Shown one piece after another: positions 1 to 64,000 of a stretch of DNA of 64,000 nt; the stretch's first letter is position 1; each line of letters begins with the position of its first letter. Location of the stretch: positions 124,001-188,000 of the forward strand of contig NZ_JWIC01000006.1 in NCBI RefSeq assembly GCF_000814765.1. The letters are read 5' to 3'. The notes beneath the pieces were generated by a model, which was not told where the DNA came from, searched no databases, and worked only from the letters and a program-made list of their open reading frames with translations. The position numbers were made by a program, and so were the translations under genes. This DNA comes from Pseudoalteromonas luteoviolacea (GTDB lineage Bacteria; Pseudomonadota; Gammaproteobacteria; Enterobacterales; Alteromonadaceae).

Positions 1-1
1 A

Positions 2-226
2 CATGCATGTTTTTATTTAATATTATCAGGGTTGGTGATCACAGGGTTGGGTATGGCGATAAACGCCGAAGTGGTTATTCAATTATTTGGTATGCAACTT
101 TCTGATGCGATTAGCAGTGACGGACGCTTTTATGCCAAGATGTTAGACATTCATTTAATGCTCATTGACACTCTGTGGTGGCTGATTGGTCTACACTTTT
201 TGGGTGTGTTGTATGCTCGTAAGTAA
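2..226 (+). CDS. cytochrome b561-family protein, C-terminal part (cut by window edge)
   Basis: The frame is open from base 2 to a TAA stop, so only the last 74 residues are present. They contain two hydrophobic stretches. The first begins with His (HACFYLILSG) and the second is preceded by HLMLIDTLWWLIGLHF. Paired helices with conserved His fit the last two membrane segments of the four-helix prokaryotic cytochrome b561 family, which binds haem b and passes electrons in the inner membrane. The internal TTG at 32 is not a credible start because the helix continues upstream. The identification rests on a fragment and is moderate. Confidence 0.6.
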   Translation, partial: HACFYLILSGLVITGLGMAINAEVVIQLFGMQLSDAISSDGRFYAKMLDIHLMLIDTLWWLIGLHFLGVLYARK

Positions 227-269
227 CTAGCTAAAGTGCAGGGACAATGATTGTCCCTGCAAGATATTT

Positions 270-1385
270 TTACTTGATGGTTTCTTTTAAGGCTGCAAGT
301 AATAAGGCCACGTTTTGTTCATTGGCTGTGCTGCCCATTAAACCTATGCGCCATGTTTTCCCTGCAAGCTGGCCAAGTCCTGCACCGATCTCTAGGTTGT
401 ATTTACTTAATAAAGTTGATCTGACTTGCGTATCATCAACCCCATCCGGCACTAATACAGAATTGAGCTGAGGTAGGCGATGTGTTTCATCAACTAAAAA
501 CTCAATGCCGAGCTTTTCAAGGCCATGACGAAGCTGTTCATGTAACCTTTGGTGACGTAGCCATGTGTTTTCTAGCCCTTCTTGCTTGAGCATAAGTAAG
601 GATTCATGTAGCGCATACAATGAGTTAATCGGGGCAGTATGATGGTAACTGCGTTTGCCTTCACCAGACCAATAATCCATCACCAAGGATTGATCTAAAA
701 ACCAACTTTGCACCTTGCTTTGACGAGATTTAAGTACGTCAACTGCTTTTTCACTGAAGCTGACAGGAGAGATCCCCGGTACGCATGATAGGCACTTTTG
801 AGAGCCAGAGTAGATTGCATCAATACCCCACTCATCAACTCTAAGCTCGCTGCCGCCAAGAGAAGTGACAGCATCTACGATGCTTAGCGCGTTATATTGC
901 TGTGCAATTTGGCATAAGCTTTTTGCATCACTGCGGGCACCGGTTGAGGTTTCTGCGTGCACAAACGCCAAAGCTTTTGCATCAGGGTTCGTTTTGAAGG
1001 CATCACTTACCTTGTCAATCGAGACTGGATGACCCCATTTATCTTCGACAACAATGGCTTGGGCACCTGCGCGTTCTATGTTTTCTTTTAAACGACCACC
1101 GAATACACCATTAATACACACAATGACTTTATCACCGGGCTCGATGAGATTCACAATACAGGCTTCCATTCCCGCAGAGCCTGGCGCAGATAGGGCAATA
1201 GTAAAGGCATTTTGTGTGTTAAATGCATATTGCAGGAGCTGTTTTATCTCGTCCATTAAGCCGATGAATTGCGGGTCTAAATGACCAATAGTTGGCCTAG
1301 ATAGGGCGCCTAAAACTCTCGGAGATACATTAGAGGGACCTGGACCCATTAATATACGTGGTGTTGGGTTAAAAGACTCAAACAT
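270..1385 (-). CDS. alanine--glyoxylate / serine-type class V aminotransferase
   Basis: This 371-residue fold-type I PLP enzyme belongs to the class V aminotransferases (alanine-glyoxylate, serine-glyoxylate or serine-pyruvate aminotransferase group), normally cytosolic. Visible marks are the N-terminal PGPSNVSPRVL substrate loop, the SAPGSAGMEA cofactor-phosphate region near residue 66, the PLP-pyridine Asp in IVDAVTSLGG (about 171) and the Schiff-base Lys in SGSQKCLS (about 197). Length is full. It is monocistronic, facing away from the b561 gene and well separated from the HPP gene upstream. The exact amino donor and acceptor cannot be read from sequence. Confidence 0.85.
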   Translation of the reverse strand: MFESFNPTPRILMGPGPSNVSPRVLGALSRPTIGHLDPQFIGLMDEIKQLLQYAFNTQNAFTIALSAPGSAGMEACIVNLIEPGDKVIVCINGVFGGRLKENIERAGAQAIVVEDKWGHPVSIDKVSDAFKTNPDAKALAFVHAETSTGARSDAKSLCQIAQQYNALSIVDAVTSLGGSELRVDEWGIDAIYSGSQKCLSCVPGISPVSFSEKAVDVLKSRQSKVQSWFLDQSLVMDYWSGEGKRSYHHTAPINSLYALHESLLMLKQEGLENTWLRHQRLHEQLRHGLEKLGIEFLVDETHRLPQLNSVLVPDGVDDTQVRSTLLSKYNLEIGAGLGQLAGKTWRIGLMGSTANEQNVALLLAALKETIK

Positions 1386-1509
1386 AAAAATTCCTGTTGT
1401 TAGCGTGTTAGTCGATTTAAACGATGAAGCGTTAAAAAAAGCGCTTGGATTTTATCGAAGTTTTATTGTGTGTTTATTGATACATATTATCCAGTGTTTA
1501 AAGAAAGTT

Positions 1510-1989
1510 TTATTTAATGATGGTTTCTGTTGAGCATGTCGTCTTTTGCCATTTGACGTACGTTAAATTCAAAAGACTGGCCAGTGCAACCAAGAATAAG
1601 CAGCCGCTCAAAACTGGAAACAATAAAAAGTCGATGTGTGTATTGCCAGCCATGATGATGACAAGCGGGGTAGCGCCTGCTGGCGGATGAACCACCTTGA
1701 ATAGCTGCATTAAGGCAATTGCTAACCCAACACCAATGGCCATGAAGAGAAGGCTTGAGCCAAATAAAAATAACATAAACAAGCCGATGGCAGCTGAAAG
1801 GCAATGCCCGCCGATGACATTTTTTGGCCTTGATAACGGGGAGTGAGGAACCGCAAAGAGCAATACACATGTGGCGCCATATGGGGCCATTAAGAGCGGG
1901 TGATGCACCAACGAAGAGAGCATACCTAATCCCCAAATTCCCAAAAAACCACCAACAAAACCTTTTGTGATATCAGTTAATCTACTCAT
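1510..1989 (-). CDS. HPP-family integral membrane protein
   Basis: This 159-residue inner-membrane protein has about four hydrophobic helices and the family signature HPPAGATPLV near residue 103. HPP proteins are poorly characterised; plant and cyanobacterial members have been linked to nitrite transport, but the substrate here is unknown. The gene is divergent from a TetR-type regulator, with a strong paired palindrome lying in the 116-bp gap. It is therefore probably repressed by that neighbour. A second ORF in another frame of the same DNA is a shadow. Confidence 0.8.
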   Translation of the reverse strand: MSRLTDITKGFVGGFLGIWGLGMLSSLVHHPLLMAPYGATCVLLFAVPHSPLSRPKNVIGGHCLSAAIGLFMLFLFGSSLLFMAIGVGLAIALMQLFKVVHPPAGATPLVIIMAGNTHIDFLLFPVLSGCLFLVALASLLNLTYVKWQKTTCSTETIIK

Positions 1990-2024
1990 TTTATCTCTTT
2001 ATATTAGCGCTGTAATTTTCAATG

Positions 2025-2073
2025 GTGTACAAGTCTGTACACTCCTTGTCAAAAAGAGTACAGACTTGTACAC
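2025..2073. promoter_or_regulatory. paired palindromic operator between HPP and TetR genes
   Basis: The arm at 2025-2040 (GTGTACAAGTCTGTAC) is repeated as its exact reverse complement at 2058-2073, separated by 17 bp. Each arm is itself a palindrome of the form GTACA-N4-TGTAC. Two dyads in a short divergent gap next to a TetR gene are what a TetR-family autoregulatory operator looks like. The sequence is seen directly; the assignment to the adjacent TetR is inference. Confidence 0.7.
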
Positions 2074-2105
2074 TTCCAGACAAGTAATTTTTTGGCAAAA
2101 AAAAC

Positions 2106-2645
2106 ATGGATATACAGCAGCATATTTTGGATGTGGCAGAAGACTTATTTAACCAGCATGGGTTTAACGTGGTTGGTGTTGATCTGATAAGAGATAAAGC
2201 CAAAGTGTCCAAAACCACCTTGTATCGTCGCTTTGGCGATAAGCTGGGATTAGTGGAGGCAGTGTTGCATAGGCGGCATGCGCGTTTTGAGCAAATGCTT
2301 GATGAGGTTATCAGTGCGCATGACTGTCCGAAGGATAAAATCTCAGCCATTCTAGATTGGCATTTTGATTGGTTTGAGTCGCCGCAGTTTAAGGGGTGCA
2401 TGTTTATGCATGCCCAATCAGAATTTAAGTGCACAAAGCAAAAACCAAGTGAAATTGCCGTCGGTCATAAAGCGTGGCTGTTGTCTTTATTTATTCGTGC
2501 TCTGGGTGAAAATCAAGTTAATGCACAAGAACATGCCGAGATGCTACTGACTTTTTTTGAAGGCATGATAGTCCGCGCTGAGTTCGGTTGTATTTTGCAT
2601 GATAAAGCGTTTTACAGATCGGCCTGTTTGAACTTACTACCATAG
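2106..2645 (+). CDS. TetR/AcrR-family transcriptional regulator
   Basis: This 179-residue protein has an N-terminal TetR helix-turn-helix (about residues 5-50, with VSKTTLYRRFGDK as recognition helix) followed by an all-helical ligand domain. It is usual in length for the family and probably a dimeric ligand-responsive repressor. It is transcribed away from the HPP-family membrane protein, across a double GTACA-N4-TGTAC palindrome. It probably controls both itself and that gene. The ligand is unknown. Confidence 0.88.
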   Translation: MDIQQHILDVAEDLFNQHGFNVVGVDLIRDKAKVSKTTLYRRFGDKLGLVEAVLHRRHARFEQMLDEVISAHDCPKDKISAILDWHFDWFESPQFKGCMFMHAQSEFKCTKQKPSEIAVGHKAWLLSLFIRALGENQVNAQEHAEMLLTFFEGMIVRAEFGCILHDKAFYRSACLNLLP

Positions 2646-2659
2646 AAATAAATACATGT

Positions 2660-3499
2660 TTAGATAAATTGCTTTCTAAGCCAGTCAACAAAGATGTGTT
2701 GTTGTTGACTGTAGCGTACTTCTTGCGAGGACAAATAATATCCTAAATTTGAGGAAACAGGTTGGTGAGCTGAACAAGTTAATACGCCGTTTTGCTCAAG
2801 CATGCTAACTAAGCTGTGCGAGGCAAACACAAAGCCAGCGCCAGCAATGGCTTCTTGAATGCAATAGAGTTCTTGGTCATAAGTGATAAGCTCATACTGT
2901 TTATCGTTCATCTGGTTATGCCTTAACCATGCTGGCCAGGGGGCTTCAGGAAGTGATGGGTTTTTCCACTTGGGCATAAAAACAGGACTTTTATTTATGC
3001 CGTCAACGTTTGGATTGACATATAAATTAAATTGCTCAATCGAGAGGATTTGACGCTTTTCAACATGACTAATATCACCAAACCGAATGGTAATAGCCTG
3101 ATTATCATGAATCAGATGTTCGCCGGTGATCACCGATATATCAATATCTGGGTTTAATTTCGCAAAGTCTCTTAAGGCTGGTATCAGCATTTGGGCTGCA
3201 AAGGATGAGGTGGTGTGTACCACAACACACTTGCTTTGCTCTACTAGCTGATGAAGCGCCCGCTCTATGGTGCTAAACCCAGAGCCAGTGGCTTTTGCCA
3301 AATCAGCCCCAGCTGTTGTCAGTGTGACTTCTCGTGTTTTTCTAATGAATAGTTCGATGCCCAAACGCGTTTCAAGGTTTTTAATATGATGAGACACGTT
3401 AGTTGCTGTGAGGTTTAGCTCGTCGGCTGCGAGTTTAAAACTGCTGTGACGTGCTGCTGCGTCAAAGACCTTAAGTGCCTGCATTGATACGTTGGTCAT
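2660..3499 (-). CDS. LysR-family transcriptional regulator (GcvA-like)
   Basis: This 279-residue protein has the LysR winged helix at the N terminus (MQALKVFDAAARHSSF, then ATNVSHHIKNLETRLG with the recognition helix). A periplasmic-binding-like effector domain follows from about residue 90. The start MTNVSMQALKVF is typical of GcvA-type members. It lies divergent from an azoreductase gene with a 138-bp gap, the usual layout for a LysR activator and its target. The effector is unknown. Confidence 0.87.
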   Translation of the reverse strand: MTNVSMQALKVFDAAARHSSFKLAADELNLTATNVSHHIKNLETRLGIELFIRKTREVTLTTAGADLAKATGSGFSTIERALHQLVEQSKCVVVHTTSSFAAQMLIPALRDFAKLNPDIDISVITGEHLIHDNQAITIRFGDISHVEKRQILSIEQFNLYVNPNVDGINKSPVFMPKWKNPSLPEAPWPAWLRHNQMNDKQYELITYDQELYCIQEAIAGAGFVFASHSLVSMLEQNGVLTCSAHQPVSSNLGYYLSSQEVRYSQQQHIFVDWLRKQFI

Positions 3500-3637
3500 C
3501 GGTTACTCCAAAAACGAAAGTCATTTTAATTATACATGAATAAAACTTATTTATGACTGGGTTCTTTTCATTTGTCGTAACATGCCAAAAACAGCAAAAT
3601 TGCAGCCATTGAACAGCAACAATAGGTATGCAACTCC

Positions 3638-4297
3638 ATGTACTCAATACTCCATATAGACTCAAGTATCAGAAAGCGTATTAATGATAACCCGAGCCAT
3701 GATTCAATCTCTAAACGTTTAGCCCACAGTTTTATTGAAAATTTAAAAGAAAGCTCATCCATAAAAGCATATCAGTACCGAGATGTGGGGATGAATCCAC
3801 CGCCTTTTACTGATCAGGATTGGTTAGGTGCTGTATTTACACCACAGCAGAGCCGCAGTGAGCAACAACGTCAGAAGCTGGCAATATCAGATCAATTAAT
3901 TCAAGAAGTGAAAGTGGCTGATATCATCGTGATATCTACCCCTATGTATAATTATGGGATGCCTGCGCAATTAAAAGCTTGGTTTGATCAAATTGTGAGG
4001 ATCCATGAAACATTTAGCTTTGACTTACAACGAGGTGATTTTCCATTAGAGCCGATTTTGAGCGGGAAAACCTTGGTCCTTATCACTTCAAGTGGAGAGT
4101 TTGGCTTTGAAAAAGGGGGGGTAAGAGAGACGATGAATCATTTAGCGCCGCATATTAAAACCTTGTCCAAGTATTTAGGGTGTGAGCAAGTATTTGAGAT
4201 TGCCTCTGAGTATCAAGAATTCGCGGACTTACGTCACCAAACCTCACTGGAAACAGCGCTTGTTGAAACTCGCACGCTAGCACGTAAGCTTGCTTGA
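3638..4297 (+). CDS. azoR: FMN-dependent NADH:quinone reductase / azoreductase (AzoR/AcpD family)
   Basis: This 219-residue flavodoxin-like enzyme reduces quinones and azo bonds with NAD(P)H via FMN. The N-terminal strand and phosphate loop (ILHIDSSIRKR) and the isoalloxazine-contacting segment STPMYNYGMPAQLKAW (about 106-121) match AzoR/AcpD proteins. A second FMN loop reads TSSGEFG. It is slightly longer than E. coli AzoR (about 200). The divergent LysR gene is its likely regulator. A perfect hairpin follows the stop codon. Confidence 0.85.
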   Translation: MYSILHIDSSIRKRINDNPSHDSISKRLAHSFIENLKESSSIKAYQYRDVGMNPPPFTDQDWLGAVFTPQQSRSEQQRQKLAISDQLIQEVKVADIIVISTPMYNYGMPAQLKAWFDQIVRIHETFSFDLQRGDFPLEPILSGKTLVLITSSGEFGFEKGGVRETMNHLAPHIKTLSKYLGCEQVFEIASEYQEFADLRHQTSLETALVETRTLARKLA

Positions 4298-4306
4298 TTA
4301 ATTTGT

Positions 4307-4333
4307 AACAGCAAAAAGCGATTTTTGCTGTTT
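4307..4333 (+). terminator. hairpin after azoreductase gene
   Basis: AACAGCAAAAA (4307-4317) pairs perfectly with TTTTTGCTGTT (4322-4332) around a 4-nt loop. The following T-run is short (TTTATTC). It sits 10 bp after the azoreductase stop and before the next gene's ribosome-binding site, so it most likely separates the two units. Confidence 0.65.
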
Positions 4334-4396
4334 ATTCTCGTTCTGACTGTCTTTATGATTGGTGCATATTCATTAATTTGCCAAAAGGAGTATGGT

Positions 4397-4876
4397 TTGG
4401 CTGATCACTCTCAACACCCTTCAGTTACACAGATATGTAAACGTTATTTTTATGAACAAGGTTTACCTGAGCAGAAGCTTGAAAGTTGGCACTTTTGTGA
4501 TAATGAGCACGATGCAAATACGTGTTTAGCTTTAGTGCTCGCCGGAGAGAAAAAAGCAACTTCACCATCTTTATGGTGGTATGAGGCAAATAATGAATCA
4601 CTGCCTCAAGAAGGCGATCTAAATGTAGTAACAAACTTTTTAGGAGAGGCACGCTGTATTATAAAAACCACCAAAGTGACCATTACGCCGTTTAATCAAA
4701 TTAGCGAAGCCTATGCGCATACAGAAGGTGAAGGAGATAAATCGCTTGCATATTGGAAGCGTGTTCACTGGGCTTATTATCATCGAGAGTTGGCTGATAC
4801 TGATTTTGAACCTGAGCGAGATATGCCCATTGTGTGTGAGGAATTTGAAGTGGTTTTTGTTCAGGAGGCATCATGA
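4397..4876 (+). CDS. ASCH-domain protein (YhfF-like)
   Basis: This is a small cytosolic protein of the ASCH superfamily, a PUA-like beta-barrel thought to bind RNA or nucleotides. The central blocks GEKKATSPSLWWYE, CIIKTTKVTITPFNQI and EGEGDKSLAYWKRVH match the YhfF-type subgroup. The longest frame opens at TTG 4325, but that start lies inside the preceding hairpin and would add a spurious hydrophobic N terminus. I chose TTG 4397, preceded by AAGGAG at 4385-4390 with 6-nt spacing, giving 159 residues. The stop overlaps the next ATG (ATGA), so it is translationally coupled to the HAD phosphatase. Its precise function is unknown. Confidence 0.8.
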   Translation: MADHSQHPSVTQICKRYFYEQGLPEQKLESWHFCDNEHDANTCLALVLAGEKKATSPSLWWYEANNESLPQEGDLNVVTNFLGEARCIIKTTKVTITPFNQISEAYAHTEGEGDKSLAYWKRVHWAYYHRELADTDFEPERDMPIVCEEFEVVFVQEAS

Positions 4877-5535
4877 TCGAAGCGGTGATTTTTGACATGG
4901 ATGGAACGTTAATTGATTCAGAGCCAATGTGGAAAGAAGCAGAAAAGCAAGTGTTTAGCAGTTTAGGCGTTGATATTAAAGAGGAATTGGCTGCTAAGAC
5001 TGCATCGATGACGACAATTGCTGCTGCTGAGTTTTGGTACCGGACATCTCCTTGGGTTGGAGAGTCTATTTCACAAGTGGCGGATAACGTCGTTAATAAA
5101 GTATCTGAGCTCATTGTGCGACGAGGTGAAGCACTGCCTGGGGTACTTGATGCGTTGGCATTTTTAAGTGAAAAACAGATAAAGATTGGATTGGCAACTA
5201 ACGCACCAAGTGTGCTGATCCCAGTCGTATTAAACAAACTAAACATTGCACATTATTTTTCAGTTTGTTGTTCATCAGAGTATGAAAAATCAGGCAAGCC
5301 CAGCCCTGATGTGTATTTAAATACAGCAGCTAAGCTTAACGTTGCGCCGCAAAATTGCCTCGCAGTGGAGGATTCCGCAACCGGACTTTGTGCTGCGGAA
5401 GCTGCAAATATGTGTACGCTAGTTGTGCCGCACATCGACGAGTACCATAGTGAAAAGTTTAACCACGCTGATTATAAACTGGAGAGCTTAAAAGCGCTTA
5501 AATCACTACATCTATTTGCAGAAAATCATTGTTAA
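4873..5535 (+). CDS. HAD-superfamily sugar-phosphate phosphatase (HxpB/YniC-like)
   Basis: This 220-residue HAD phosphatase has motif I FDMDGTLIDSEP (nucleophile D8, acid D10), an alpha-helical cap, motif II in GLATNAPS (about 105), the motif III Lys in KSGKPSPDVY and motif IV VEDSATGLCAA. The MIEAVIFDMDGTLIDSEPMW start closely resembles E. coli hexitol phosphatase B, active on 2-deoxyglucose-6-phosphate and related hexose phosphates. It overlaps the ASCH gene by 4 bp, with GGAGG upstream. Substrate assignment is by resemblance. Confidence 0.83.
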   Translation: MIEAVIFDMDGTLIDSEPMWKEAEKQVFSSLGVDIKEELAAKTASMTTIAAAEFWYRTSPWVGESISQVADNVVNKVSELIVRRGEALPGVLDALAFLSEKQIKIGLATNAPSVLIPVVLNKLNIAHYFSVCCSSEYEKSGKPSPDVYLNTAAKLNVAPQNCLAVEDSATGLCAAEAANMCTLVVPHIDEYHSEKFNHADYKLESLKALKSLHLFAENHC

Positions 5536-5649
5536 TTGCATAAAATGCGTTCAAATGCAGTTAAATAGGGTGTCTTACTTTGCAATTATTGCAAGCTATT
5601 ACTAGCATCAAACTGTGGTGTAACGAAAATTATTTCGCTAAGGAAGACA

Positions 5650-6009
5650 ATGAAGATTTTGATCGTAGATGATACTTACTTTATGAGAGAGCTAATTAGC
5701 GAAAGCTTGCAAGAGCGTGGTTTTAAAGAGTTGACCCAAGCGTCAAATGGCGAAGAGGCACTTCTGGCATTGTCGGATAAGAATTACGATTTAATTGTGA
5801 CAGATTGGAACATGCCAAAAATTAATGGGGTAGAGCTGATCAAACGGATGAAGCAAAACCCCTCATGTCGAGATACAAAAGTGATTATGTTGACTGGAGA
5901 TACGACGCCAGAAAAAATTCTCGAAATGAAAGCGCTGGGTGTCAATGGCTACATCTCAAAACCGTTTACGCCAGAACTGCTTACCGATTTGGTGCTCAAA
6001 CTCGCTTAG
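5650..6009 (+). CDS. single-domain CheY-like response regulator
   Basis: This 119-residue receiver domain stands alone, with the acidic pair D7-D8, phospho-acceptor D52 (VTDWNMP), T82 (MLTGD) and K104 (ISKPF), so all the phosphorylation residues are present. There is no output domain, as in CheY and other diffusible receivers. It stands alone between the HAD gene and ridA, with no histidine kinase or chemotaxis gene nearby. Its partner kinase is therefore encoded elsewhere and the pathway cannot be named. Confidence 0.87.
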   Translation: MKILIVDDTYFMRELISESLQERGFKELTQASNGEEALLALSDKNYDLIVTDWNMPKINGVELIKRMKQNPSCRDTKVIMLTGDTTPEKILEMKALGVNGYISKPFTPELLTDLVLKLA

Positions 6010-6135
6010 TGATGTTCCCTCTACCCATCCATTCGATTCTACTTAGCCTATAAATCTACCTCAACTACTTGAAAAAATGCTAAAAGGCATAGACTATAAG
6101 TGCAGTTTATTAACTAACCTGAAATGGAAATTGAA

Positions 6136-6525
6136 ATGACTAAAGTTTTGCATACAGAATCAGCGCCTGCGGCAATCGGCCCATATGTTCAAGGGGTTGA
6201 CTTAGGAAACATGGTAATGACTTCTGGTCAGATACCAGTAAACCCAGCGACAGGTGAAGTACCTGAAGCCATTGCTGATCAAGCAAGACAATCACTTGAG
6301 AATGTTAAAGCTGTGGTTGAGTCTTCGGGCTTGAGTGTTGCAGATATTGTAAAGCTTACTGTATTCGTTAAAGACTTAAACGACTTTGGTACAGTTAACG
6401 AGGTGTATGGTAATTTCTTCGATGAGCATCAAGTTGCTAACTACCCAGCGCGTTCTTGTGTTGAGGTTGCACGCTTGCCAAAAGATGTAAACATCGAAAT
6501 TGAAGCGATTGCAGTACGCAAATAG
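6136..6525 (+). CDS. ridA: RidA-family 2-iminoacid deaminase
   Basis: RidA (YjgF/YER057c/UK114) hydrolyses reactive enamine/imine intermediates released by PLP dehydratases. Family blocks are ESAPAAIGPYVQG at the N terminus, TSGQIPVNPATGE, LTVFVKDLNDF and the carboxylate-binding Arg in NYPARSCVEVARLP, followed by the glutamate in EIEAIAV. I start at ATG 6136 (MTKVLHTESAPA, 129 residues), matching the family length. An in-frame ATG at 6124 would add four residues. It is apparently monocistronic. Confidence 0.9.
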   Translation: MTKVLHTESAPAAIGPYVQGVDLGNMVMTSGQIPVNPATGEVPEAIADQARQSLENVKAVVESSGLSVADIVKLTVFVKDLNDFGTVNEVYGNFFDEHQVANYPARSCVEVARLPKDVNIEIEAIAVRK

Positions 6526-6618
6526 TGCTGATGCAATGGTTAAGAGGGGCTTAGGTTCCTCTTTAAGCTATAGAACTTTCTTAATTCATATACGAATAAA
6601 AAATCAGCAGCACAAATC

Positions 6619-7056
6619 ATGCTTAAACTCATACCCTCTCTTGCAGAACATATTGATGCCTTCATCGAGATGGAGCAGTACAATGATACCGCGCAATTCA
6701 TTCTCCCCTATACAAAAGCTCAACATCAAACTGAAATGCACAAGCAGGATGTCATTTACTTATCAATATTATCGCATAAGGTTTTATCCGGATTTATCAT
6801 CTTAGCGCGACAAGCCAACAGAGAAGTTGAATTCAGGCGAATTGTGGTCGATAGCAAGTTTCGTGGAATTGGACAGCAAGCGATTGTACAAATGGAGCAG
6901 TACTGTATGACGCAGTTTGATACTCAAAGGATCTGGCTGGATGTGTTTGAGTCAAACCAGCGTGGGTTACATATCTATAATAAATTGGGTTATAAACAAT
7001 TTAAAACCGCGCCTCATCAAGGGCAGTCTCTAATTTTGATGGAAAAGTACCTGTAG
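6619..7056 (+). CDS. GNAT-family N-acetyltransferase
   Basis: This 145-residue protein has the GNAT core. VEFRRIVVDSKFRGIGQQAI holds the beta4 strand and the acetyl-CoA pyrophosphate loop (R-G-I-G-Q-Q variant of Q/RxxGxG/A). It is followed by the LDVFESNQRGLHIYNKLGY block typical of RimI-like members. The substrate is unknown. A candidate small RNA unit begins just after its stop. Confidence 0.82.
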   Translation: MLKLIPSLAEHIDAFIEMEQYNDTAQFILPYTKAQHQTEMHKQDVIYLSILSHKVLSGFIILARQANREVEFRRIVVDSKFRGIGQQAIVQMEQYCMTQFDTQRIWLDVFESNQRGLHIYNKLGYKQFKTAPHQGQSLILMEKYL

Positions 7057-7068
7057 ATAAAAACAGTT

Positions 7069-7097
7069 TTGACAAAAAATATAGGTACAGATATGCT
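7069..7097 (+). promoter_or_regulatory. sigma70-type promoter upstream of candidate small RNA
   Basis: A perfect -35 hexamer TTGACA (7069-7074) is followed after exactly 17 bp by TATGCT (7092-7097), four of six matches to TATAAT. Transcription would start near 7104. No coding frame begins in the next 140 bp, but an intrinsic terminator does occur there. Confidence 0.5.
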
Positions 7098-7103
7098 GAT
7101 AAA

Positions 7104-7215
7104 ATGCACAAAATAATTAATCAGAATATTCGACACATTATCATCATTCCATAGGAATGGTGGGATTTGATCTGCACAGATTTTATCAAACCCGCCCAAT
7201 ACGGCGGGTTTTTTT
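7104..7215 (+). ncRNA. candidate small regulatory RNA (about 110 nt)
   Basis: Between the GNAT stop and the P-loop gene there is a self-contained unit of promoter, structured body and strong terminator. Three hairpins are visible: CATTCC/GGAATG with a 3-nt loop (7145-7159); TTTG-ATCTG/CAGAT-CAAA (7166-7190, with a bulge); and the terminator stem AACCCGCC/GGCGGGTT followed by seven T (7189-7215). The last two overlap at AA. The 5' part is A/U-rich and single-stranded. It resembles no known family that I can name. It could instead be the GNAT mRNA 3' end. Confidence 0.45.
7189..7215 (+). terminator. intrinsic terminator
   Basis: An 8-bp GC-rich stem AACCCGCC (7189-7196) / GGCGGGTT (7203-7210) with a 6-nt loop is followed by a run of T. 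It ends either the GNAT transcript or the candidate small RNA. Confidence 0.85.
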
Positions 7216-7251
7216 ATGCGGTATTGGGAGACAAATGATTAAGGAAAATAA

Positions 7252-7767
7252 ATGAAAAAAGTCGCCGTATTTGGCAAGCCTGGTAGTGGCAAGTCGACCT
7301 TTAGTCAGTATTTAGCAAAGCAGGTAGGCTTACCTCTGCACCAATTAGATATCATGGTGTTTAATCAAGATGGCAGCCAACTCTCACAAACGCAGTTTGA
7401 TGAGAGCCATGACAAAATTCTACGGCAGCCAAGCTGGATTTTAGAAGGGCTGGGTCCGTTGGGATCTTTCAAGCAGCGTCTAGCTCACGCTGATACACTT
7501 ATTTATATCGACTTACCCTATTGGATCAGCTACTGGCTTGTGACAAAGCGCGCAATTAAGGGGTTATTTAAAACCCCAGAAGGGTGGCCAAAAGGGTGTT
7601 CGATAATACAAGGCACACGTCAGTCATATCATTACCTAAAACTATCTCGACAGTTTTGGAATGATGAGTTTGAACAGAACTTAAAACACATCGCCAGTGG
7701 TAAACAACTCTATATCGTGCGCTCATTGAATGAGCTTAGGTCGTTACAGCGTCAGTTAGTCAGCTAG
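7252..7767 (+). CDS. P-loop kinase-like protein (AAA/adenylate-kinase-like, FlaR type)
   Basis: This 171-residue cytosolic protein has a Walker A motif at the extreme N terminus (FGKPGSGKST). The pattern of a following LxxHQLD block and WILEGLGP strand is seen in small kinase-like proteins annotated as 'topology modulation' or adenylate-kinase-related. No LID domain of true adenylate kinase is present; the genuine adk lies at 61363. AAGGAAA precedes the ATG. Substrate unknown. Confidence 0.72.
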   Translation: MKKVAVFGKPGSGKSTFSQYLAKQVGLPLHQLDIMVFNQDGSQLSQTQFDESHDKILRQPSWILEGLGPLGSFKQRLAHADTLIYIDLPYWISYWLVTKRAIKGLFKTPEGWPKGCSIIQGTRQSYHYLKLSRQFWNDEFEQNLKHIASGKQLYIVRSLNELRSLQRQLVS

Positions 7768-7778
7768 CTTTTAAATAG

Positions 7779-7804
7779 ATGAGCAATAGCCATTGCTCAT
7801 CTTT
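7779..7804. terminator. hairpin between convergent genes
   Basis: ATGAGCAAT (7779-7787) and ATTGCTCAT (7792-7800) form a perfect 9-bp stem with a 4-nt loop in the 38-bp space between the convergent P-loop and thioesterase genes. The flanking T-richness is modest on both strands, so it is probably a bidirectional terminator. Confidence 0.55.
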
Positions 7805-7805
7805 A

Positions 7806-8288
7806 TCACTCATCTTGCTCAAATGTGGCTTGCAATAAGGATTCTGTTTGAATCGCAATGTCTTTCATCTTGATGGCATATTGTTCTAGTGCTTTTTGCT
7901 CTGGTGTTTGAGCAACAAACTTTGAAACTGGGATGGGGTAACCTGCTTGATCCATCGCGATAAAGCTAATGATGCAGTGGTTGGTTTCAACCATGTGTTG
8001 TTTTTGCGGATCGCCACATCGAACCTGAATAAAAATTTGCATACTGGTTTTGCCGGTATGCGCTATTTTTGCAGACACCTCAACAATCTGACCCACTAAA
8101 ATAGGTCTGTGAAAACGAACGCCAGCCACAGATACGGTTACACAGTATGCACCGCTCCAGCCAGCAGCACAGGCGTAACCAGCTTGATCTATCCACTTCA
8201 TAACAACACCACCGTGTACTTTCCCACCAAAGTTGACATCGGTTGGTTCAGCTAAAAATCTGAAAATCACTTCTGATTGATTGGCCAT
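7806..8288 (-). CDS. acyl-CoA thioesterase, hotdog fold (YciA/BACH-like)
   Basis: This 160-residue hotdog-fold enzyme hydrolyses acyl-CoA thioesters in the cytosol. The block NFGGKVHGGVVMKWIDQAGYACA (about 17-39) carries the conserved Asn and the Asp of the HotDog helix seen in YciA-type thioesterases. VAGVRFHRPILVGQIVEV follows. The frame opens further upstream at 8354, but ATG 8288 is preceded by GAGG and begins right at the family N terminus (MANQSEVIFRF). It is downstream of the ETF-quinone oxidoreductase gene in the same orientation, after a terminator, so probably separate. Confidence 0.85.
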   Translation of the reverse strand: MANQSEVIFRFLAEPTDVNFGGKVHGGVVMKWIDQAGYACAAGWSGAYCVTVSVAGVRFHRPILVGQIVEVSAKIAHTGKTSMQIFIQVRCGDPQKQHMVETNHCIISFIAMDQAGYPIPVSKFVAQTPEQKALEQYAIKMKDIAIQTESLLQATFEQDE

Positions 8289-8323
8289 GTGTACCTCATC
8301 ATTTTTTGAGTATGAGGTAAGTA

Positions 8324-8350
8324 TAGAAAAAAAGGGGCATTTCGCCCCTT
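8324..8350 (-). terminator. intrinsic terminator after etf-quinone oxidoreductase
   Basis: Reading on the minus strand, AAGGGGC pairs with GCCCCTT around a 5-nt loop (stem bases 8332-8338 and 8344-8350). A run of eight T follows. It closes the oxidoreductase transcript before the thioesterase gene. Confidence 0.85.
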
Positions 8351-8382
8351 GCAATTTAGGATATGTAAATAATTGGTTGGCT

Positions 8383-10032
8383 TTACATATTTGGGTAGTT
8401 GGGACCGCCTGCGCCTTCAGGGGTTACCCAAGTAATATTTTGGCTGGGATCTTTGATATCGCAGGTCTTACAGTGAATACAGTTTTGTGCATTGATGACA
8501 AACTGTTTCTCACCTTCTTCATTTTCATTCACTTCGTATACACCAGCAGGACAGTAGCGCTGTGCAGGCTCTGCGTACTGCTCAAGGTTCACTGAAATTG
8601 GGATCGAGCTATCTGCTAACTGCAAGTGACATGGCTGCACTTCTTCATGGTTCGTATTAGATAAAAACACTGAAGAGAGCTTGTCAAAGCTGAGTTTGCC
8701 ATCTGGTTTTGGATAAGCGATTTCTGTTGCATCTTTTGCAAGCCTTAGAGATTCATAATCCTTGCTGATGTCTTTGATGGTAAACGGTAGAGCACCAGAG
8801 AAAAAGTTCTGATCAATCATGTTATACGCGCCGCCTAAGTATCGACCTAGCTTGTGCATGGCAGGGCCAAAATTACGAGATTGATATAACTCTTCGTGAA
8901 GCCAGCTGGCTTTAAACTTATCATCGAAGCTATGTAAATCTGCTTTCGCATCTTCTTGAGAGAGTGCTTCGATAATGGTGTCTGCACCAATGATCCCTGA
9001 TTTCATAGCAGTGTGATTACCCTTGATCTTGGCAAAGTTCAAAGTTCCCGCATCACAACCGATCAATAAACCACCTGGGAAGTGCATTTTTGGTAAAGCA
9101 TGTAAGCCACCTTTGGCAATGGCTCTAGCACCGTATGAAATACGCTCGCCGCCTTCAAGTGTTTGCTTAAAGACAGGGTGGTGTTTCATGCGTTGAAATT
9201 CATCAAAGGGGCTAAGATATGGGTTTTTGTAGTTTAGGTCGATAATGAGACCCACCACAACTTGGTTGTTTTCGGCATGATACATGAACGAGCCACCATG
9301 GGTCTCGCTATCAAGAGGCCAGCCCGTTCCATGCACGACAGTCCCTTCTTTGTGTTTTTCAGGGTCTATTTGCCAAATTTCTTTAAAGCCAATACCATAG
9401 TGCTGAGGTGTGGTATCTTTATCTAGCTCAAACTCTTTGATTAGCTGCTTACCAAGATGTCCTCGGCAACCTTCTGCAAATACTGTGTATTTGGCTCTAA
9501 GCTCCATACCTGGCATATATGTGTCTTTTGGTTGGCCATCTCTATCTAAGCCCATGTCACCTGTGACAATGCCTTTTACTTCTTTGTCTTCGATGATTAA
9601 AGAGTGGGCACTAAACCCTGGGAAGATCTCAACGCCAAGCTCTTCAGCTTGTTCCGCTAACCAACGACAGACATTACCCATTGAAACAATGTAGTTGCCG
9701 TCGTTTTTAAATGTTTTTGGCACCACCATGTGCGGCAGGTTGGTTGCGTTTTGCTCATCTTTGAATAGGTAGATTTCGTCTTCAGTGACTTTAGTGGTGA
9801 CTGGTGCCCCTTTTTGTGCCCAATCAGGGATGAGTTCATCCAGTGCTTTGGTTTCGAATACCGCACCGGACAAAATATGCGCACCCACTTCAGAGCCTTT
9901 TTCTACCACACAGATCATGAGTTCTTGTTCTTTTTGCTGTGCTTGTTGAGCCAGTCGAATAGCGCATGATAGACCCGCAGGGCCCGCCCCTACTATGACG
10001 ACATCAAATTCCATGGTTTCACGTTCGACCAT
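8383..10032 (-). CDS. etfD: electron transfer flavoprotein-ubiquinone oxidoreductase
   Basis: This 549-residue membrane-associated flavo-iron-sulfur enzyme passes electrons from ETF to the quinone pool during fatty-acid and branched-chain amino-acid oxidation. The N terminus has the FAD dinucleotide fold VVIVGAGPAGLSCAIRLA. GMELRAKYTVFAEGCRGHLGK lies mid-protein. The C terminus carries four Cys of the [4Fe-4S] cluster (RYCPAGVYEV and CIHCKTCDIKDP). GAGG lies just upstream of ATG 10032. It is divergent from etfBA over a region with LiuR-like palindromes, fitting co-regulation with its electron donor. Confidence 0.95.
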   Translation of the reverse strand: MVERETMEFDVVIVGAGPAGLSCAIRLAQQAQQKEQELMICVVEKGSEVGAHILSGAVFETKALDELIPDWAQKGAPVTTKVTEDEIYLFKDEQNATNLPHMVVPKTFKNDGNYIVSMGNVCRWLAEQAEELGVEIFPGFSAHSLIIEDKEVKGIVTGDMGLDRDGQPKDTYMPGMELRAKYTVFAEGCRGHLGKQLIKEFELDKDTTPQHYGIGFKEIWQIDPEKHKEGTVVHGTGWPLDSETHGGSFMYHAENNQVVVGLIIDLNYKNPYLSPFDEFQRMKHHPVFKQTLEGGERISYGARAIAKGGLHALPKMHFPGGLLIGCDAGTLNFAKIKGNHTAMKSGIIGADTIIEALSQEDAKADLHSFDDKFKASWLHEELYQSRNFGPAMHKLGRYLGGAYNMIDQNFFSGALPFTIKDISKDYESLRLAKDATEIAYPKPDGKLSFDKLSSVFLSNTNHEEVQPCHLQLADSSIPISVNLEQYAEPAQRYCPAGVYEVNENEEGEKQFVINAQNCIHCKTCDIKDPSQNITWVTPEGAGGPNYPNM

Positions 10033-10112
10033 TTTTACCTCGTATACATTGACGGTAGATTAACTTAAACTCGAGTTAAGTTTTTTTTACGTTAAGCTAA
10101 GGTTATTTTAGG

Positions 10113-10128
10113 TTGACGTTTACGTCAA
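10113..10128. promoter_or_regulatory. LiuR-like palindrome, site 1
   Basis: TTGACGTTTACGTCAA is a perfect 7-bp inverted repeat around TT. It lies in the 175-bp gap between the divergent ETF genes. It resembles the operator of the MerR-family regulator LiuR, which controls branched-chain amino-acid and ETF genes in gammaproteobacteria. The palindrome is seen; the regulator is an inference and its gene is not in this window. Confidence 0.6.
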
Positions 10129-10161
10129 CAGGAAGTACGCTGGTTTCATCAAATTGTTTCA

Positions 10162-10177
10162 TTGACGTACGCGTCAG
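10162..10177. promoter_or_regulatory. LiuR-like palindrome, site 2
   Basis: TTGACGTACGCGTCAG is a near-copy of the site 49 bp upstream and lies 30 bp before the etfB ATG. TGACG and CGTCA form the symmetric half-sites. It would overlap the etfBA transcription start region. Regulator assignment is inferred. Confidence 0.5.
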
Positions 10178-10207
10178 CTATACAAATAACCAGATGATGG
10201 AGTAACC

Positions 10208-10960
10208 ATGAAAGTACTTGTACCAATCAAACGCGTGATTGACTACAACGTCAAAGCGAGAGTCAAGGCAGATAACAGCGATGTTGATCTTACAAATGTA
10301 AAGATGGCCATGAACCCGTTTTGCGAAATCGCAGTAGAAGAAGCGATTAGATTAAAAGAAGCAGGTAGTGCAACTGAAGTAATTGCCGTATCTATCGGTG
10401 ATAAAGCTTGCCAAGAGCAACTTCGTACTGCACTGGCACTTGGTGCTGACAAGGCAATCCACATCGAAACAGATGCAACACTAGAATCTCTTCATGTTGC
10501 TAAATTACTGGCTAAATTAGTAGAGCAAGAAAACCCTGAATTGGTCATTCTTGGTAAGCAGTCAATTGATGCAGATAACAACCAAACAGGACAAATGCTA
10601 GGTGCATTGACTAAACGTGGTCAAGGTACGTTTGCATCTAAACTAGTTATTGAAGGCTCAAATGCTGTGGTAACTCGTGAAGTTGACGGTGGCCTACAAA
10701 CTGTCTCACTAGCGTTACCTGCGATTGTCACCACTGACCTTCGCTTAAACGAGCCTCGTTATGCAACACTGCCTAACATCATGAAAGCAAAGCGTAAGCC
10801 GCTAGATGTTATTGCAGCAGACTCATTGGGTGTAGATTTAACACCTCGTGTTGAGCTTGTAAGAGTCGATGAGCCTGCTAAGCGTGAAGCAGGTGTCATT
10901 GTAGAGAGCGTTGAAGAGCTAGTAACAAAACTTAAGACAGAAGCAAAGGTGATCTCATGA
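10208..10960 (+). CDS. etfB: electron transfer flavoprotein subunit beta
   Basis: This 250-residue ETF beta subunit carries AMP and forms the soluble heterodimer that collects electrons from acyl-CoA dehydrogenases. The N terminus [20 protein letters not shown], the [18 protein letters not shown] block and the recognition loop around [26 protein letters not shown] are characteristic. The last Leu-rich anchor helps docking to dehydrogenases. The stop overlaps etfA by 4 bp (ATGA), so the two are coupled. Confidence 0.96.
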
Positions 10961-11883
10961 GCGTATTAGTTATTGCAGAACATGAAAATGGCGTATTGAA
11001 GCCAGAAACCGCCAAGGTGATCACAGCGGCTGTTAAGATTGGTGGTGATGTTGATGTATTAGTCGCTGGCAGCAATGTGGCTGCTGCGGCTGACTCTGTT
11101 GCTGGTATTGCTGGCGTCACGTCAGTGAAATTAGTAGATGATGCTAATTTTGAGCACCAATTAGCAGAGAACACCGCTGATTTAGTGGTTGAGTTGGCAG
11201 GTGGTTACAGCCATATCCTAGCGAGTGCTTCTACAACGGGTAAAAACATTTTGCCTCGTGTTGCAGCGCTACTGGATAAATCACAAATTTCTGAGATTAT
11301 CGACGTAGTAGATGCAGATACCTTTAAGCGCCCAATTTATGCAGGTAACGCCATTGCGACGGTTAAATCACTTGAGTCACAAAAAGTTATCACAGTTCGT
11401 GCAAGTGCATTTGATGCTGCGGGCGAGCAGGGCCCTGTGTCTGTAGAGTCACTATCAAATGGCGCAGCGAACAGCCTAAGTCGTTTTGTTGGTGTTGAGC
11501 AAACTGAATCAGAGCGCCCAGAATTAACCGCTGCACCTGTGATTATCTCAGGTGGTCGCGGTATGCAAAATGGCGATAACTTTGCACTATTAAACGGTGT
11601 TGCAGATAAGCTAGGTGCAGCAATTGGTGCATCACGTGCTGCAGTTGATGCGGGCTTTGTACCAAATGATATGCAAGTCGGTCAGACAGGTAAGATTGTC
11701 GCGCCAGATCTGTATATTGCGGTGGGCATTAGCGGTGCCATTCAGCACCTTGCCGGTATGAAAGACTCAAAAGTCATTGTGGCCATCAACAAAGATCCAG
11801 AAGCACCGATTTTCCAAGTTGCTGACTATGGTCTAGTCGCTGACTTATTTGACGTATTACCTGAGCTAGAACAAGCTCTGTAA
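10957..11883 (+). CDS. etfA: electron transfer flavoprotein subunit alpha
   Basis: This 308-residue FAD-bearing ETF subunit has the C-terminal FAD domain motifs [44 protein letters not shown] and [20 protein letters not shown]. It ends with the usual [17 protein letters not shown] block. It is the electron donor to the quinone oxidoreductase encoded divergently. An intrinsic terminator follows 17 bp after the stop. Confidence 0.96.
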
Positions 11884-11899
11884 CCTATTCTGGTTGTTG

Positions 11900-11929
11900 A
11901 AGCCGTGTGCATTATGCCGCGGCTTTTTT
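11900..11929 (+). terminator. intrinsic terminator after etfBA
   Basis: AGCCG pairs with CGGCT, with inner GCA/TGC pairing, and TTTTTT follows. It ends the etfBA unit, facing the convergent gene at 11962. Confidence 0.75.
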
Positions 11930-11961
11930 CATTTATTATGGTGAGTTATCAGGCTTAATTG

Positions 11962-12408
11962 TTATGCGCTAGCATGAAAGCCGAACTGATATACTTCAAG
12001 TTTGTTGATCATAGCTTCATAATTTCTGACCACATCTTGTGTTGCTGCGCCCTGACTTTGAACGGCGGATAAGTTTTCTTTTAATTGACCTATCACATCG
12101 AATTTTTCAGCTTTTGCTTGTGCAAGCGTGGTCCCGCCGAGTTCACCATCATGTTCAATTAAATTATATCGTCCAGTTAAAAATGCAACCTCGCCAAGGC
12201 TTAATATGCCTTGTTGATAAAGCGCCTCAGCGGCATTTGATTGCTCTTCTAATGTCATATTAGAAAAATCAAATTGCCTACTGCGTATATTATTATGAGT
12301 ATCTGTTTGTGCACTATGGACTCTTGATTCAGTCACGGTTTGGCGGTTTTTTAAAGCTTGATGTCCAATTGGGGCTTGGGGAGAATTGGCTGTTATGTTG
12401 CTGATCAT
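11962..12408 (-). CDS. hypothetical protein, helical
   Basis: This 148-residue soluble protein has no family that I recognise. The first 40 residues are polar and Gln/Asn-rich. A helical middle (MTLEEQSNAAEALYQQGILSL) and a long helix ending ENLSAVQSQGAATQDVVRNYEAMINKLEVYQFGFHASA-like follow. There is no signal peptide, membrane segment or cysteine. The N-terminal MISNITANSPQ and C-terminal helix resemble small flagellar or secreted accessory proteins, but this is only an impression. It is downstream of the AraC gene, separated by 93 bp. Confidence 0.6.
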   Translation of the reverse strand: MISNITANSPQAPIGHQALKNRQTVTESRVHSAQTDTHNNIRSRQFDFSNMTLEEQSNAAEALYQQGILSLGEVAFLTGRYNLIEHDGELGGTTLAQAKAEKFDVIGQLKENLSAVQSQGAATQDVVRNYEAMINKLEVYQFGFHASA

Positions 12409-12501
12409 CTTTTATCCTTAAAATGTGATTGGGTGTATGAAATATAAGCAATAAACATTCCATGAGGCATTCATTGTGAATAGGCAATACTCGGGTACTG
12501 T

Positions 12502-13494
12502 CTAAGTATTTCGAAGCTCTGACGGTGTGACACCAAACCAACGTTTAAACGCGCGGCGAAAATTAGGTAAATCGTTAAATGCGAGTGCTTTTGCTACCTG
12601 TGCATTTGAGTAACCTTGTTGTTGAATACAAAACGCTGCCTGCTGACTAAGTACTCTGTCTTTTAAGCTACTGAATTGACTGTTATGTTGACGGAGTTTT
12701 CTTTTCATTGTGGCTTCGCTGACCATAAAGTGATCGGCAAGGTCTTCCAAACAGGCTTTAGGGTATTGAATCAAAAATGTTTCCGCATAGGATAGAAAAC
12801 CCATTGATAAGCTGGGCTGCAAGCTTGTCAATTTACTCTGTAGAGCTGCCACAGCATCTCGCTGAGGAGTTTGCAGCGTTTTTTTGTCGATGATCATGGC
12901 ACATGCACGATGTCCAAAAGATAACTTGCCGGTACGCAAAACGTGATAGTGCTCAATATAGGTTGGCATGGCGTAGGGCAGTTGAAATTGCACTTTCAGC
13001 TCGCTGAATCGCCAATTAATAAACCCACTAACAAGGCTGAGCCAAACTTCGAGCAAAAATTGATAGGTGCCGATGGAGGGCTCACTCACAGCTGGGTTGA
13101 TGAGTAGGTGAATCGCTTGTCGTTCCCTAAACATCCGAACGCTAAAGTAGGGAAATAGGTCATTTTCTAGTTGTTTGCAGGCAATCAGCAAGGCTTTGAA
13201 ATCAAAGCAATGAAACAAATACGAAGCATATTTTGCACACAGGCTATGTAACAGGTGCTGACCCAATACAAAGCTAATATCTTGGCTCAATTCATGTTTT
13301 GTAATATTTGTTATGATCTGCTCTAGTTCTTCATTACTAGAAAGGTGGCTTTGCGCTTTGAAATCCTTGTAAAATAGCTTGGTGCCTTTGAGCGCTTTAT
13401 CTGGGTGGATACCGCGTTGCTTTGCGAGCTCAACCAGTGGCTCAAGCAGTTGATGGCTATTAAATCTAAGGTCACCGGTTTCAAAGTAAGGCAT
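12502..13494 (-). CDS. AraC-family transcriptional regulator
   Basis: This regulator of about 330 residues has a C-terminal AraC double helix-turn-helix (about 235-330, with the second HTH ending DLPNFRRAFKRWFGVTPSELR). The N-terminal domain is of the AraC ligand-binding type found in OruR/ArgR-like members. Its ATG at 13494 overlaps the stop of the upstream GGDEF gene as TAATG, with AGCAGG seven bases before. An ATG two codons earlier (13500) is also possible. The coupling suggests that it acts with the membrane GGDEF protein. Confidence 0.83.
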   Translation of the reverse strand: MPYFETGDLRFNSHQLLEPLVELAKQRGIHPDKALKGTKLFYKDFKAQSHLSSNEELEQIITNITKHELSQDISFVLGQHLLHSLCAKYASYLFHCFDFKALLIACKQLENDLFPYFSVRMFRERQAIHLLINPAVSEPSIGTYQFLLEVWLSLVSGFINWRFSELKVQFQLPYAMPTYIEHYHVLRTGKLSFGHRACAMIIDKKTLQTPQRDAVAALQSKLTSLQPSLSMGFLSYAETFLIQYPKACLEDLADHFMVSEATMKRKLRQHNSQFSSLKDRVLSQQAAFCIQQQGYSNAQVAKALAFNDLPNFRRAFKRWFGVTPSELRNT

Positions 13495-14405
13495 TAGCAT
13501 GCCTGCTTATTGTATGTGAGTTGAGTCATCAGTTGTTCAAAGATTTGCTCACTTTGCATCGGAAGTGACACTTCAATACAAGCAAAATGCAAGGTAGTTG
13601 GGTTTAACTTTACGAGGTTTTTATCGTACTGATGATGCATTTTTGCAGCTGCACAGACCCTATTTGTGATATCTATGGCTGTACTGAGTTTAGTTGCGGG
13701 ATATAAGACGACGAATTTATCTCCAGCGTAACGGCAGGTAAGATCACAGCCTCGAATATTTAAGGTTATCAATTGACCTGTGTCACGGAGCAGTAATTCA
13801 CCTTTGGTGATGCCGTGTTCAAAGCAAAATCTGTTATAGGCTTTCAAGTCCAAAATGGCAACGCAGAACCGAGTACCATTATCGATGAGCTGTGAAATCT
13901 CTATATCTATTTGTTTTTCCATATAACGCGCACTGTAAAGACCAGTAACATAATCAGTAAAAGTGTGTTCTCTAAATTGTCGCTCTTTTCTTAATAACGT
14001 TAAGTTCAGATAAGCTTGCTCTTGATACCACCAATACATGGCAATGGTCATGACAATCATCCCTAATAGAGCGGGAAAGGCTTCGAGTGAACTGAGAGTT
14101 GGGTGTATATGGTTGAAAGAAAAGAACTCATCAAGGCAGTCTAAAAGTAATGAAATCAACATCAAAGTAAGCCCAAAGGCGAGTGCTGTGGTGACGCGTC
14201 CTCGTGGTCGGCTTAATAGGGTAGCAATGAGCCAAACGAGAGACATTACTGCAAGGCCTCCTTCGCCAATTGCATCAAGTACTTCTAACTGAGCGTAAGG
14301 TTTTAGTTCGCCAAATTGGATAGCGAATATGAGCGTGACTGCGACCGATAGAATCAGTAGTGTCCATAAATTAAGGTGCTTAATTGATGTAATTAATTGA
14401 GCCAT
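13494..14405 (-). CDS. membrane protein with degenerate GGDEF domain
   Basis: This 303-residue protein has four to five N-terminal membrane segments (about 12-130) and a C-terminal GGDEF-type domain (about 140-300). The catalytic signature is changed to AGDKF (CRYAGDKFVVLYP), so diguanylate cyclase activity is doubtful. The RxxD inhibitory-site motif is kept (RGCD, five residues upstream). This pattern suggests a c-di-GMP sensor rather than a synthase. Its stop overlaps the AraC start, so both are in one transcript. Confidence 0.82.
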   Translation of the reverse strand: MAQLITSIKHLNLWTLLILSVAVTLIFAIQFGELKPYAQLEVLDAIGEGGLAVMSLVWLIATLLSRPRGRVTTALAFGLTLMLISLLLDCLDEFFSFNHIHPTLSSLEAFPALLGMIVMTIAMYWWYQEQAYLNLTLLRKERQFREHTFTDYVTGLYSARYMEKQIDIEISQLIDNGTRFCVAILDLKAYNRFCFEHGITKGELLLRDTGQLITLNIRGCDLTCRYAGDKFVVLYPATKLSTAIDITNRVCAAAKMHHQYDKNLVKLNPTTLHFACIEVSLPMQSEQIFEQLMTQLTYNKQAC

Positions 14406-14715
14406 AAATTGATGCCGAGCAAAAAGTTTATTGTTGTTATGTTATTGCTGTGAGTTTTCTTGAACAGGGTCAATTTAGCTCATTACTTTGACATTTTTTT
14501 TAATGTTATAGGCTTCAAAAATGAAAAGGGGGCTGAGTTGCTTATTATCAGCCAATTTTAGGGGGTGAAATTAGCTCAAAAGCATAGATTAAGGAGCTAA
14601 AAGCTAGTTAAATCAGCACCTTCAGCTATGAAGAGAAATAAATAATTCATATTGTACAGATATTGTTGCCGCGACTTTTAGGGTAATCACACAACACAAT
14701 CTGTAAGAGATAAAT
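14406..14715. other. intergenic region, divergent promoters, no gene seen
   Basis: This 310-bp AT-rich region separates the GGDEF/AraC unit (minus) from the TonB receptor (plus). The only clear structure is a hairpin GGCTGA/TCAGCC (14531-14536 and 14548-14553). I see no convincing operator, Pho box or small ORF. Confidence 0.5.
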
Positions 14716-17505
14716 ATGAAACAATCACGACCGTTACCTTTTTCAAAGCCCTACCAAGCCATTGCGCTGATATTAGGTGTGTGTGCAACTGGTGCACATG
14801 CAAATACGTTGCAGGGGCAAGTAGGGGATATACAAAACAAAGCCTTTTTTGAAGGCGCGCATGTCAAAATTGTTGAACTAAATAAACACATCAGTACAAG
14901 TCGAGATGGGCGTTTTGTGTTCACTAAACTGCCAGCGGGGGAATACACGCTTGAAATCACCTACATGGGTGCTCAACCGTCCGTTCAAACAATAACAATC
15001 AATGACGAACAATTGACGCAAGTGGCTGTGAAGCTAAAACCTGTACAAGAGGGCTTAGACAATATCATTGTGGTTGGCCAGCGCGCTGGACAAGCTGGCG
15101 CATTTAATCGACAAAAAAATGCAGATGGAATCATGTCAGTGGTGAGTGCTGACAGCATTGGTCAACTTCCTGATCAAAATGCCGCAGAAGCGCTACAGCG
15201 CCTGCCTGGTATGTATATTCAGCGCGACCAAGGTGAAGGGCGTTTTGTTGGGATCCGCGGTATAGATCCAGGGTTGAATAATGTGTCGATTAATGGCGCT
15301 AATGTGCCTTCGCCAGAAGCTGGGGTACGAAGTGTCGCGATGGATGTGATCCCCAGTGAAATCATTCAAAGCTTAGAAGTAAGTAAAACTGTGACACCAG
15401 ATATGGACGCCAGCGCGATTGGTGGCAGTATCAATGTCAAAAGCCTCAGTGCTTTTGACAGACAAGGTCAAAGTTATAGCTTGACTGCACAGGGCTCATA
15501 TAACGAATTAGTCAGTGAATCCAGTCCTAAATTGTCAGCGAGTTTTAGCGATATTTTTGCGCTTTCCAGTGACACTCAGTTAGGTATTGCGACAGCCGTT
15601 TCATGGTTCGAACGCAAGTTTGGTTCCCATAATATGGAAACAGATGGGGGGTGGATGGCATTAGAGCAAGAAGAGGCCTCAACGGGAGAAGATGTTGCGT
15701 TTTATGGCGCCGAAGAAATAGAGCAACGTCACTATCAAGTGACTCGCGAGAGGCTGGGCGCAGCGCTTAATTTAGACCTTCACCATAATACATTCAATAA
15801 GTACTATTTGCGGACTTTATACAGTGAGTTTTCGGACGATGAGTATCGTTTACGTAACGAATATAAGTACGATAAAGGTAAGTACGTAGCCGCCGAGTCG
15901 AATTCAAATTCGGCGTATTTCACAGACACTGAAATGGACAGAGACACCAAAGATAGATATGAAGAGCAAAGTATTTTGTCATTGGTGGCGGGTGGTGAGC
16001 ACATATTGCAAAGCTGGTTTGTGGAATACAACCTTGGCTATTCAAAATCGGATGAAATTGAGCCAGACCGATTAGATGTGGACTTTGCGGGAGAAGGTTT
16101 TGCATTGGGTTACGGCAGTCTAGGTGAAACGCCAACACTCGCTTACTCAGAAGATGCGCATGACTTAAGTAACTTTGCATTAGATGAAATTGTCAGTGAG
16201 CATAACCTGAGCGAAGATGAAGCGGTTAGTTTTAAGCTAGACGTGAGTAAAGATTTAATCGTAAAGGGGCATAATGCGCAGCTAAAAGCCGGTGTTAAAT
16301 TCAGCGACCGTGAAAAACGCAACCTGGTGAATACGCGCGTCTATGATGATGGTTTTGATGACGTTACGGCAATGCAGTTTGCAGCAGGCAGTCCAGAGTT
16401 TGAGCTAGGTCAGTTTGGACCCGGATTATCGCGAAGTGGCATAAGAAGCTTCTTTGCACAGAATCAAGCGCACTTTACGCTTAATCAATTAGAAACCGAC
16501 ATTGAAAGTAAAGGTAAATCTTATACATCTGAAGAGCGTGTAGCGGCTGCCTATGTGATGGCGAGTATCGACATTAATGATTTAAATGTTATTGCTGGGC
16601 TGCGCTACGAAGATACAGACTATGAGACATCAGGTAGCCGTGTTGAGCTGCTTAAAAATGAGATAGAAGACAGTGAACAAGTTGCAATTACCCCATGGAA
16701 TGTCAGCAAAAGCTACGACCACTTATTACCAAACCTGACTCTCAGGTATGCCTATTCGGATGAATTGATCACGCGTTTTGCCTACACACATACGATTGCA
16801 AGACCAAGCTTTGGTGATGCCGCTGCTTTTCAGTTATTGGAGAGCGAAACATCCAGTGATGACGACGGTATTCAAGTGGAGCGCAAAGGTGAAGTGGGCA
16901 ACCCCAATTTAAATCCTTATGAATCGAGCAACCTTGATTTCTCAATTGAATATTACCCCGGCAAGATTGGCATGATGTCTGCGGGGCTGTTCCACAAAAA
17001 TATCGATAATTTTATTGCTAAGCAGCAGGTACAAGATAATGGCAAGTGGGATGGCTTTGAAGAAGTTATTCAATCGGTAAATGGTGGCGAAGCTCAATTA
17101 AGTGGCATTGAGCTGGCGTATACGAAAAACTTTGATAATGGCCTGATGATTTCAGCTAATGGCACTTTTATTGATGCGGATGAGGGTCTGCCAAATCAGT
17201 CTGACACAGTGGCAAACCTGATGATTGGGTATGAAAATGACGAGATCAGTGCCCGCCTCAGTTCTAGCTACAAAAGTAAGTCGTACATTATGACTGAAAA
17301 TGATGCGCGAGTGTATCAAGGCGCCCATAACCAAATAGACCTCAGTGTGAAGTATTTCATAGATGAGCAAACCCAGGTTTACTTTAATGCAGTCAACCTG
17401 AACGATGAGCCGTACTACGTGTATCACGGCGAGCAGCGTTATAACTATCAATATGAAAGTTATGGCCGCACCTATCAATTGGGTATCACCTTAAGTTCTT
17501 TCTAA
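14716..17505 (+). CDS. TonB-dependent outer-membrane receptor with CarboxypepD-reg-like N-terminal domain
   Basis: This 929-residue outer-membrane active transporter has a signal peptide ending ATGAHA (about 29). A carboxypeptidase-regulatory-like beta domain follows (about 30-115; GRFVFTKLPAGEYTLEITYMG), then a TonB-box-like IIVVGQR (about 118). The plug (about 130-245) includes the LPDQNAAEALQRLPGMYIQRDQGEG and RFVGIRGIDPGLNNVSINGA blocks. A large beta-barrel ends in the C-terminal Phe of GITLSSF. The next gene encodes a secreted phosphatase 51 bp downstream. This pairing points to uptake of a phosphorylated compound or a cleavage product, but the ligand is not determined. Confidence 0.92.
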   Translation: MKQSRPLPFSKPYQAIALILGVCATGAHANTLQGQVGDIQNKAFFEGAHVKIVELNKHISTSRDGRFVFTKLPAGEYTLEITYMGAQPSVQTITINDEQLTQVAVKLKPVQEGLDNIIVVGQRAGQAGAFNRQKNADGIMSVVSADSIGQLPDQNAAEALQRLPGMYIQRDQGEGRFVGIRGIDPGLNNVSINGANVPSPEAGVRSVAMDVIPSEIIQSLEVSKTVTPDMDASAIGGSINVKSLSAFDRQGQSYSLTAQGSYNELVSESSPKLSASFSDIFALSSDTQLGIATAVSWFERKFGSHNMETDGGWMALEQEEASTGEDVAFYGAEEIEQRHYQVTRERLGAALNLDLHHNTFNKYYLRTLYSEFSDDEYRLRNEYKYDKGKYVAAESNSNSAYFTDTEMDRDTKDRYEEQSILSLVAGGEHILQSWFVEYNLGYSKSDEIEPDRLDVDFAGEGFALGYGSLGETPTLAYSEDAHDLSNFALDEIVSEHNLSEDEAVSFKLDVSKDLIVKGHNAQLKAGVKFSDREKRNLVNTRVYDDGFDDVTAMQFAAGSPEFELGQFGPGLSRSGIRSFFAQNQAHFTLNQLETDIESKGKSYTSEERVAAAYVMASIDINDLNVIAGLRYEDTDYETSGSRVELLKNEIEDSEQVAITPWNVSKSYDHLLPNLTLRYAYSDELITRFAYTHTIARPSFGDAAAFQLLESETSSDDDGIQVERKGEVGNPNLNPYESSNLDFSIEYYPGKIGMMSAGLFHKNIDNFIAKQQVQDNGKWDGFEEVIQSVNGGEAQLSGIELAYTKNFDNGLMISANGTFIDADEGLPNQSDTVANLMIGYENDEISARLSSSYKSKSYIMTENDARVYQGAHNQIDLSVKYFIDEQTQVYFNAVNLNDEPYYVYHGEQRYNYQYESYGRTYQLGITLSSF

Positions 17506-17556
17506 TTTTCTAAAAACAACAATGGCGCTGCTTGGGTAACCTTGCAGCGAAAATGT

Positions 17557-18831
17557 ATGAAGTTATCTACCTCTTGCTTCGCAGTATCTGCGTTATTACT
17601 CAGTGGCTCATTTAATGTGGCTGCTCAAGATTCAATTTCGTTTTTGGCTTTTGGTGACGGGGGATATCACCCAGATTATCCAAAAACTAAGCATATTAAA
17701 AAGCCTAAAAACAAACAGCAATTTATAGAAGCCGAACGCGCCGACTGGTTAGAGGATCACAGGCCAATAGAGGAATTTAATCATGCGCCAATTTACGTTT
17801 ATCCTGGCACAGAAATCGCGACAGAAGATACCGGTGCTGCGGCTGTGGGTAAAGCAATGGCGGCATTATGCGAGCGCAAAGCTTGCGAGTTTGGCATTCA
17901 GCTTGGGGATAACATCTACCCAGATGGTGCGGATGCGAATGATGGAAAAGATGACCAAAAGCGCATGAATGATTTAATATTAGGCCCCTTAAAGCCGCTA
18001 TTTAAGAATAATAAAGAGCTGGTGGTTTACTCTGCGCTTGGCAATCATGATTGGAAAACATCGCGAAAGGGCGTAAAGCTACAAACGCAGTGGATGGCTA
18101 ATCAACCTAACTTTCATATGGATAAACGCGGATACTATAGCTACAAAATGGGTGAGACAGGCAATGATGTAGAGTTTTTTGTGCTCGATACAAATATGCT
18201 GTTATCAGGGCAACATTATTATGAAATTCCACTGGCTAAAGATGGCAGTGAGCAAGGCCTTGCAACGGCACTGGCACACGGACATGCAGAAGTAGAGGAC
18301 ATAGAAATACATGAGTCGCCGGTCAATGGTGAAGACCATAAGCAACTTGCTTGGCTTGCAAAGGGACTCAAAACATCAACCGCAAAATGGAAGATTGTGT
18401 ATGGACATCACATCTTGTGGTCTATTGGTGGAACTAAATATGATGAGGGCCATGTACTTAGAAGACTGATTTTACCTGAGTTATGTCAGTATGCTGATGC
18501 CTACATTGCAGGACATGAGCATGATCTTGAATTACTGACGGATGATTGCTCTCGTGTTATGCCGGGTAACAACAAGCCAAAACTTCCACTCATTATCAGT
18601 GGAGCAGCCTCAAAAATGCGTGGGACGCACACGCCATTTTCGCAGCAACAAGAAAAACGTTATCCAGAGTATGACTTAATTTGGGCCAAGAGCTTTATTT
18701 GGGGCTTTGCTCATATTGAACTCGATAATCGCAGTGATAGTTTAAATGTCAGCTTTTACACGACGCCACATGATAAGTCTGGCCAAGTGATCCCAGAAGC
18801 GAGCTTTTCGTTTAAACACCGCAGTAAGTAG
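17557..18831 (+). CDS. secreted metallophosphoesterase (purple-acid-phosphatase-like)
   Basis: This 424-residue exported calcineurin-like phosphatase has a signal peptide ending FNVAAQ. The dinuclear metal motifs run in order: AFGDGGYH, LGDNIYPDG, ALGNHDW, YGHHILW and AGHEHDLE. The Asp-Tyr-Asn-His set is that of small purple acid phosphatases. I start at ATG 17557, not at the upstream in-frame TTG 17542, because the signal peptide begins there. It is encoded directly after the TonB receptor and probably co-transcribed, so it may free phosphate or trim the receptor's ligand in the periplasm or at the surface. Confidence 0.87.
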   Translation: MKLSTSCFAVSALLLSGSFNVAAQDSISFLAFGDGGYHPDYPKTKHIKKPKNKQQFIEAERADWLEDHRPIEEFNHAPIYVYPGTEIATEDTGAAAVGKAMAALCERKACEFGIQLGDNIYPDGADANDGKDDQKRMNDLILGPLKPLFKNNKELVVYSALGNHDWKTSRKGVKLQTQWMANQPNFHMDKRGYYSYKMGETGNDVEFFVLDTNMLLSGQHYYEIPLAKDGSEQGLATALAHGHAEVEDIEIHESPVNGEDHKQLAWLAKGLKTSTAKWKIVYGHHILWSIGGTKYDEGHVLRRLILPELCQYADAYIAGHEHDLELLTDDCSRVMPGNNKPKLPLIISGAASKMRGTHTPFSQQQEKRYPEYDLIWAKSFIWGFAHIELDNRSDSLNVSFYTTPHDKSGQVIPEASFSFKHRSK

Positions 18832-19075
18832 CTTGTACTCTGTATTTTCTTGAAAGTTACTACTGTGAGTGTTCCACTGCAGTAGTGACAAACACATGGT
18901 GTTGCATGATTAGCCTGCATTTTAGATGTTTCTAATGGAAAGTGTCATCTTATTGTTGGGAAGTTTTTTGCACAATTGGATTGAAAAGTACCTGAATGTG
19001 ATACGTGGGTATAAATGCAGTTGTAATTATTATGTAAACTTTCCGCGTGACAACAATCAAAAAAGGAATAAGGAA

Positions 19076-19939
19076 ATGAAACTAACAAGTATAACATTGG
19101 CTGTGATTGCAACTTTGGGCGTGACGCTAGCGGACAATGCGCAAGCTGAAGCGGAAATAAACTCACCTGTGCGTGTCGCGATTGATCATTTAGGTGTGCC
19201 TTGGGTACATAAAGATGACTCAGCTGGGCTGTGGCGTGAAAAGCCATTGCCACATGGTCAAAAAGCCATAGCAACAGCGGGAGGCTATTTTCACTATCAT
19301 TTTGGTACCGGACCTGATGATAAAGGGTATGCATATTATGAAGGCGCGACTTTTGCGGTAGGTGAACATGGCAACGCATATCGATACCAAAATTATGATT
19401 GGCAATCTGTCGTCGGTTGCTGGGGCGCGCAGGATGTAAGCTCATTTACAGTTGACCATGCATACTGCGTGAATGGCGATGGCACTTTGAAGAAGTTCAA
19501 TGATGTCAGTGATAGTTTCGAAGGTTACTATGCCATTAGCAACGAAAAAATTAAAAAAATTGATGTTGCGCTAGGTGGTGTTATTTGGGCTATCACTGAA
19601 AGTGACAAATTGTTTAAGTTCGATGGTGTAAAGTGGGCGCAACAGAAAGTTGCCTGTGGCGATTTGTGCTCGCTTGTTGATATCGCAGTTGGTGGCGGCC
19701 AAGTGTTTGTAGTAGCCAGTGTTTATGGCAGCAACGATGGACCGCAGAGCGTATACACACTGAATAATGGCAACCTGGTTAAATTTGGCTCATTTTACAA
19801 TATCGATGTCGATAGAGAAGGCGTCATATGGGCTATCTCAAACTATACACGCACACTATTTTTGAAACGCCCAGGCATGAGTGAGTTTGTTGAAGATGTC
19901 CAAATGAGCTATAAGGTGTCGACTAATATTGGTAGCTAA
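19076..19939 (+). CDS. secreted tectonin-like beta-propeller protein
   Basis: This 288-residue exported protein has a signal peptide ending NAQAEA. Repeated units of the kind 'VAIDHLGVPWV', 'IDVALGGVIWAITESDKLFKFDGVKW' and 'IDVDREGVIWAISN' recur about every 40-50 residues. Each pairs a G-x-I/V-W-A strand with a following aromatic strand. This is the pattern of tectonin (TECPR) propellers, often carbohydrate-binding. Cys pairs may form disulfides. I chose ATG 19076, with AAGGA upstream, rather than the longer frame from 18926. Function is unknown beyond the fold guess. Confidence 0.6.
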   Translation: MKLTSITLAVIATLGVTLADNAQAEAEINSPVRVAIDHLGVPWVHKDDSAGLWREKPLPHGQKAIATAGGYFHYHFGTGPDDKGYAYYEGATFAVGEHGNAYRYQNYDWQSVVGCWGAQDVSSFTVDHAYCVNGDGTLKKFNDVSDSFEGYYAISNEKIKKIDVALGGVIWAITESDKLFKFDGVKWAQQKVACGDLCSLVDIAVGGGQVFVVASVYGSNDGPQSVYTLNNGNLVKFGSFYNIDVDREGVIWAISNYTRTLFLKRPGMSEFVEDVQMSYKVSTNIGS

Positions 19940-20173
19940 CTGCCAATGTAAATGAAGAGGGGGTATAGGCCGCCTCTTCTGACTTAAAATAAATAACTTT
20001 TATTATTTATATGTAAAACTCTGCGCTTGTTAACCATTCATTCTATCTTCAGCCGCTTAGCAATATCTTACCGTTCTAGATTTACATCATTTTTCACATT
20101 TCATGGCTCATTTTAAGCTAATCAATATATGTGGAATGTCATAGATATATAAAATAAAACTAGGAAGTAACTC

Positions 20174-20614
20174 ATGCTTAATAATTGGTATAAATCGACC
20201 TTATTCATTTCATCTTTTTGCTTTTGTTTCGGTAGTGCGCAGGCTGCAAACGAGACACCTGAACCTAATTTAAAATATGAATTTGCGCTTCAAGTTGGCA
20301 CAGAGGCTTTGCATGAAGTCAAAATGACACTCAAAGATGAGCAGCCTGCGGATATTACCTACTACGACGAAAAGAATAGGCCAATTTATAGAGTTGTAAT
20401 AAATGTAGATTATGAACAATCTATCAAACGGGGAAAAGAGAGCACCATTAAGCATTCTATTCAAAAGTATGAAAATAACGATTGGGTAGAGTTGTTTTCT
20501 CCAGAAATGACTTACTTGGTTGGATTACCAGGTAAATTAGAAATATATAATGAAGAGATGGTCAGAATGTCATTAAGTGGTGAGCTTGCTATCGCCGATA
20601 GTACACACCTTTGA
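20174..20614 (+). CDS. small exported hypothetical protein
   Basis: This 146-residue protein has a clear signal peptide (cleavage near GSAQA-AN, residue 24) and then a beta-rich, charged, cysteine-free body. There is no lipobox. I recognise no family. AGGAAG lies 7 bp before the ATG. It is flanked by AT-rich gaps on both sides, so it is probably its own transcription unit. Confidence 0.6.
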   Translation: MLNNWYKSTLFISSFCFCFGSAQAANETPEPNLKYEFALQVGTEALHEVKMTLKDEQPADITYYDEKNRPIYRVVINVDYEQSIKRGKESTIKHSIQKYENNDWVELFSPEMTYLVGLPGKLEIYNEEMVRMSLSGELAIADSTHL

Positions 20615-20957
20615 TGAGGAGTTGCTAAGCTTTATGAAAAATAGAGCTTAGTCATATCATTGATAAAAGAACAACATAAAAAGACAGAATAATATATTTT
20701 TCATTTTCCGTGTTTCAATATAGAACAGCATATAAGCTCGGGTGATGTTACCTTTGCAATTTAGCATGCCTATACGAAGGTAATTATTTATATTTCTACC
20801 TATTAAAAATTATAGATATCAGTATGTTGAGTTATTTTATAAATATATTTGTAACATATGCGCTTATCTTCTAGAATCTGAGCGGTTTTCTAACTGGGTA
20901 AAGCGTTCAAATAATTGCATGTTTGCCATCTTGCAAGGTTTTGGACAAAGGAGAGTA
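20615..20957. other. AT-rich intergenic region, no gene seen
   Basis: These 343 bp between the small exported protein and the glycosyltransferase gene are markedly AT-rich. I see no ORF with a start and ribosome site, no RNA gene and no clear hairpin. The only usable signal is AAAGGAG just before 20958. The low GC hints that this stretch and the following gene may be acquired. Confidence 0.4.
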
Positions 20958-21797
20958 ATGAAAAAAGCCATTTTTACTTTGGCCATTGGTGATAATCCAA
21001 TGTACAAAGCTGCACTACATAGTTTTAAACTTTACGCACAAAAGGTGGGTGCAGATTTAATCGTATCGGATCAGTTGCACTATAAAATTGATATTGTTAA
21101 CCCTAAGTTTAATGCCTCTCCTGCTTGGACCGAAAAGCTAAGAATTGGAGCGCTATTGAAAGAATATGACAGGGTACTTTATGTCGATTCTGACATTATC
21201 ATTCAACCCGATGCGCAAGATATATTTGAATCACACCAAGACTTGGATACAACTTATTGGCTTAATGAAGGTTTATTAAAAGATCGCAGAGGTGATATTT
21301 CGCTTATTTGTGATTTGTTGGGCTCAGTAGAGTGGCCCTCAGAAAAGGGGATGTCTACTTATTATAATGCTGGAGTAATACTGACTTCTAAAGAAGCTGG
21401 GTTATTCTCAAAGACAAATCTAGAGGATTTGCAGCATCTATGTAATGAGATATCTTTTTATGAGCAAAGTTATTTTAATTACTGTTTGCATAAATATGGT
21501 TTTAAACATCAAGGAATTGATAAAACATTTAATCATATGGACATGTTCGGCAGTGAACGCTATCTAGAAGCCGACTTTATTCACTATGCCGGTAAAGGGT
21601 ATGCAAAGACCAGTCGACGTCGAGATGTGCAATTCCTAAAGGACTTCTCTGTTATTTATGATGGAATATTACCTGCTGATGAAATCAAAAAGCTCAAAGA
21701 TGAAGCATGGCAGGCCTATCTGAAGGTGATTTATAAGAAGTATCCTCTACCTAATATGTTGATAAAGTGCTTTGCAGAGCGTTTTATACCGCGCTAA
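20958..21797 (+). CDS. GT-A-fold glycosyltransferase (family 8-like)
   Basis: This 279-residue cytosolic nucleotide-diphospho-sugar transferase has the DxD metal/sugar-nucleotide motif in VLYVDSDIIIQPDA (about 80). N- and C-terminal blocks (KKAIFTLAIGDNPMYK and MDMFGSERYLEADFIHYAGKGY) fit GT8-type or 'nucleotide-diphospho-sugar transferase' proteins. I start at ATG 20958, preceded by AAAGGAG; the frame opens at 20919 without a site. It has no polysaccharide neighbours. The acceptor is unknown. Confidence 0.75.
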   Translation: MKKAIFTLAIGDNPMYKAALHSFKLYAQKVGADLIVSDQLHYKIDIVNPKFNASPAWTEKLRIGALLKEYDRVLYVDSDIIIQPDAQDIFESHQDLDTTYWLNEGLLKDRRGDISLICDLLGSVEWPSEKGMSTYYNAGVILTSKEAGLFSKTNLEDLQHLCNEISFYEQSYFNYCLHKYGFKHQGIDKTFNHMDMFGSERYLEADFIHYAGKGYAKTSRRRDVQFLKDFSVIYDGILPADEIKKLKDEAWQAYLKVIYKKYPLPNMLIKCFAERFIPR

Positions 21798-21830
21798 AAA
21801 GGGAAGGTTAACAAGGAGGGGGAGTAAGAA

Positions 21831-21853
21831 AGTGCAGTAAAGTTTACTGCACT
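21831..21853. terminator. inverted repeat between convergent genes
   Basis: AGTGCAGTAAA (21831-21841) is followed after one base by its reverse complement TTTACTGCACT (21843-21853). Folded with a 7-nt loop it would give an 8-bp stem, placed between the glycosyltransferase and the last gene of the cyo cluster. It is a likely bidirectional terminator. Confidence 0.55.
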
Positions 21854-21866
21854 GAAACATTACAGA

Positions 21867-22355
21867 CTAAGAAGTCTTTTTCTGACGGCTAACTAAACAA
21901 TATGAACCGTCTTTTGTGCTGGTCATATAGCCAACAAAGTTTTCATCTCTTTTGTGAGAAAAAACATGTGTCTCGTCGTTTAATTTACCTTTAAATTGCC
22001 ACTTTTTGAATACTTCCTCACGCACCACAATGCATGGGTTTTTAACAGCAAAGCTTTCTTTATAAGCCACTTCACAGTGTCCGCCACTGTGAGACATAGA
22101 AAAAGTGATATGGCTTTGTCTGTCTTTATATTCAAGTACACCCGTTACCAACAAAGTCTCAAGTTCATTTTTGTTAGTTTGGTTTGATACCAATAAACGA
22201 TGCTTTTTTGAACCTATAATGTCACTGGCCATAGTCTTTAATTCGGTATGACAGTGTTCAACATTATATTTTTCAATGATCGTTTCAATCGAGTTTTTAG
22301 CAACGACCTGTGTACTCGCCATTAATAGGCCAGCTATGAATAATTGAGTTTTCAT
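21867..22355 (-). CDS. exported hypothetical protein downstream of sco
   Basis: This 162-residue protein has a signal peptide ending TQVVA-KN (about 20) and four cysteines in the mature part (HCHTEL, GHCEVAY, NPCIVV, SYCLVS), suggesting two disulfides in the periplasm. I recognise no family. Its start overlaps the Sco gene stop by 4 bp, so it is translated from the end of the cyo transcript. A role in oxidase biogenesis or copper handling would be inference from position only. Confidence 0.6.
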   Translation of the reverse strand: MKTQLFIAGLLMASTQVVAKNSIETIIEKYNVEHCHTELKTMASDIIGSKKHRLLVSNQTNKNELETLLVTGVLEYKDRQSHITFSMSHSGGHCEVAYKESFAVKNPCIVVREEVFKKWQFKGKLNDETHVFSHKRDENFVGYMTSTKDGSYCLVSRQKKTS

Positions 22356-22957
22356 AGCATAAGCTCCTTAATTTGAGCTGCAAGTTCATTAGGCGTTGTT
22401 GTATGGCTCATAGCGGTAATTAAATCACCTTCTTTGTTTATGATGTAAAATCTTGATGCATGCGCCACAGAGTACTCCATGAACGACTCTTCAAGGTTTT
22501 CGTCATCATAATAAACGCCATATAATCCACCAACTTCTTTAGTTTGCGCAGCGCTGCCAGTCAAACCGGTAATACGCTCGTGAAAGTAGTCGGTATATTC
22601 CTTTAAATCTTCTACTGTATCACGCGCAGGGTCTACTGTTACAAGTAAGCCCTGCACCTGATCAAATCCCTGCTTCTCTAGTCGCATAAATGCATTTGTC
22701 ATTACTGCGAGAGAGTTAGGGCATACCTCTGCACAAGACAGATAGCCGAAGTACATGACAACGACCTGGCCTTTATAATCAGAGAGCGAAACAGGTCCGG
22801 CATAGCTTTGCAGCGTAAAATCACCACCCAATTCATCGAATGATTTTCTTGTTTCGTTAAAGTCTTTTGTGGTTGTTGATAAATAAAACCAAATGAGTCC
22901 AATGATACCAAGAAAAGACGTAATCCAATGTAAGTGAGCGGCTTTAAACTGCTTCAT
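22352..22957 (-). CDS. Sco1/SenC-family copper-binding thioredoxin-fold protein
   Basis: This 201-residue protein has an N-terminal membrane anchor (about 12-28) and a periplasmic thioredoxin-fold domain. The copper-binding CxxxC is in YFGYLSCAEVCPNS (about 76-80), and the ligand His lies in the VAHASRFYII segment. Sco proteins deliver copper to or reduce the CuA site of cytochrome c oxidases. Here the gene ends a bo3 quinol oxidase operon whose subunit II lacks CuA, which is unusual. It is 4 bp from cyoE. Confidence 0.88.
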   Translation of the reverse strand: MKQFKAAHLHWITSFLGIIGLIWFYLSTTTKDFNETRKSFDELGGDFTLQSYAGPVSLSDYKGQVVVMYFGYLSCAEVCPNSLAVMTNAFMRLEKQGFDQVQGLLVTVDPARDTVEDLKEYTDYFHERITGLTGSAAQTKEVGGLYGVYYDDENLEESFMEYSVAHASRFYIINKEGDLITAMSHTTTPNELAAQIKELML

Positions 22958-22961
22958 AACT

Positions 22962-23846
22962 CTACCTTGCTGTTACATAAGTGGTTGGGTCAATGTGAGC
23001 AAAATCAACAGACATCAGGACACTCATAGAAGTAATGGCAACCAGCGATAAGATAAATACGCGCTTTGCCCAAGTATGATTGTCCATACGGTGGAAGTCG
23101 AAAATTGTGCTCAATAGCCAGATCAAACCAATGATAAACGTAAGTGTCGCGAAAATAGCACCGACATAGTTTAACGTGAATAGCGAAAGTGCAAGTACAG
23201 TAAAGGCAACAATAAAGCCAATCATGTGTTTTCTAGCAACTTCAACACCACTGACGATTGGTAAAACTGGAATATTTGCGTCTTTGTAATCTTTGAATCG
23301 GTAAATAGCAATCGCATAAGAATGCGGGATCTGCCAAATACAAAAAATTGCTAAGATAACAGCTGCGCCAATATCAAATTGACCGTTAACAGCACAGTAC
23401 CCCATAACAGGAGGACATGCGCCAGAAATACTGCCTACAAACGTACCGTAGATCGATTTTCTTTTATAATAAAGCGTGTAAAGGCCAACGTACACGACGA
23501 AGCCAAGCACACCAAAATAAAAGCTCATCATGGATGCATACAGTGCCAATGAGGCAAAACCTATGCAACCCAAGAGGGTTGCATAAGCCAAAGCTTTGTT
23601 AACCGAAATCGACTCTAAAAGTGGCTTTCGGTACTTTGTGCGTGACATCAACTGGTCGATGTCACGGTCAATCACATTATTAAAAACGCAACCAGAGGCG
23701 ATGATACAAACTGTACCCACTATCATTGCTGTAAATGTAACGAAATCAATATTACCTTTGGCTGCGAGCACATAGCCCGCAACCGCAGTGATTAAGTTAC
23801 CAAAGATAATGCCTGGTTTTGTAATTAACAGGTAACTTCTTAACAT
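22962..23846 (-). CDS. cyoE: protohaem IX farnesyltransferase
   Basis: This 294-residue polytopic UbiA-superfamily prenyltransferase makes haem O for the bo3 oxidase. The Asp-rich motif NNVIDRDIDQLMSRTKYRKPL (about 55-75) binds prenyl diphosphate, and the second motif region YKDANIPVLPIVSG follows mid-protein. It has about nine membrane helices and standard length. It is encoded next to cyoD (1 bp gap) in the oxidase operon. Confidence 0.95.
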   Translation of the reverse strand: MLRSYLLITKPGIIFGNLITAVAGYVLAAKGNIDFVTFTAMIVGTVCIIASGCVFNNVIDRDIDQLMSRTKYRKPLLESISVNKALAYATLLGCIGFASLALYASMMSFYFGVLGFVVYVGLYTLYYKRKSIYGTFVGSISGACPPVMGYCAVNGQFDIGAAVILAIFCIWQIPHSYAIAIYRFKDYKDANIPVLPIVSGVEVARKHMIGFIVAFTVLALSLFTLNYVGAIFATLTFIIGLIWLLSTIFDFHRMDNHTWAKRVFILSLVAITSMSVLMSVDFAHIDPTTYVTAR

Positions 23847-23847
23847 T

Positions 23848-24189
23848 TTAATGTCCCATGAGCATGTTGTGATTTAGGTGCTCCATAATCCAAATGGAGC
23901 CAATCACAACTATGGCCACTGTCAACACAATAAACGCGGCTGAAGTAGTGTTCCATATTTGCTCAGAAGATGAGTTCATGTGTAAGAAAAATACAAGTTG
24001 TACAAATAGCTGTGCAATAGCTGTAACTAGGATGATCCCAAGCGTGATAGCAGGAGATGCCATATCGTACATTACAACTAAAAACGGAATAGCAGTTAGT
24101 ACTAGAGATAGAAGTAAACCTATCGTGTACTCTTTAACGCTACCGTGAGATGCACCGCCAGTGCCATGTTCATTATTAGTGTGGCCCAT
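23848..24189 (-). CDS. cyoD: cytochrome bo3 ubiquinol oxidase subunit IV
   Basis: This 113-residue small oxidase subunit has three membrane helices after a Gly/His-rich cytoplasmic N terminus (GTGGASHGSVKEYTIG). The block LFVQLVFFLHMN is typical of CyoD. It assists assembly of the binuclear centre in subunit I. It shares the ATG/stop junction with cyoC (1-bp overlap). Confidence 0.94.
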   Translation of the reverse strand: MGHTNNEHGTGGASHGSVKEYTIGLLLSLVLTAIPFLVVMYDMASPAITLGIILVTAIAQLFVQLVFFLHMNSSSEQIWNTTSAAFIVLTVAIVVIGSIWIMEHLNHNMLMGH

Positions 24190-24809
24190 TACATCACTCC
24201 TACTAAGTACACAACGCTAAATACACAGATCCAGATGATGTCTAGGAAGTGCCAGAATAAGCTTAGGCAAGATAGTCTTACCAAGTTATCTTCACTAAAT
24301 CCGTCACGCTTGAAGTGAACGAATAGAACAAGCATCCAGATGATACCACCGAATACGTGCAAACCGTGTGTTGCTACTAGTGCATAGAATGCAGACCAGT
24401 AACCACTTGTTTGCGGCGTAGCACCAAGTGTACTGAAGTGCCAGAACTCATACATTTCTAAGCCAAGGAAACCAAGGCCTAGAAGTAATGTGATGACCAA
24501 CCAAGTGATCATGCCTTTCATCTTGCGCTGGTTGGCTTGAAGCATTGCCATACCAAACGTAAAACTACTGAATAGTAGGAACGCAGTACCAACTGCAACT
24601 AGATTAAGGTCAAATAACTCTTTTGGTGTTGGGCCGCCTGCGAAGCCGCCACTTAGTACTGCATATGTTGCAAACAAAGTTGCGAACAAAATACAGTCAC
24701 TCATGATATATATCCAGAATCCGAATATAGTATCACCACCGGTATCATGATGCTCATGATCATCGTGATGATCGTGAGCGTCGTTTGCGATTACGTGATC
24801 GTTTGACAT
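24189..24809 (-). CDS. cyoC: cytochrome bo3 ubiquinol oxidase subunit III
   Basis: This 206-residue subunit III has five membrane helices. FGFWIYIMSDCILFATLFATY and ATHGLHVFGGIIWMLVLF are family blocks. A His/Asp-rich tail at the N terminus (HDHHDDHEHHD) is longer than usual and could bind metal. GAGGAAAG precedes the ATG. It lies between cyoB and cyoD. Confidence 0.95.
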   Translation of the reverse strand: MSNDHVIANDAHDHHDDHEHHDTGGDTIFGFWIYIMSDCILFATLFATYAVLSGGFAGGPTPKELFDLNLVAVGTAFLLFSSFTFGMAMLQANQRKMKGMITWLVITLLLGLGFLGLEMYEFWHFSTLGATPQTSGYWSAFYALVATHGLHVFGGIIWMLVLFVHFKRDGFSEDNLVRLSCLSLFWHFLDIIWICVFSVVYLVGVM

Positions 24810-24825
24810 GATTTAAAACTTTCCT

Positions 24826-26862
24826 CTACTTGCCTTTATTAGCTGCGTGTTCTGCAACAGCTGCCAAGTGCTTTGACTCGATTTCTTCAACTTGATCTAC
24901 TGGTACGTAGTAGTCTTTGTTGCGATCAAATGAGTACGCAATCCAAGAAGCTACGATACCGATGAAGCTAGCGATAACCATCCACCAGATGTGCCATACG
25001 AAACCGAAACCTAAAGATAGTGAGAATGCACTGATCACAAATCCAGCCCATGTATTTGAAGGCATGTGGATCTTTGAGTACTTCTCAGGCTTTTGGTAAG
25101 CAATGCCATGCTCTTTCTTGTAATGATGCTCATCACGGTCATGGATTTTAGGCAGCTTAGCAAAGTTGTAGAATGGAGGCGGTGACGAAGTAGCCCACTC
25201 AAGAGTACGACCATCCCACGGATCACCAGTTACGTCCATATTTTGCTTACGGTCTCTGAAGCTCACGTAGCCCATGTAGAACTGAACAGCGATACCAGCA
25301 GCAACGATGAATGCACCAACCATTGCAACGATCAGTAGTGGCGTCCACTCAGGGTTGTCATAGTAGTTAAGACGACGAGTCATACCGTTGAAACCAAGGA
25401 TGTATAGCGGCATGAATGCAACGAAGAAACCGATTGTCCATAGTGCACAAGAAAGCTTGTTAAGTTTCTCGTTCAGCATCCAACCAGTTGCTTTTGGCCA
25501 CCAGTAAGTAAGACCTGCGAAGTAACCAAATACTGCACCACCAATGATTACATTGTGGAAGTGTGCAATTAGGAACAAGCTGTTGTGTAGTACGAAGTCA
25601 GCAGCAGGTACTGCCAGCATTACACCTGTCATACCACCGATTGTGAATGTGAATAGGAAACTACATGTCCACCACATAGAAGCTGTGAACTCAACACGGC
25701 CTTTGTACATAGTGAATAGCCAGTTGAAGATCTTAACACCGGTGGGGACGGCTATGATCATGGTGGCAATACCGAAGAAGGCATTTACACTTGAGCCTGC
25801 ACCCATGGTGAAGAAGTGGTGTAGCCATACAACCATTGCTAGAACCATGATTACGGCAGTTGCCCATACAAGTGATGTATAACCGAACAGACGCTTACGA
25901 GAGAATGTAGCTGCAATTTCAGAGAAAATACCAAATGCAGGTAGAATCAGAATGTAAACTTCTGGGTGACCCCATGCCCAAATGAGGTTTACATACATCA
26001 TTTGGTTACCACCAAGGTCATTAGTGAAGAAGTTTGTACCTAGGTATCTATCTAGCGTTAGAAGCGTGATAGTTACAGTAAGGATAGGGAACGACAGAAT
26101 GATTAGTACGTTTGCACATAGAGAAGTCCATGTGAATACAGGCATTTGCATAAGCTTCATGCCAGGCGCACGCATTCTGATGATAGTAACGAAGAAGTTA
26201 ACACCCGTTAGTAGAGTACCAATACCTGAGATCTGTAGTGCCCAGAGCCAATAATCGACCCCGACCCAGGGACTGTATTCAATACCTGATAACGGCGGAT
26301 ATGCTAACCAACCAGTTGCAGCAAACTCACCAACGAATAGTGAAATGTTAACTAGTAATGCACCAACCACGAATAACCAGAAGCTCAAAGAGTTCAGGAA
26401 TGGGAATGCAACGTCACGCGCACCGATTTGTAGAGGTACAACAATGTTCATCAAGCCAACAACTAAAGGCATGGCTACGAAGAAAATCATGATTACACCG
26501 TGAGCAGTAAAGATCTGGTCATAGTGTTCAGGAGGTAGATAGCCTGCTCCCACGCTGTCAGCGGTTGCTAACGCTTGGTGAGTACGCATCATAATTGCAT
26601 CCGCAAAACCACGGATCAGCATCACAATCGCTGCGATGATGTACATAATACCTATTTTTTTGTGATCCACTGAAGTGAACCATTCTTCCCAAAGGTATTT
26701 CCACTTACCCATTTTGGTAATAAGTGCGAATAGGAAGATACCGCCAAGTATTGCACAGATCATAACTGGCAAAATAACAGGGTCATGAACAGGAATAGAA
26801 TCCCAGGTCAGTTTACCCGTGAGCGGATCCGGATCTGTGATTATGGTAGCTTTACTTGCCAT
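24826..26862 (-). CDS. cyoB: cytochrome bo3 ubiquinol oxidase subunit I
   Basis: This 678-residue haem-copper oxidase core subunit oxidises ubiquinol, reduces O2 and pumps protons across the inner membrane. Visible residues include the quinone-site Arg/Asp in [14 protein letters not shown], the haem ligand His in [11 protein letters not shown], the HPEVYIL His-Tyr crosslink of CuB, the WLHHFFT CuB histidines, and HFHNVIIGG for the haem ligands. The length and extra terminal helices match CyoB rather than CoxA. Overlaps cyoA by 11 bp. Confidence 0.97.
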
Positions 26863-27706
26863 TTTGAACCCCAGTGTATTTCTCTATGGTTTTCTTAAAG
26901 TGCAGAGGGTCGACATCCGAGTAGTAAACTACAGGATGGTCTTTTGATTTCTCGCTAAGCGCTTTGTAAGTAGGTTCGTCTAGCACATACTCTGATGCTT
27001 TTACTTTGTTAACCCAAGCATCGAAGCCAGCTTGATCTACAGAGTGAGTTTTGAACTTCATGCCTGAGAAACCAAAACCACTGTAGTTGGCAGACATACC
27101 GCGGAAGGTACCTTCTTTAGATGCCATCAGGTTAAGTCTATTTTCCATACCAGCCATCGCATAAATCTGACTACCCAAACGCGGAATGAAGAATGAGTTC
27201 ATCACTGTATCTGAAGTGATAAGGAACTCTACCGGCGTATTTACTGGGATTGAGATTTCGTTGACGGTTGCAATTTGCTGCTCTGGATAGATGAATAGCC
27301 ATTTCCAGTCCATTGCCACTACTTGAATAGTCAATGTGTCTTTGTCTTTACCTAGCGGCTTACGCGGGTCTAGAGTGTGAGACGTGACATATGTGAAATA
27401 TGCAAGTGCTGCGATGATCATACAAGGCACAATCCAAACAACAAGTTCGATTTTTGTTGAGTGTTCCCACGACGGCTTGTACTCAGCTTTTTTATTGCTA
27501 GTACGATACTTGTACGGGAAGTAAATAGACATAAATAATACAGGGATTATTACAATAAGTAATAAAGCCACAGAGATTATAATCAGGTCTTTCGCCTGCT
27601 CACCAATTGGACCCGCAGGGTCAAAAAGCGCAAGCTCACAACCTGTTAGAAGAAACGCCATCGTAAAAATCATTACGAGTGACAAGGACTTTTTCAGCAT
27701 ATTCAA
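26852..27706 (-). CDS. cyoA: cytochrome bo3 ubiquinol oxidase subunit II (lipoprotein)
   Basis: This 284-residue subunit II has a lipobox [12 protein letters not shown] (Cys about 23), two membrane helices and a periplasmic cupredoxin domain. It lacks the CuA cysteines (the region [15 protein letters not shown] has none), so it accepts electrons from quinol and not from cytochrome c. It is the first gene of cyoABCDE-sco. An FNR-like box lies about 140 bp upstream. Confidence 0.96.
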
Positions 27707-27844
27707 CCTACTTGATATCGCGGGTAATTACCCCATTACCTGCCTGAATAAATTAACGAGATTAATGCAATTGAGAACTGTTTCCATTTACACCCCTCTC
27801 GGAGGAGAATGTTATAGGGAATACAGTTAAAATTCAAGATTGAC

Positions 27845-27858
27845 TTGACCTACATCAA
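27845..27858. promoter_or_regulatory. FNR/EtrA-like box upstream of cyoA
   Basis: TTGACCTACATCAA differs from the FNR consensus TTGAT-N4-ATCAA at one half-site base. It lies in the divergent region between cyoA and the gene at 27950. In E. coli, cyo is repressed by FNR and ArcA when oxygen is low, so a site here would make sense. Single-site matches occur by chance; hence the low confidence. Confidence 0.4.
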
Positions 27859-27949
27859 TACGTTCTAAATTCAAATTTAGATGTTTTTTGAGCGATTTAT
27901 GTCTAGACTTCGTATTGACACCGTCAAAAATAATTCTGGAGCGTGCGAT

Positions 27950-28465
27950 ATGAAAAGACTATTTTATTCCACTGATAGCTTGGATGATGCAGAAATGATT
28001 TCGGACGAAGTACATCAGTTAGGCATTGATGATCACCATTTTTACGTACTATCTCGGGATGAAAGCGGGATTAAAACGCATCATTTGCACGGCTCTACTC
28101 AGATAGAGAAAACGCAAATTTTGTCTGCAAGAAAGCGCGCTTTTTTGCTCGCAGGGGCGACCGCTTTAGCGTTGCTCACATTTATGTATTTTTTTACCGA
28201 TTTAACCAATAAATTTCTATTACAAGCACTTGCCGCAAGTATTATTGGGGGCTTTGTGGTTATGTTCATTGTAAAACTCGCTGGCAAATCATTCGATGAA
28301 TATTTTCAATTACTCGTCAATGAGCACTTAGATGCCGGTGACGTAATCATTATTATCGACGTTGAGCGGTCTCAAACACATAAGGTTGAAACCCAACTCG
28401 AAGGTCACCCAAAAGCACAATTTTTAGCTGACAGCTCGAATTTAGCATCGCCAATACCAGATTGA
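27950..28465 (+). CDS. membrane protein with central two-helix hairpin, unknown function
   Basis: This 171-residue protein has a soluble N-terminal part (about 1-60), two adjacent hydrophobic helices (about 64-110) and a C-terminal cytosolic part. Its beginning, MKRLFYSTDSLDDAEMISDEV, is like proteins that place a short alpha/beta 'signal' domain before a glycine-zipper-like hairpin. I chose ATG 27950 with GGAG nine bases upstream, rather than the frame start at 27881. It is divergent from cyoA. Function unknown. Confidence 0.65.
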   Translation: MKRLFYSTDSLDDAEMISDEVHQLGIDDHHFYVLSRDESGIKTHHLHGSTQIEKTQILSARKRAFLLAGATALALLTFMYFFTDLTNKFLLQALAASIIGGFVVMFIVKLAGKSFDEYFQLLVNEHLDAGDVIIIIDVERSQTHKVETQLEGHPKAQFLADSSNLASPIPD

Positions 28466-28481
28466 CCTCACAGAGTCTCGG

Positions 28482-28529
28482 TAAAAATAGTGGTGATAAA
28501 CTTTGGAGAATGAAAAAGTTATCACCACT
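28482..28529 (-). terminator. hairpin terminator for pyrD-like gene
   Basis: AGTGGTGATAA (28489-28499) and TTATCACCACT (28519-28529) form a perfect 11-bp stem. On the minus strand it is followed by ATTTTTA. It lies between the convergent 27950 and pyrD-like genes and fits a terminator of the latter. Confidence 0.6.
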
Positions 28530-28554
28530 CGTAGCATCAACTTTTGGTTGCAAC

Positions 28555-29739
28555 TTATGCTGCAGAGCTCACTTCCTTGTTAGCTTCTTCGTCCTTGACT
28601 GCCTTTAGTTTAGGCAGCGGGTTTCTTGAACCAACCGCTTCTTCGATAGAATTAAAGCCATCGGCCTTCAACAATTTGACAAGCCCACGATTGATCTCGC
28701 TAATATTTTGTGGGCCGTCAAATATGAGTGTTGAAATCATATGCAAGATGCTTGCACCAGACGTTATTTTTTCATAAGCATCTTTGGCTGTGAACACGCC
28801 ACCCACGCCAATGATTGTCAGTTTTCCGCGAGTTCTTCTATAAACGTGTCTTATCACGTTGGTAGAAATACGCTGAAGTGGCAGGCCACTCATAGCGCCT
28901 TTGTGGAAAGGCAGCTCTTCTTTGACATATTCTTGGTTGAACTTTGGCTTTGCTAGGTTAGTTAATACAACACCGTCCATTTTATGCTCAACACACGCAT
29001 CAACAATGATGTTAATTTCATCTAAAGTCATGTCTGCCGCAAGTTTGACGTAGATAGGGCGGCCTTCAACTCTGTGCTTGTTTACCGCGACAAGTAATGC
29101 GTCTAGATTGTCTTTGTCAACAAATGGTTCGCCATCTTGCGTATTCGGGCAGCTGATGTTGATGGTGTAGTAATCTCCAATATCTTTGAATAGTTCCATT
29201 GTTTTGGTGTAGTCTTCGATAGAGTCTTGCAGATCAAACTCCGGCGTTATATTCGATTTAGCAGCGTTTATCCCGACTTTTAATTTACCAAAATTCACCC
29301 CTTTTAATCGTGATGAAATTTTTTCAGCGCCTTGATTATTCAGACCATACCAAACGAGAATTGATTTTGACTTGACCATTCTAAATAAGCGCTTGCCCGG
29401 GTTTCCTGGGCAAACTTCACCAGTAAATGAACCAAGTTCAGCTAAGCCAAATCCAATCGATGGGTAAATCTTGGTTAATTCACCATCTTTGTCAAAGCCT
29501 GCGGATAAACCTATCGGGTTTCTATATTTAATACCATCAACTTCAATCTTCAGGCTACGATGCCCGTAGTTGAAGAAAAAAGAAGTGAGCCAGCGGGTTA
29601 GAAAGTTTGAGCCCAGTATCACTCCGACGCGTTTAAACATGTAGTGAGCATCTTCTGGGTCCATCAGGAATATCAGCGGACGGACCGCTCTGTATAGTAG
29701 CTTTAAGACAAAGTTACGAATGCCGATGATAAGGCGCAT
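28555..29739 (-). CDS. pyrD: class 2-like dihydroorotate dehydrogenase with Cys in the catalytic position
   Basis: This protein of about 394 residues contains the FMN barrel of dihydroorotate dehydrogenase, the membrane enzyme of pyrimidine synthesis that passes electrons to quinone. The N-terminal helices (LLYRAVRPLIFLMDPEDAHYMFKR) are the class 2 membrane-docking part. NPIGLSAGFDKDG and GVGGVFTAKDAYEKITSGA match the core. Two things are odd. The active-site loop reads NISCPNT (Cys about 197), where class 2 enzymes have Ser (SSPNT). The C-terminal phosphate loop reads HMISTLIFDGP instead of the usual VQIYSGFIFKGP type. It is also about 55 residues longer than E. coli PyrD. ATG 29739 has GGAGG upstream. 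Confidence 0.75.
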   Translation of the reverse strand: MRLIIGIRNFVLKLLYRAVRPLIFLMDPEDAHYMFKRVGVILGSNFLTRWLTSFFFNYGHRSLKIEVDGIKYRNPIGLSAGFDKDGELTKIYPSIGFGLAELGSFTGEVCPGNPGKRLFRMVKSKSILVWYGLNNQGAEKISSRLKGVNFGKLKVGINAAKSNITPEFDLQDSIEDYTKTMELFKDIGDYYTINISCPNTQDGEPFVDKDNLDALLVAVNKHRVEGRPIYVKLAADMTLDEINIIVDACVEHKMDGVVLTNLAKPKFNQEYVKEELPFHKGAMSGLPLQRISTNVIRHVYRRTRGKLTIIGVGGVFTAKDAYEKITSGASILHMISTLIFDGPQNISEINRGLVKLLKADGFNSIEEAVGSRNPLPKLKAVKDEEANKEVSSAA

Positions 29740-29844
29740 TTTCAACCTCCAAATTTGTCATCGATTGTTGTTGTTGGGTGCTGTTTTACGAGCACATCAG
29801 GTAACTCATGTTTTTAGCTTATGATCATTAAATAATAATAGCAA

Positions 29845-29859
29845 TAAGAATTGTTATCA
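29845..29859. promoter_or_regulatory. Fur-box-like sequence
   Basis: On the minus strand TGATAACAATTCTTA matches 12 of 15 positions of the 7-1-7 Fur consensus (TGATAAT-N-ATTATCA). It sits 34 bp before the ATG of the unknown gene at 29893 and within an AATAATAATAG run. It suggests iron regulation of that gene, or of pyrD-like on the other side. Match only, not proof. Confidence 0.4.
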
Positions 29860-29892
29860 TTTACAGTTGTGGTATTCAAATTGGAGGTGCTG

Positions 29893-30468
29893 ATGAAAAA
29901 GTGGATGTTAAAGCTACTGGGAACAGGTGTTACTAAGCCAATTGTACGAAGTGTTGTCGAGCCAATTTGGCAAAGTACAGGTGAAGTTTTTTATTTATTG
30001 AATACTTTGCAATTACGTTATAAATCTTGCTACGGGATGGTGAGTATTGATGCGTTTGATATCAATTTATTTATGAAAAACGCATCTGATCCATTAGAGG
30101 AACTTGTGCACGAGTTTGGCGAAGAGTTTACGTTCTCTGTTTGCGCTGTGGGATGGGAAAGACTGGGCAATCAAACCCGGGTTAAGGCCATTGATAACGC
30201 CGCCGTATTTAGATTTAACAAGTCATTAGATTCACCTACGCAGGTACTCTTTCAGCATCAGTTTTGTGCATCTGATGAGGTCAATAAAAAGGACGTTAAT
30301 CTTGCTTTAACTCGGGGCGTATTTAAATATTATAATGTCCAAATTGATGAGTTTATTAATCAATTGAAAGAAGCAAATAAAAGAATTAATCATGACAGAG
30401 CAAAGTGTCATGGTATAACGGGAGAAAATTTTAATAAAAATGTCTTCGACAGAGTGTCTATGGCTTAA
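29893..30468 (+). CDS. hypothetical protein
   Basis: This 191-residue soluble protein has no family that I recognise. It begins MKKWMLKLLGTGVTKPIV, a basic amphipathic segment that is not a signal peptide. Later parts are mixed alpha/beta, with a helical C terminus. GGAGG precedes ATG 29893, which rules out the longer frame from 29851. A Fur-box-like element lies upstream, so iron-linked expression is possible. A shared terminator lies between it and the convergent dCMP deaminase gene. Confidence 0.6.
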   Translation: MKKWMLKLLGTGVTKPIVRSVVEPIWQSTGEVFYLLNTLQLRYKSCYGMVSIDAFDINLFMKNASDPLEELVHEFGEEFTFSVCAVGWERLGNQTRVKAIDNAAVFRFNKSLDSPTQVLFQHQFCASDEVNKKDVNLALTRGVFKYYNVQIDEFINQLKEANKRINHDRAKCHGITGENFNKNVFDRVSMA

Positions 30469-30475
30469 ATAGGTG

Positions 30476-30515
30476 TAGAGGCGTGATTGTCTTACCAACC
30501 ACGCCTCTATATTTA
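30476..30515. terminator. bidirectional terminator
   Basis: TAGAGGCGTG (30476-30485) pairs perfectly with CACGCCTCTA (30500-30509) around a 14-nt loop between convergent genes, with T-rich flanks on both strands. Confidence 0.7.
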
Positions 30516-30517
30516 GT

Positions 30518-30991
30518 TTATTGATCGTCGTAGGTTGCGATTTCTTGTTCTATTACAACAAGTTCCACACCGGCCATTTCAAACATATCTCTAGTCTCTT
30601 GTGCTGCATGGTAACGCTTTTTTGCAACGACTTTTGAAATCCCACAACTGATGATTAACATCGCGCATACACGACATGGTTCCATAGTGCAGTACAATGT
30701 TGCGCCATCTAATGGTACGCCATAGCGAGCGGCTTGGCAGATTGCGTTTTGTTCTGCATGAATTGTACGTACACAGTGTTGTCTTGTGGTGCCATCGCTA
30801 TCGGTGACTTGTTTCATCAGGTGACCGACATCATCACAGTGTGGCAAACCAGAGGGCGAACCCACATAACCTGTTGATATTATTCTTTTATCTTTAACTA
30901 TAATACAGCCTGATTTACCTCTATCACAGGTGGCTCTTTGTCCAACACTGTCAACTAAATCAATGAAGTATTCGTCCCAATCTGGTCTCAT
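30518..30991 (-). CDS. dCMP/cytidine deaminase-family protein (ComEB-like)
   Basis: This 157-residue zinc-dependent deaminase probably converts dCMP to dUMP for thymidylate synthesis. The zinc and catalytic residues are visible in HAEQNAIC (His and Glu) and MEPCRVCAML (two Cys). The GKSGCIIVKDKRIISTGYVGSPSGLPHCDDVG block is typical of dCMP deaminases, with extra Cys/His that may bind a second zinc. I start at ATG 30991 (MRPDWDEYF), with GAAGG upstream; a TTG five codons earlier is less likely. Confidence 0.85.
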   Translation of the reverse strand: MRPDWDEYFIDLVDSVGQRATCDRGKSGCIIVKDKRIISTGYVGSPSGLPHCDDVGHLMKQVTDSDGTTRQHCVRTIHAEQNAICQAARYGVPLDGATLYCTMEPCRVCAMLIISCGISKVVAKKRYHAAQETRDMFEMAGVELVVIEQEIATYDDQ

Positions 30992-31190
30992 TGCTTGTAC
31001 CTTCAATACTACTTACATGTCAATAGTATACTCAGTATCTATCTCAATTCGAAGCTTATCTTGGTAACAGATGGGTTTTTAAAACGGCTAAAACGTAAAT
31101 GATTAATATAAAAATGATATTGTCAGTGTATCTATTTGTTTTTTAATTTATTATAAAATATAGGTTTAATATTTATATTTAGGGTGCTGT

Positions 31191-31622
31191 ATGAAAAATA
31201 AATATTTATTGTTTGCTGCTTATTCCAGTTTTCTGGCCGCATTTTTACATCTCGGTTGCATTATATTTGGCGCACCTTGGTATCGATTTTTTGGGGCGGG
31301 AGAGCACATGGCTAAGATGGCTGAGGCGGGTAAACTGGAGCCTACGTTGACAACTTTGGTCATTGCTTCTGCATTAAGTGTATGGGGTATTTTTGCGCTA
31401 TCTGGTGCTGGCGTTGTACGTCGATTACCTTTCTTAAGAACGGTTATCTTTATGGTTGCATTAGTCTTTATTGGGCGTGGGGTTGCTTTCCCGTTTATTA
31501 TGCCTTTGTTTCCTGAAAACTCATTCACGTTTTGGCTGGTGAGTTCTTTAATATGTTTGTCAATCGGTATGAGCTATGCATTGGGCGGGTGGCAACTACA
31601 CAAACAGCAGACCAACTCATAA
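31191..31622 (+). CDS. small integral membrane protein, unknown function
   Basis: This 143-residue protein has four hydrophobic helices (about 5-27, 52-75, 80-102, 110-133) with short loops. GAPWYRFFGAGEHMAKMAEAG in the first loop carries conserved-looking charges. It resembles small DoxX-like or DUF membrane proteins of the Alteromonadales, but I cannot assign a family. TAGGGTG lies before the ATG. It is a single gene. Confidence 0.65.
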   Translation: MKNKYLLFAAYSSFLAAFLHLGCIIFGAPWYRFFGAGEHMAKMAEAGKLEPTLTTLVIASALSVWGIFALSGAGVVRRLPFLRTVIFMVALVFIGRGVAFPFIMPLFPENSFTFWLVSSLICLSIGMSYALGGWQLHKQQTNS

Positions 31623-31859
31623 CCCTCATTTTGTCAATATATATAAATTAATATTCATGTATTTTATATTACATATGTTCTGAATGTATCCATAATTTCC
31701 TCCTATATTTCAATTTGGCACTAAACTTGATGCTCTATGCTGTTAGCAGGTTTTGCTAGCAGTATCTCAGGTTACCTCGTTATTAAGCAGGTAAATGCGA
31801 GCTTATCAACAGAATGAATCTAACTAAAATTGTGCAAAATGCACCAAAAGGGGGCAATA

Positions 31860-33197
31860 ATGAACTTCTATGAAGTTAATTTCGATGGACTTGTCGGGCC
31901 ATCACATAATTACGCAGGCCTGTCATATGGAAATGTCGCTTCAAAAGCCAATGCAAAAAAATTCTCTAATCCTAAACAGGCGGCATTGCAAGGACTCGAC
32001 AAAATGTATGCTTTAGCACAACTGGGTTTACATCAAGGGGTGTTGGCACCAAATGCTCGCCCAGATTTAAAAACGCTGCGTGCATTGGGGTTTAGTGGTT
32101 CTGATGGTGAAGTCATTGCTAAAGCTGCAAAAGTAGAACCTCAATTACTTAAAGCATGTTATTCAGCGTCGTCGATGTGGACTGCAAATGCGGCAACGGT
32201 TACACCAAGCTGCGATGCTCAGGATAAAAAGGTCCACTTTACACCCGCAAATTTGAACAATAAATTACACCGCGCCATTGAGGTAGAGACAACTTCACGC
32301 ATTTTACAACAAGTTTTTAAAGATGAAGGATATTTCGTTCATCATCAACCGTTGCCACAGCACCCTCTTTTTGGTGATGAAGGGGCGGCAAACCATACGC
32401 GTTTGGCAGACTCATATAATCACTCCGGTTTAGCTCTGTTTGTCTATGGACAAGATAACCAAAGCGACATCAGACCATCTAAATTTCCAGCTAGACAAAC
32501 GCGTCAGGCAAGTGAAGCAATAGCTCGTAGTCATATGATAAAACCCGAAAACTGCTTGTTTATTCAGCAAAATCCGGATGTGATAGATGCAGGGGTATTT
32601 CATAATGATGTGATAGCGATAGGGAATGAGAATGTCTTTTTATTTCATGAACAGGCGTTTTATGATCAACAAACTTCGGTTAAAAAAATTCGAGAAGCTT
32701 ATAAGGGCAGTCGGCCCCTGCACTTAATCGAAGTATCTAGTAATGATGTCAGTGTCGAGCAGGCGGTGCAAAGTTATATTTTTAATAGTCAACTGGTGAG
32801 TTTGCCGAGCGGAGGAATGGCGCTGATCGCTCCAAGCGAATGTCAAAAAATTAATGAAGTTGAAACGTATTTGAGTGCGCTCAAGCAGGCCAGTAACCCA
32901 GTTAATGATGTTATTTATCTTGACGTTAAGCAAAGTATGCAAAATGGAGGTGGACCCGCTTGTTTACGGTTACGTGTGGTTTTATCTGAGCTTGAACTCA
33001 AAGCCGCGAATCAAGCTTGTTTGTTGGATGAGCAACTTTATTTAAGGTTATCTGCGTGGATAAACAAGCATTATCGCGACCAGTTGAGTGAGTACGATTT
33101 AGCAGATCATACGTTATTGTTAGAGAGTTACTCGGCCTTAGATGAACTAACACAGATCTTACAACTTGGATCCGTGTATGACTTTCAAAGAGGCTAG
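31860..33197 (+). CDS. astB: N-succinylarginine dihydrolase
   Basis: This 445-residue AstB is the second enzyme of the arginine succinyltransferase pathway, giving succinylornithine, CO2 and ammonia. Family marks are the N-terminal EVNFDGLVGPSHNYAGLSYGN, the WTANAATVTPS segment, GDEGAANHTRL with catalytic Glu/His region, and QNGGGPACLRLRVVL with the catalytic Cys. I start at ATG 31860 (MNFYEVNFDG), with AAGGGGGC upstream. The frame opens at 31830. The other ast genes are not adjacent, which is unusual compared with the E. coli operon. Confidence 0.94.
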   Translation: MNFYEVNFDGLVGPSHNYAGLSYGNVASKANAKKFSNPKQAALQGLDKMYALAQLGLHQGVLAPNARPDLKTLRALGFSGSDGEVIAKAAKVEPQLLKACYSASSMWTANAATVTPSCDAQDKKVHFTPANLNNKLHRAIEVETTSRILQQVFKDEGYFVHHQPLPQHPLFGDEGAANHTRLADSYNHSGLALFVYGQDNQSDIRPSKFPARQTRQASEAIARSHMIKPENCLFIQQNPDVIDAGVFHNDVIAIGNENVFLFHEQAFYDQQTSVKKIREAYKGSRPLHLIEVSSNDVSVEQAVQSYIFNSQLVSLPSGGMALIAPSECQKINEVETYLSALKQASNPVNDVIYLDVKQSMQNGGGPACLRLRVVLSELELKAANQACLLDEQLYLRLSAWINKHYRDQLSEYDLADHTLLLESYSALDELTQILQLGSVYDFQRG

Positions 33198-33647
33198 AAA
33201 TCCAGTGAACCTCCTTGTTGCATAAAGGGGGTCTGCCATTCAAGTGAGGGCTACTTATTGTGGGTGGCCTAAAAAGTATCGAGTGAATTTGGCCGATTTC
33301 AAGCTTATACGGCCTCTGTTCCCCATGTTTAGTCTCTTTAATAGCGCCTTTAAAATCTAATATCGGTCATTTATCACCTTGCTGGCATTTGGGCATTCTC
33401 ATCTCGCGACCTTGAGATTTATATTCTTTGCCTTGCCCAATAGTTGTCTAAATTGCACTGTTTTAAATCAATTGAAAATGTACCCAAAATCAAAAGTGAA
33501 TTTTTAACATCGTTGATTATACTTTGCTTATCTCTATCTAGGCATGTTTAGTGTTCTAGTTGCTAGCGGGTCTTGAATTAGGATTAAGCGGTCTTGCTTG
33601 AAGTAGGTAGTGATGAACATACGATAACCAATGATAGGTGATTAGCT
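33198..33647. other. 450-bp region upstream of the surface/cyclase operon
   Basis: This longest gene-free stretch lies between astB and the six-gene operon, with no ORF of note. A possible weak promoter is GTGAAT (33496-33501) with TATACT (33518-33523) at 16-bp spacing. This would give a leader of about 120 nt before the ATG at 33648. I see no sigma54 site. The length fits a regulated promoter region. Confidence 0.4.
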
Positions 33648-34991
33648 ATGTCACTAGTACTTCGATGCGCACAGTACGTATTTATAACCCTTGCCAGCTT
33701 GGTTAGCTCAATATGCTTGGCACTGGACAGTTCATCTCAATCTGATGAGAGCTTGAAAAAAATTCTCAACGAAATTAATGCTCACTTAATTCAAAAAAAC
33801 TACCGGTCAGCATATCAAAAAGCGGAAGCGGAAATTGATGAGTGGGCTGGCGAGCCGAATTTTGATTTTCTTTATGCGCAAGCCGCGTTAGAGCACGCTA
33901 AATATGATGAAGCTATTTTCGCGCTGGAACGAGTGCTAGTTAGCTGGCCTGAGCACATTCCCAGTCATTATTTGCTGGGACTAACGTATGCGAAACAAAA
34001 AAACTATAGTCAAGCCAGTGGCGTTTTTTCAAATTTGTTAAATGCGCAGTTAAGCCCGGCAATGCGTGAGCGGATAAGTCGGGCGTTAGACGCGGTTGAG
34101 CGAAATACGCAAAAGCTTGAACAGTCATTTAGCCACGCAATCTCGCTTGCACTGGGCCATGACTCCAATGTGAATAGCGGTGCACTGGATGACAGAATAG
34201 TCATAGGTGGGTTGCCTCTCACACTAGGTCAGAGCAGTTTGAAAACATCAGACAACTTCATGCGGTTTAAATATCGCTTTCGGGGTAGTTGGCAGCAAAC
34301 ACAATATCAAGGCTGGAAACTGGACGTTAACTTCTCCGATCAACGCCATAAAGACGCCGACCAGTACGATAGATACCAAGGGTCAATCAGGTTTGGCTAT
34401 GAGCATAAAAAAGAGAGTTTAACGTTGTCAACTGGTGGCCAGTTTGGAGTTTTAACGCTCGACGATAATACCTACCAACAAGATATTGGCTTGTATGGAT
34501 CTGTTCAATACAACATAACTCCCCAATATTTCACTGCGTTAAGCAGTTTTGTTTTTTCTCAAAACAATGTTCAAGACCGGAATCTCGATAGTCGTATTTA
34601 CACCATTCAAGGCTCCGCAGGATATTCTTCTGCATTATGGCTGCTGAGAATGGATATGGGTTACACCTGGCAGCCTGCAAGGTATGAAGAGGGTGAACAT
34701 TACGGTCGGGACTATAACTTTATCTCGGGTTCGGTTAGCCATAAAACCGGTGAAAAGGGGTTGCTGAGCTTTAAAGCGCAATACAGGGATATTGAGCATC
34801 GTGCAGATCATCCTCTTTTCTTATCGACAAGAAATGAAGAGCTCGTGATCTTGAATTTAAATTGGCGATACAAATGGAGCCAAGCGTTGAGTATTGATTT
34901 ATCAGCTTCTTATTATGACAAACATAGCTCAATTACCTTATATAGCTACGATAGAACAGAATGGTTCACGGGAGTCCGTTATGAATTCTAA
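33648..34991 (+). CDS. TPR plus outer-membrane beta-barrel protein, Slam/DUF560-like (candidate type XI secretion translocon)
   Basis: This 447-residue protein has a signal peptide ending SICLALD. A helical TPR-like region follows (about 30-160, with LYAQAALEHAKYDEAIFALERVL and YLLGLTYAKQKNYSQASGVF repeats). A C-terminal region of about 280 residues forms alternating beta strands with aromatic ends and finishes in Phe (YSYDRTEWFTGVRYEF). The barrel opens with ALGHDSNVNSG. N-terminal TPR plus a barrel of about 14 strands, and this start and finish, are what DUF560/Slam proteins show. They move lipoproteins or soluble cargo across the outer membrane. It is the first gene of the operon and overlaps the FecR gene by 11 bp. 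The family call is by architecture only. Confidence 0.6.
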   Translation: MSLVLRCAQYVFITLASLVSSICLALDSSSQSDESLKKILNEINAHLIQKNYRSAYQKAEAEIDEWAGEPNFDFLYAQAALEHAKYDEAIFALERVLVSWPEHIPSHYLLGLTYAKQKNYSQASGVFSNLLNAQLSPAMRERISRALDAVERNTQKLEQSFSHAISLALGHDSNVNSGALDDRIVIGGLPLTLGQSSLKTSDNFMRFKYRFRGSWQQTQYQGWKLDVNFSDQRHKDADQYDRYQGSIRFGYEHKKESLTLSTGGQFGVLTLDDNTYQQDIGLYGSVQYNITPQYFTALSSFVFSQNNVQDRNLDSRIYTIQGSAGYSSALWLLRMDMGYTWQPARYEEGEHYGRDYNFISGSVSHKTGEKGLLSFKAQYRDIEHRADHPLFLSTRNEELVILNLNWRYKWSQALSIDLSASYYDKHSSITLYSYDRTEWFTGVRYEF

Positions 34992-36189
34992 TTTTAAGTT
35001 GATTGCTACCTTTACCCTTGTATCAACTGCAATGGCTTTAGCGTTGACTTTGCCATTTTGCGCTGTTGCTGACCAAGCCGGTAAAACTATCATGTCTCGT
35101 GGTAACGTTATTGCCACTGATACCAGCAATGAATCGAACAGAGCCTTGAAAAGGCGTAGCCCGATATATGATGTCGATGTTGTCAATACGGGCGAATCAA
35201 GTCAGGCCCAACTTAGAATGCAGGACGGCGCACTGATTGCGCTCAAAGCTCAGACTCAATTGAAGATTGAAGAATATAATCTGGGTGGTGCTGAAGGAGG
35301 CTCTGTGGTGATGGAGCTTATTTCGGGTGGGCTGCGTACTATCACAGGTGAAATAAAAGGTGATAAGAGCAACTATAAACTGAAAACACCCGTTGGCAGT
35401 ATCGGGATCCGTGGCACACATTATGAAGTCGAGTGGAAAAATAACGAACTATTCTTGGCTGTTTGGGATGGGACCATTGAAGTGGATATGAGTAATGCGA
35501 CAGGAGCTGAAGGGCCCGTATTACTGGGTAAAGGCGGAGATTTTTCTTTTGCAAAAGTGAGTGAAAGTGGCGCCGTTACATCATTACTCAAACCACCTTC
35601 AGAACTGTCTTCTCTGTCTTCCTCAGTCAGTGAATCTGCACAGTCAAATGACACAGAAGAGCAAGGTACTACGGTTGCGAGTGCGGAATTAGACCCAACT
35701 GAACAGCCCACACCGATATTAGAAGGGAGTTTTTCTCAAGTGGCCAATGATGTATCACAAAATGAGTACATCAATGAGCAAGAGTTAGATAGTTTGGGAA
35801 CTGAAGATATTAGCGAGTTGATTTCCGAGCGAACGGGAAGTACCGCTTACACAGTACTTGAAAGCATAGACGCCAGCTCAAGTCTTGGCGCTGTCACGGC
35901 CATTAATATGCAAATGACGGTTAATTTTGACAGAGGAACTGTTGAGCAAGGTGCTTTGTCCTTTCAAGATTCTGGTGGTGAGTGGTTTGCAGCATTTAAT
36001 GGCTTGATCACGACCGAAGGCATGGATCTCGGTGTTAATTTTGCCTCTCATGGTAATAACCTAGCTGATGGGACCATTCAAAGTCGATTTATAGATGGAC
36101 TTGATAAGCTAAGTGGTAATTTTAATTTAAGAGAAATAGACAATCCGAGTGTTTCTGCTCGAGGCGACTTTCTCTTAGGTCAGCCTTAG
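34981..36189 (+). CDS. exported FecR-domain protein with beta-rich, TbpB-like C-terminal domain
   Basis: This 402-residue protein has a signal peptide (MNSNFKLIATF..., cleaved near FCAVA-DQ). The FecR domain spans about 40-185, with LKTPVGSIGIRGTHYEV and LAVWDGTIEV as core. An acidic Ser/Glu linker (about 190-290) follows. A C-terminal domain of about 110 residues contains short strands of the kind NFDRGTVEQGALSF, WFAAFNGLITTEG and GTIQSRFIDGL, resembling the TbpB-type eight-strand barrel. FecR domains usually sense at a TonB/sigma system, but neither gene type is adjacent. There is no lipobox. I chose ATG 34981; the frame opens at 34894 inside the upstream gene. It could be structural or cargo of the upstream barrel. 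Confidence 0.7.
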   Translation: MNSNFKLIATFTLVSTAMALALTLPFCAVADQAGKTIMSRGNVIATDTSNESNRALKRRSPIYDVDVVNTGESSQAQLRMQDGALIALKAQTQLKIEEYNLGGAEGGSVVMELISGGLRTITGEIKGDKSNYKLKTPVGSIGIRGTHYEVEWKNNELFLAVWDGTIEVDMSNATGAEGPVLLGKGGDFSFAKVSESGAVTSLLKPPSELSSLSSSVSESAQSNDTEEQGTTVASAELDPTEQPTPILEGSFSQVANDVSQNEYINEQELDSLGTEDISELISERTGSTAYTVLESIDASSSLGAVTAINMQMTVNFDRGTVEQGALSFQDSGGEWFAAFNGLITTEGMDLGVNFASHGNNLADGTIQSRFIDGLDKLSGNFNLREIDNPSVSARGDFLLGQP

Positions 36190-36196
36190 GAGAAAC

Positions 36197-39100
36197 ATGA
36201 TGAACCTAAGCGTAATATTACGTAGTCTTATCGCACTCACATTCGCAGTCGCGATGGCAGGTTGTGGTGGTGGAGGCGATAGCGAACCACTTCAACAAGC
36301 TGGTAATACCTCTGGGGCAGTTGAACTGCCCAACAACTCAAGTTCAAACACGTCTTCGAATGCACCTGTCGTCGTAGATTTTTCTTATCAGCCCAAATTT
36401 AGGCATGCACGATTAGGGGCCACGCAAGTAGTAGATGAGTTGATGATTAACGGGACAGGCGATCTGACTCACCCACAAGGAGAGGTTACTGAGCGTGGTA
36501 ATATCACAGTTGCCGTTGATAATATTGAAGATCCTGACGGTATTGGCCGTGTTTTGTTGGGCTTTGATAATGCTGAACAGGCGATAGAATTATGTAGTGA
36601 AAACTGTGTCTCTCCGTTCAAATTTACTCAAACTGGTGTCAATCCATATGATTTCGGTCAGTCTAGAGGCACCGTCAACCTGCAGGTATGGGTTGAGGAT
36701 CTGAATGGTAACCTGAGTGTGGTGGCCATAAAGCAGTTTAATTGGCAGCCGCAAAGTGTGGTGGTGGAGCCTGCGCAAAGACAAGAAGATGGCTCTGTCG
36801 AAATTAATTGGCAGCCGCTTGAAAGTGCACTGAGATATAATGTTTATCTCTCAGAGGAACCGATTAACAGCCGATCTGCAATCAATGCGATCCCTGCGAA
36901 TAATCGATTTGTTGCATTATCAAATACTTCTCAGTCATTTTCAGGTTTAGAGCCTAAAAAGCATTACTATGTTTTAGTTACGGGTATTGATGGCAGTGGT
37001 GAAAGTGCATTCAGCGAATCAATATTACTCCCTGCGACCGAACAAACTCCACCGATTGCTAATAATGACGACTTTACTGGTTTACAGTTTGAATCGATTT
37101 CGGGCAATGTTTTAACTAATGACTTAGACTTGGGCTTTGGACCCATCGAGGTTGTGAGCAACCTGGTCACGGCACCATCCAGTGGTACAGTTAATATTTC
37201 TGCAAATGGTAACTTTACATACACCCCGAGTGATAGCTTTTTTGGTACTGACAGCTTTGTATATCAAATTCAAAACTCACAAGGTGCGACAGCTCAGGCG
37301 ACTGTGACTTTACAAATAGAAGCTGTAAGAATCTCAATATTGACACTTAACAACACTTACAGGGTTGAGAAAAACACAGAGTTAGCTGTCTCTGGCAGAG
37401 GGGTACTAGTCAATGATGTGCATTTATTAAATCAATCGCTGCAAATTGATACCCAGCCAGAGCGAAATGTAACCAATGGTGTTTTGACGCTTAACGCTGA
37501 AGGCAGCTTCACGTATGTACCGAATAGTGAATTTATAGGTGAAGACTCATTTGTATACCGGGTACGCAGTAACGAGGGTGAGGTGCAACTGGCTGAAGTC
37601 TTTATCTCTGTGCAAGATGACGTTACTAGTATTCCGCCTGTTGCGGTTAATGATGCGTTTGAGACGAGTGAAGACTTCATTTTATCTGTCAGCTCGCCTG
37701 GCATTTTAGAAAATGATACTGATGAAACGCTTAGTTCTGTGTCAATTAGTATAGAGACGACGACAATCAGCGGTTCGTTGGAGTTGACTGAAGAGGGAGG
37801 TTTTAGATATGTCCCTAATGCTGACTTTGCAGGTCAAGATTACTTCATATATACCATAACCAATGAAGCTGGTTTGAGTGCAAGTGCATTTGGTGTTATC
37901 AACGTTGTGAGTGTGAATGACCCACCCATGGCCATGGATGATTCTATTGAAGTTGCACAGGGTCAGCCAACAGCAATAAATGTCACAAGCAATGACAGTG
38001 ATAAAGATGGTGAACTCGTTTTATCGACATTAGAAATCGTGATGCAGCCCATGCATGGCAGCGTCACTTTTGATTCAAGTACAGGGCAATTTATATATCA
38101 AAGCGATGCCAATTACCGTGGCTCTGATTATTTTGTTTACACGGTAGATGATAATGAAGGTGCAAAATCAAACGAGGCGTTTGTTCAAATCTTTGTTACA
38201 GGGGAGAATACCGCACCAATGGCGGTGAATGATACTGCCAGCACTTCCCAAGATGTCCCTGTAGATATTGATGTACTCGCGAATGATTCAGACTCAGATG
38301 GCACATTGGTGTTTGATTCGATTGAAATCACAACGAACCCCTCCAATGGGCAAGTGACTTTAAATGCGAGCGACAGTGTGTTGGTTTATACCCCAAGTTC
38401 AGGGTTTTCTGGTACAGATTCATTCCAATACCGTGTACAAGACAATGAAAACCAGTTTTCTAATATTGCCTCTGTTACTGTGACAGTGCAAGCTGTCAAT
38501 CAGGCACCTGTCGCAAACGCAGATAGTGCACAGGTTGAAATTGGTACGTCAGTGACTGTTGCAGTGCTAGAAAATGATACCGACTCAGATGGTACAATTG
38601 ATGCGAGTACGGTAGAGGTTATTGCAAATCCAAGCAAAGGTACGGTTAATATTGGGTCTGCCGGAGAGATTTTGTACATGCACACAGGTACGGCGGTTGG
38701 CACAGATAGTTTCTCATACCGCGTTAGAGATAATGTTGGTGCACTCTCTAATATCGCACTTGTTTCTATAAATATTGTTGAACCAGATACCACGCCAATT
38801 GCCAATGCAGATGCAGCGTCACTTGATAAGAACACGTCTGTAATGATAGATGTGCTCACTAATGATGACGCCAAAGGGCAAATATTAAATTTATCAAGTA
38901 TTGAGATAATTAGCGCTGTCGCCCATGGTTCAACTTTTATTGACTCTTCTACAGGCTACATTAGTTACATTCCTGTGACTAACTTTGTTGGCACTGATGG
39001 CTTTACGTATCAAGTTATGAATAACTTAGGTGAGACATCGAATGTGGCAACTGTGACCATCACAGTGTTACCAAAAAATTATCCACCGACGGTATCACCC

Positions 39101-41914
39101 AATTCAGCAAACATTGATACCGACGTGTCTAATGGCGACCTTGTATTGCAGGTAAGCGCATCTGATCCGGATGGTGATAACATCAGCTATACATTGAGTG
39201 GCACAAACGCCAGTCTATTTTCAATCGCAAGTAATGGCCAAGTGACGGTTGCTAATGCGAGCCAAATCAGTAGCAATGGTGAAGCGGTTTATACGCTTAC
39301 TGTTGAAGTATGTGACGACATCTCTCCTGCTTTGTGTGCGTCGGCACAAATAACGATTAATGTGAGTGTTGCGCAAACAACGTATGTTGCAAACAAACTC
39401 ACTACGTTTGGCTCAGATGGTGAAAAGGTGGTGAGACTTCGCGCGTCAATGGAGTCTCATGAAGCCGGCCAATCTTTATTGCTCAGTGATGGTACTTTGC
39501 TGGTTGTTGGTGGAGTAGGGTATTGGAATGAAACCCTAGTTAGAAATATCCATCGTGCATCGATAACCAAAGTGCTGCCTGATGGACATCCTGATACAAG
39601 CTTTGCTAGCCAGGGGGTATTTACCAGTTATTTTGGGATTGAAGTTGCTGATCAGCCACAAAATATAGTCGCGAAGGCTGTTGCTGTAGACAGCAGTAAT
39701 CGCATTTACGTTGCAGGATATGCTGATTTTGGTGCAACAGAAGCACAAGAATTATTAATATTTAGGCTGACAGCTTCGGGTGTGCACGATACATCTTATG
39801 GTGCAGGCTCAGGTTATACAAAATTGCCGCTCACAACCGGTGGACGAGTAACGCCGATATCTATTTCGGTAGATGATGCTCAGATTGTCACTGTGCTAAG
39901 TAATGTTGCGGTGGGTGAAAATACCAGTATCAAGCTTACTCGAGTTGATACCACTGGGAACATAACATCGTCACTGGATATTGCGCCTAGCTCTTCTCAA
40001 TACGCTGACGGTATGATCGATTTGGGCAGTAACTTACTGGTCTTTGGCGAAGTTATGTCAGAGGCGGGAAATAAAGACCTGTTATTTGTAAGAGTGATAG
40101 AGGAAACCTTAGCAATTGACACCAGCTTCCAGTCAGCTGGATTCTTACAAATTGATATTGATAGCGCGGCTTTTGACAATCAAGTACATGATGTTATTCA
40201 GTTGAGTGATGGCAAGCTGCTGCTAACCGGAGACTCTTACCTGTCTGGTGGTAGTGATAAATCGGTATTTGTAATGCGATTGAACAGCGACGGCTCAATG
40301 GATACCTCATTCAATTCTACCGGTTATATTTTATATGAGCTCAATCAGCTACCCGCATCCGGCATTGATGGACAGGACTTTTCAGTATGGAATGCTTATG
40401 GCTTTGGCTTGTATGCGGATGATACACATTACTATGTAGGGATTGGCCGAGGGCAATTCAGCACGTCTTCTAACGCAGTACAGCTATTTAGAACAGACTT
40501 AAACGGTGTTATAGATACAAGTTGGTTACCTGAGTCTGGTGGGCCTACAGCCTATAGACAATTTTTGTTGGCCCCAGTTGATTGGCATCGTACTAGTCAG
40601 GGACTCTTTGTTTATGGTTATCAGTATCGCTCTGTAGGAAATAACTTTTTCTATTCTCAATGGATGGGTGAGTTTACGCTCAGCGCAGCTTTAAACGGCA
40701 ACTTTGGTTCAGCAGGCGAAGTCAATTTAGATACAGGGGATGCAAACGAGTCCTTTACTGAGGGGCTAAGCGTTCAGTCTTCATCGAGTCAATTGCTTCT
40801 GACAGGGAATGCATCGACTTGGCAAAACAGCGAAGTGCCTTATGTCTACAAATTAGATAATACAGGTAAGGGAGTGGCTAGTTTTGGTAATCTTGGCAAA
40901 ATGCAGCTCGCGCTGAGTACTTCAGTCACGACCACCACTGCTGTAGAAGCGTTGGCAGGCAACATCTTACTGGCAGGCAATCAGACGGTTGATCAAGCGG
41001 TTATTGTGAACGTCAAAAATGATGGCCAGCAAGACTTTGACTTCATACCTGGCAGTAGTGCAACTGCTATTGGTATTTCCGCCTCTGCTTATGGAGGCAC
41101 GGGCAGTACAATTGAAGTAACTAAGTTGTATACATTACCGACCACAGATTTTATCGCATTTGCGAAAATTAATGACGGCTGCATTGACCAGAGCCATGCA
41201 TTTTTCTATTCGAGTGTTGGTTTGATGTTAGGGCATTTCCAATACCCTGTTCCCAGTGAAGTTTCTTGCGGTACTACGGCTAGAGGGATTGATTTTATAC
41301 ACCCTGTGTCAGCGACTGAATTAGTGGGTATTGGCACTGATGAACAAGTATTTAGTGAACCTCGTGTGATTTTAGCTAAATCTAATTTAACAGGTGATCT
41401 AGATACATCGTTTGGAACTGCAGGAGTATCGGCTTTAGACATTGGACTGGTATCTGGCGAAACGATGGACTTAAAGGGCTCGTTTGTTGATTCGCAAGGG
41501 AAGTTTGTCATATTCGGTACGGGTGGCAGCAAAAACTTTGTGTTGAGAGTGAATACTGATGGCTCTATTGACAGTTCATTTGGTTCAGGCGGTGTATTGA
41601 TATTTGAACAGTTAGGTACAACTGCAGTTGTGGTTAAACAAGGTTGGGTGCAAAGCACTGGGGAGTTAGTCTTATTCCTTCAAGAATCAAGCGGTCAAGG
41701 CATTTACATCGCTCGGGTTAAACTGGCGGATGATGCTGGCACCTTCGATACGACGTTTAACTCTGTTGGTTATCAAAACTTCTCAGTCTCCATGACAGGA
41801 CAGCTTTCCTCTGCTATTAGTTTGAATAATGGTGATAGTTTTGTACTTGTTTTACAACAGGATGAGCCGAAGGTCATCGTGCTGCAAGCAGGCATTATTG
41901 AGATAGCTGACTAG
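36197..41914 (+). CDS. giant tandem-repeat outer-membrane lipoprotein (95-residue cadherin-like repeats, delta-60 repeats)
   Basis: This 1905-residue protein has a lipobox AMAGC (Cys23) followed by GGGGDSE. Neutral Gly at +2 suggests outer-membrane sorting. Domains in order: an N-terminal beta domain (about 55-185), a fibronectin III-like domain (about 188-281), and about seven tandem-95 repeats (about 285-960). Each repeat carries a [A/P]VAxxD start and a FxGxDSFxYxVxDN end. A cadherin-like unit follows (SASDPDGDNISYTLSGTN), then a C-terminal half with about nine delta-60-type repeats (DTSFGTAGV, SIDSSFGSGGVL, TSFNSTGYI). Asp-rich loops suggest calcium. Probable role: adhesin or surface matrix protein. 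It is 7 bp after the FecR gene. Confidence 0.82.
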   Translation: MMNLSVILRSLIALTFAVAMAGCGGGGDSEPLQQAGNTSGAVELPNNSSSNTSSNAPVVVDFSYQPKFRHARLGATQVVDELMINGTGDLTHPQGEVTERGNITVAVDNIEDPDGIGRVLLGFDNAEQAIELCSENCVSPFKFTQTGVNPYDFGQSRGTVNLQVWVEDLNGNLSVVAIKQFNWQPQSVVVEPAQRQEDGSVEINWQPLESALRYNVYLSEEPINSRSAINAIPANNRFVALSNTSQSFSGLEPKKHYYVLVTGIDGSGESAFSESILLPATEQTPPIANNDDFTGLQFESISGNVLTNDLDLGFGPIEVVSNLVTAPSSGTVNISANGNFTYTPSDSFFGTDSFVYQIQNSQGATAQATVTLQIEAVRISILTLNNTYRVEKNTELAVSGRGVLVNDVHLLNQSLQIDTQPERNVTNGVLTLNAEGSFTYVPNSEFIGEDSFVYRVRSNEGEVQLAEVFISVQDDVTSIPPVAVNDAFETSEDFILSVSSPGILENDTDETLSSVSISIETTTISGSLELTEEGGFRYVPNADFAGQDYFIYTITNEAGLSASAFGVINVVSVNDPPMAMDDSIEVAQGQPTAINVTSNDSDKDGELVLSTLEIVMQPMHGSVTFDSSTGQFIYQSDANYRGSDYFVYTVDDNEGAKSNEAFVQIFVTGENTAPMAVNDTASTSQDVPVDIDVLANDSDSDGTLVFDSIEITTNPSNGQVTLNASDSVLVYTPSSGFSGTDSFQYRVQDNENQFSNIASVTVTVQAVNQAPVANADSAQVEIGTSVTVAVLENDTDSDGTIDASTVEVIANPSKGTVNIGSAGEILYMHTGTAVGTDSFSYRVRDNVGALSNIALVSINIVEPDTTPIANADAASLDKNTSVMIDVLTNDDAKGQILNLSSIEIISAVAHGSTFIDSSTGYISYIPVTNFVGTDGFTYQVMNNLGETSNVATVTITVLPKNYPPTVSPNSANIDTDVSNGDLVLQVSASDPDGDNISYTLSGTNASLFSIASNGQVTVANASQISSNGEAVYTLTVEVCDDISPALCASAQITINVSVAQTTYVANKLTTFGSDGEKVVRLRASMESHEAGQSLLLSDGTLLVVGGVGYWNETLVRNIHRASITKVLPDGHPDTSFASQGVFTSYFGIEVADQPQNIVAKAVAVDSSNRIYVAGYADFGATEAQELLIFRLTASGVHDTSYGAGSGYTKLPLTTGGRVTPISISVDDAQIVTVLSNVAVGENTSIKLTRVDTTGNITSSLDIAPSSSQYADGMIDLGSNLLVFGEVMSEAGNKDLLFVRVIEETLAIDTSFQSAGFLQIDIDSAAFDNQVHDVIQLSDGKLLLTGDSYLSGGSDKSVFVMRLNSDGSMDTSFNSTGYILYELNQLPASGIDGQDFSVWNAYGFGLYADDTHYYVGIGRGQFSTSSNAVQLFRTDLNGVIDTSWLPESGGPTAYRQFLLAPVDWHRTSQGLFVYGYQYRSVGNNFFYSQWMGEFTLSAALNGNFGSAGEVNLDTGDANESFTEGLSVQSSSSQLLLTGNASTWQNSEVPYVYKLDNTGKGVASFGNLGKMQLALSTSVTTTTAVEALAGNILLAGNQTVDQAVIVNVKNDGQQDFDFIPGSSATAIGISASAYGGTGSTIEVTKLYTLPTTDFIAFAKINDGCIDQSHAFFYSSVGLMLGHFQYPVPSEVSCGTTARGIDFIHPVSATELVGIGTDEQVFSEPRVILAKSNLTGDLDTSFGTAGVSALDIGLVSGETMDLKGSFVDSQGKFVIFGTGGSKNFVLRVNTDGSIDSSFGSGGVLIFEQLGTTAVVVKQGWVQSTGELVLFLQESSGQGIYIARVKLADDAGTFDTTFNSVGYQNFSVSMTGQLSSAISLNNGDSFVLVLQQDEPKVIVLQAGIIEIAD

Positions 41915-41929
41915 CGAGGTTGATATAGA

Positions 41930-42748
41930 ATGCAGTTAAAATTCTACGGTGTGAGGGGCTCTATCCCCACACCGGGGCCAGACACAGTCGAATATGGTGG
42001 TAATACAGTGTGTGTATCACTGCAAAGTCAGAACGGTACACACATCATCTTAGATTCTGGCACTGGTATAAGGCTCCTTGGTGATGAGCTCATAAAAGAT
42101 ACTCGAGAAATTTATATTTTACTCAGCCATAATCATTGGGACCATATTCAAGGCTTTCCATTCTTTGTGCCTGCATATATGCCAAATAGGAAGATAACAA
42201 TTGTGCCCGGTGTAACTGAATCACAGGCGCCTGATGCGATTTTGAGGCAAATGGATGGTAGCTACTTTCCAGTGCAATATGCTGATTTACCCTCAATTGT
42301 GAAAGTTTTACCACAACATAATGATACCTGGCACTATCAAGATATTTATATTGAACGTATGGCGATGAACCACCCAGGTGGAGGGAGTGCTTATCGCTTA
42401 ACCGTTGATGGAGTCAAAATTGTTTATGCCATTGATAATGAATTGTACCCACCGAATGACCCTGTTACGAGCTTTGATGAGTGGGTGGAGTTTGTAGCAG
42501 AAGTTGACTATTTAATCCACGATGGGCAGTTTATTCCCAGTGATTACCCATTAAAAATGGGATGGGGGCATTCTCAAATAAAAGATGCTTTGGCTTTAGC
42601 GGTACAAGGGAAAGTAAAAAACTTAGTGATTATTAGCCATGATCCGGCTAGAACTGATAAAGACTTGAACCAAATTGCAATAGACATTGGTCAAAAAGGG
42701 TTCAATTTCAATACTATAATTGCGCACGAAGGTTTAGTGATTAAATGA
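41930..42748 (+). CDS. MBL-fold metallohydrolase next to cyclase (PhnP/RNase Z-like)
   Basis: This 272-residue cytosolic metallo-beta-lactamase-fold enzyme has the opening GVRGSIPTPGPDTVEYGGNTVCV, the zinc motif LLSHNHWDHIQGFP, AMNHPGGGSAYRL (third metal His), VIYAIDNELY-like (metal Asp) and VIISHDPARTD. Family members include cyclic-nucleotide or cyclic-phosphate phosphodiesterases. It is 15 bp after the giant lipoprotein and overlaps the next gene (ATGA), whose product makes a cyclic nucleotide. Hydrolysis of that nucleotide is my inference. Confidence 0.78.
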   Translation: MQLKFYGVRGSIPTPGPDTVEYGGNTVCVSLQSQNGTHIILDSGTGIRLLGDELIKDTREIYILLSHNHWDHIQGFPFFVPAYMPNRKITIVPGVTESQAPDAILRQMDGSYFPVQYADLPSIVKVLPQHNDTWHYQDIYIERMAMNHPGGGSAYRLTVDGVKIVYAIDNELYPPNDPVTSFDEWVEFVAEVDYLIHDGQFIPSDYPLKMGWGHSQIKDALALAVQGKVKNLVIISHDPARTDKDLNQIAIDIGQKGFNFNTIIAHEGLVIK

Positions 42749-44970
42749 ACCTTGCCAAACACTTCAAGCTTTACCGGCTTCAGTGGGCGACAGGTAGTGT
42801 TATTACTTTTTTATTTATTTTACTTCATATGCTCGCGTTATCGCCTGCAGCACCTTATGGACAAGTGTTGAAACGATTTGAGGGGCTAGCTTATGATGTG
42901 AGACTCAAAGAATCACTGCCTTGGCAACAAAGGTCATTTTTACCCATTGTAATCGTTGATATTGATGAGCAAAGCTTGATTGAAATAGGTCGCTTCCCTT
43001 GGAGCCGCCACGTAATGGGGAAATTGCAAGACCAACTCGTTGCTGCAGGCGTATCTGTTGTTGCATATGATGTCTTATTTTCTGAGCCTGAACTAAATCC
43101 AGCTATGCAAGTGGCTTCACACTTGGGTGCAACAGATCCACAGACTAACGAAATTCTACGTTCGATTGCCCCAAATATTGATGCCGATATCGCTTTTTCT
43201 AAAACACTGGATGCAACAGATACGGTTTTGGGTATGTTGTTTGAGCATCAACAGGATATTTTGGTCGGCAAGCTTCCTGACCCTATTTTCGCCAGTGAGA
43301 TTTCCCCTGATAATTTACCTATTCCAGATTTTTCTGGCCATGTCGCGAACGTAAAAGTGTTGCAGGAAAATAGCCCAGGAACTGGTTTTATAAATAGTGC
43401 ACCGGATGGTGACGGGTTTGTACGATATTCAATGCTAATGATTAAACACGATAAAGAGGCTTACCCTGCGCTGGCTTTAGAAGCGGCTAGGTTGTATACC
43501 TTAGCAGATACCGTAGAGATAGTCGCCAAGCCTTTTGGTGATGGTCATAGCGTACAGGGAATAAAATTAGGCACTACGCTTATTCCGACAGATGACTATG
43601 GCCGCGTTGCAATACCTTTTAGAGGCCCTGCCTTTAGTTTCCCTTATATTTCGGCCATTGATGTGATCAATGGCAATATAGATAAAAGCTTGTTTGATCA
43701 GGCCATTGTGTTTGTGGGTACATCCGCGGTTGGTCATGCTGATTTGCGAACCACACCGGTAGGGGTGCAATACCCGGGTGTAGAAGTTCATGCAAATGTA
43801 TTAGAGGGATTAGTGTTTCCTGAGTTGTTGCCTTCTCGCCCTGATTGGATCGATGGCGCGGTCGTTGTCTTACTTGTCATATTGGGACTAGCAATGTCTA
43901 TTGTACTTCCACTGCTGGGGGTTTTGGGTATGACGTTGCTAGCTTTGTTTGTCACATCATGTTTTATCTTTTTTAGTTTTTATGCATGGGTTGTTTGGCG
44001 GCTAGACTTCCCGCAAATCGCGATATTAGGCTTAACCATTTCGCAAACGACAATCTTGGGTAGCCTTGGTTTTGTGCGAGAGCATAAAGAGCGCGTACAA
44101 ATTAAATCTATATTTGACCAATATGTACCGCCTGCACATATTGCTTCGATGTTAGAACAACCTGATCAGGCTTCTATGGAAGGTGAGAAGCGTGTAATGA
44201 CCGTGCTATTTGCTGATATACGAGAGTTTACAAGCATCTCTGAGTCACTTGATGCCGGGAGGTTAAAGGCATATTTAAACCAATACTTTTCTCCCATCAC
44301 AAAAATTATTTTCGAGTACCAAGGCACCATTGATAAATATGTCGGTGATATGGTGATGGCTTTTTGGAATGCCCCGTTGCTTGTTGATGAACATCCAGAG
44401 CTTGCTGTTAAGTGTGCTATGCAAATGCAGCGTCAAGTCGATGATTTGCAAGCGCAGATGATAGAGCAAGGTTTCCCACCCTTTGCTATCGGTATTGGTC
44501 TAAATACTGGAGACATGAATGTGGGGGATATGGGCTCCGAATATCGAAGAGCATACACAGTGCTTGGTGATGCGGTGAATTTAGGATCGCGCCTTGAGGG
44601 ATTAACAAAATTTTATGGGGTGGGGGTACTGGTCAGTGAGATGACTTATGAGCAATGTTCGGATATTGTTTTTCGACCAATTGACAAAGTAAAGGTAAAA
44701 GGGAAAAACCTCGCGGTGACTATTTTTGAGCCTATTGCACTTAAAAATGAGGTAACAGAGGCCCAGCATGAGGAGCTTAAAGCACATAAAATAGCTTGGG
44801 AGTTGTATTTATCGCAATCTTGGCAGGAAGCTTTGCCAGCTTTTACTAAACTAATAGAGTTACAGCCACAAAGAAAAATTTATCAACTTCTTTGTGAAAG
44901 AGTGCGTGAAATGCAATCTCATCCTCCCGGAGAAAACTGGGATGGAAGTTATACGCACAAGTCGAAATAG
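42745..44970 (+). CDS. CHASE2-domain class III adenylate/guanylate cyclase
   Basis: This 741-residue inner-membrane cyclase has an N-terminal helix (about 17-32), a periplasmic CHASE2 sensor (about 35-360), three membrane helices (about 370-445) and a cytosolic class III cyclase domain (about 478-660). Metal-binding Asp are D491 (FADIREFT) and D535 (KYVGDMVM); K531, T605 and N612/R616 (YTVLGDAVNLGSRLEG) are substrate and transition-state residues. The K/T pair fits class IIIb adenylate cyclases. The C-terminal tail is TPR-like. The CHASE2 ligand is unknown. It is coupled to the MBL gene and 17 bp before the HD-GYP gene. Confidence 0.9.
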   Translation: MNLAKHFKLYRLQWATGSVITFLFILLHMLALSPAAPYGQVLKRFEGLAYDVRLKESLPWQQRSFLPIVIVDIDEQSLIEIGRFPWSRHVMGKLQDQLVAAGVSVVAYDVLFSEPELNPAMQVASHLGATDPQTNEILRSIAPNIDADIAFSKTLDATDTVLGMLFEHQQDILVGKLPDPIFASEISPDNLPIPDFSGHVANVKVLQENSPGTGFINSAPDGDGFVRYSMLMIKHDKEAYPALALEAARLYTLADTVEIVAKPFGDGHSVQGIKLGTTLIPTDDYGRVAIPFRGPAFSFPYISAIDVINGNIDKSLFDQAIVFVGTSAVGHADLRTTPVGVQYPGVEVHANVLEGLVFPELLPSRPDWIDGAVVVLLVILGLAMSIVLPLLGVLGMTLLALFVTSCFIFFSFYAWVVWRLDFPQIAILGLTISQTTILGSLGFVREHKERVQIKSIFDQYVPPAHIASMLEQPDQASMEGEKRVMTVLFADIREFTSISESLDAGRLKAYLNQYFSPITKIIFEYQGTIDKYVGDMVMAFWNAPLLVDEHPELAVKCAMQMQRQVDDLQAQMIEQGFPPFAIGIGLNTGDMNVGDMGSEYRRAYTVLGDAVNLGSRLEGLTKFYGVGVLVSEMTYEQCSDIVFRPIDKVKVKGKNLAVTIFEPIALKNEVTEAQHEELKAHKIAWELYLSQSWQEALPAFTKLIELQPQRKIYQLLCERVREMQSHPPGENWDGSYTHKSK

Positions 44971-44987
44971 TATGGGTGTAAAGGGCC

Positions 44988-46640
44988 ATGGATCTGTCAA
45001 TTCGTAGCACAGTAGCTGAAGAAGACATCATTGAGAGCCAAGTTGCATTAAAGCATTTGCTTAAGCTTGCGATTGAGCTTTCATCAGAACATGATACTGA
45101 CAGGCTATTAGAGCATATTTTAGAGTCAGCAATTGCGTTGAGTAATGCTGAAGGCGGTACAATTTATTCGGTCTCAGAAGATGCGCAGCTCAAGTTTGCA
45201 ACGTTGATTAACGAGCCACTTGGGTTACACATGGGAGGGACATCAGGCAAAGAGATACCATTTCCCGCAATCCCCATATATTTAGAAGATGGCTCGCCCA
45301 ACGAAAGTGCTTTAGTAGCGCTCGCCGCAGCAAAAAAAGATGTGATCAGAATTGATGATGTTTATGATTGCACTGATTATGATTTATCTGCTGCCAGAGC
45401 TATGGATAAGAAAACAGGGTATCACACCCAATCTGTGTTAACGGTACCTATGGCGAATCATGAACGGGACTTAAATGGCGTTTTACAGCTGATAAACCCT
45501 CGCTGTAAGGACAAAGTGGTGAGGTTTTCGTCTGATCTCGTTGAGTTGATATGTTCAATGAGCTCATTGGCTGCGGTGGCTTTGACCAATAGACAGCTGA
45601 TTGATGATATGGAAACATTATTTCAAGCGTTTACTAGGTTAATTGCTAAAGCAATCGATGAAAAGTCTCCTTATACAGGAGGGCATTGCCGAAGAGTGCC
45701 AGAGCTAACCATGATGATAGCCAGTGCGGTCCATGAGGCAAAGACAGGGCCAATGGCTGACTTTAAAATGACAGCGGCGGATAGGCATGAGCTTTCTCTT
45801 GCAGGTTGGTTACATGACTGCGGTAAGATTGCCATCCCTGAATATGTGATGGATAAGGCTACTAAACTTCATTCAGTATACGATCGAATTGAATTGGTCA
45901 TTGCTAAAATTGAAATAGCAAAAAGAGACGTAGAACTAGAATACACCAAGCGGATAATGAAAGCTGAGGCTTTGGATCAGCAACAAATCGTCAAGACACT
46001 GAAAATGGAGTTACAGCAGGCTTTGGATAAATTAGAAGATGAGTGTGCATTCTTAGCTCGGACTAATATCGGTGGCGAATTCATGAAAGAAGCTGATCAG
46101 CAGCGGGTTCAGAGCTTGGCTGACAATTACAACGTTGTGATTGATGGCTTAGCGCAACCACTGTTATCTCAAGAAGAAGTCTATAATTTAAGTATTGCAA
46201 GAGGCACACTTACCACAGAAGAGCGGTTGGTGATTAATAAACATATGGATATCACGCTGGAAATGCTTGAGGCGTTACCATTTCCTAAGCACTTACGAAG
46301 AGTCCCTGAATTTGCTGGGGGGCATCATGAAAAAATGGATGGGACTGGGTATCCAAAGGGCCTAACCAGAGAGCAAATGTCTGTACCGGCACGGATCATG
46401 GCGATAGCGGATATATTTGAAGCGTTAACCGCTGCTGATAGGCCATATAAAGATGCGAAGCCGCTCAGTGAATGCTTGTTTATTATGGGTAAGATGAAGT
46501 TGGGTGATCACATTGATCCAGACTTGTTCGATGTGTTTGTCAGCTCAGGTGTGTATTTAGATTATGCAAATCAGTATTTAAAGCCCGAACAAATAGATGA
46601 AATAGACACGGACAAAATCCCCGGATATAACAAGCCATAG
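44988..46640 (+). CDS. GAF domain plus HD-GYP phosphodiesterase
   Basis: This 550-residue cytosolic protein has an N-terminal GAF domain (about 25-200). The HD-GYP half is split by a long coiled-coil insertion. HDCGKIAIPE is at about 276, and HHEKMDGTGYPKGL at about 446. These two motifs are 170 residues apart, against about 60 in standard HD-GYP proteins, so about 105 charged, helical residues are inserted. All metal His/Asp and the GYP signature remain, so c-di-GMP hydrolysis is plausible. It is the last gene of the surface/cyclase operon. Confidence 0.88.
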   Translation: MDLSIRSTVAEEDIIESQVALKHLLKLAIELSSEHDTDRLLEHILESAIALSNAEGGTIYSVSEDAQLKFATLINEPLGLHMGGTSGKEIPFPAIPIYLEDGSPNESALVALAAAKKDVIRIDDVYDCTDYDLSAARAMDKKTGYHTQSVLTVPMANHERDLNGVLQLINPRCKDKVVRFSSDLVELICSMSSLAAVALTNRQLIDDMETLFQAFTRLIAKAIDEKSPYTGGHCRRVPELTMMIASAVHEAKTGPMADFKMTAADRHELSLAGWLHDCGKIAIPEYVMDKATKLHSVYDRIELVIAKIEIAKRDVELEYTKRIMKAEALDQQQIVKTLKMELQQALDKLEDECAFLARTNIGGEFMKEADQQRVQSLADNYNVVIDGLAQPLLSQEEVYNLSIARGTLTTEERLVINKHMDITLEMLEALPFPKHLRRVPEFAGGHHEKMDGTGYPKGLTREQMSVPARIMAIADIFEALTAADRPYKDAKPLSECLFIMGKMKLGDHIDPDLFDVFVSSGVYLDYANQYLKPEQIDEIDTDKIPGYNKP

Positions 46641-46645
46641 GCGAA

Positions 46646-47017
46646 TTAGTTAACGCGCCAAGGCGGGTTTAAACGGTTTTCTCCAGCCCAATAAAGCTTG
46701 ATTTTGTTATTGGATGGGTCAAGGAGTATGGCTTCTTTCCAGAGATACCTTTCCATCGTTGGTAACTGTTCAAATTGAATGCCTTTTGCAATAAGCTGTT
46801 CCACCCATTCATCCAGTTCTTTGTGTTCAAAATATATCACAGCGCCATTTTTAAACGCTCCCGTTTCCAGTGATAGAGAAAATGAACTCCCGCCTGTTGG
46901 ACATGCAAAGCGAGCATAATGCGGCGTATCAACAATGAGTTTGAAACCAAGGGCCTGATAAAATTCAACGGCCTTTGGCATATTATTTACTGGTAGTGTG
47001 ACTTGATTTAAGTTCAT
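46646..47017 (-). CDS. VOC/glyoxalase-fold protein
   Basis: This 123-residue protein of the vicinal-oxygen-chelate superfamily has paired beta-alpha-beta-beta-beta modules. The N-terminal LPVNNMPKAVEFYQALGFKLI and the C-terminal YLWKEAILLDPSNNKIKLYW show the fold. Metal-binding His/Glu are not all obvious, so the enzyme could be a resistance-like or non-catalytic member. It is convergent with the HD-GYP gene (6-bp gap) and 81 bp from acpH. Confidence 0.8.
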   Translation of the reverse strand: MNLNQVTLPVNNMPKAVEFYQALGFKLIVDTPHYARFACPTGGSSFSLSLETGAFKNGAVIYFEHKELDEWVEQLIAKGIQFEQLPTMERYLWKEAILLDPSNNKIKLYWAGENRLNPPWRVN

Positions 47018-47098
47018 GATCGTTATCAGATGCTAGGTTGTTGTATAACCATAATTTCAGAAGGTGGTTGATTTGTAAACGATAAAGTCTAACCCGCG

Positions 47099-47695
47099 TT
47101 AAAGTCGGTGTTCGTTCTCTGGGCCATATTGTGCAATATGCTCAATAAGTTCTGGAAAAAAGCACAAAAATGACGCTTCAAGTTGTTCAAGATTGTCAGC
47201 AATTTCAACCTCAATTCCGCTAAATTCGTTTTTAAACCGTACCCTTTTTACAATATTACTAAGTGCCTGCTGAGTGCCAATGAGGGTGCAATATTGCTCA
47301 AACCAGTCATTGGTAATTAGGTTTTTAATCACATGTTGCATAGGTAAGTGCATCATAGGCAGTTGTTGATTGAGAAGCTGGTAACTATGCACTTTAAACT
47401 CATGAAATGAAGTCGGACTAAATTGGGTCCAGTGTTTTATAAGTAGGTGGTCATAGAGAACATCCAGTGCAATACCAGAGAATCGCCGGCGTTTGTGGCT
47501 AAATAGAGATTTAGACTGTTTAACAAGAGGATGAAAATCGGTAAATTTATCGACTAATACATGGTTGTCTAGTGCATTTTTCATACTAGGCGACAGCGTT
47601 GCGGTATCTATTCCGCGTTGGAAGTCACCAAGCAAATTACCGTGATATGATTGAGCAGTTTCCTTTGCGAGAAATAAATGGGCTAGATAATTCAA
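47099..47695 (-). CDS. acpH: acyl carrier protein phosphodiesterase
   Basis: This 198-residue helical hydrolase removes 4'-phosphopantetheine from holo-ACP. MNYLAHLFLAKETAQSYHGNLLGDFQRG carries the conserved His and Asp of the HD-like metal site. FTDFHPLVKQSKSLFSHKRRRFSGIALDVLYDHLL (about 50-85) is the second block with conserved Asp/His. Length is standard (E. coli 193). Monocistronic. Confidence 0.9.
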   Translation of the reverse strand: MNYLAHLFLAKETAQSYHGNLLGDFQRGIDTATLSPSMKNALDNHVLVDKFTDFHPLVKQSKSLFSHKRRRFSGIALDVLYDHLLIKHWTQFSPTSFHEFKVHSYQLLNQQLPMMHLPMQHVIKNLITNDWFEQYCTLIGTQQALSNIVKRVRFKNEFSGIEVEIADNLEQLEASFLCFFPELIEHIAQYGPENEHRL

Positions 47696-47953
47696 ACTTC
47701 ACCTGTAGGTTGCTATTTCATTCTAAATTTTGCTTTGCTGATATTTTATATGAGGCTTTTATAAAAATAAGCAATAAGTATGCGCTGGTAAAACCGCTTT
47801 TAATTTTCCGTTACCGAAGCGCAGTAACCTAGATAAATTTTATATGAATGGCGGTCATTATTTGCTTTGTTCTGCTAATCTTAATGATATGACTCATAGT
47901 TAAAGAAGACCATTGATGCTTGATATACTGAACTTTGATAACGAGGTACAGTT

Positions 47954-48703
47954 ATGATTGCATATGGATTTTTGCCTTTTTCAGCTTACGTTATTTCAGA
48001 CTTTATATTTTTCCATCGTAATCGTTCTATCAGTTTTGATGTGCTTGTCAGGCAAGTTCGATTTACAGGCGTTGAAGCATTAGGGCTGGTGGTACTTATC
48101 GCCATGTTGATCGGTGCGTTAATCATAGTTCAAGGCTACCCATTACTAGCGGCCATTGGGCAGGGAAATTGGATTTACGATATCTTAATTTCGACGATAG
48201 TGCGAGATTTGGGGCCGTTTATTGTTTGCTTTATTGTGTTAGCGCGCTCTGGCACGGCTATCACAACGGAGCTCGGTAACATGGTAGTTAGTAAAGAAAT
48301 TGATGCGCTAATCGCAATGGGAGTGTCACCCATTTCTTATCTCGTTGCACCACGCGTTTTGGGGATGATAGTGTCTTTGGTTTTGCTGATGAGCTACTTT
48401 GTCGCATGTGGTATTTTTGGCGGATACTTAGTCAGCAATGCTTTTCAGTCAATACCAGTCAGTACTTTTTTTGCAAAGCTTGTCAGTGAGTTACACTGGT
48501 TTGATATCGTCATCATGTTGTTAAAAGTCGCATTTTCTGGCCTTTTTATTAGTCTCATTGCAAGTTATCACGGGCTGACAGTCAATCGGGCTATCACTGA
48601 AGTGCCGCAGCGAAATATTAAAGCGGTTGGCAGAGGGCTCATTTCAATTTGTTTGATTCATGTTTCACTCACTTTACTATACGTGATAATAACAGGGCGG
48701 TGA
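47954..48703 (+). CDS. MlaE-family ABC permease
   Basis: This 249-residue inner-membrane permease of the MlaE/Ttg2B family has about five or six helices with the signature IVRDLGPFIVCFIVLARSGTAITTELGNMVVSKEIDALIAMGV (about 75-120). In Mla-type systems it moves phospholipids together with an MCE protein and an ATPase. GAGG lies before the ATG. The ATPase gene begins 2 bp after its stop and the MCE gene after that, so it opens a four-gene operon. Confidence 0.88.
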   Translation: MIAYGFLPFSAYVISDFIFFHRNRSISFDVLVRQVRFTGVEALGLVVLIAMLIGALIIVQGYPLLAAIGQGNWIYDILISTIVRDLGPFIVCFIVLARSGTAITTELGNMVVSKEIDALIAMGVSPISYLVAPRVLGMIVSLVLLMSYFVACGIFGGYLVSNAFQSIPVSTFFAKLVSELHWFDIVIMLLKVAFSGLFISLIASYHGLTVNRAITEVPQRNIKAVGRGLISICLIHVSLTLLYVIITGR

Positions 48704-48705
48704 TA

Positions 48706-49371
48706 ATGCAAATTGAGTTTAAAAACATCTCCCACTCTGTAAAAAATAAAACCATTTTTAATGATTTAAATGCACGTGTAAGTAGTGGACGGTGCTTGGT
48801 TGTTTCAGGTCGCTCTGGGTGTGGCAAAACATTATTCTTCAGTATTGCAAGCGACATTATTCGACCGGATAGTGGCCAAGTTTTGGTTGATGGACGTGAT
48901 GTAAACACATTGAATGCAAAAGATTACTCGGATTTTAGACGCGATGTGGGCGTGGTATTTCAATTGTCAGGGCTAATTTCTAACCTGACTTTAGAAGAGA
49001 ATTTGATGTTGCCTTTAAATCGTCATTACAAAGAATTGGATAAATCTGAAAAATATCACCGGATCAATACTCTGGCTGAGGAGTTTGCATTACAGCACTA
49101 CTTACCGCAGCGTACAGAGATGCTGTCCTCGGGACAAGCTTCATTAGCGGGCCTTGCTCGTGCTCTTTTACTCAAACCACGCGCGGTGATTTGGGATGCC
49201 CCGATGGCAGAGATTGATGAGCAGTGGGGAGAGTATGTACTTAAGTTGTTAGTGCAATTAAAGGCTCAGGGGACGACATTAATTTTGTGCTCCAATCGCA
49301 AAGAAGTCATTGAAACGTTGGCTGATGAGCAGTTAGAACTGAATGAACTGTTCTGCTTTTCGGAGTTTTAA
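48706..49371 (+). CDS. MlaF-like ABC ATPase with altered catalytic motifs
   Basis: This 221-residue ABC ATPase has Walker A GRSGCGKT (35-42), a Q-loop Gln86 (VVFQLSG) and a signature LSSGQ (140-144). Walker B reads AVIWDAP, so the catalytic Glu after Asp164 is replaced by Ala. The H-loop reads LCSNRKE, with Asn where the switch His should be. ATP binding is likely; turnover may be slow or absent, unlike MlaF. I start at ATG 48706, 2 bp after the permease stop. It is part of the MCE transporter operon. Confidence 0.85.
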   Translation: MQIEFKNISHSVKNKTIFNDLNARVSSGRCLVVSGRSGCGKTLFFSIASDIIRPDSGQVLVDGRDVNTLNAKDYSDFRRDVGVVFQLSGLISNLTLEENLMLPLNRHYKELDKSEKYHRINTLAEEFALQHYLPQRTEMLSSGQASLAGLARALLLKPRAVIWDAPMAEIDEQWGEYVLKLLVQLKAQGTTLILCSNRKEVIETLADEQLELNELFCFSEF

Positions 49372-49374
49372 CTG

Positions 49375-50412
49375 ATGCAGCACAGCGTAAAAAAAACGAA
49401 TAATATCGTCTTGCTTTTTGGTGTGGCAGGCATCTTTATGTTGTTAATCATGACTGCGATGATCCTAGTGAACAACCATACTTTCGCTGACAAAACCTAT
49501 TATAAAACGATATTACAAGATGCAAGTGGGTTAAGTGCCTTACCCGCTATTTATTTTAAAGGCCTAAAAGTGGGTCGAATAGATGGATTCAGGTTGGATC
49601 ATGAATCTAATTTAATTGAAGTTGAGCTATGGGTATTTAGGGAGTATCAAAACAAAGTTGTAAAGTATGCGGTACTGGCTGGTGAACAACATCCAATTTT
49701 TGATGATGTCACGACTTTTGAGCTTATTCTACCAGATCCCAGTAGCGTGAAAGAATACGTTGAGCTAGCGCCAGACAGCTACATTCCTCATATCAATAGT
49801 GAGCTTGGTAAAAGCTATGTCAATAAAGGCCTGATTGCACAAAAAGGGGATGATATTGAAAGTATCTTGGGCAGTATCAACCAGCTACTGCAAAACTTTC
49901 AAAAAGAAGATAACCCAGAGGCGGGAGCAATATTTAGAGTCTTAGATCGTGTGGCTAAAATTAGTGATAATTTGATGGTGGTGAGTGAAGAAGTCAAAGG
50001 TAGCGATTTGCTACCTGACGCTGAGCGTACGCTGGCGCAAAGTCAGCAGGTATTAGAGCAAATGCCAAAAGTACTGGAACAAATCAATACAACTTTACGC
50101 ACTACTGAGCGGCTGATGGGACAAGCTGGTTCTACATTAAACAACTATGCAGAGCCAGCAAAGATAATTGGTGATGTCACTGATAGGCAATTACCCATTG
50201 TCTTAAATAATTTAAATGAGAGTCTTACTGTCATGCAGATTATGCTCAAAGATGTTCACAGTGAGAGGGAGCAATTCGCCATAGCGATTCATAGCATGCA
50301 ACAAGTATTGGATAAAATGGATAAGACCTTACAGGCGTTAAATAATCATCCAATGTTAAAAGGTGGTATAGAGAAGCAGCCTCAGACCACGGGAGTGGAA
50401 ATGCATGATTAA
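49375..50412 (+). CDS. MCE-domain (MlaD-like) protein
   Basis: This 345-residue protein has an N-terminal membrane helix (about 12-33) and a periplasmic MCE domain (about 38-125) with DASGLSALPAIYFKGLKVGRIDGF. A long helical region follows (about 155-330) with heptad-like Leu and Gln. MCE proteins form hexameric rings that carry lipids across the periplasm, and the long coil is typical of longer family members. It is 3 bp after the ATPase gene and overlaps the lipoprotein gene by 8 bp. Confidence 0.87.
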   Translation: MQHSVKKTNNIVLLFGVAGIFMLLIMTAMILVNNHTFADKTYYKTILQDASGLSALPAIYFKGLKVGRIDGFRLDHESNLIEVELWVFREYQNKVVKYAVLAGEQHPIFDDVTTFELILPDPSSVKEYVELAPDSYIPHINSELGKSYVNKGLIAQKGDDIESILGSINQLLQNFQKEDNPEAGAIFRVLDRVAKISDNLMVVSEEVKGSDLLPDAERTLAQSQQVLEQMPKVLEQINTTLRTTERLMGQAGSTLNNYAEPAKIIGDVTDRQLPIVLNNLNESLTVMQIMLKDVHSEREQFAIAIHSMQQVLDKMDKTLQALNNHPMLKGGIEKQPQTTGVEMHD

Positions 50413-51220
50413 ACAGACATGTACCGTGATGTTCGTTATGTTTTCACTCATAAATATTGGGTGTTCAAGTGCACCCGAAAAGCAATATCGTGTTACCAAA
50501 TATTTGGAACTAGCAAGTACGTGGATGGCCCGTGGGGATAGAAAGCGTCAAGAAGAAAAGCTCGCTCTCGCTTTGAGTAATTATCAAACAAGTTACAAAT
50601 ACGCGAACATGCGAAATGATTTGACACTGATGGGCATTCTACACCTTAAACAAGCGACCATTTATATAAACCAAAACCGGTTTGAACAAGCGCTAGTTTC
50701 TATCGATAAAGCAAAAGCGCTTCATCAATATGAGGGGGCTGATATTGTATTACCCATTCGGTCAGTCGAAGCGAAGTTTACAAATGCACTTGGTAAGGCC
50801 ACTTTAGCTAAAAACATGGTCAATGAGTTAAGTGTTGAATATAAAAATGACATCGAGAAGCATATATATTATCGCTGGTTAGGCTGGTTGTATTCTGGAG
50901 AAAATTCACGGGATTGGGAGAGGGTAGACAGTGATTTGAATACACTTCAGCAGCTTAAATCGAGCGGCACGTTAAATAACATCGAAATACTCTCTTTCGC
51001 CATTTATTACAATGCAAAATGGCGTGTGCAAGAACAAGATAGACAAGCTCGGTCTGCAATCGACATGGCGCTAGCACATTTTTCTGAACTTGAGCTAACT
51101 AACCGGATTAAAGCGTGCTACTTACTGGCTGTACAGTGGTACGAAGCAAACGATGATAAAGATAAAGCTATGTATTTTTCCATGCGCTTAAAAGAAATCT
51201 CTACAAATATGCCATTTTGA
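50405..51220 (+). CDS. TPR-like lipoprotein of the MCE operon
   Basis: This 271-residue lipoprotein has the lipobox LINIGC (Cys20) followed by SSAPEK (Ser at +2). All-helical TPR-like repeats follow: ALALSNYQTSYKYA, HLKQATIYINQNRFEQALVSIDKA and YRWLGWLYSGEN. In MCE operons the last lipoprotein is often an auxiliary PqiC-type protein, but this one is TPR-like and not of that family as far as I can see. It probably sits at the outer membrane as partner of the MCE complex. It overlaps the MCE gene. Confidence 0.72.
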   Translation: MIKQTCTVMFVMFSLINIGCSSAPEKQYRVTKYLELASTWMARGDRKRQEEKLALALSNYQTSYKYANMRNDLTLMGILHLKQATIYINQNRFEQALVSIDKAKALHQYEGADIVLPIRSVEAKFTNALGKATLAKNMVNELSVEYKNDIEKHIYYRWLGWLYSGENSRDWERVDSDLNTLQQLKSSGTLNNIEILSFAIYYNAKWRVQEQDRQARSAIDMALAHFSELELTNRIKACYLLAVQWYEANDDKDKAMYFSMRLKEISTNMPF

Positions 51221-51226
51221 CAAGAT

Positions 51227-52402
51227 TTATACATCTTCAATTAAATGCATTTCACTTCGGTTTCTACCATTATTTTTTGCTTGATAGAGCGCTTTATCTG
51301 CTTGTAGTTGTGTTGCTTCAAACGCCGCTTTGGAGACTGTTTCAGTATTGGCAATTCCAGCACTTAGGGTCACGTTGTTTAATTGAGGGTTTAGTTGCTC
51401 TAAACTTGCAGAGAATGCAGCTCTGACCTTTTCTGCAAGTTGCATCGTGTGAGCAGGAGAGGTGTCAAATAAGACAATGCAAAACTCTTCTCCGCCCCAA
51501 CGAGTGACGAGATCAGAAGCGCGCACAGACGATTTTAACTTTTTGCCAACGTGTGCAAGTATCTGGTCGCCAGTTTGATGACCAAATTCATCATTGATGT
51601 ATTTAAAATGATCAACGTCAAGCATAATGACACTCAGTGAACGACACTTGCGTTGGGACAAAGGCATGATGCTATCTAAACATTTAGATAGGCCTCTGCG
51701 ATTGAGCAAATCTGTCAGTTCATCGTGATGCGCAGCATATTCTAGTTTGCGAACAAAGCGGCCTACACTGAGTAGCATTAGAAGAGGGACTCCTGCGACG
51801 ATGCCGATTAACGCAACGACCCAAGTATATCCTCCAACCCAGCTGAACTGTTCGCCAATACTTGGCAGTGCACCAAAAGCACCATACAGGGTGTAGAAGA
51901 AGCTTAATATAAGCTCCAATAGAACAACAGACACCGTTATTGTGACGGCTATATACTCGTTTCTGTCATGTTTTGCATACTGCCATAGAACCCAGCCATA
52001 ATTTGCTCTAACTAGCAGTAGCCAGACACCAATCACGAGTAGACGCAGCGACCTATCCGGTATAAGCAAAGTAAAAACCAATGACAAGATCAGGACTGGG
52101 AAGATGAGCAGGTATATTTTTTGTTTAGAGGGTGGTTTGTGGACAAAATGCCAAGCACCGATTAACCAAAATGCATGCCCTAGGATCAGGCAAGTGTTAA
52201 AAGTGATGACCATGATATACCTTGGCATGCCTTGCATAGAGAGCTGAGATAAATAGGCAATGGATAATATGCCGAGTGCAATTGCCCAATATCTAGTTCC
52301 TTCAATTGTTTGGCTCATTTTTGTGATAGCACTGAGGACAATTGCGCCGGTAATCGAAGCGAAAAAAAGGGAGAGCATTAAAGTTAAATCATGAACTTGC
52401 AC
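51227..52402 (-). CDS. membrane diguanylate cyclase (GGDEF)
   Basis: This 391-residue protein has six to seven N-terminal membrane helices (about 5-210) and a C-terminal GGDEF domain (about 225-390). The active site TRWGGEEFCIV is intact and the RxxD inhibitory site (RASD) lies just upstream, so it should make c-di-GMP with product feedback. The start is GTG 52402, with AAAGGAC about 10 bases before. It is convergent with the MCE lipoprotein gene (6-bp gap) and stands alone. Confidence 0.92.
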   Translation of the reverse strand: MQVHDLTLMLSLFFASITGAIVLSAITKMSQTIEGTRYWAIALGILSIAYLSQLSMQGMPRYIMVITFNTCLILGHAFWLIGAWHFVHKPPSKQKIYLLIFPVLILSLVFTLLIPDRSLRLLVIGVWLLLVRANYGWVLWQYAKHDRNEYIAVTITVSVVLLELILSFFYTLYGAFGALPSIGEQFSWVGGYTWVVALIGIVAGVPLLMLLSVGRFVRKLEYAAHHDELTDLLNRRGLSKCLDSIMPLSQRKCRSLSVIMLDVDHFKYINDEFGHQTGDQILAHVGKKLKSSVRASDLVTRWGGEEFCIVLFDTSPAHTMQLAEKVRAAFSASLEQLNPQLNNVTLSAGIANTETVSKAAFEATQLQADKALYQAKNNGRNRSEMHLIEDV

Positions 52403-52598
52403 TAATTACAGTGTCCTTTTTTGATTATTCTAGAGTGGTTCTCAATTAACATCTTACATGCAGCTTCATGCATAGCTTACGTAAATCTTAGCAAACGTTT
52501 TGACTTTTGCATTAATTCGCGCGGTTACGTAGATGCTTTAAGGCTAAATGAGAGGGGTATTCTATAGTAATACATGACATATTTTCTGAGGAAGAAAT

Positions 52599-52943
52599 AT
52601 GAACAATGCACTTAATCAATTATTTGTCTATGGCTCTTTGGCACCGGGGTGTGCAAACGAGCATGTTTTGAGCCCCTTGGATGGTGATTTTGAAACAGGC
52701 TGGGTGAAAGGCAAGCTTTACGAGCAAGGTTGGGGGGCTGCTATGGGATACCCAGGTATTGAGCTGGATGCTCATGGTGAATGGGTGAAGGGCCTACTGT
52801 TTTACTCCGTACAACTTGCAGATTATTTGTCGGTGTTAGATGGATTTGAGGGCTCTGAGTATAAAAGGGAAATATGTGAGGTAAAAAAAGCATCTGGAGA
52901 GATGTGTTTTGCATATATTTATACGTTAGTAAAACAGGCTTAA
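52599..52943 (+). CDS. gamma-glutamylcyclotransferase-fold protein (YtfP/AIG2-like)
   Basis: This 114-residue protein has the GGCT signature FVYGSLAPG at the N terminus and the conserved Glu in LDGFEGSEYKRE (about 84). The fold forms 5-oxoproline or related products from gamma-glutamyl or epsilon-amino compounds; the natural substrate of YtfP-like proteins is uncertain. GAGGAAG precedes the ATG. Single gene. Confidence 0.83.
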   Translation: MNNALNQLFVYGSLAPGCANEHVLSPLDGDFETGWVKGKLYEQGWGAAMGYPGIELDAHGEWVKGLLFYSVQLADYLSVLDGFEGSEYKREICEVKKASGEMCFAYIYTLVKQA

Positions 52944-53022
52944 TACGAGTAAAAATGTAGTGGTATACCTACATTCATTGCTAGGTGAGTTTTGTTATTT
53001 ATAAAATACAAAGTCAATATTT

Positions 53023-53970
53023 ATGATGAAAAAAGCTTGGTTATTTCTTTTATTCTTTAATAGTTATGCATTGGCTGCGCCTATCCGGATTGTCGTGAAC
53101 GATTGGACGAGCCAACAGATCTTAGCCAATATTGCCGAACAAATATTTATCAGGCTTGGTTATGAGGTGGAGCTAATAGAGGTCACTGTTGATATGCAGT
53201 GGTTTTTATTGAAGACCGATAGAGCCGACTTACAATTAGAAGTGTGGCAGGGCACGATGGAAGATAAATTTACACAATTGCACCGAGCTGGCGCGATTGT
53301 GGACCTTGGGAACTATTCAATTGTGACCCGAGAAGATTGGTGGTATCCACTCTATGTCAAGGATATGTGCCCAGGTCTGCCTGATTGGAGAGCGCTTAGA
53401 ACGTGCGATAGGGTGTTTGCAAGGATTGGTTCAAAAGGAAAGGGGGTCTATGTTTCAGGGCCATGGGAAAAGCCGGATAGGGCACGGATTAAAGCATTAG
53501 GTTTGAATTTTATAGTTAAACAGGTGGATAACGGAGAAGCAATTTGGCAAGAGCTGAAAGAGGCAATTGCTGATAAGCGCCCGGTGTTGGTATTCAACTG
53601 GACACCTAACTGGGTTGGATCTGTTTACCCTGGTGAGTTTGTCGAGTTCCCAGCACATTCCGCAGCGTGTGAGCAAGACAAGCAATGGGGTGTGAATTCA
53701 AAGCTAGCATATGATTGTGGTAATCCAAAAGCGGGTTGGCTCAAAAAGGTGTCTAGCAATCGCTTTGTTAAATTGTTTCCTTGTTTAGTTGAAGGGATCA
53801 AACAGTTTGATTTAAATAAAGAGGAGATAGAAGCGCTCTCCGCCCAAGTTGATGTATATGGGCGGACAGTAAAGCAGATCGCACAGAGCTGGGTCAAAGT
53901 AAATAGGTCTCGTTGGACCTTACTCTTTATGCAATGTAAAGCGACAAAGAATCAATCTACTTCGTCGTAG
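53023..53970 (+). CDS. glycine betaine/choline-type ABC substrate-binding protein (OpuAC family)
   Basis: This 315-residue exported binding protein has a signal peptide ending YALA-AP (about 18). RIVVNDWTSQQILANIAEQI and LQLEVWQGTMEDKF are OpuAC blocks, with Trp residues likely to form the aromatic cage for a quaternary ammonium. HSAACEQDKQWGVNSKLAYDCG contributes cysteines. No permease or ATPase gene is near, so it is an orphan. Its 3' end overlaps the convergent lacI-type gene by 14 bp. Confidence 0.82.
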   Translation: MMKKAWLFLLFFNSYALAAPIRIVVNDWTSQQILANIAEQIFIRLGYEVELIEVTVDMQWFLLKTDRADLQLEVWQGTMEDKFTQLHRAGAIVDLGNYSIVTREDWWYPLYVKDMCPGLPDWRALRTCDRVFARIGSKGKGVYVSGPWEKPDRARIKALGLNFIVKQVDNGEAIWQELKEAIADKRPVLVFNWTPNWVGSVYPGEFVEFPAHSAACEQDKQWGVNSKLAYDCGNPKAGWLKKVSSNRFVKLFPCLVEGIKQFDLNKEEIEALSAQVDVYGRTVKQIAQSWVKVNRSRWTLLFMQCKATKNQSTSS

Positions 53971-54985
53971 ACTGTCTAACAATCAGTTTTGGTGGTAGGA
54001 GTGTGTCTACTATTTGCTCACCTCTAATAAGAGAGAGTAAATTAGAAACTAGCATTTGACCTGCCAAAGTCGTGTTTTGTTGAATTGTGGTCAGTGAGGG
54101 CGTAATGTAATTTGCCGCAGCGATATTATCAAATCCAATGACATTCACGTCTTCTGGGATCTTTAAACCCGCTTCTTTTAACGCTTTGATTGCACCAATA
54201 GCTATCAGGTCGCTTGCGGCAAATAGGGCATCAAACTTAACATTGTTGGCCAAAAGGGAGCGTGTAGCATGGTAGCCTGAATCCTCTGTGGAGATTGCAT
54301 TGGCAATACTTCGTTCGCCTAAAGGGATATTGTGTTGTTCTAATGTGTTTTGAAAACCTTTAAATCGAGTTAAAAACTCTGGGCTATGTTCGGATGCATC
54401 GCCGATGAAAACGCAGTGTTTTCTTCCATTTTCTATCAGGTGCTGGGCAGCAAGTTGGCCACCGCCGTAGTTATCACAACTGACGGTTAAATCTTGTCGA
54501 CCTTCGACTTTGGCACCCCAACATACAAACTTGGTATCTTGTGCGAGTAAATTCTGAAGACGCTCTTGGTAATCCATATAATCACCATAGCCTAGTAAAA
54601 TAATGCCATCTGCCCGGTGGCTGTCTTCGTATTCTGCCCGCCAGTCTTGGCTGATAGATTGAAAAGAAACAAGCAGGTCATAGCCTTCTTTCGCACATGC
54701 TCGGGTAATGCTACCTAGCATATTTAAGAAAAACGGGTTGATTTGAGACTCGTCACCTGTCGGGTCTTCAAATAACAATATTGCCAGAGTAGCACTTTGC
54801 TGAGTGCGTAAATTGCTGGCATTTTTATCTACTTTGTAATTAAGCTTTTTAGCTACTTCCCACACTTTCCTGCGGGTTTCCTCGTTGACAAGAGGGCTAT
54901 TACGCAGTGCCCTTGACACTGTGGATTGCGAGACACCTGCAAAATGCGCAATGTCAAAGGAAGTCGCTTTACCTTTTGTTTTCAT
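53957..54985 (-). CDS. LacI-family transcriptional regulator (upstream of glk)
   Basis: This regulator of about 342 residues has the LacI helix-turn-helix at the N terminus (FDIAHFAGVSQSTVSRALRNSPL) and a sugar-binding-protein-like effector domain (about 65-340; ILLFEDPTGDES, DALFAASDLIAIGAIKAL, NVIGFDNIAAANYITPSLTTI). The hinge (KNASNLRTQQS) differs from the usual PNxxARxL. It is divergent from glk, with a TGACACCGGTGTCA operator between. I start at ATG 54985; TTG 54991 is also open. Confidence 0.88.
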   Translation of the reverse strand: MKTKGKATSFDIAHFAGVSQSTVSRALRNSPLVNEETRRKVWEVAKKLNYKVDKNASNLRTQQSATLAILLFEDPTGDESQINPFFLNMLGSITRACAKEGYDLLVSFQSISQDWRAEYEDSHRADGIILLGYGDYMDYQERLQNLLAQDTKFVCWGAKVEGRQDLTVSCDNYGGGQLAAQHLIENGRKHCVFIGDASEHSPEFLTRFKGFQNTLEQHNIPLGERSIANAISTEDSGYHATRSLLANNVKFDALFAASDLIAIGAIKALKEAGLKIPEDVNVIGFDNIAAANYITPSLTTIQQNTTLAGQMLVSNLLSLIRGEQIVDTLLPPKLIVRQSTTK

Positions 54986-55071
54986 GTTCAAAATTAGTTT
55001 AATTGCGTCGTGAACATTGTCTTTGATTATTTTTTTTTTGCAACCAATTTCATAAAAGGCGTAAATTTTTA

Positions 55072-55100
55072 TTGATGTACTTTGACACCGGTGTCATAAT
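55072..55100 (+). promoter_or_regulatory. glk promoter overlapped by operator
   Basis: TTGATG (55072-55077) and CATAAT (55095-55100) are spaced by 17 bp. The operator at 55083-55096 covers the spacer and the first -10 bases, so a bound repressor would block polymerase. Start would be near 55107. Confidence 0.5.
55083..55096. promoter_or_regulatory. LacI-type operator TGACACCGGTGTCA (glk side)
   Basis: A perfect 14-bp palindrome with a central CG, as in GalR/LacI-family operators. The identical sequence occurs twice before edd. One or both of the LacI-family genes flanking glk are the likely binders. Confidence 0.75.
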
Positions 55101-55137
55101 GTCGATGTTTTATCATTTTGTTGTCAAAACGTATTTG

Positions 55138-55166
55138 GCTGCCCTAAATTGGGGCAGCTCTTTTTT
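55138..55166 (+). terminator. intrinsic terminator inside the glk leader
   Basis: GCTGCCC (55138-55144) pairs with GGGCAGC (55152-55158), and TCTTTTTT follows. It lies downstream of the promoter and 100 bp before the glk ATG on the same strand. It could be an attenuator or the end of a short leader RNA. Further hairpins follow: CAGCC/GGCTG (55167-55191) and GGTGTT/AACACC (55230-55244). Confidence 0.65.
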
Positions 55167-55265
55167 CAGCCTGCGTGCAAAGTTTCGGCTGATTATGATT
55201 TGGGATAACAACTGGGGTAACCCCCAATAGGTGTTTGGAACACCGCAACAACAGAGAAAAACAGC

Positions 55266-56282
55266 ATGAGCCAGACAACACTTAACAGTTTTAATGGTCA
55301 TGACCGTGCCTTCGAGCCGATTATCGTTGCCGATATTGGTGGTACAAATGCTCGATTTGCCGTCGTGACAGAATACGATTTAGACTCTAACCAGTTTACA
55401 ATTGCCCATCAACTCACTTTTCCAAGTGCAGAGTTTCAGTCTTTTGAATCAGCTTTATCAGCTTTCCTCGATTCACTCACTATTTCAAAACCTTCCAGAG
55501 CATGCTTTGCAGTCGCCGGGCCAATTAAAGGTCATCAGGTATTTTTAACCAATTTAGGCTGGAATTTTAATACTCAAGAAGTACAGACTCAGTTTGGTTT
55601 TGAGCAGTGTGCGGTCATAAATGATTTTGCCGCATTTGCTTATGCTGCGCCTTACTTGAAAAAAGAAGACAATATACAAATCAAGGCAGGACAAGCTGCA
55701 CCGGGTGCTAACATCGCTGTAATGGGTCCTGGTACGGGCTTTGGCGCCGCTTGTCATGTGAGTGATATACACAGTAGTTCAGTATTGAGCTGTGAAGCTG
55801 GCCATATAAGTTTGGCTGCGGTGACTGAGTTAGATAGACAATTGTTGCATGTTTTAAAAGAAAGTATTGGGCATGTGTCTGTTGAAACTGTGTTTTCTGG
55901 CCCAGGGCTTGCCAGATTATATAAAGCTATGGCTCAAGTAAAAGGTGTGCAAGCTGAAGATTTAAATGCTGCACAGATAAGCGCGAGAGCGCAAGAGTGT
56001 GAAGTATGTGATGCAACGCTGAATCAATTTTGTGATTGGGTTGGCAGTGTTGCAGGTGATCTTGCGTTAACCTTCGGGGCGTTAGGTGGCGTGTTTATTG
56101 GCGGTGGAATTTTACCCCGCATGACCGAACGACTAATGTCTAGTCGATTTGTTGAAAGGTTTACAGAAAAAGGGATAATGTCTCAGTACGCTGGGCAAAT
56201 TCCAGTAACTTTAGTTGTGCAGGATAATATTCCTTTAATTGGTGCGGCGGCGTGTCTTCACAGCCGTCACCAATTTTCGTAA
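55266..56282 (+). CDS. glk: glucokinase
   Basis: This 338-residue ATP-dependent ROK/Glk-type hexokinase converts glucose to glucose-6-phosphate at the entry of the Entner-Doudoroff pathway. The phosphate loop IVADIGGTNARFAVVTEYD, VAGPIKGHQVFLTNLGW, AVINDFAAFAYAAPYL (catalytic Asp in NDFAA), VMGPGTGFGAACHV and SCEAGHISLAA are Glk blocks. It is 12 bp before the second lacI-type gene. Its leader contains a terminator. Confidence 0.94.
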   Translation: MSQTTLNSFNGHDRAFEPIIVADIGGTNARFAVVTEYDLDSNQFTIAHQLTFPSAEFQSFESALSAFLDSLTISKPSRACFAVAGPIKGHQVFLTNLGWNFNTQEVQTQFGFEQCAVINDFAAFAYAAPYLKKEDNIQIKAGQAAPGANIAVMGPGTGFGAACHVSDIHSSSVLSCEAGHISLAAVTELDRQLLHVLKESIGHVSVETVFSGPGLARLYKAMAQVKGVQAEDLNAAQISARAQECEVCDATLNQFCDWVGSVAGDLALTFGALGGVFIGGGILPRMTERLMSSRFVERFTEKGIMSQYAGQIPVTLVVQDNIPLIGAAACLHSRHQFS

Positions 56283-56294
56283 ATTGGAATAAAT

Positions 56295-57305
56295 ATGAAA
56301 AAAGTAACCATTAACAGCGTAGCTGAGTATGCTGGAGTCTCGAAAAAAACGGTCTCTAGGGTACTTAATAATGAACCGAATGTAAGTCCAGCTACGCGTG
56401 AAAAGGTACTCCAAGTTTTTAAAGAGTTGGACTATAAGCCGAACCCGATTGCACGTGGATTAGCGCGAAATAAAAGCTTTATTATTGGCTGTTTATATGA
56501 CAATCCAAGTAAAAGTTATATTACTCGGGTACAAAGCGGCGCGTTAGAGGCGTGTCATAAATTTAATTACAACTTGCTGATTCACCCCTGTGAACTCAGA
56601 GGTGAGGAATTGATCCACAACGTTGATCAATTATTGACGACTTCTAGGCTAGATGGACTGGTCTTGACTCCGCCTTTTTCCGATTCTCAAGAGTTAATTG
56701 ACTTTTTGAAAACGCAAAATGTGCCTTTTGCTCGCGTTGCGTCGGCTTTAGAAGATGAATCATCTATCTCAGTTAGCAGTAATGACGAGCAAGGTGCTTA
56801 CGAGTTAACAGAGCATTTAATTTCACTCGGTCATAAAGATATCGCATTTATTAAAGGTCACAGAGACCATAGTGCGACGGAAAAACGCTTTAGTGGCTAT
56901 CAGAATGCATTGCTGAACCATGGTATAGAATTTAAAGAAAGCTTAGTCGCGCAGGGTAACTTCAGTTACCACTCAGGTGCTGATAGTGCGAAAGAGATTT
57001 TAGACATAGAGCCTATGCCAACAGCGGTATTTGCATCAAATGATTACATGGCGGCAGCCGTGCTGAAGTTAGCGACTCAAAGGAAGCTTAGGGTGCCTGA
57101 AGATATTTCTATTGCGGGTTTTGACAATGCACCGATCGCCAGACATATATGGCCTGGCTTAACGACAATTGCGCAGCCAGTTGAAGAAATGACGCGTCAA
57201 GCAGTGGAACAACTTATATTACAAATATCTGATCCTTCAACAGAAGTTTATCAAAAAGTACTTGAAGCCAAGCTCATTACCAGAGAGTCTACCGCTGCCA
57301 AGTAA
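56295..57305 (+). CDS. LacI-family transcriptional regulator (downstream of glk)
   Basis: This 336-residue regulator has the LacI HTH (VTINSVAEYAGVSKKTVSRVLNNEPNVS), the canonical hinge (KPNPIARGLARN) and a GalR-like effector domain with ISIAGFDNAPIARHIWPGLTTIAQP near the C terminus. It is co-transcribed with glk (12-bp gap) and followed by an intrinsic terminator. It is the best candidate for binding the TGACACCGGTGTCA sites, though the divergent LacI could also bind. Confidence 0.9.
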   Translation: MKKVTINSVAEYAGVSKKTVSRVLNNEPNVSPATREKVLQVFKELDYKPNPIARGLARNKSFIIGCLYDNPSKSYITRVQSGALEACHKFNYNLLIHPCELRGEELIHNVDQLLTTSRLDGLVLTPPFSDSQELIDFLKTQNVPFARVASALEDESSISVSSNDEQGAYELTEHLISLGHKDIAFIKGHRDHSATEKRFSGYQNALLNHGIEFKESLVAQGNFSYHSGADSAKEILDIEPMPTAVFASNDYMAAAVLKLATQRKLRVPEDISIAGFDNAPIARHIWPGLTTIAQPVEEMTRQAVEQLILQISDPSTEVYQKVLEAKLITRESTAAK

Positions 57306-57333
57306 CCCATTTACAATTACATCTACTTGTTCA

Positions 57334-57364
57334 AAGCCCAATCCCTAGCGATTGGGCTTTTTTT
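57334..57364 (+). terminator. intrinsic terminator after glk-lacI
   Basis: AAGCCCAATC and GATTGGGCTT form a 10-bp stem, and a T-run follows. It separates the glk-lacI unit from edd. Confidence 0.9.
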
Positions 57365-57416
57365 GTCCATAATTTAAGTATGGACCTAATTTAATCTAAA
57401 TTTAATGTTCAATGGG

Positions 57417-57464
57417 TTGACACCGGTGTCATAAGTGTGAGTTAATACAGTGACACCGGTGTCA
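57417..57464. promoter_or_regulatory. edd promoter with two identical operators
   Basis: TGACACCGGTGTCA occurs at 57418-57431 and again at 57451-57464, centres 33 bp apart (about three helical turns). The first overlaps TTGACA (57417-57422), a -35 paired with GTTAAT (57441-57446) at 18-bp spacing. The second covers the expected start. Two in-phase operators suggest cooperative repression of edd-eda-gap. Confidence 0.7.
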
Positions 57465-57577
57465 GGTTGAGGTGAGAGACAACCTGCCAGCGTACCTTTG
57501 AACGGGTAAATCAAAGCTGCTCAGTACATGTGAGATGTGCTGAGCCTTTTTCCTCTAAACATGCAGAGAGGCGGATT

Positions 57578-59431
57578 ATGTTGCATCCTCGAATTCAAGA
57601 AGTTACTGAAAGAGTCGTTAAACGCAGCCAGACAACTCGTAGTGCCTACCTTAAGCGTATACAAGAAGCAAAAAAACAAACGCGCGTAAGAGCTGGACTT
57701 GGGTGTGGTAACTTAGCACACGTAATGGCTGCTTGTTCAAGCAGCGATAAAGCAAGATTGAAAGCTGATGAACAGCCAAACCTAGCGATTATTAATTCCT
57801 ATAATGACATGCTTTCTGCACATGTTCCTTATTTAGAGTTCCCAGATTTAATTAAGAAGATAGCAACCCAATACGATGCAACAGCTCAAGTGGCTGGTGG
57901 TGTACCGGCTATGTGTGATGGTGTTACTCAGGGTCGCGATGGTATGGAGCTATCTTTGTTCTCACGTGATGTTATTGCGATGTCTACTGCAGTGGCCTTG
58001 TCACACGATGTATTTGACGGTGTTTTCTGTTTAGGTGTATGCGACAAGATTGTCCCTGGACTGCTTATCGGTTCACTTTCTTTCGGTCATTTACCAATCT
58101 TTTTCTTACCAGCCGGTCCAATGGAATCAGGCATTCCAAATAAAGAAAAAGCGCGCGTTCGCCAGAGCTTTGCACAAGGTCTTGTAAGCCGTGAAGAGTT
58201 ATTAGAAGCGGAAAGTGCATCATATCACAGTGCGGGTACTTGTACTTTCTATGGCACCGCAAACTCAAATCAGATGTTGATGGAGATCATGGGTCTTCAT
58301 TTACCAGGTAGTTCATTCATCAACCCTTATACTGAGTTGCGAGATGGCTTAACGGCAAGTGCTGTTAAAATGATGCTCGAACAACTAATTGAAACTAAAT
58401 CAGCAAACCCAATCGGTGAGATTGTTGATGAAAAGACCGTTATCAATGGGTTAGTTGGTTTACTTGCAACAGGTGGTTCTACTAACCACGCAATACACCT
58501 TGTTGCAATGGCGAAAGCCGCTGGCGTACAGATCACATGGAAAGACATGGCTGAGCTGTCGGAAGTAGTGCCATTGCTAACGCGCATTTATCCAAATGGT
58601 TCTGCGGATGTAAACCACTTCCAAGCAGCTGGTGGTATGGGCTTCTTAATGCGCGAACTGCGCGATGCGGGTTATTTGCATAATGATGTTAAAACCATTG
58701 TTGGTGAAGGCCTAGACGACTACACCAAAGAGCCTGTTTTAGATGTTGATACCAATGTGATCATGACCAACAGTGAAGGGCCAAGCAAAGTGAAATGGGT
58801 ACCATGCCCTGAAAAATCTTTGGATGAAGATGTGCTTAGACCTGTATCAAATCCATTTAACAAGCAGGGTGGATTGCAGCTATTAACAGGTAACTTGGGT
58901 AAAGCGGTAATTAAAGTGTCAGCTGTTGCCGAGAAACACCAGTTTGTTTCTGCACCTGCAAAAGTATTTAGTTCACAAGCATCTCTTCAAGATGCGTTTG
59001 CCAATGGCGAACTTAACCAAGACTTTATTGCTGTGATTAAAGAGCAAGGTCCTAAAGCCAAAGGCATGCCTGAGTTACATAAGTTGACGCCAGTAATGGC
59101 AACCTTGCAAGACCAGGGGTATAAAGTTGCGATTGTAACAGATGGTCGTATGTCAGGTGCGTCAGGTAAAGTACCAGCGGCTATTCACCTAGCGCCAGAA
59201 GCCGTTGAAGGCGGCATCATCGCGAAGATCCGCGAAGGTGACATGATCACGCTTGATGCGCCAAATGGTGATTTAATTTTACATGTGTCAGATGAAGAAC
59301 TCGCAGAGCGCGAATTAGAATTAACACAACCAGAACTCACATTTGGTACTGGCCGAGAGCTATTCACCGGGTTTAGAAACATGGTGAGCAGTGCGGACTT
59401 GGGTGCTAGCGCCTTTGGTATCGATGAATAA
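57578..59431 (+). CDS. edd: 6-phosphogluconate dehydratase
   Basis: This 617-residue Entner-Doudoroff dehydratase (IlvD/Edd family, [4Fe-4S]) converts 6-phosphogluconate to [82 protein letters not shown] and [22 protein letters not shown] are the expected blocks, with cluster Cys in CDG, CDK and GTC. I start at ATG 57578 ([13 protein letters not shown]), with GAGAGG upstream. First gene of edd-eda-gap; eda begins 22 bp after the stop. Confidence 0.96.
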
Positions 59432-59453
59432 CAACATTGGGGATGGGGTAAAT

Positions 59454-60074
59454 ATGAAAATACAAGAGATCTTATCGGCAGCGCCCGTAGTACCGGTAAT
59501 TGTCATAGAAGAATTAGAAGATGCAATTCCGTTGGCGCGTGCTTTATACAATGGTGGTCTGCGTGCACTTGAAGTAACGCTTAGAACGCCTGTTGCAGCT
59601 GAAGCGGTAAAACAAATTAAAGAAGCGTTACCAGAAGCTTATGTTGGCACAGGCACTGTTGTCGACAAGGCTTCTTTCGAAGCGTCAGTTAATGCGGGCG
59701 CAGACTTTATGGTAAGCCCTGGTGTGAGCTCAGAATTACTAGAACTTGCTAAAAGCACTGATATTCCATTTTTACCGGGTGCAGCTACACCCAGTGAAGC
59801 AATGGAACTTGCCTCGCATGGCTTTAAGTTTTTGAAGTTTTTCCCAGCAGAAGCTGCTGGTGGTGCACCCATGCTTAAATCAATTGGTGGACCTCTTCCG
59901 CAAGTGACATTTTGCCCTACGGGTGGAATATCACTTGAAAGCGCGCCTAAATACTTGGCGTTAAACAATGTAATTTGTGTTGGCGGTACTTGGATGTTGG
60001 ATAAATCGCTAATTGCAAATAAAGACTGGCAAGCCATCGAAGCGCTTGCAAAACAAGCAAGTGAAGTTAAATAA
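59454..60074 (+). CDS. eda: 2-keto-3-deoxy-6-phosphogluconate aldolase
   Basis: This 206-residue class I aldolase cleaves KDPG to pyruvate and glyceraldehyde-3-phosphate and also handles 2-oxo-4-hydroxyglutarate. ALEVTLRTPVAAEA carries the catalytic Glu. The Schiff-base Lys is in KFLKFFPAEAAGG (about 128-140). The phosphate site includes FCPTGGIS and VGGTWM. I start at ATG 59454, after GGGATGGGG. The gap gene follows at 17 bp, so eda's product feeds directly into the next enzyme. Confidence 0.96.
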   Translation: MKIQEILSAAPVVPVIVIEELEDAIPLARALYNGGLRALEVTLRTPVAAEAVKQIKEALPEAYVGTGTVVDKASFEASVNAGADFMVSPGVSSELLELAKSTDIPFLPGAATPSEAMELASHGFKFLKFFPAEAAGGAPMLKSIGGPLPQVTFCPTGGISLESAPKYLALNNVICVGGTWMLDKSLIANKDWQAIEALAKQASEVK

Positions 60075-60090
60075 TTAGGGGAATGTAATC

Positions 60091-61095
60091 ATGATCAACA
60101 TCGCAATTAATGGCTATGGCCGCATCGGTCGCAACGTACTACGCGCACTTTACGAATCAGGTCAAAATGACCAAATCAAGATTGTTGCCATCAATGATCT
60201 TGCTCCAGCAGAAACAAACGCACACTTAACTCAATTCGATTCAGTACATGGTCGTTTTAATGAAAAATTGACACTTGCTGGTAATACACTCGTTATCGGT
60301 AATGATGAAATTACGCTAACGCAAGAGCGTGATCCTGCAAATCTTCCTTGGAAAGCATTAAATGTTGATATCGTACTAGAGTGTACCGGTATTTTCACAT
60401 CTCGTGAGGCTGCGGCTAAGCACATCGAGGCGGGTGCGAAAAAAGTAATTGTTTCTGCGCCTGGTACAGATTTAGATGCGACTGTTGTTCACGGCGTTAA
60501 TAGCGATGTGTTAAATGAAAACAGCAACATTATCTCAAATGCATCATGTACAACTAACTGTCTTGCGCCAGTTGCAAAAGCGCTAAACGATGTCATTGGT
60601 ATAGAGCAGGGTAGCATGACAACGATTCATGCATTCACAAATGACCAAAACTTATGTGATGTGTATCACAAAGATTTATACCGTGCTCGTAGTGCAACAC
60701 AGTCAATGATCCCAACTAAAACAGGTGCGGCAAAAGCGGTTGGCCTAGTATTGCCTGAGCTTGCTGGTAAACTTGACGGTATGGCTGTACGTGTTCCTAC
60801 AGTAAACGTGTCTTTAGTTGATTTAACTTTTGTTGCTAAGCGTGAAACAACTACTGAAGAAGTGAACGAAATTGTTAAAGCTGCTGCAGAAGGTGCGATG
60901 GCGGGTGTGCTTGAATACAATACGTTGCCACTTGTTTCAATCGACTTTAACCACAACCCTGCGTCATCAGTATTCGATGCAACGCAAACAAAAGCAGAGG
61001 GTAAACTGGTTAAAGTGATGGCTTGGTATGACAATGAGTGGGGTTTCTCAAACCGCATGATTGACCAAGTTAAAGCGTTAGGTGCATTCTTATAA
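60091..61095 (+). CDS. gap: glyceraldehyde-3-phosphate dehydrogenase
   Basis: This 334-residue NAD-dependent GAPDH has the dinucleotide fold [19 protein letters not shown], the catalytic Cys in [15 protein letters not shown] (about 155) and the His in [17 protein letters not shown] with its downstream region. The last block [16 protein letters not shown] is standard. It is the third gene of edd-eda-gap, so glyceraldehyde-3-phosphate from Eda is used at once. A strong terminator follows. Confidence 0.96.
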
Positions 61096-61123
61096 TTTAT
61101 AATTGCAACTAAGTATTAAAATG

Positions 61124-61152
61124 AAGCCCTGCAAAATGTGCGGGGCTTTTTT
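61124..61152 (+). terminator. intrinsic terminator after gap
   Basis: AAGCCCTGC (61124-61132) pairs with GCGGGGCTT (61140-61148) with one G-T pair, followed by six T. It closes edd-eda-gap. Confidence 0.9.
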
Positions 61153-61311
61153 ATGCGTGTTGTTCTACCATGCCACTTATTTTGGATGATTACACGAATT
61201 ATGTGAGTGGTTTTTATACAATCTTTTGATTATCTTCATGCTCTTTTGAGATAGGGTACAAAACCTCTAATCAATTGGTATAAGTGACTTGAGTATCAAC
61301 GCGCAATATGA

Positions 61312-62007
<696 letters not shown>

Positions 62008-62030
62008 TTTTAAAATTAATTAAGCGCACA

Positions 62031-62060
62031 GACCCAGTTACTTTGTGACTGGGTTTTTTT
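62031..62060 (+). terminator. intrinsic terminator after adk
   Basis: ACCCAGTT pairs with GACTGGGT around a short loop and is followed by a run of seven T. Confidence 0.9.
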
Positions 62061-62196
62061 GTTTTAAATTTTGTAAATTTGTGAGTTTAAAAAGAAAAGG
62101 CGCCTGAAAATCAAGCGCTAAATAATCCAAGGGGGAGTTCAAATGTCAAACAAATATGTTTAGACAGGTATATTTAACGCTATTCATATTACTGAT

Positions 62197-63948
62197 TTAT
62201 GACAATACAATATTGTTTTCTTCAATATTCTTTAAGTTCAATTCACTTGCACAGCAGGGCTTACTAAACCAATACCCTTGAAACTCAGTGATGCCAAGTC
62301 GGCTTAAACGGTCGAAGTCTTTTTGCGTTTCAACCCCTTCGGCAAGTAAAGATATCTGCATGTTTTCACATATTGTCTTGAGGCCAAGTAGAAGCGAACG
62401 CTGCTTTTTAAGGTCCGTTATGTCTGTCAGTAGGCTTCTATCAAGCTTTAAGCGTTGTATCGGGCATTCCAGAACTCGCGCAATATTTGAATAACCAGTG
62501 CCAAAATCATCGATACTTAAGATAAACCCTAATTCATCCAATTGATCCATTACGTGATTATGGTCATCTGCAAAGCTATATTCGGTCAGTTCTAACTCAA
62601 TTGAGCTTGGCGCAATGTCATACTTGCCAGTGATATGTTGTATTTGAGAAATAAAAAGGGGATCTTCTATATCTCTGGAGCTAATATTTATGGCAATTGG
62701 AACATTGATGTGAGGATTAGCGGTCAAAAATTGACAGACTCGATCTAACATGGTTCTGGTTACATGACTTACAAGGCCAAATTCTTCTGCAATAGGAATA
62801 AATTGTGATGGTGGTACCCAACCCAGCAAACTATTGTGCCACCTTGCAAGCGCTTCATAACCAATGATGCTTTTATTGATATCGTGCTTGCTTTGTAAAT
62901 ACAGTTTTAGTTCACCTAACTCGATAGATTTCTCCAGTAAGAGTGCCATTTCATGTCTGGCTAATGTTTGTCTGCGTGTGAGCTGATCAAATACGGTAAT
63001 TATTTGATTAGGCGCCCTCAATTCACAGGCTTGTAATGCACTTTTAAGGAGTCGTTCAGCGATGTAGCCATGCTCTGGGTATGTCGCAATACCGATGGCA
63101 TATTTCGAGTGGAATTGATGCTGGCCCAGCTTTATCCAAAAATCTAGCTTTTTATGCCAGCGGCTTGCAATATCCTTAAGCGGGCCTTTAGCCTCGACTA
63201 AAATCGCGATGCGGCCTGCACCGATATATGCGATTTGGTCTAACAGCTCAGCATCTTGCTCTACAATCTGGTTGATACGTGCATAAAGCGTTCGGTGTTG
63301 TTCGCCATCAATCATATAATCAAGAACGTGCTTATTTAAATTGTCTGCGATTAGCAAGGCGAAAGGTTTGCCCCTATCGATATGCGCTTGGAGTTGCTCA
63401 AGAAGCCACGTTTTATTTGGCAAATTGGTTGCTTTATCAAAGTACTTTGCTTGCTGATGTGCAACGTCAAGCGTTAACAAGTCTTGCTGAAGCTGTTGTT
63501 GATCAGAAACATCTTGAAGATACCAGGCTTTGATCTCATTAGAGTGCAGTTCTTGCGCTGCAACCTCAATACACTTGTCCTCAACAGTAAATGTTTTTGA
63601 GACTGAGTCTAAGAGTTCGTTGTCGTATGATAAATACTCAATATTATCAGGTGTTATACGCTTGAGAGACAGTGGTAAAGGGAGTGTTTGAATACTCAAC
63701 AACCTTTTAGCTTTGTCATTGGCCTCCACAATATTGAAGTCTTGATCTACCAAAATGATGGCGCTGAATGACTTTTGAAAAAAACGTTGATAAATCTGTT
63801 TTTGCGACTCTAACAAGGTATTGTTTTCGAGCATATGCTTGTTTAAGCGACTAGCCGCCAAGCTTGTGCGCCAAACTGCCAAAGGAATACAACAGTTAAG
63901 GAAGAAAAATAGCAGCAGTTGTATGTGTAAAACGGCGTCAACTAACAT
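62197..63948 (-). CDS. PAS / degenerate GGDEF / EAL c-di-GMP phosphodiesterase (5' end uncertain)
   Basis: At least 583 residues are visible: one N-terminal membrane helix (about 6-26), a PAS domain (about 50-165), a degenerate GGDEF domain (about 185-325, GAGRIAI replacing GGDEF) and an EAL domain (about 335-575). EAL residues are complete: EAL in GYEALARW, Asn in INISSRD, Glu in ELTEYSF, DDFGTGYS, LKLDRS, EGVET and QGYWFSKP. It should degrade c-di-GMP. ATG 63948 has only a weak ribosome site, and the frame stays open to the window edge. The true start may therefore lie outside. Confidence 0.85.
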   Translation of the reverse strand: MLVDAVLHIQLLLFFFLNCCIPLAVWRTSLAASRLNKHMLENNTLLESQKQIYQRFFQKSFSAIILVDQDFNIVEANDKAKRLLSIQTLPLPLSLKRITPDNIEYLSYDNELLDSVSKTFTVEDKCIEVAAQELHSNEIKAWYLQDVSDQQQLQQDLLTLDVAHQQAKYFDKATNLPNKTWLLEQLQAHIDRGKPFALLIADNLNKHVLDYMIDGEQHRTLYARINQIVEQDAELLDQIAYIGAGRIAILVEAKGPLKDIASRWHKKLDFWIKLGQHQFHSKYAIGIATYPEHGYIAERLLKSALQACELRAPNQIITVFDQLTRRQTLARHEMALLLEKSIELGELKLYLQSKHDINKSIIGYEALARWHNSLLGWVPPSQFIPIAEEFGLVSHVTRTMLDRVCQFLTANPHINVPIAINISSRDIEDPLFISQIQHITGKYDIAPSSIELELTEYSFADDHNHVMDQLDELGFILSIDDFGTGYSNIARVLECPIQRLKLDRSLLTDITDLKKQRSLLLGLKTICENMQISLLAEGVETQKDFDRLSRLGITEFQGYWFSKPCCASELNLKNIEENNIVLS

Positions 63949-64000
63949 TCTTTGCTCAGCGGGGACGATAGCAATATTAATGTTTTTTAATATAAGAACG

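Follow-up and report, generated by a model that had tools for sequence, protein, structure and literature searches.

Described systems closest to the locus

T11SS (Slam) outer-membrane proteins combine a TPR region with a DUF560 barrel (PMC8406197), and the cargo recorded so far, in the available excerpts of the literature, comprises adhesins, haemophores and metal-binding proteins (PMC12282271). Words beginning with FecR, CHASE2 or cyclase are absent from the available text of these two T11SS papers. In S. meliloti, genetics places the outer-membrane barrel protein NsrA upstream of the CHASE2 cyclases CyaK, CyaD1 and CyaD2, and hence of cAMP (PMC7529298, PMC13001267). A cluster joining a CHASE2 adenylate cyclase, a phosphodiesterase, a FecR protein and a TPR protein has been described for Campylobacterota (PMC9239204). 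A FecR protein also lies beside a CHASE2 sensor in the BiofilmReg operon of Burkholderia, where the available text gives the CHASE2 signal as unknown (PMC5192318), and in the mtxA cluster of magnetotactic bacteria the gene for a secreted TPR/Ig-like protein is followed by that for a CHASE2 cyclase (PMC4439547).

We analysed a 64,000-nucleotide window of the marine bacterium Pseudoalteromonas luteoviolacea (contig NZ_JWIC01000006.1, positions 124,001 to 188,000), in which six adjacent genes share features with each of these systems. The preliminary description knew of no described system with this exact set. This holds for the full set as far as our literature search reached, in which the six genes, with a giant lipoprotein, an HD-GYP protein and a T11SS link, were not found in print, but partial counterparts had been published in the Campylobacterota cluster and in NsrA-CHASE2 signalling. 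Compared by description only, the Campylobacterota cluster comprises four genes, and neither a giant lipoprotein nor an HD-GYP protein nor a link to T11SS appears in the accessible account (PMC9239204). NsrA, likewise compared by description only, is a much longer barrel protein, for which neither a giant lipoprotein nor an HD-GYP partner is described in the excerpts available. BiofilmReg differs in having a CHASE2 histidine kinase, a LysM-FecR protein, a response regulator and a DUF4136 protein, with no cyclase or barrel in the portion of the report at hand (PMC5192318), and the available description of the mtxA cluster names no FecR protein, barrel exporter or adhesin (PMC4439547).

A conserved six-gene locus

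All six open reading frames are co-directional on the forward strand, with successive spacings of -11, +7, +15, -4 and +17 bases. ORF coordinates and Pfam bear out the preliminary description, which had reported six co-directional genes that overlap or lie at most 17 bp apart. The Pfam domains are TPR (gene 1), FecR (gene 2), Big_9/Cadherin repeats with a DUF5122 propeller (gene 3), MBL (gene 4), CHASE2 with Guanylate_cyc (gene 5) and GAF with HD_5 (gene 6). The first overlap depends on the start chosen for gene 2; the listed ORF begins at a TTG at 34894, and the ATG at 34981 gives the 11-base overlap that is common to many relatives.

We fetched the loci of the best 80 of 181 MBL relatives. 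Among these 80, the cyclase gene adjoins the MBL gene in 34, while 46 have no adjoining cyclase. A gene-neighbourhood search for the same six families in the same order, suggested in the preliminary description, found all of them in 24 of the 34 MBL-cyclase loci, in several genera (Pseudoalteromonas, Rheinheimera, a MAG and one Alteromonas). Another six of the 34 (L041, L044, L048, L056, L065 and L100) carry the giant, MBL, cyclase and HD-GYP genes, with the upstream side cut by the end of the contig or of the stretch. The giant gene is absent from three loci, all from Catenovulum, and one Pokkaliibacter locus (L054) has only the MBL, cyclase and HD-GYP genes. The six genes are therefore real, tightly packed and conserved.

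A putative Slam-like channel and a FecR protein with a cargo-type barrel

Gene 1 (33648..34991, forward strand) encodes 447 residues. Its AlphaFold2 model (mean pLDDT 87.8) has TPR helices at residues 29-154 and 14 strands within residues 159-446. The Slam barrel also has 14 strands, and the layout, an N-terminal TPR region with a C-terminal 14-strand barrel, is that of T11SS/Slam outer-membrane proteins. Sequence models place the protein less securely: it scores 11.3 bits against PF04575 (E 0.53; 0.4 genome-wide), below the 22-bit cut-off; the alignment spans positions 10-279 of 288 and is the sole PF04575 match found in the genome. The cut-off is passed by relatives only, namely by 5 of 18 scanned singly (L047, 34.1; L151, 30.9; L049, 29.4; L081, 27.8; L193, 25.9). 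No singly scanned barrel protein reaches the cut-off of PF24575 (TPR_Slam), and for some relatives other barrel families (DUF2860, BBP2_2) give equal or higher scores. Among solved structures, the model is matched best by the porins CymA and OmpG, which are 14-strand folds (Z about 21-22), and none of the structure matches listed for it is an entry named Slam. Judged by its model and by its relatives' PF04575 scores, gene 1 belongs with the Slam/T11SS channels as a divergent relative, which makes "translocon-like barrel", as it was first called, a good description; because the window protein itself falls under the PF04575 cut-off, we file it as Slam-like rather than as Slam.

Gene 2 (34981..36189, forward strand) encodes a predicted secreted FecR protein. 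The FecR domain noted earlier is upheld (PF04773, 4.7e-13; residues 66-167, about 35176-35481), but a C-terminal eight-strand barrel (residues 287-400, about 35839-36180) had been missed. In the structural model, eight strands span residues 292-400, with pLDDT there mostly 82-95. Against solved structures, the model matches PupR (6ovk, Z 14.3), and its barrel matches NHBA (5o1r, Z 12.9), fHbp (Z 11.6), TbpB (11.4) and hemophilin (10.3). The protein shares its FecR periplasmic domain with the FecR/PupR anti-sigma regulators and lacks their N-terminal cytoplasmic anti-sigma domain; we rejected it as a standard anti-sigma factor, as only a signal-peptide-like helix (residues 8-22) precedes the FecR domain.

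By sequence, PF01298 (TbpB_B_D) matched none of 20 FecR proteins of the window family at E 1, and its one match in the genome is under the cut-off and lies elsewhere than gene 2. The FecR alignment, searched against PDB sequences, returned nothing at E 1. Among 13 more distant FecR proteins, one reached the PF01298 cut-off of 26 (L145, 29.0), while L183 stayed below it (17.7). L145 is a 1040-residue protein encoded beside a barrel and a cyclase, and it aligns with the window family at its PF01298 region (E 3.3e-6). Between the C-termini of the far FecR proteins and the window family, alignment is weak (hhalign probability 38.5, 47 columns), and in 6 of 18 the cargo profile is missing or stays under its threshold. 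In its modelled structure, gene 2 has a C-terminal barrel of the T11SS cargo fold. Because the FecR protein ends in such a barrel, genes 1 and 2 resemble a channel with its cargo, so that the putative operon appears, from models and sequence, to open with a T11SS-like pair. The arrangement resembles Slam/T11SS in that a TPR plus 14-strand barrel protein is encoded beside a gene ending in an eight-strand barrel of the TbpB/fHbp/hemophilin type; it differs in that the putative cargo carries a FecR signalling domain and has a tie to a cyclase, and in that the window proteins lie under the Pfam cut-offs (PF04575, PF01298).

Two other readings of gene 1 bear on this assignment. It could be a surface receptor like NsrA rather than an exporter, with loops that bind an outside ligand, FecR relaying to CHASE2 and the lipoprotein as co-receptor. 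In S. meliloti, CHASE2 cyclases need NsrA in order to respond to a protein signal (PMC7529298, PMC13001267), and outer-membrane receptors are classically read by FecR domains, according to the accessible part of a further report (PMC5498481). However, NsrA has about 1200 residues, with its barrel at 600-1200, as against 447 in gene 1, and both the TPR plus 14-strand layout and the cargo-type barrel of the neighbouring protein suit export better; we regard a receptor as credible but unlikely. Alternatively, gene 1 could be a polysaccharide or small-molecule channel (of the BcsC/PelB/PgaA type, or a porin) in a matrix operon, with a generic lipocalin-like barrel on the FecR protein. The polysaccharide channels BcsC and PelBC, as well as porins, indeed rank high in the Foldseek list for the gene 1 model, and lipocalins and nitrobindin occur among the weak matches of the gene 2 model. 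Yet none of the six genes encodes a glycosyltransferase or polymer synthase, 14 of 53 gammaproteobacterial barrel-family matches reach the PF04575 cut-off, and the 47 rows beneath the FecR-domain rows of the VIA list are all of NHBA, fHbp, TbpB or hemophilin/HphA type, with no lipocalin among them. We consider this second alternative decidedly unlikely.

The giant lipoprotein

Gene 3 (36197..41914, forward strand) encodes a lipoprotein of 1905 residues with a lipobox (MAGC) in which Cys23 is followed by glycines. Pfam and NCBIfam assign it fn3, Big_9 and cadherin-like repeats and a delta-60 repeat propeller region; a cargo-type barrel in this protein gave no Pfam match. A lipobox-like motif is present in 24 of 25 complete copies of the gene. 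"Tandem-repeat", as used in the preliminary description, is apt for the protein domains and does not extend to the DNA, in which Tandem Repeats Finder reported no arrays between 30000 and 50000. The propeller segment (residues 1151-1750; 39647..41446, forward strand) occurs in two sequence types that cross lineages, as judged by pairwise block identities among 11 proteins.

Candidate cyclic-nucleotide enzymes

Gene 4 (41930..42748, forward strand) encodes an MBL-fold hydrolase (PF12706, 5.7e-9) with a full metal motif (HNHWDH, H148, D198 and H237), the residues of which are kept in 34-35 of 35 sequences. A role as cAMP phosphodiesterase is our guess from sequence; we rejected it as a proven assignment, as the match to the cyclic-nucleotide phosphodiesterase model NF041851 scores 26.8 bits, where the cut-off is 400, and is surpassed by RNase Z models (44.7 vs a cut-off of 292.95).

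Gene 5 (42745..44970, forward strand) combines CHASE2 (PF05226, 1.2e-52; residues 30-382) with a class III cyclase domain (PF00211, 2.4e-17; residues 484-657). D491, K531, D535, T605, N612 and R616, which we take to be the metal, base and transition-state residues of the cyclase, are present in 17/17 sequences. The closest domains of solved structure bear the name adenylate cyclase or CyaB, and gene 5 is probably an adenylate cyclase.

Gene 6 (44988..46640, forward strand) carries GAF (PF01590, 1.4e-8) and HD-GYP (PF13487, 1.5e-42) domains. The HD (276-277) and GYP (454-456) motifs are retained in all 35 sequences and solved HD-GYP-type relatives match at 1.1e-26 and 1.5e-23, consistent with a probable c-di-GMP phosphodiesterase. 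Its GAF domain matches that of the adenylate cyclase 1ykd (5.4e-8), which we treat as a lead only and not as proof of a cAMP receptor.

Association of barrel, FecR protein and cyclase across genomes

In 49 of 55 rows, which correspond to 48 of 53 distinct places, the gene directly downstream of the barrel encodes a FecR protein. The five places without one are L106, where the barrel is cut at the end of the stretch and FecR adjoins it in L105; L247, where the contig ends; L152, with FecR directly upstream; L257, with FecR on the opposite strand; and L267, whose FecR match (2e-5) is under the threshold of the count. In 20/55 rows (18/53 distinct places) a cyclase lies no more than 6 kb from the barrel, and in 35/55 the stretch shows none at that distance. 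This share is a biased rate, since L102-L201 were chosen by cyclase match and L233-L271 by barrel match. The neighbourhoods of two of the 53 gammaproteobacterial barrel matches, the window's own and that in G222, were left out.

At the level of whole genomes, 46 gammaproteobacterial genomes carry the barrel and 44 of them also a CHASE2 cyclase, compared with 95 of 274 overall (43/45 vs 94/273 with the window's own genome removed; Fisher 2.5e-21, relatedness ignored). In the phylum sample, the cyclase occurs in 26 of 31 barrel genomes vs 150 of 398 (25/30 without the window's own genome; Fisher 1.2e-7, relatedness ignored). The barrel is absent from 51 of the 95 genomes with the cyclase. These data bear on the reading that a lipoprotein export set (genes 1-3) and a nucleotide set (genes 4-6) are co-regulated neighbours without a common pathway. 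The halves are separable, as the Pokkaliibacter locus and the barrel rows without a nearby cyclase illustrate, but barrel and cyclase share genomes even where unlinked, and several genera retain the gene order. We hold mere co-regulation to be highly improbable.

A candidate surface-sensing relay

We infer that the six genes act as one signalling relay. That the relay senses the surface and rests on a T11SS (Slam)-like pair is a proposal for which we judge the chances evenly balanced. NsrA and the CHASE2 cyclases of S. meliloti offer a precedent for signalling from a barrel to CHASE2. The gene 1 channel would bind or export the FecR protein via the C-terminal barrel of the latter, and, by analogy with FecA/FecR signalling, the FecR domain would tell the periplasmic CHASE2 domain the state of the outer membrane. 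CHASE2 would then set the cAMP output of gene 5, the MBL enzyme would trim cAMP or a related nucleotide, and in gene 6 the GAF domain would read a cyclic nucleotide and c-di-GMP would be lowered. The giant lipoprotein would act at the surface as an adhesin or a receptor, its loading or its ligand being what is sensed, with the variable propeller as recognition head. The cell may in this way sense its own surface and signal inward.

A more specific version of the relay, which we rate as rather unlikely, takes the FecR protein as a substrate of the channel. Its periplasmic retention as opposed to release (for example, when the channel is busy or plugged with the giant lipoprotein) would set the CHASE2 cyclase, such that surface adhesins are counted via cAMP and c-di-GMP is then lowered by the GAF-HD-GYP enzyme. 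Such a secretion-state sensor would resemble the export-coupled switch of the FlgM kind, here at the outer membrane.

To our knowledge, few CHASE2 domains have a known signal. A recurrent FecR protein of T11SS-cargo-like build, which has a T11SS-like channel encoded next to it and co-occurs in genomes with CHASE2 cyclases, is a concrete candidate for an upstream pathway. If the relay operates as proposed, it would add a signalling role to T11SS and would tie surface lipoprotein display to both cAMP and c-di-GMP in one operon.

A conserved block upstream of gene 1

Searches for known elements upstream of the putative operon were negative: there were no Rfam matches in 33100-34000, promoter-like sites around 33476-33647 were not above shuffles (33 vs 38.6), and CRP-like palindromes numbered 28 vs 37.6 expected, with none in 33198-33647. 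An alignment of the window with 9 of 10 luteoviolacea-group loci (10 sequences) places nearly all invariant columns from 33476 on, with divergence further upstream, and the block at 33476..33647 (forward strand), immediately 5' of gene 1, probably comprises the promoter and the leader of the six genes.

Recurrence of the six-gene operon

The preliminary description had placed six co-directional genes at window positions 33648-46640 (forward strand), and both the open reading frames (gaps of -11, +7, +15, -4 and +17 bases) and their domain calls were confirmed, the latter by Pfam and NCBIfam: TPR (gene 1), FecR (gene 2), a Big_9/Cadherin/tandem-95 protein with delta-60 repeats (gene 3), an MBL hydrolase (gene 4), CHASE2 with a class III cyclase (gene 5) and GAF with HD_5 (gene 6). 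Neighbourhoods were sampled with the MBL protein as query: 181 relatives were confirmed in genome contigs, of which the best 80 were retained, the closest being P. luteoviolacea strains (L022-L031, at 88 down to 77 per cent). The cyclase gene adjoins the MBL gene in 34 of these 80 loci, and 24 of the 34 carry all six families in the same order across several genera (17 Pseudoalteromonas, 5 Rheinheimera, 1 MAG and 1 Alteromonas (a30)). Six of the 34 are cut upstream with genes 3-6 visible, gene 3 is missing from three Catenovulum loci, and a Pokkaliibacter locus has genes 4-6 only. The overlaps of genes 1 and 2 (11 bases) and genes 4 and 5 (4 bases) recur among relatives. Among ten sequences of the luteoviolacea group, a block of approximately 170 bases 5' of gene 1 is kept and the sequence farther upstream is not, which fits a single predicted promoter ahead of gene 1.

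A Slam-like channel paired with a putative FecR cargo

Gene 1 is Slam-like, not a Slam. In its AlphaFold2 model (pLDDT 87.8), TPR helices occupy 29-154 and 14 strands lie within 159-446. The best solved folds are the 14-strand porins CymA and OmpG (Z about 20-22), and the BcsC and PelBC channels are also among the matches. Within 20 aligned relatives, 10 matched PF04575 (SlipAM; best E 2.7e-8) and 12 matched PF24575 (TPR_Slam; best E 1.6e-6), counting E up to 1. When 18 relatives were scanned singly, 5 passed the PF04575 cut-off and none that of PF24575, and in some of them other barrel families gave higher scores. Window gene 1 itself, the sole PF04575 match in its genome, scores 11.3, below the cut-off of 22.

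We searched 274 gammaproteobacterial genomes with cyclase (threshold 1e-80) and barrel (1e-20) alignments. The cyclase was present in 95 and the barrel in 46, of which 44 also had the cyclase; the two exceptions are genomes with a completeness of 64 and 77 per cent. With the window's genome excluded, the figures are 43/45 against 94/273 (Fisher 2.5e-21; the test assumes independent genomes, and they are not independent). In a phylum sample the cyclase occurred in 26/31 barrel genomes and 150/398 overall, or 25/30 against 149/397 without the window's genome (Fisher 1.2e-7, under the same assumption of independence, which does not hold). The PF04575 cut-off was reached by 14 of the 53 gene 1 family matches in the gammaproteobacterial set, and of five other genomes with strong PF04575 matches (E <1e-20) one had the cyclase at the threshold used. 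As 51 of the 95 cyclase genomes lack the barrel, the cyclase also works without it.

In the fetched stretches, a FecR gene lies directly downstream of the barrel in 49/55 rows (48/53 distinct places), and the cyclase lies within 6 kb in 20/55 rows (18/53 distinct places). The channel and its putative FecR cargo are thus a near-fixed pair, with the cyclase a frequent neighbour.

The gene 2 model is of mixed quality (pLDDT 69.1, pTM 0.47), with a poor linker (211-274) and two domains that are fair to good. Residues 64-215 match PupR (Z 14.3, 3.0 A, 136 residues), and eight strands at about 276-402 match NHBA (Z 12.9, 2.3 A, 110 residues), as well as fHbp (Z 11.6), TbpB (11.4), hemophilin (10.3) and HphA (10.3); the other 47 matches listed for this barrel were all of these kinds. 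Foldseek gave weaker matches (PupR 4.1e-6, a TbpB lobe 5.2e-4, lipocalins about 1e-2). The modelled barrel corresponds to the C-terminal eight-stranded barrel of T11SS cargo, as described in PMC8406197. By sequence, the cargo family PF01298 was found in 0/20 window-family FecR proteins. Its cut-off was passed by a FecR relative of 1040 aa at locus L145, where a barrel and a CHASE2 cyclase are encoded alongside, and this region aligns with the window FecR family at the same place. A profile of the window-family barrel passed the HMMER inclusion threshold in 12/18 distant FecR C-termini. At L145:1597-8868, giant FecR proteins of 1334 and 1040 aa, each with a cargo-type barrel, are encoded in tandem next to one barrel gene and the CHASE2 cyclase, an expansion of the cargo family.

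The giant lipoprotein

A large Ig-like or repeat protein also follows the FecR gene in distant loci, namely L192 (954 aa, FG-GAP), L193 (1000 aa, Big_9), L195 (1663 aa, seven Big_9 stretches) and L102 (868 aa, Big_9). A lipobox-like motif opens all of these except that of L102, and is found in 24/25 complete gene 3 copies of the operon family (the exception being L049). The glycines after the lipobox cysteine in window gene 3 resemble those of Neisseria surface lipoproteins.

Region 1151-1750 of gene 3 occurs in two types, one in the window, L022 and L027-L031 and the other in L023-L026. Between L022 and L023, identity in this region is 55 per cent, versus 89-91 per cent at 1-1050 and 1751-1905; their other five genes share 92-98 per cent. 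L023 and L025 share 82 per cent in this region and 72-73 per cent at residues 1-1050. From these identities, a putative recognition head looks to have been swapped between lineages.

Nucleotide enzymes and a proposed route

Metal residues are conserved in 34 or 35 of 35 MBL sequences, HD and GYP motifs in 35/35 gene 6 sequences and cyclase residues in 17/17 gene 5 sequences. The closest solved relatives are adenylate cyclases for gene 5 and HD-GYP-type enzymes for gene 6, whose GAF domain is closest to those of an adenylate cyclase (1ykd, 5.4e-8) and of PDE5; gene 4 gave a weak RNase Z match alone. The window's genome (6.06 Mb) encodes one CHASE2 protein.

Taking the observed components, gene order and co-occurrence together with the modelled folds, we propose that the channel would handle the FecR cargo and that the FecR protein would signal to CHASE2, with cAMP as the likely output. 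The MBL and HD-GYP proteins may adjust cAMP and c-di-GMP, and the giant lipoprotein could be the component that is sensed or put on display. Experiments on NsrA provide a precedent, in which an outer-membrane barrel feeds CHASE2 cyclases (PMC7529298, PMC13001267).

The preliminary description knew of no described system with this exact set. This holds in part: for Campylobacterota, a published cluster combines genes for a CHASE2 cyclase, a phosphodiesterase, a FecR protein and a TPR protein (PMC9239204), and a CHASE2 kinase occurs together with FecR in Burkholderia (PMC5192318). No account linking the CHASE2/FecR set to T11SS appeared in the literature searched, mostly outside subscription journals. 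Words starting with FecR, CHASE2 or cyclase are absent from the T11SS papers PMC8406197 and PMC12282271, and among papers retrieved for FecR jointly with T11SS, FecR was found, in the text available, just in one on Lysobacter lysochelin.

Several other features were observed. A perfect CRP-type palindrome, TGTGATGTGTATCACA, lies at window 60655-60670 within an ORF (60091-61095); such palindromes are no more numerous across the window than chance predicts. In genome G152, a CHASE2-cyclase copy broken by five stops (C1:3083399-3084601) lies about 3 kb from the intact copy. The 46 of the best 80 MBL loci without an adjacent cyclase show another recurring neighbourhood (e.g. L053:7300-11978), with genes of about 233, 571 and 376 aa that look TrmO-like, prolyl-tRNA synthetase-like and patatin-like by sequence; the MBL family is therefore not tied to the cyclase. 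A patatin-like phospholipase gene also follows the HD-GYP gene at L048:14692-15819 (by Pfam) and L049:14673-15794 (by appearance), genes of similar length occupy this position in L056, L065 and L100, and in L053 a gene of this kind comes after the lone MBL gene.
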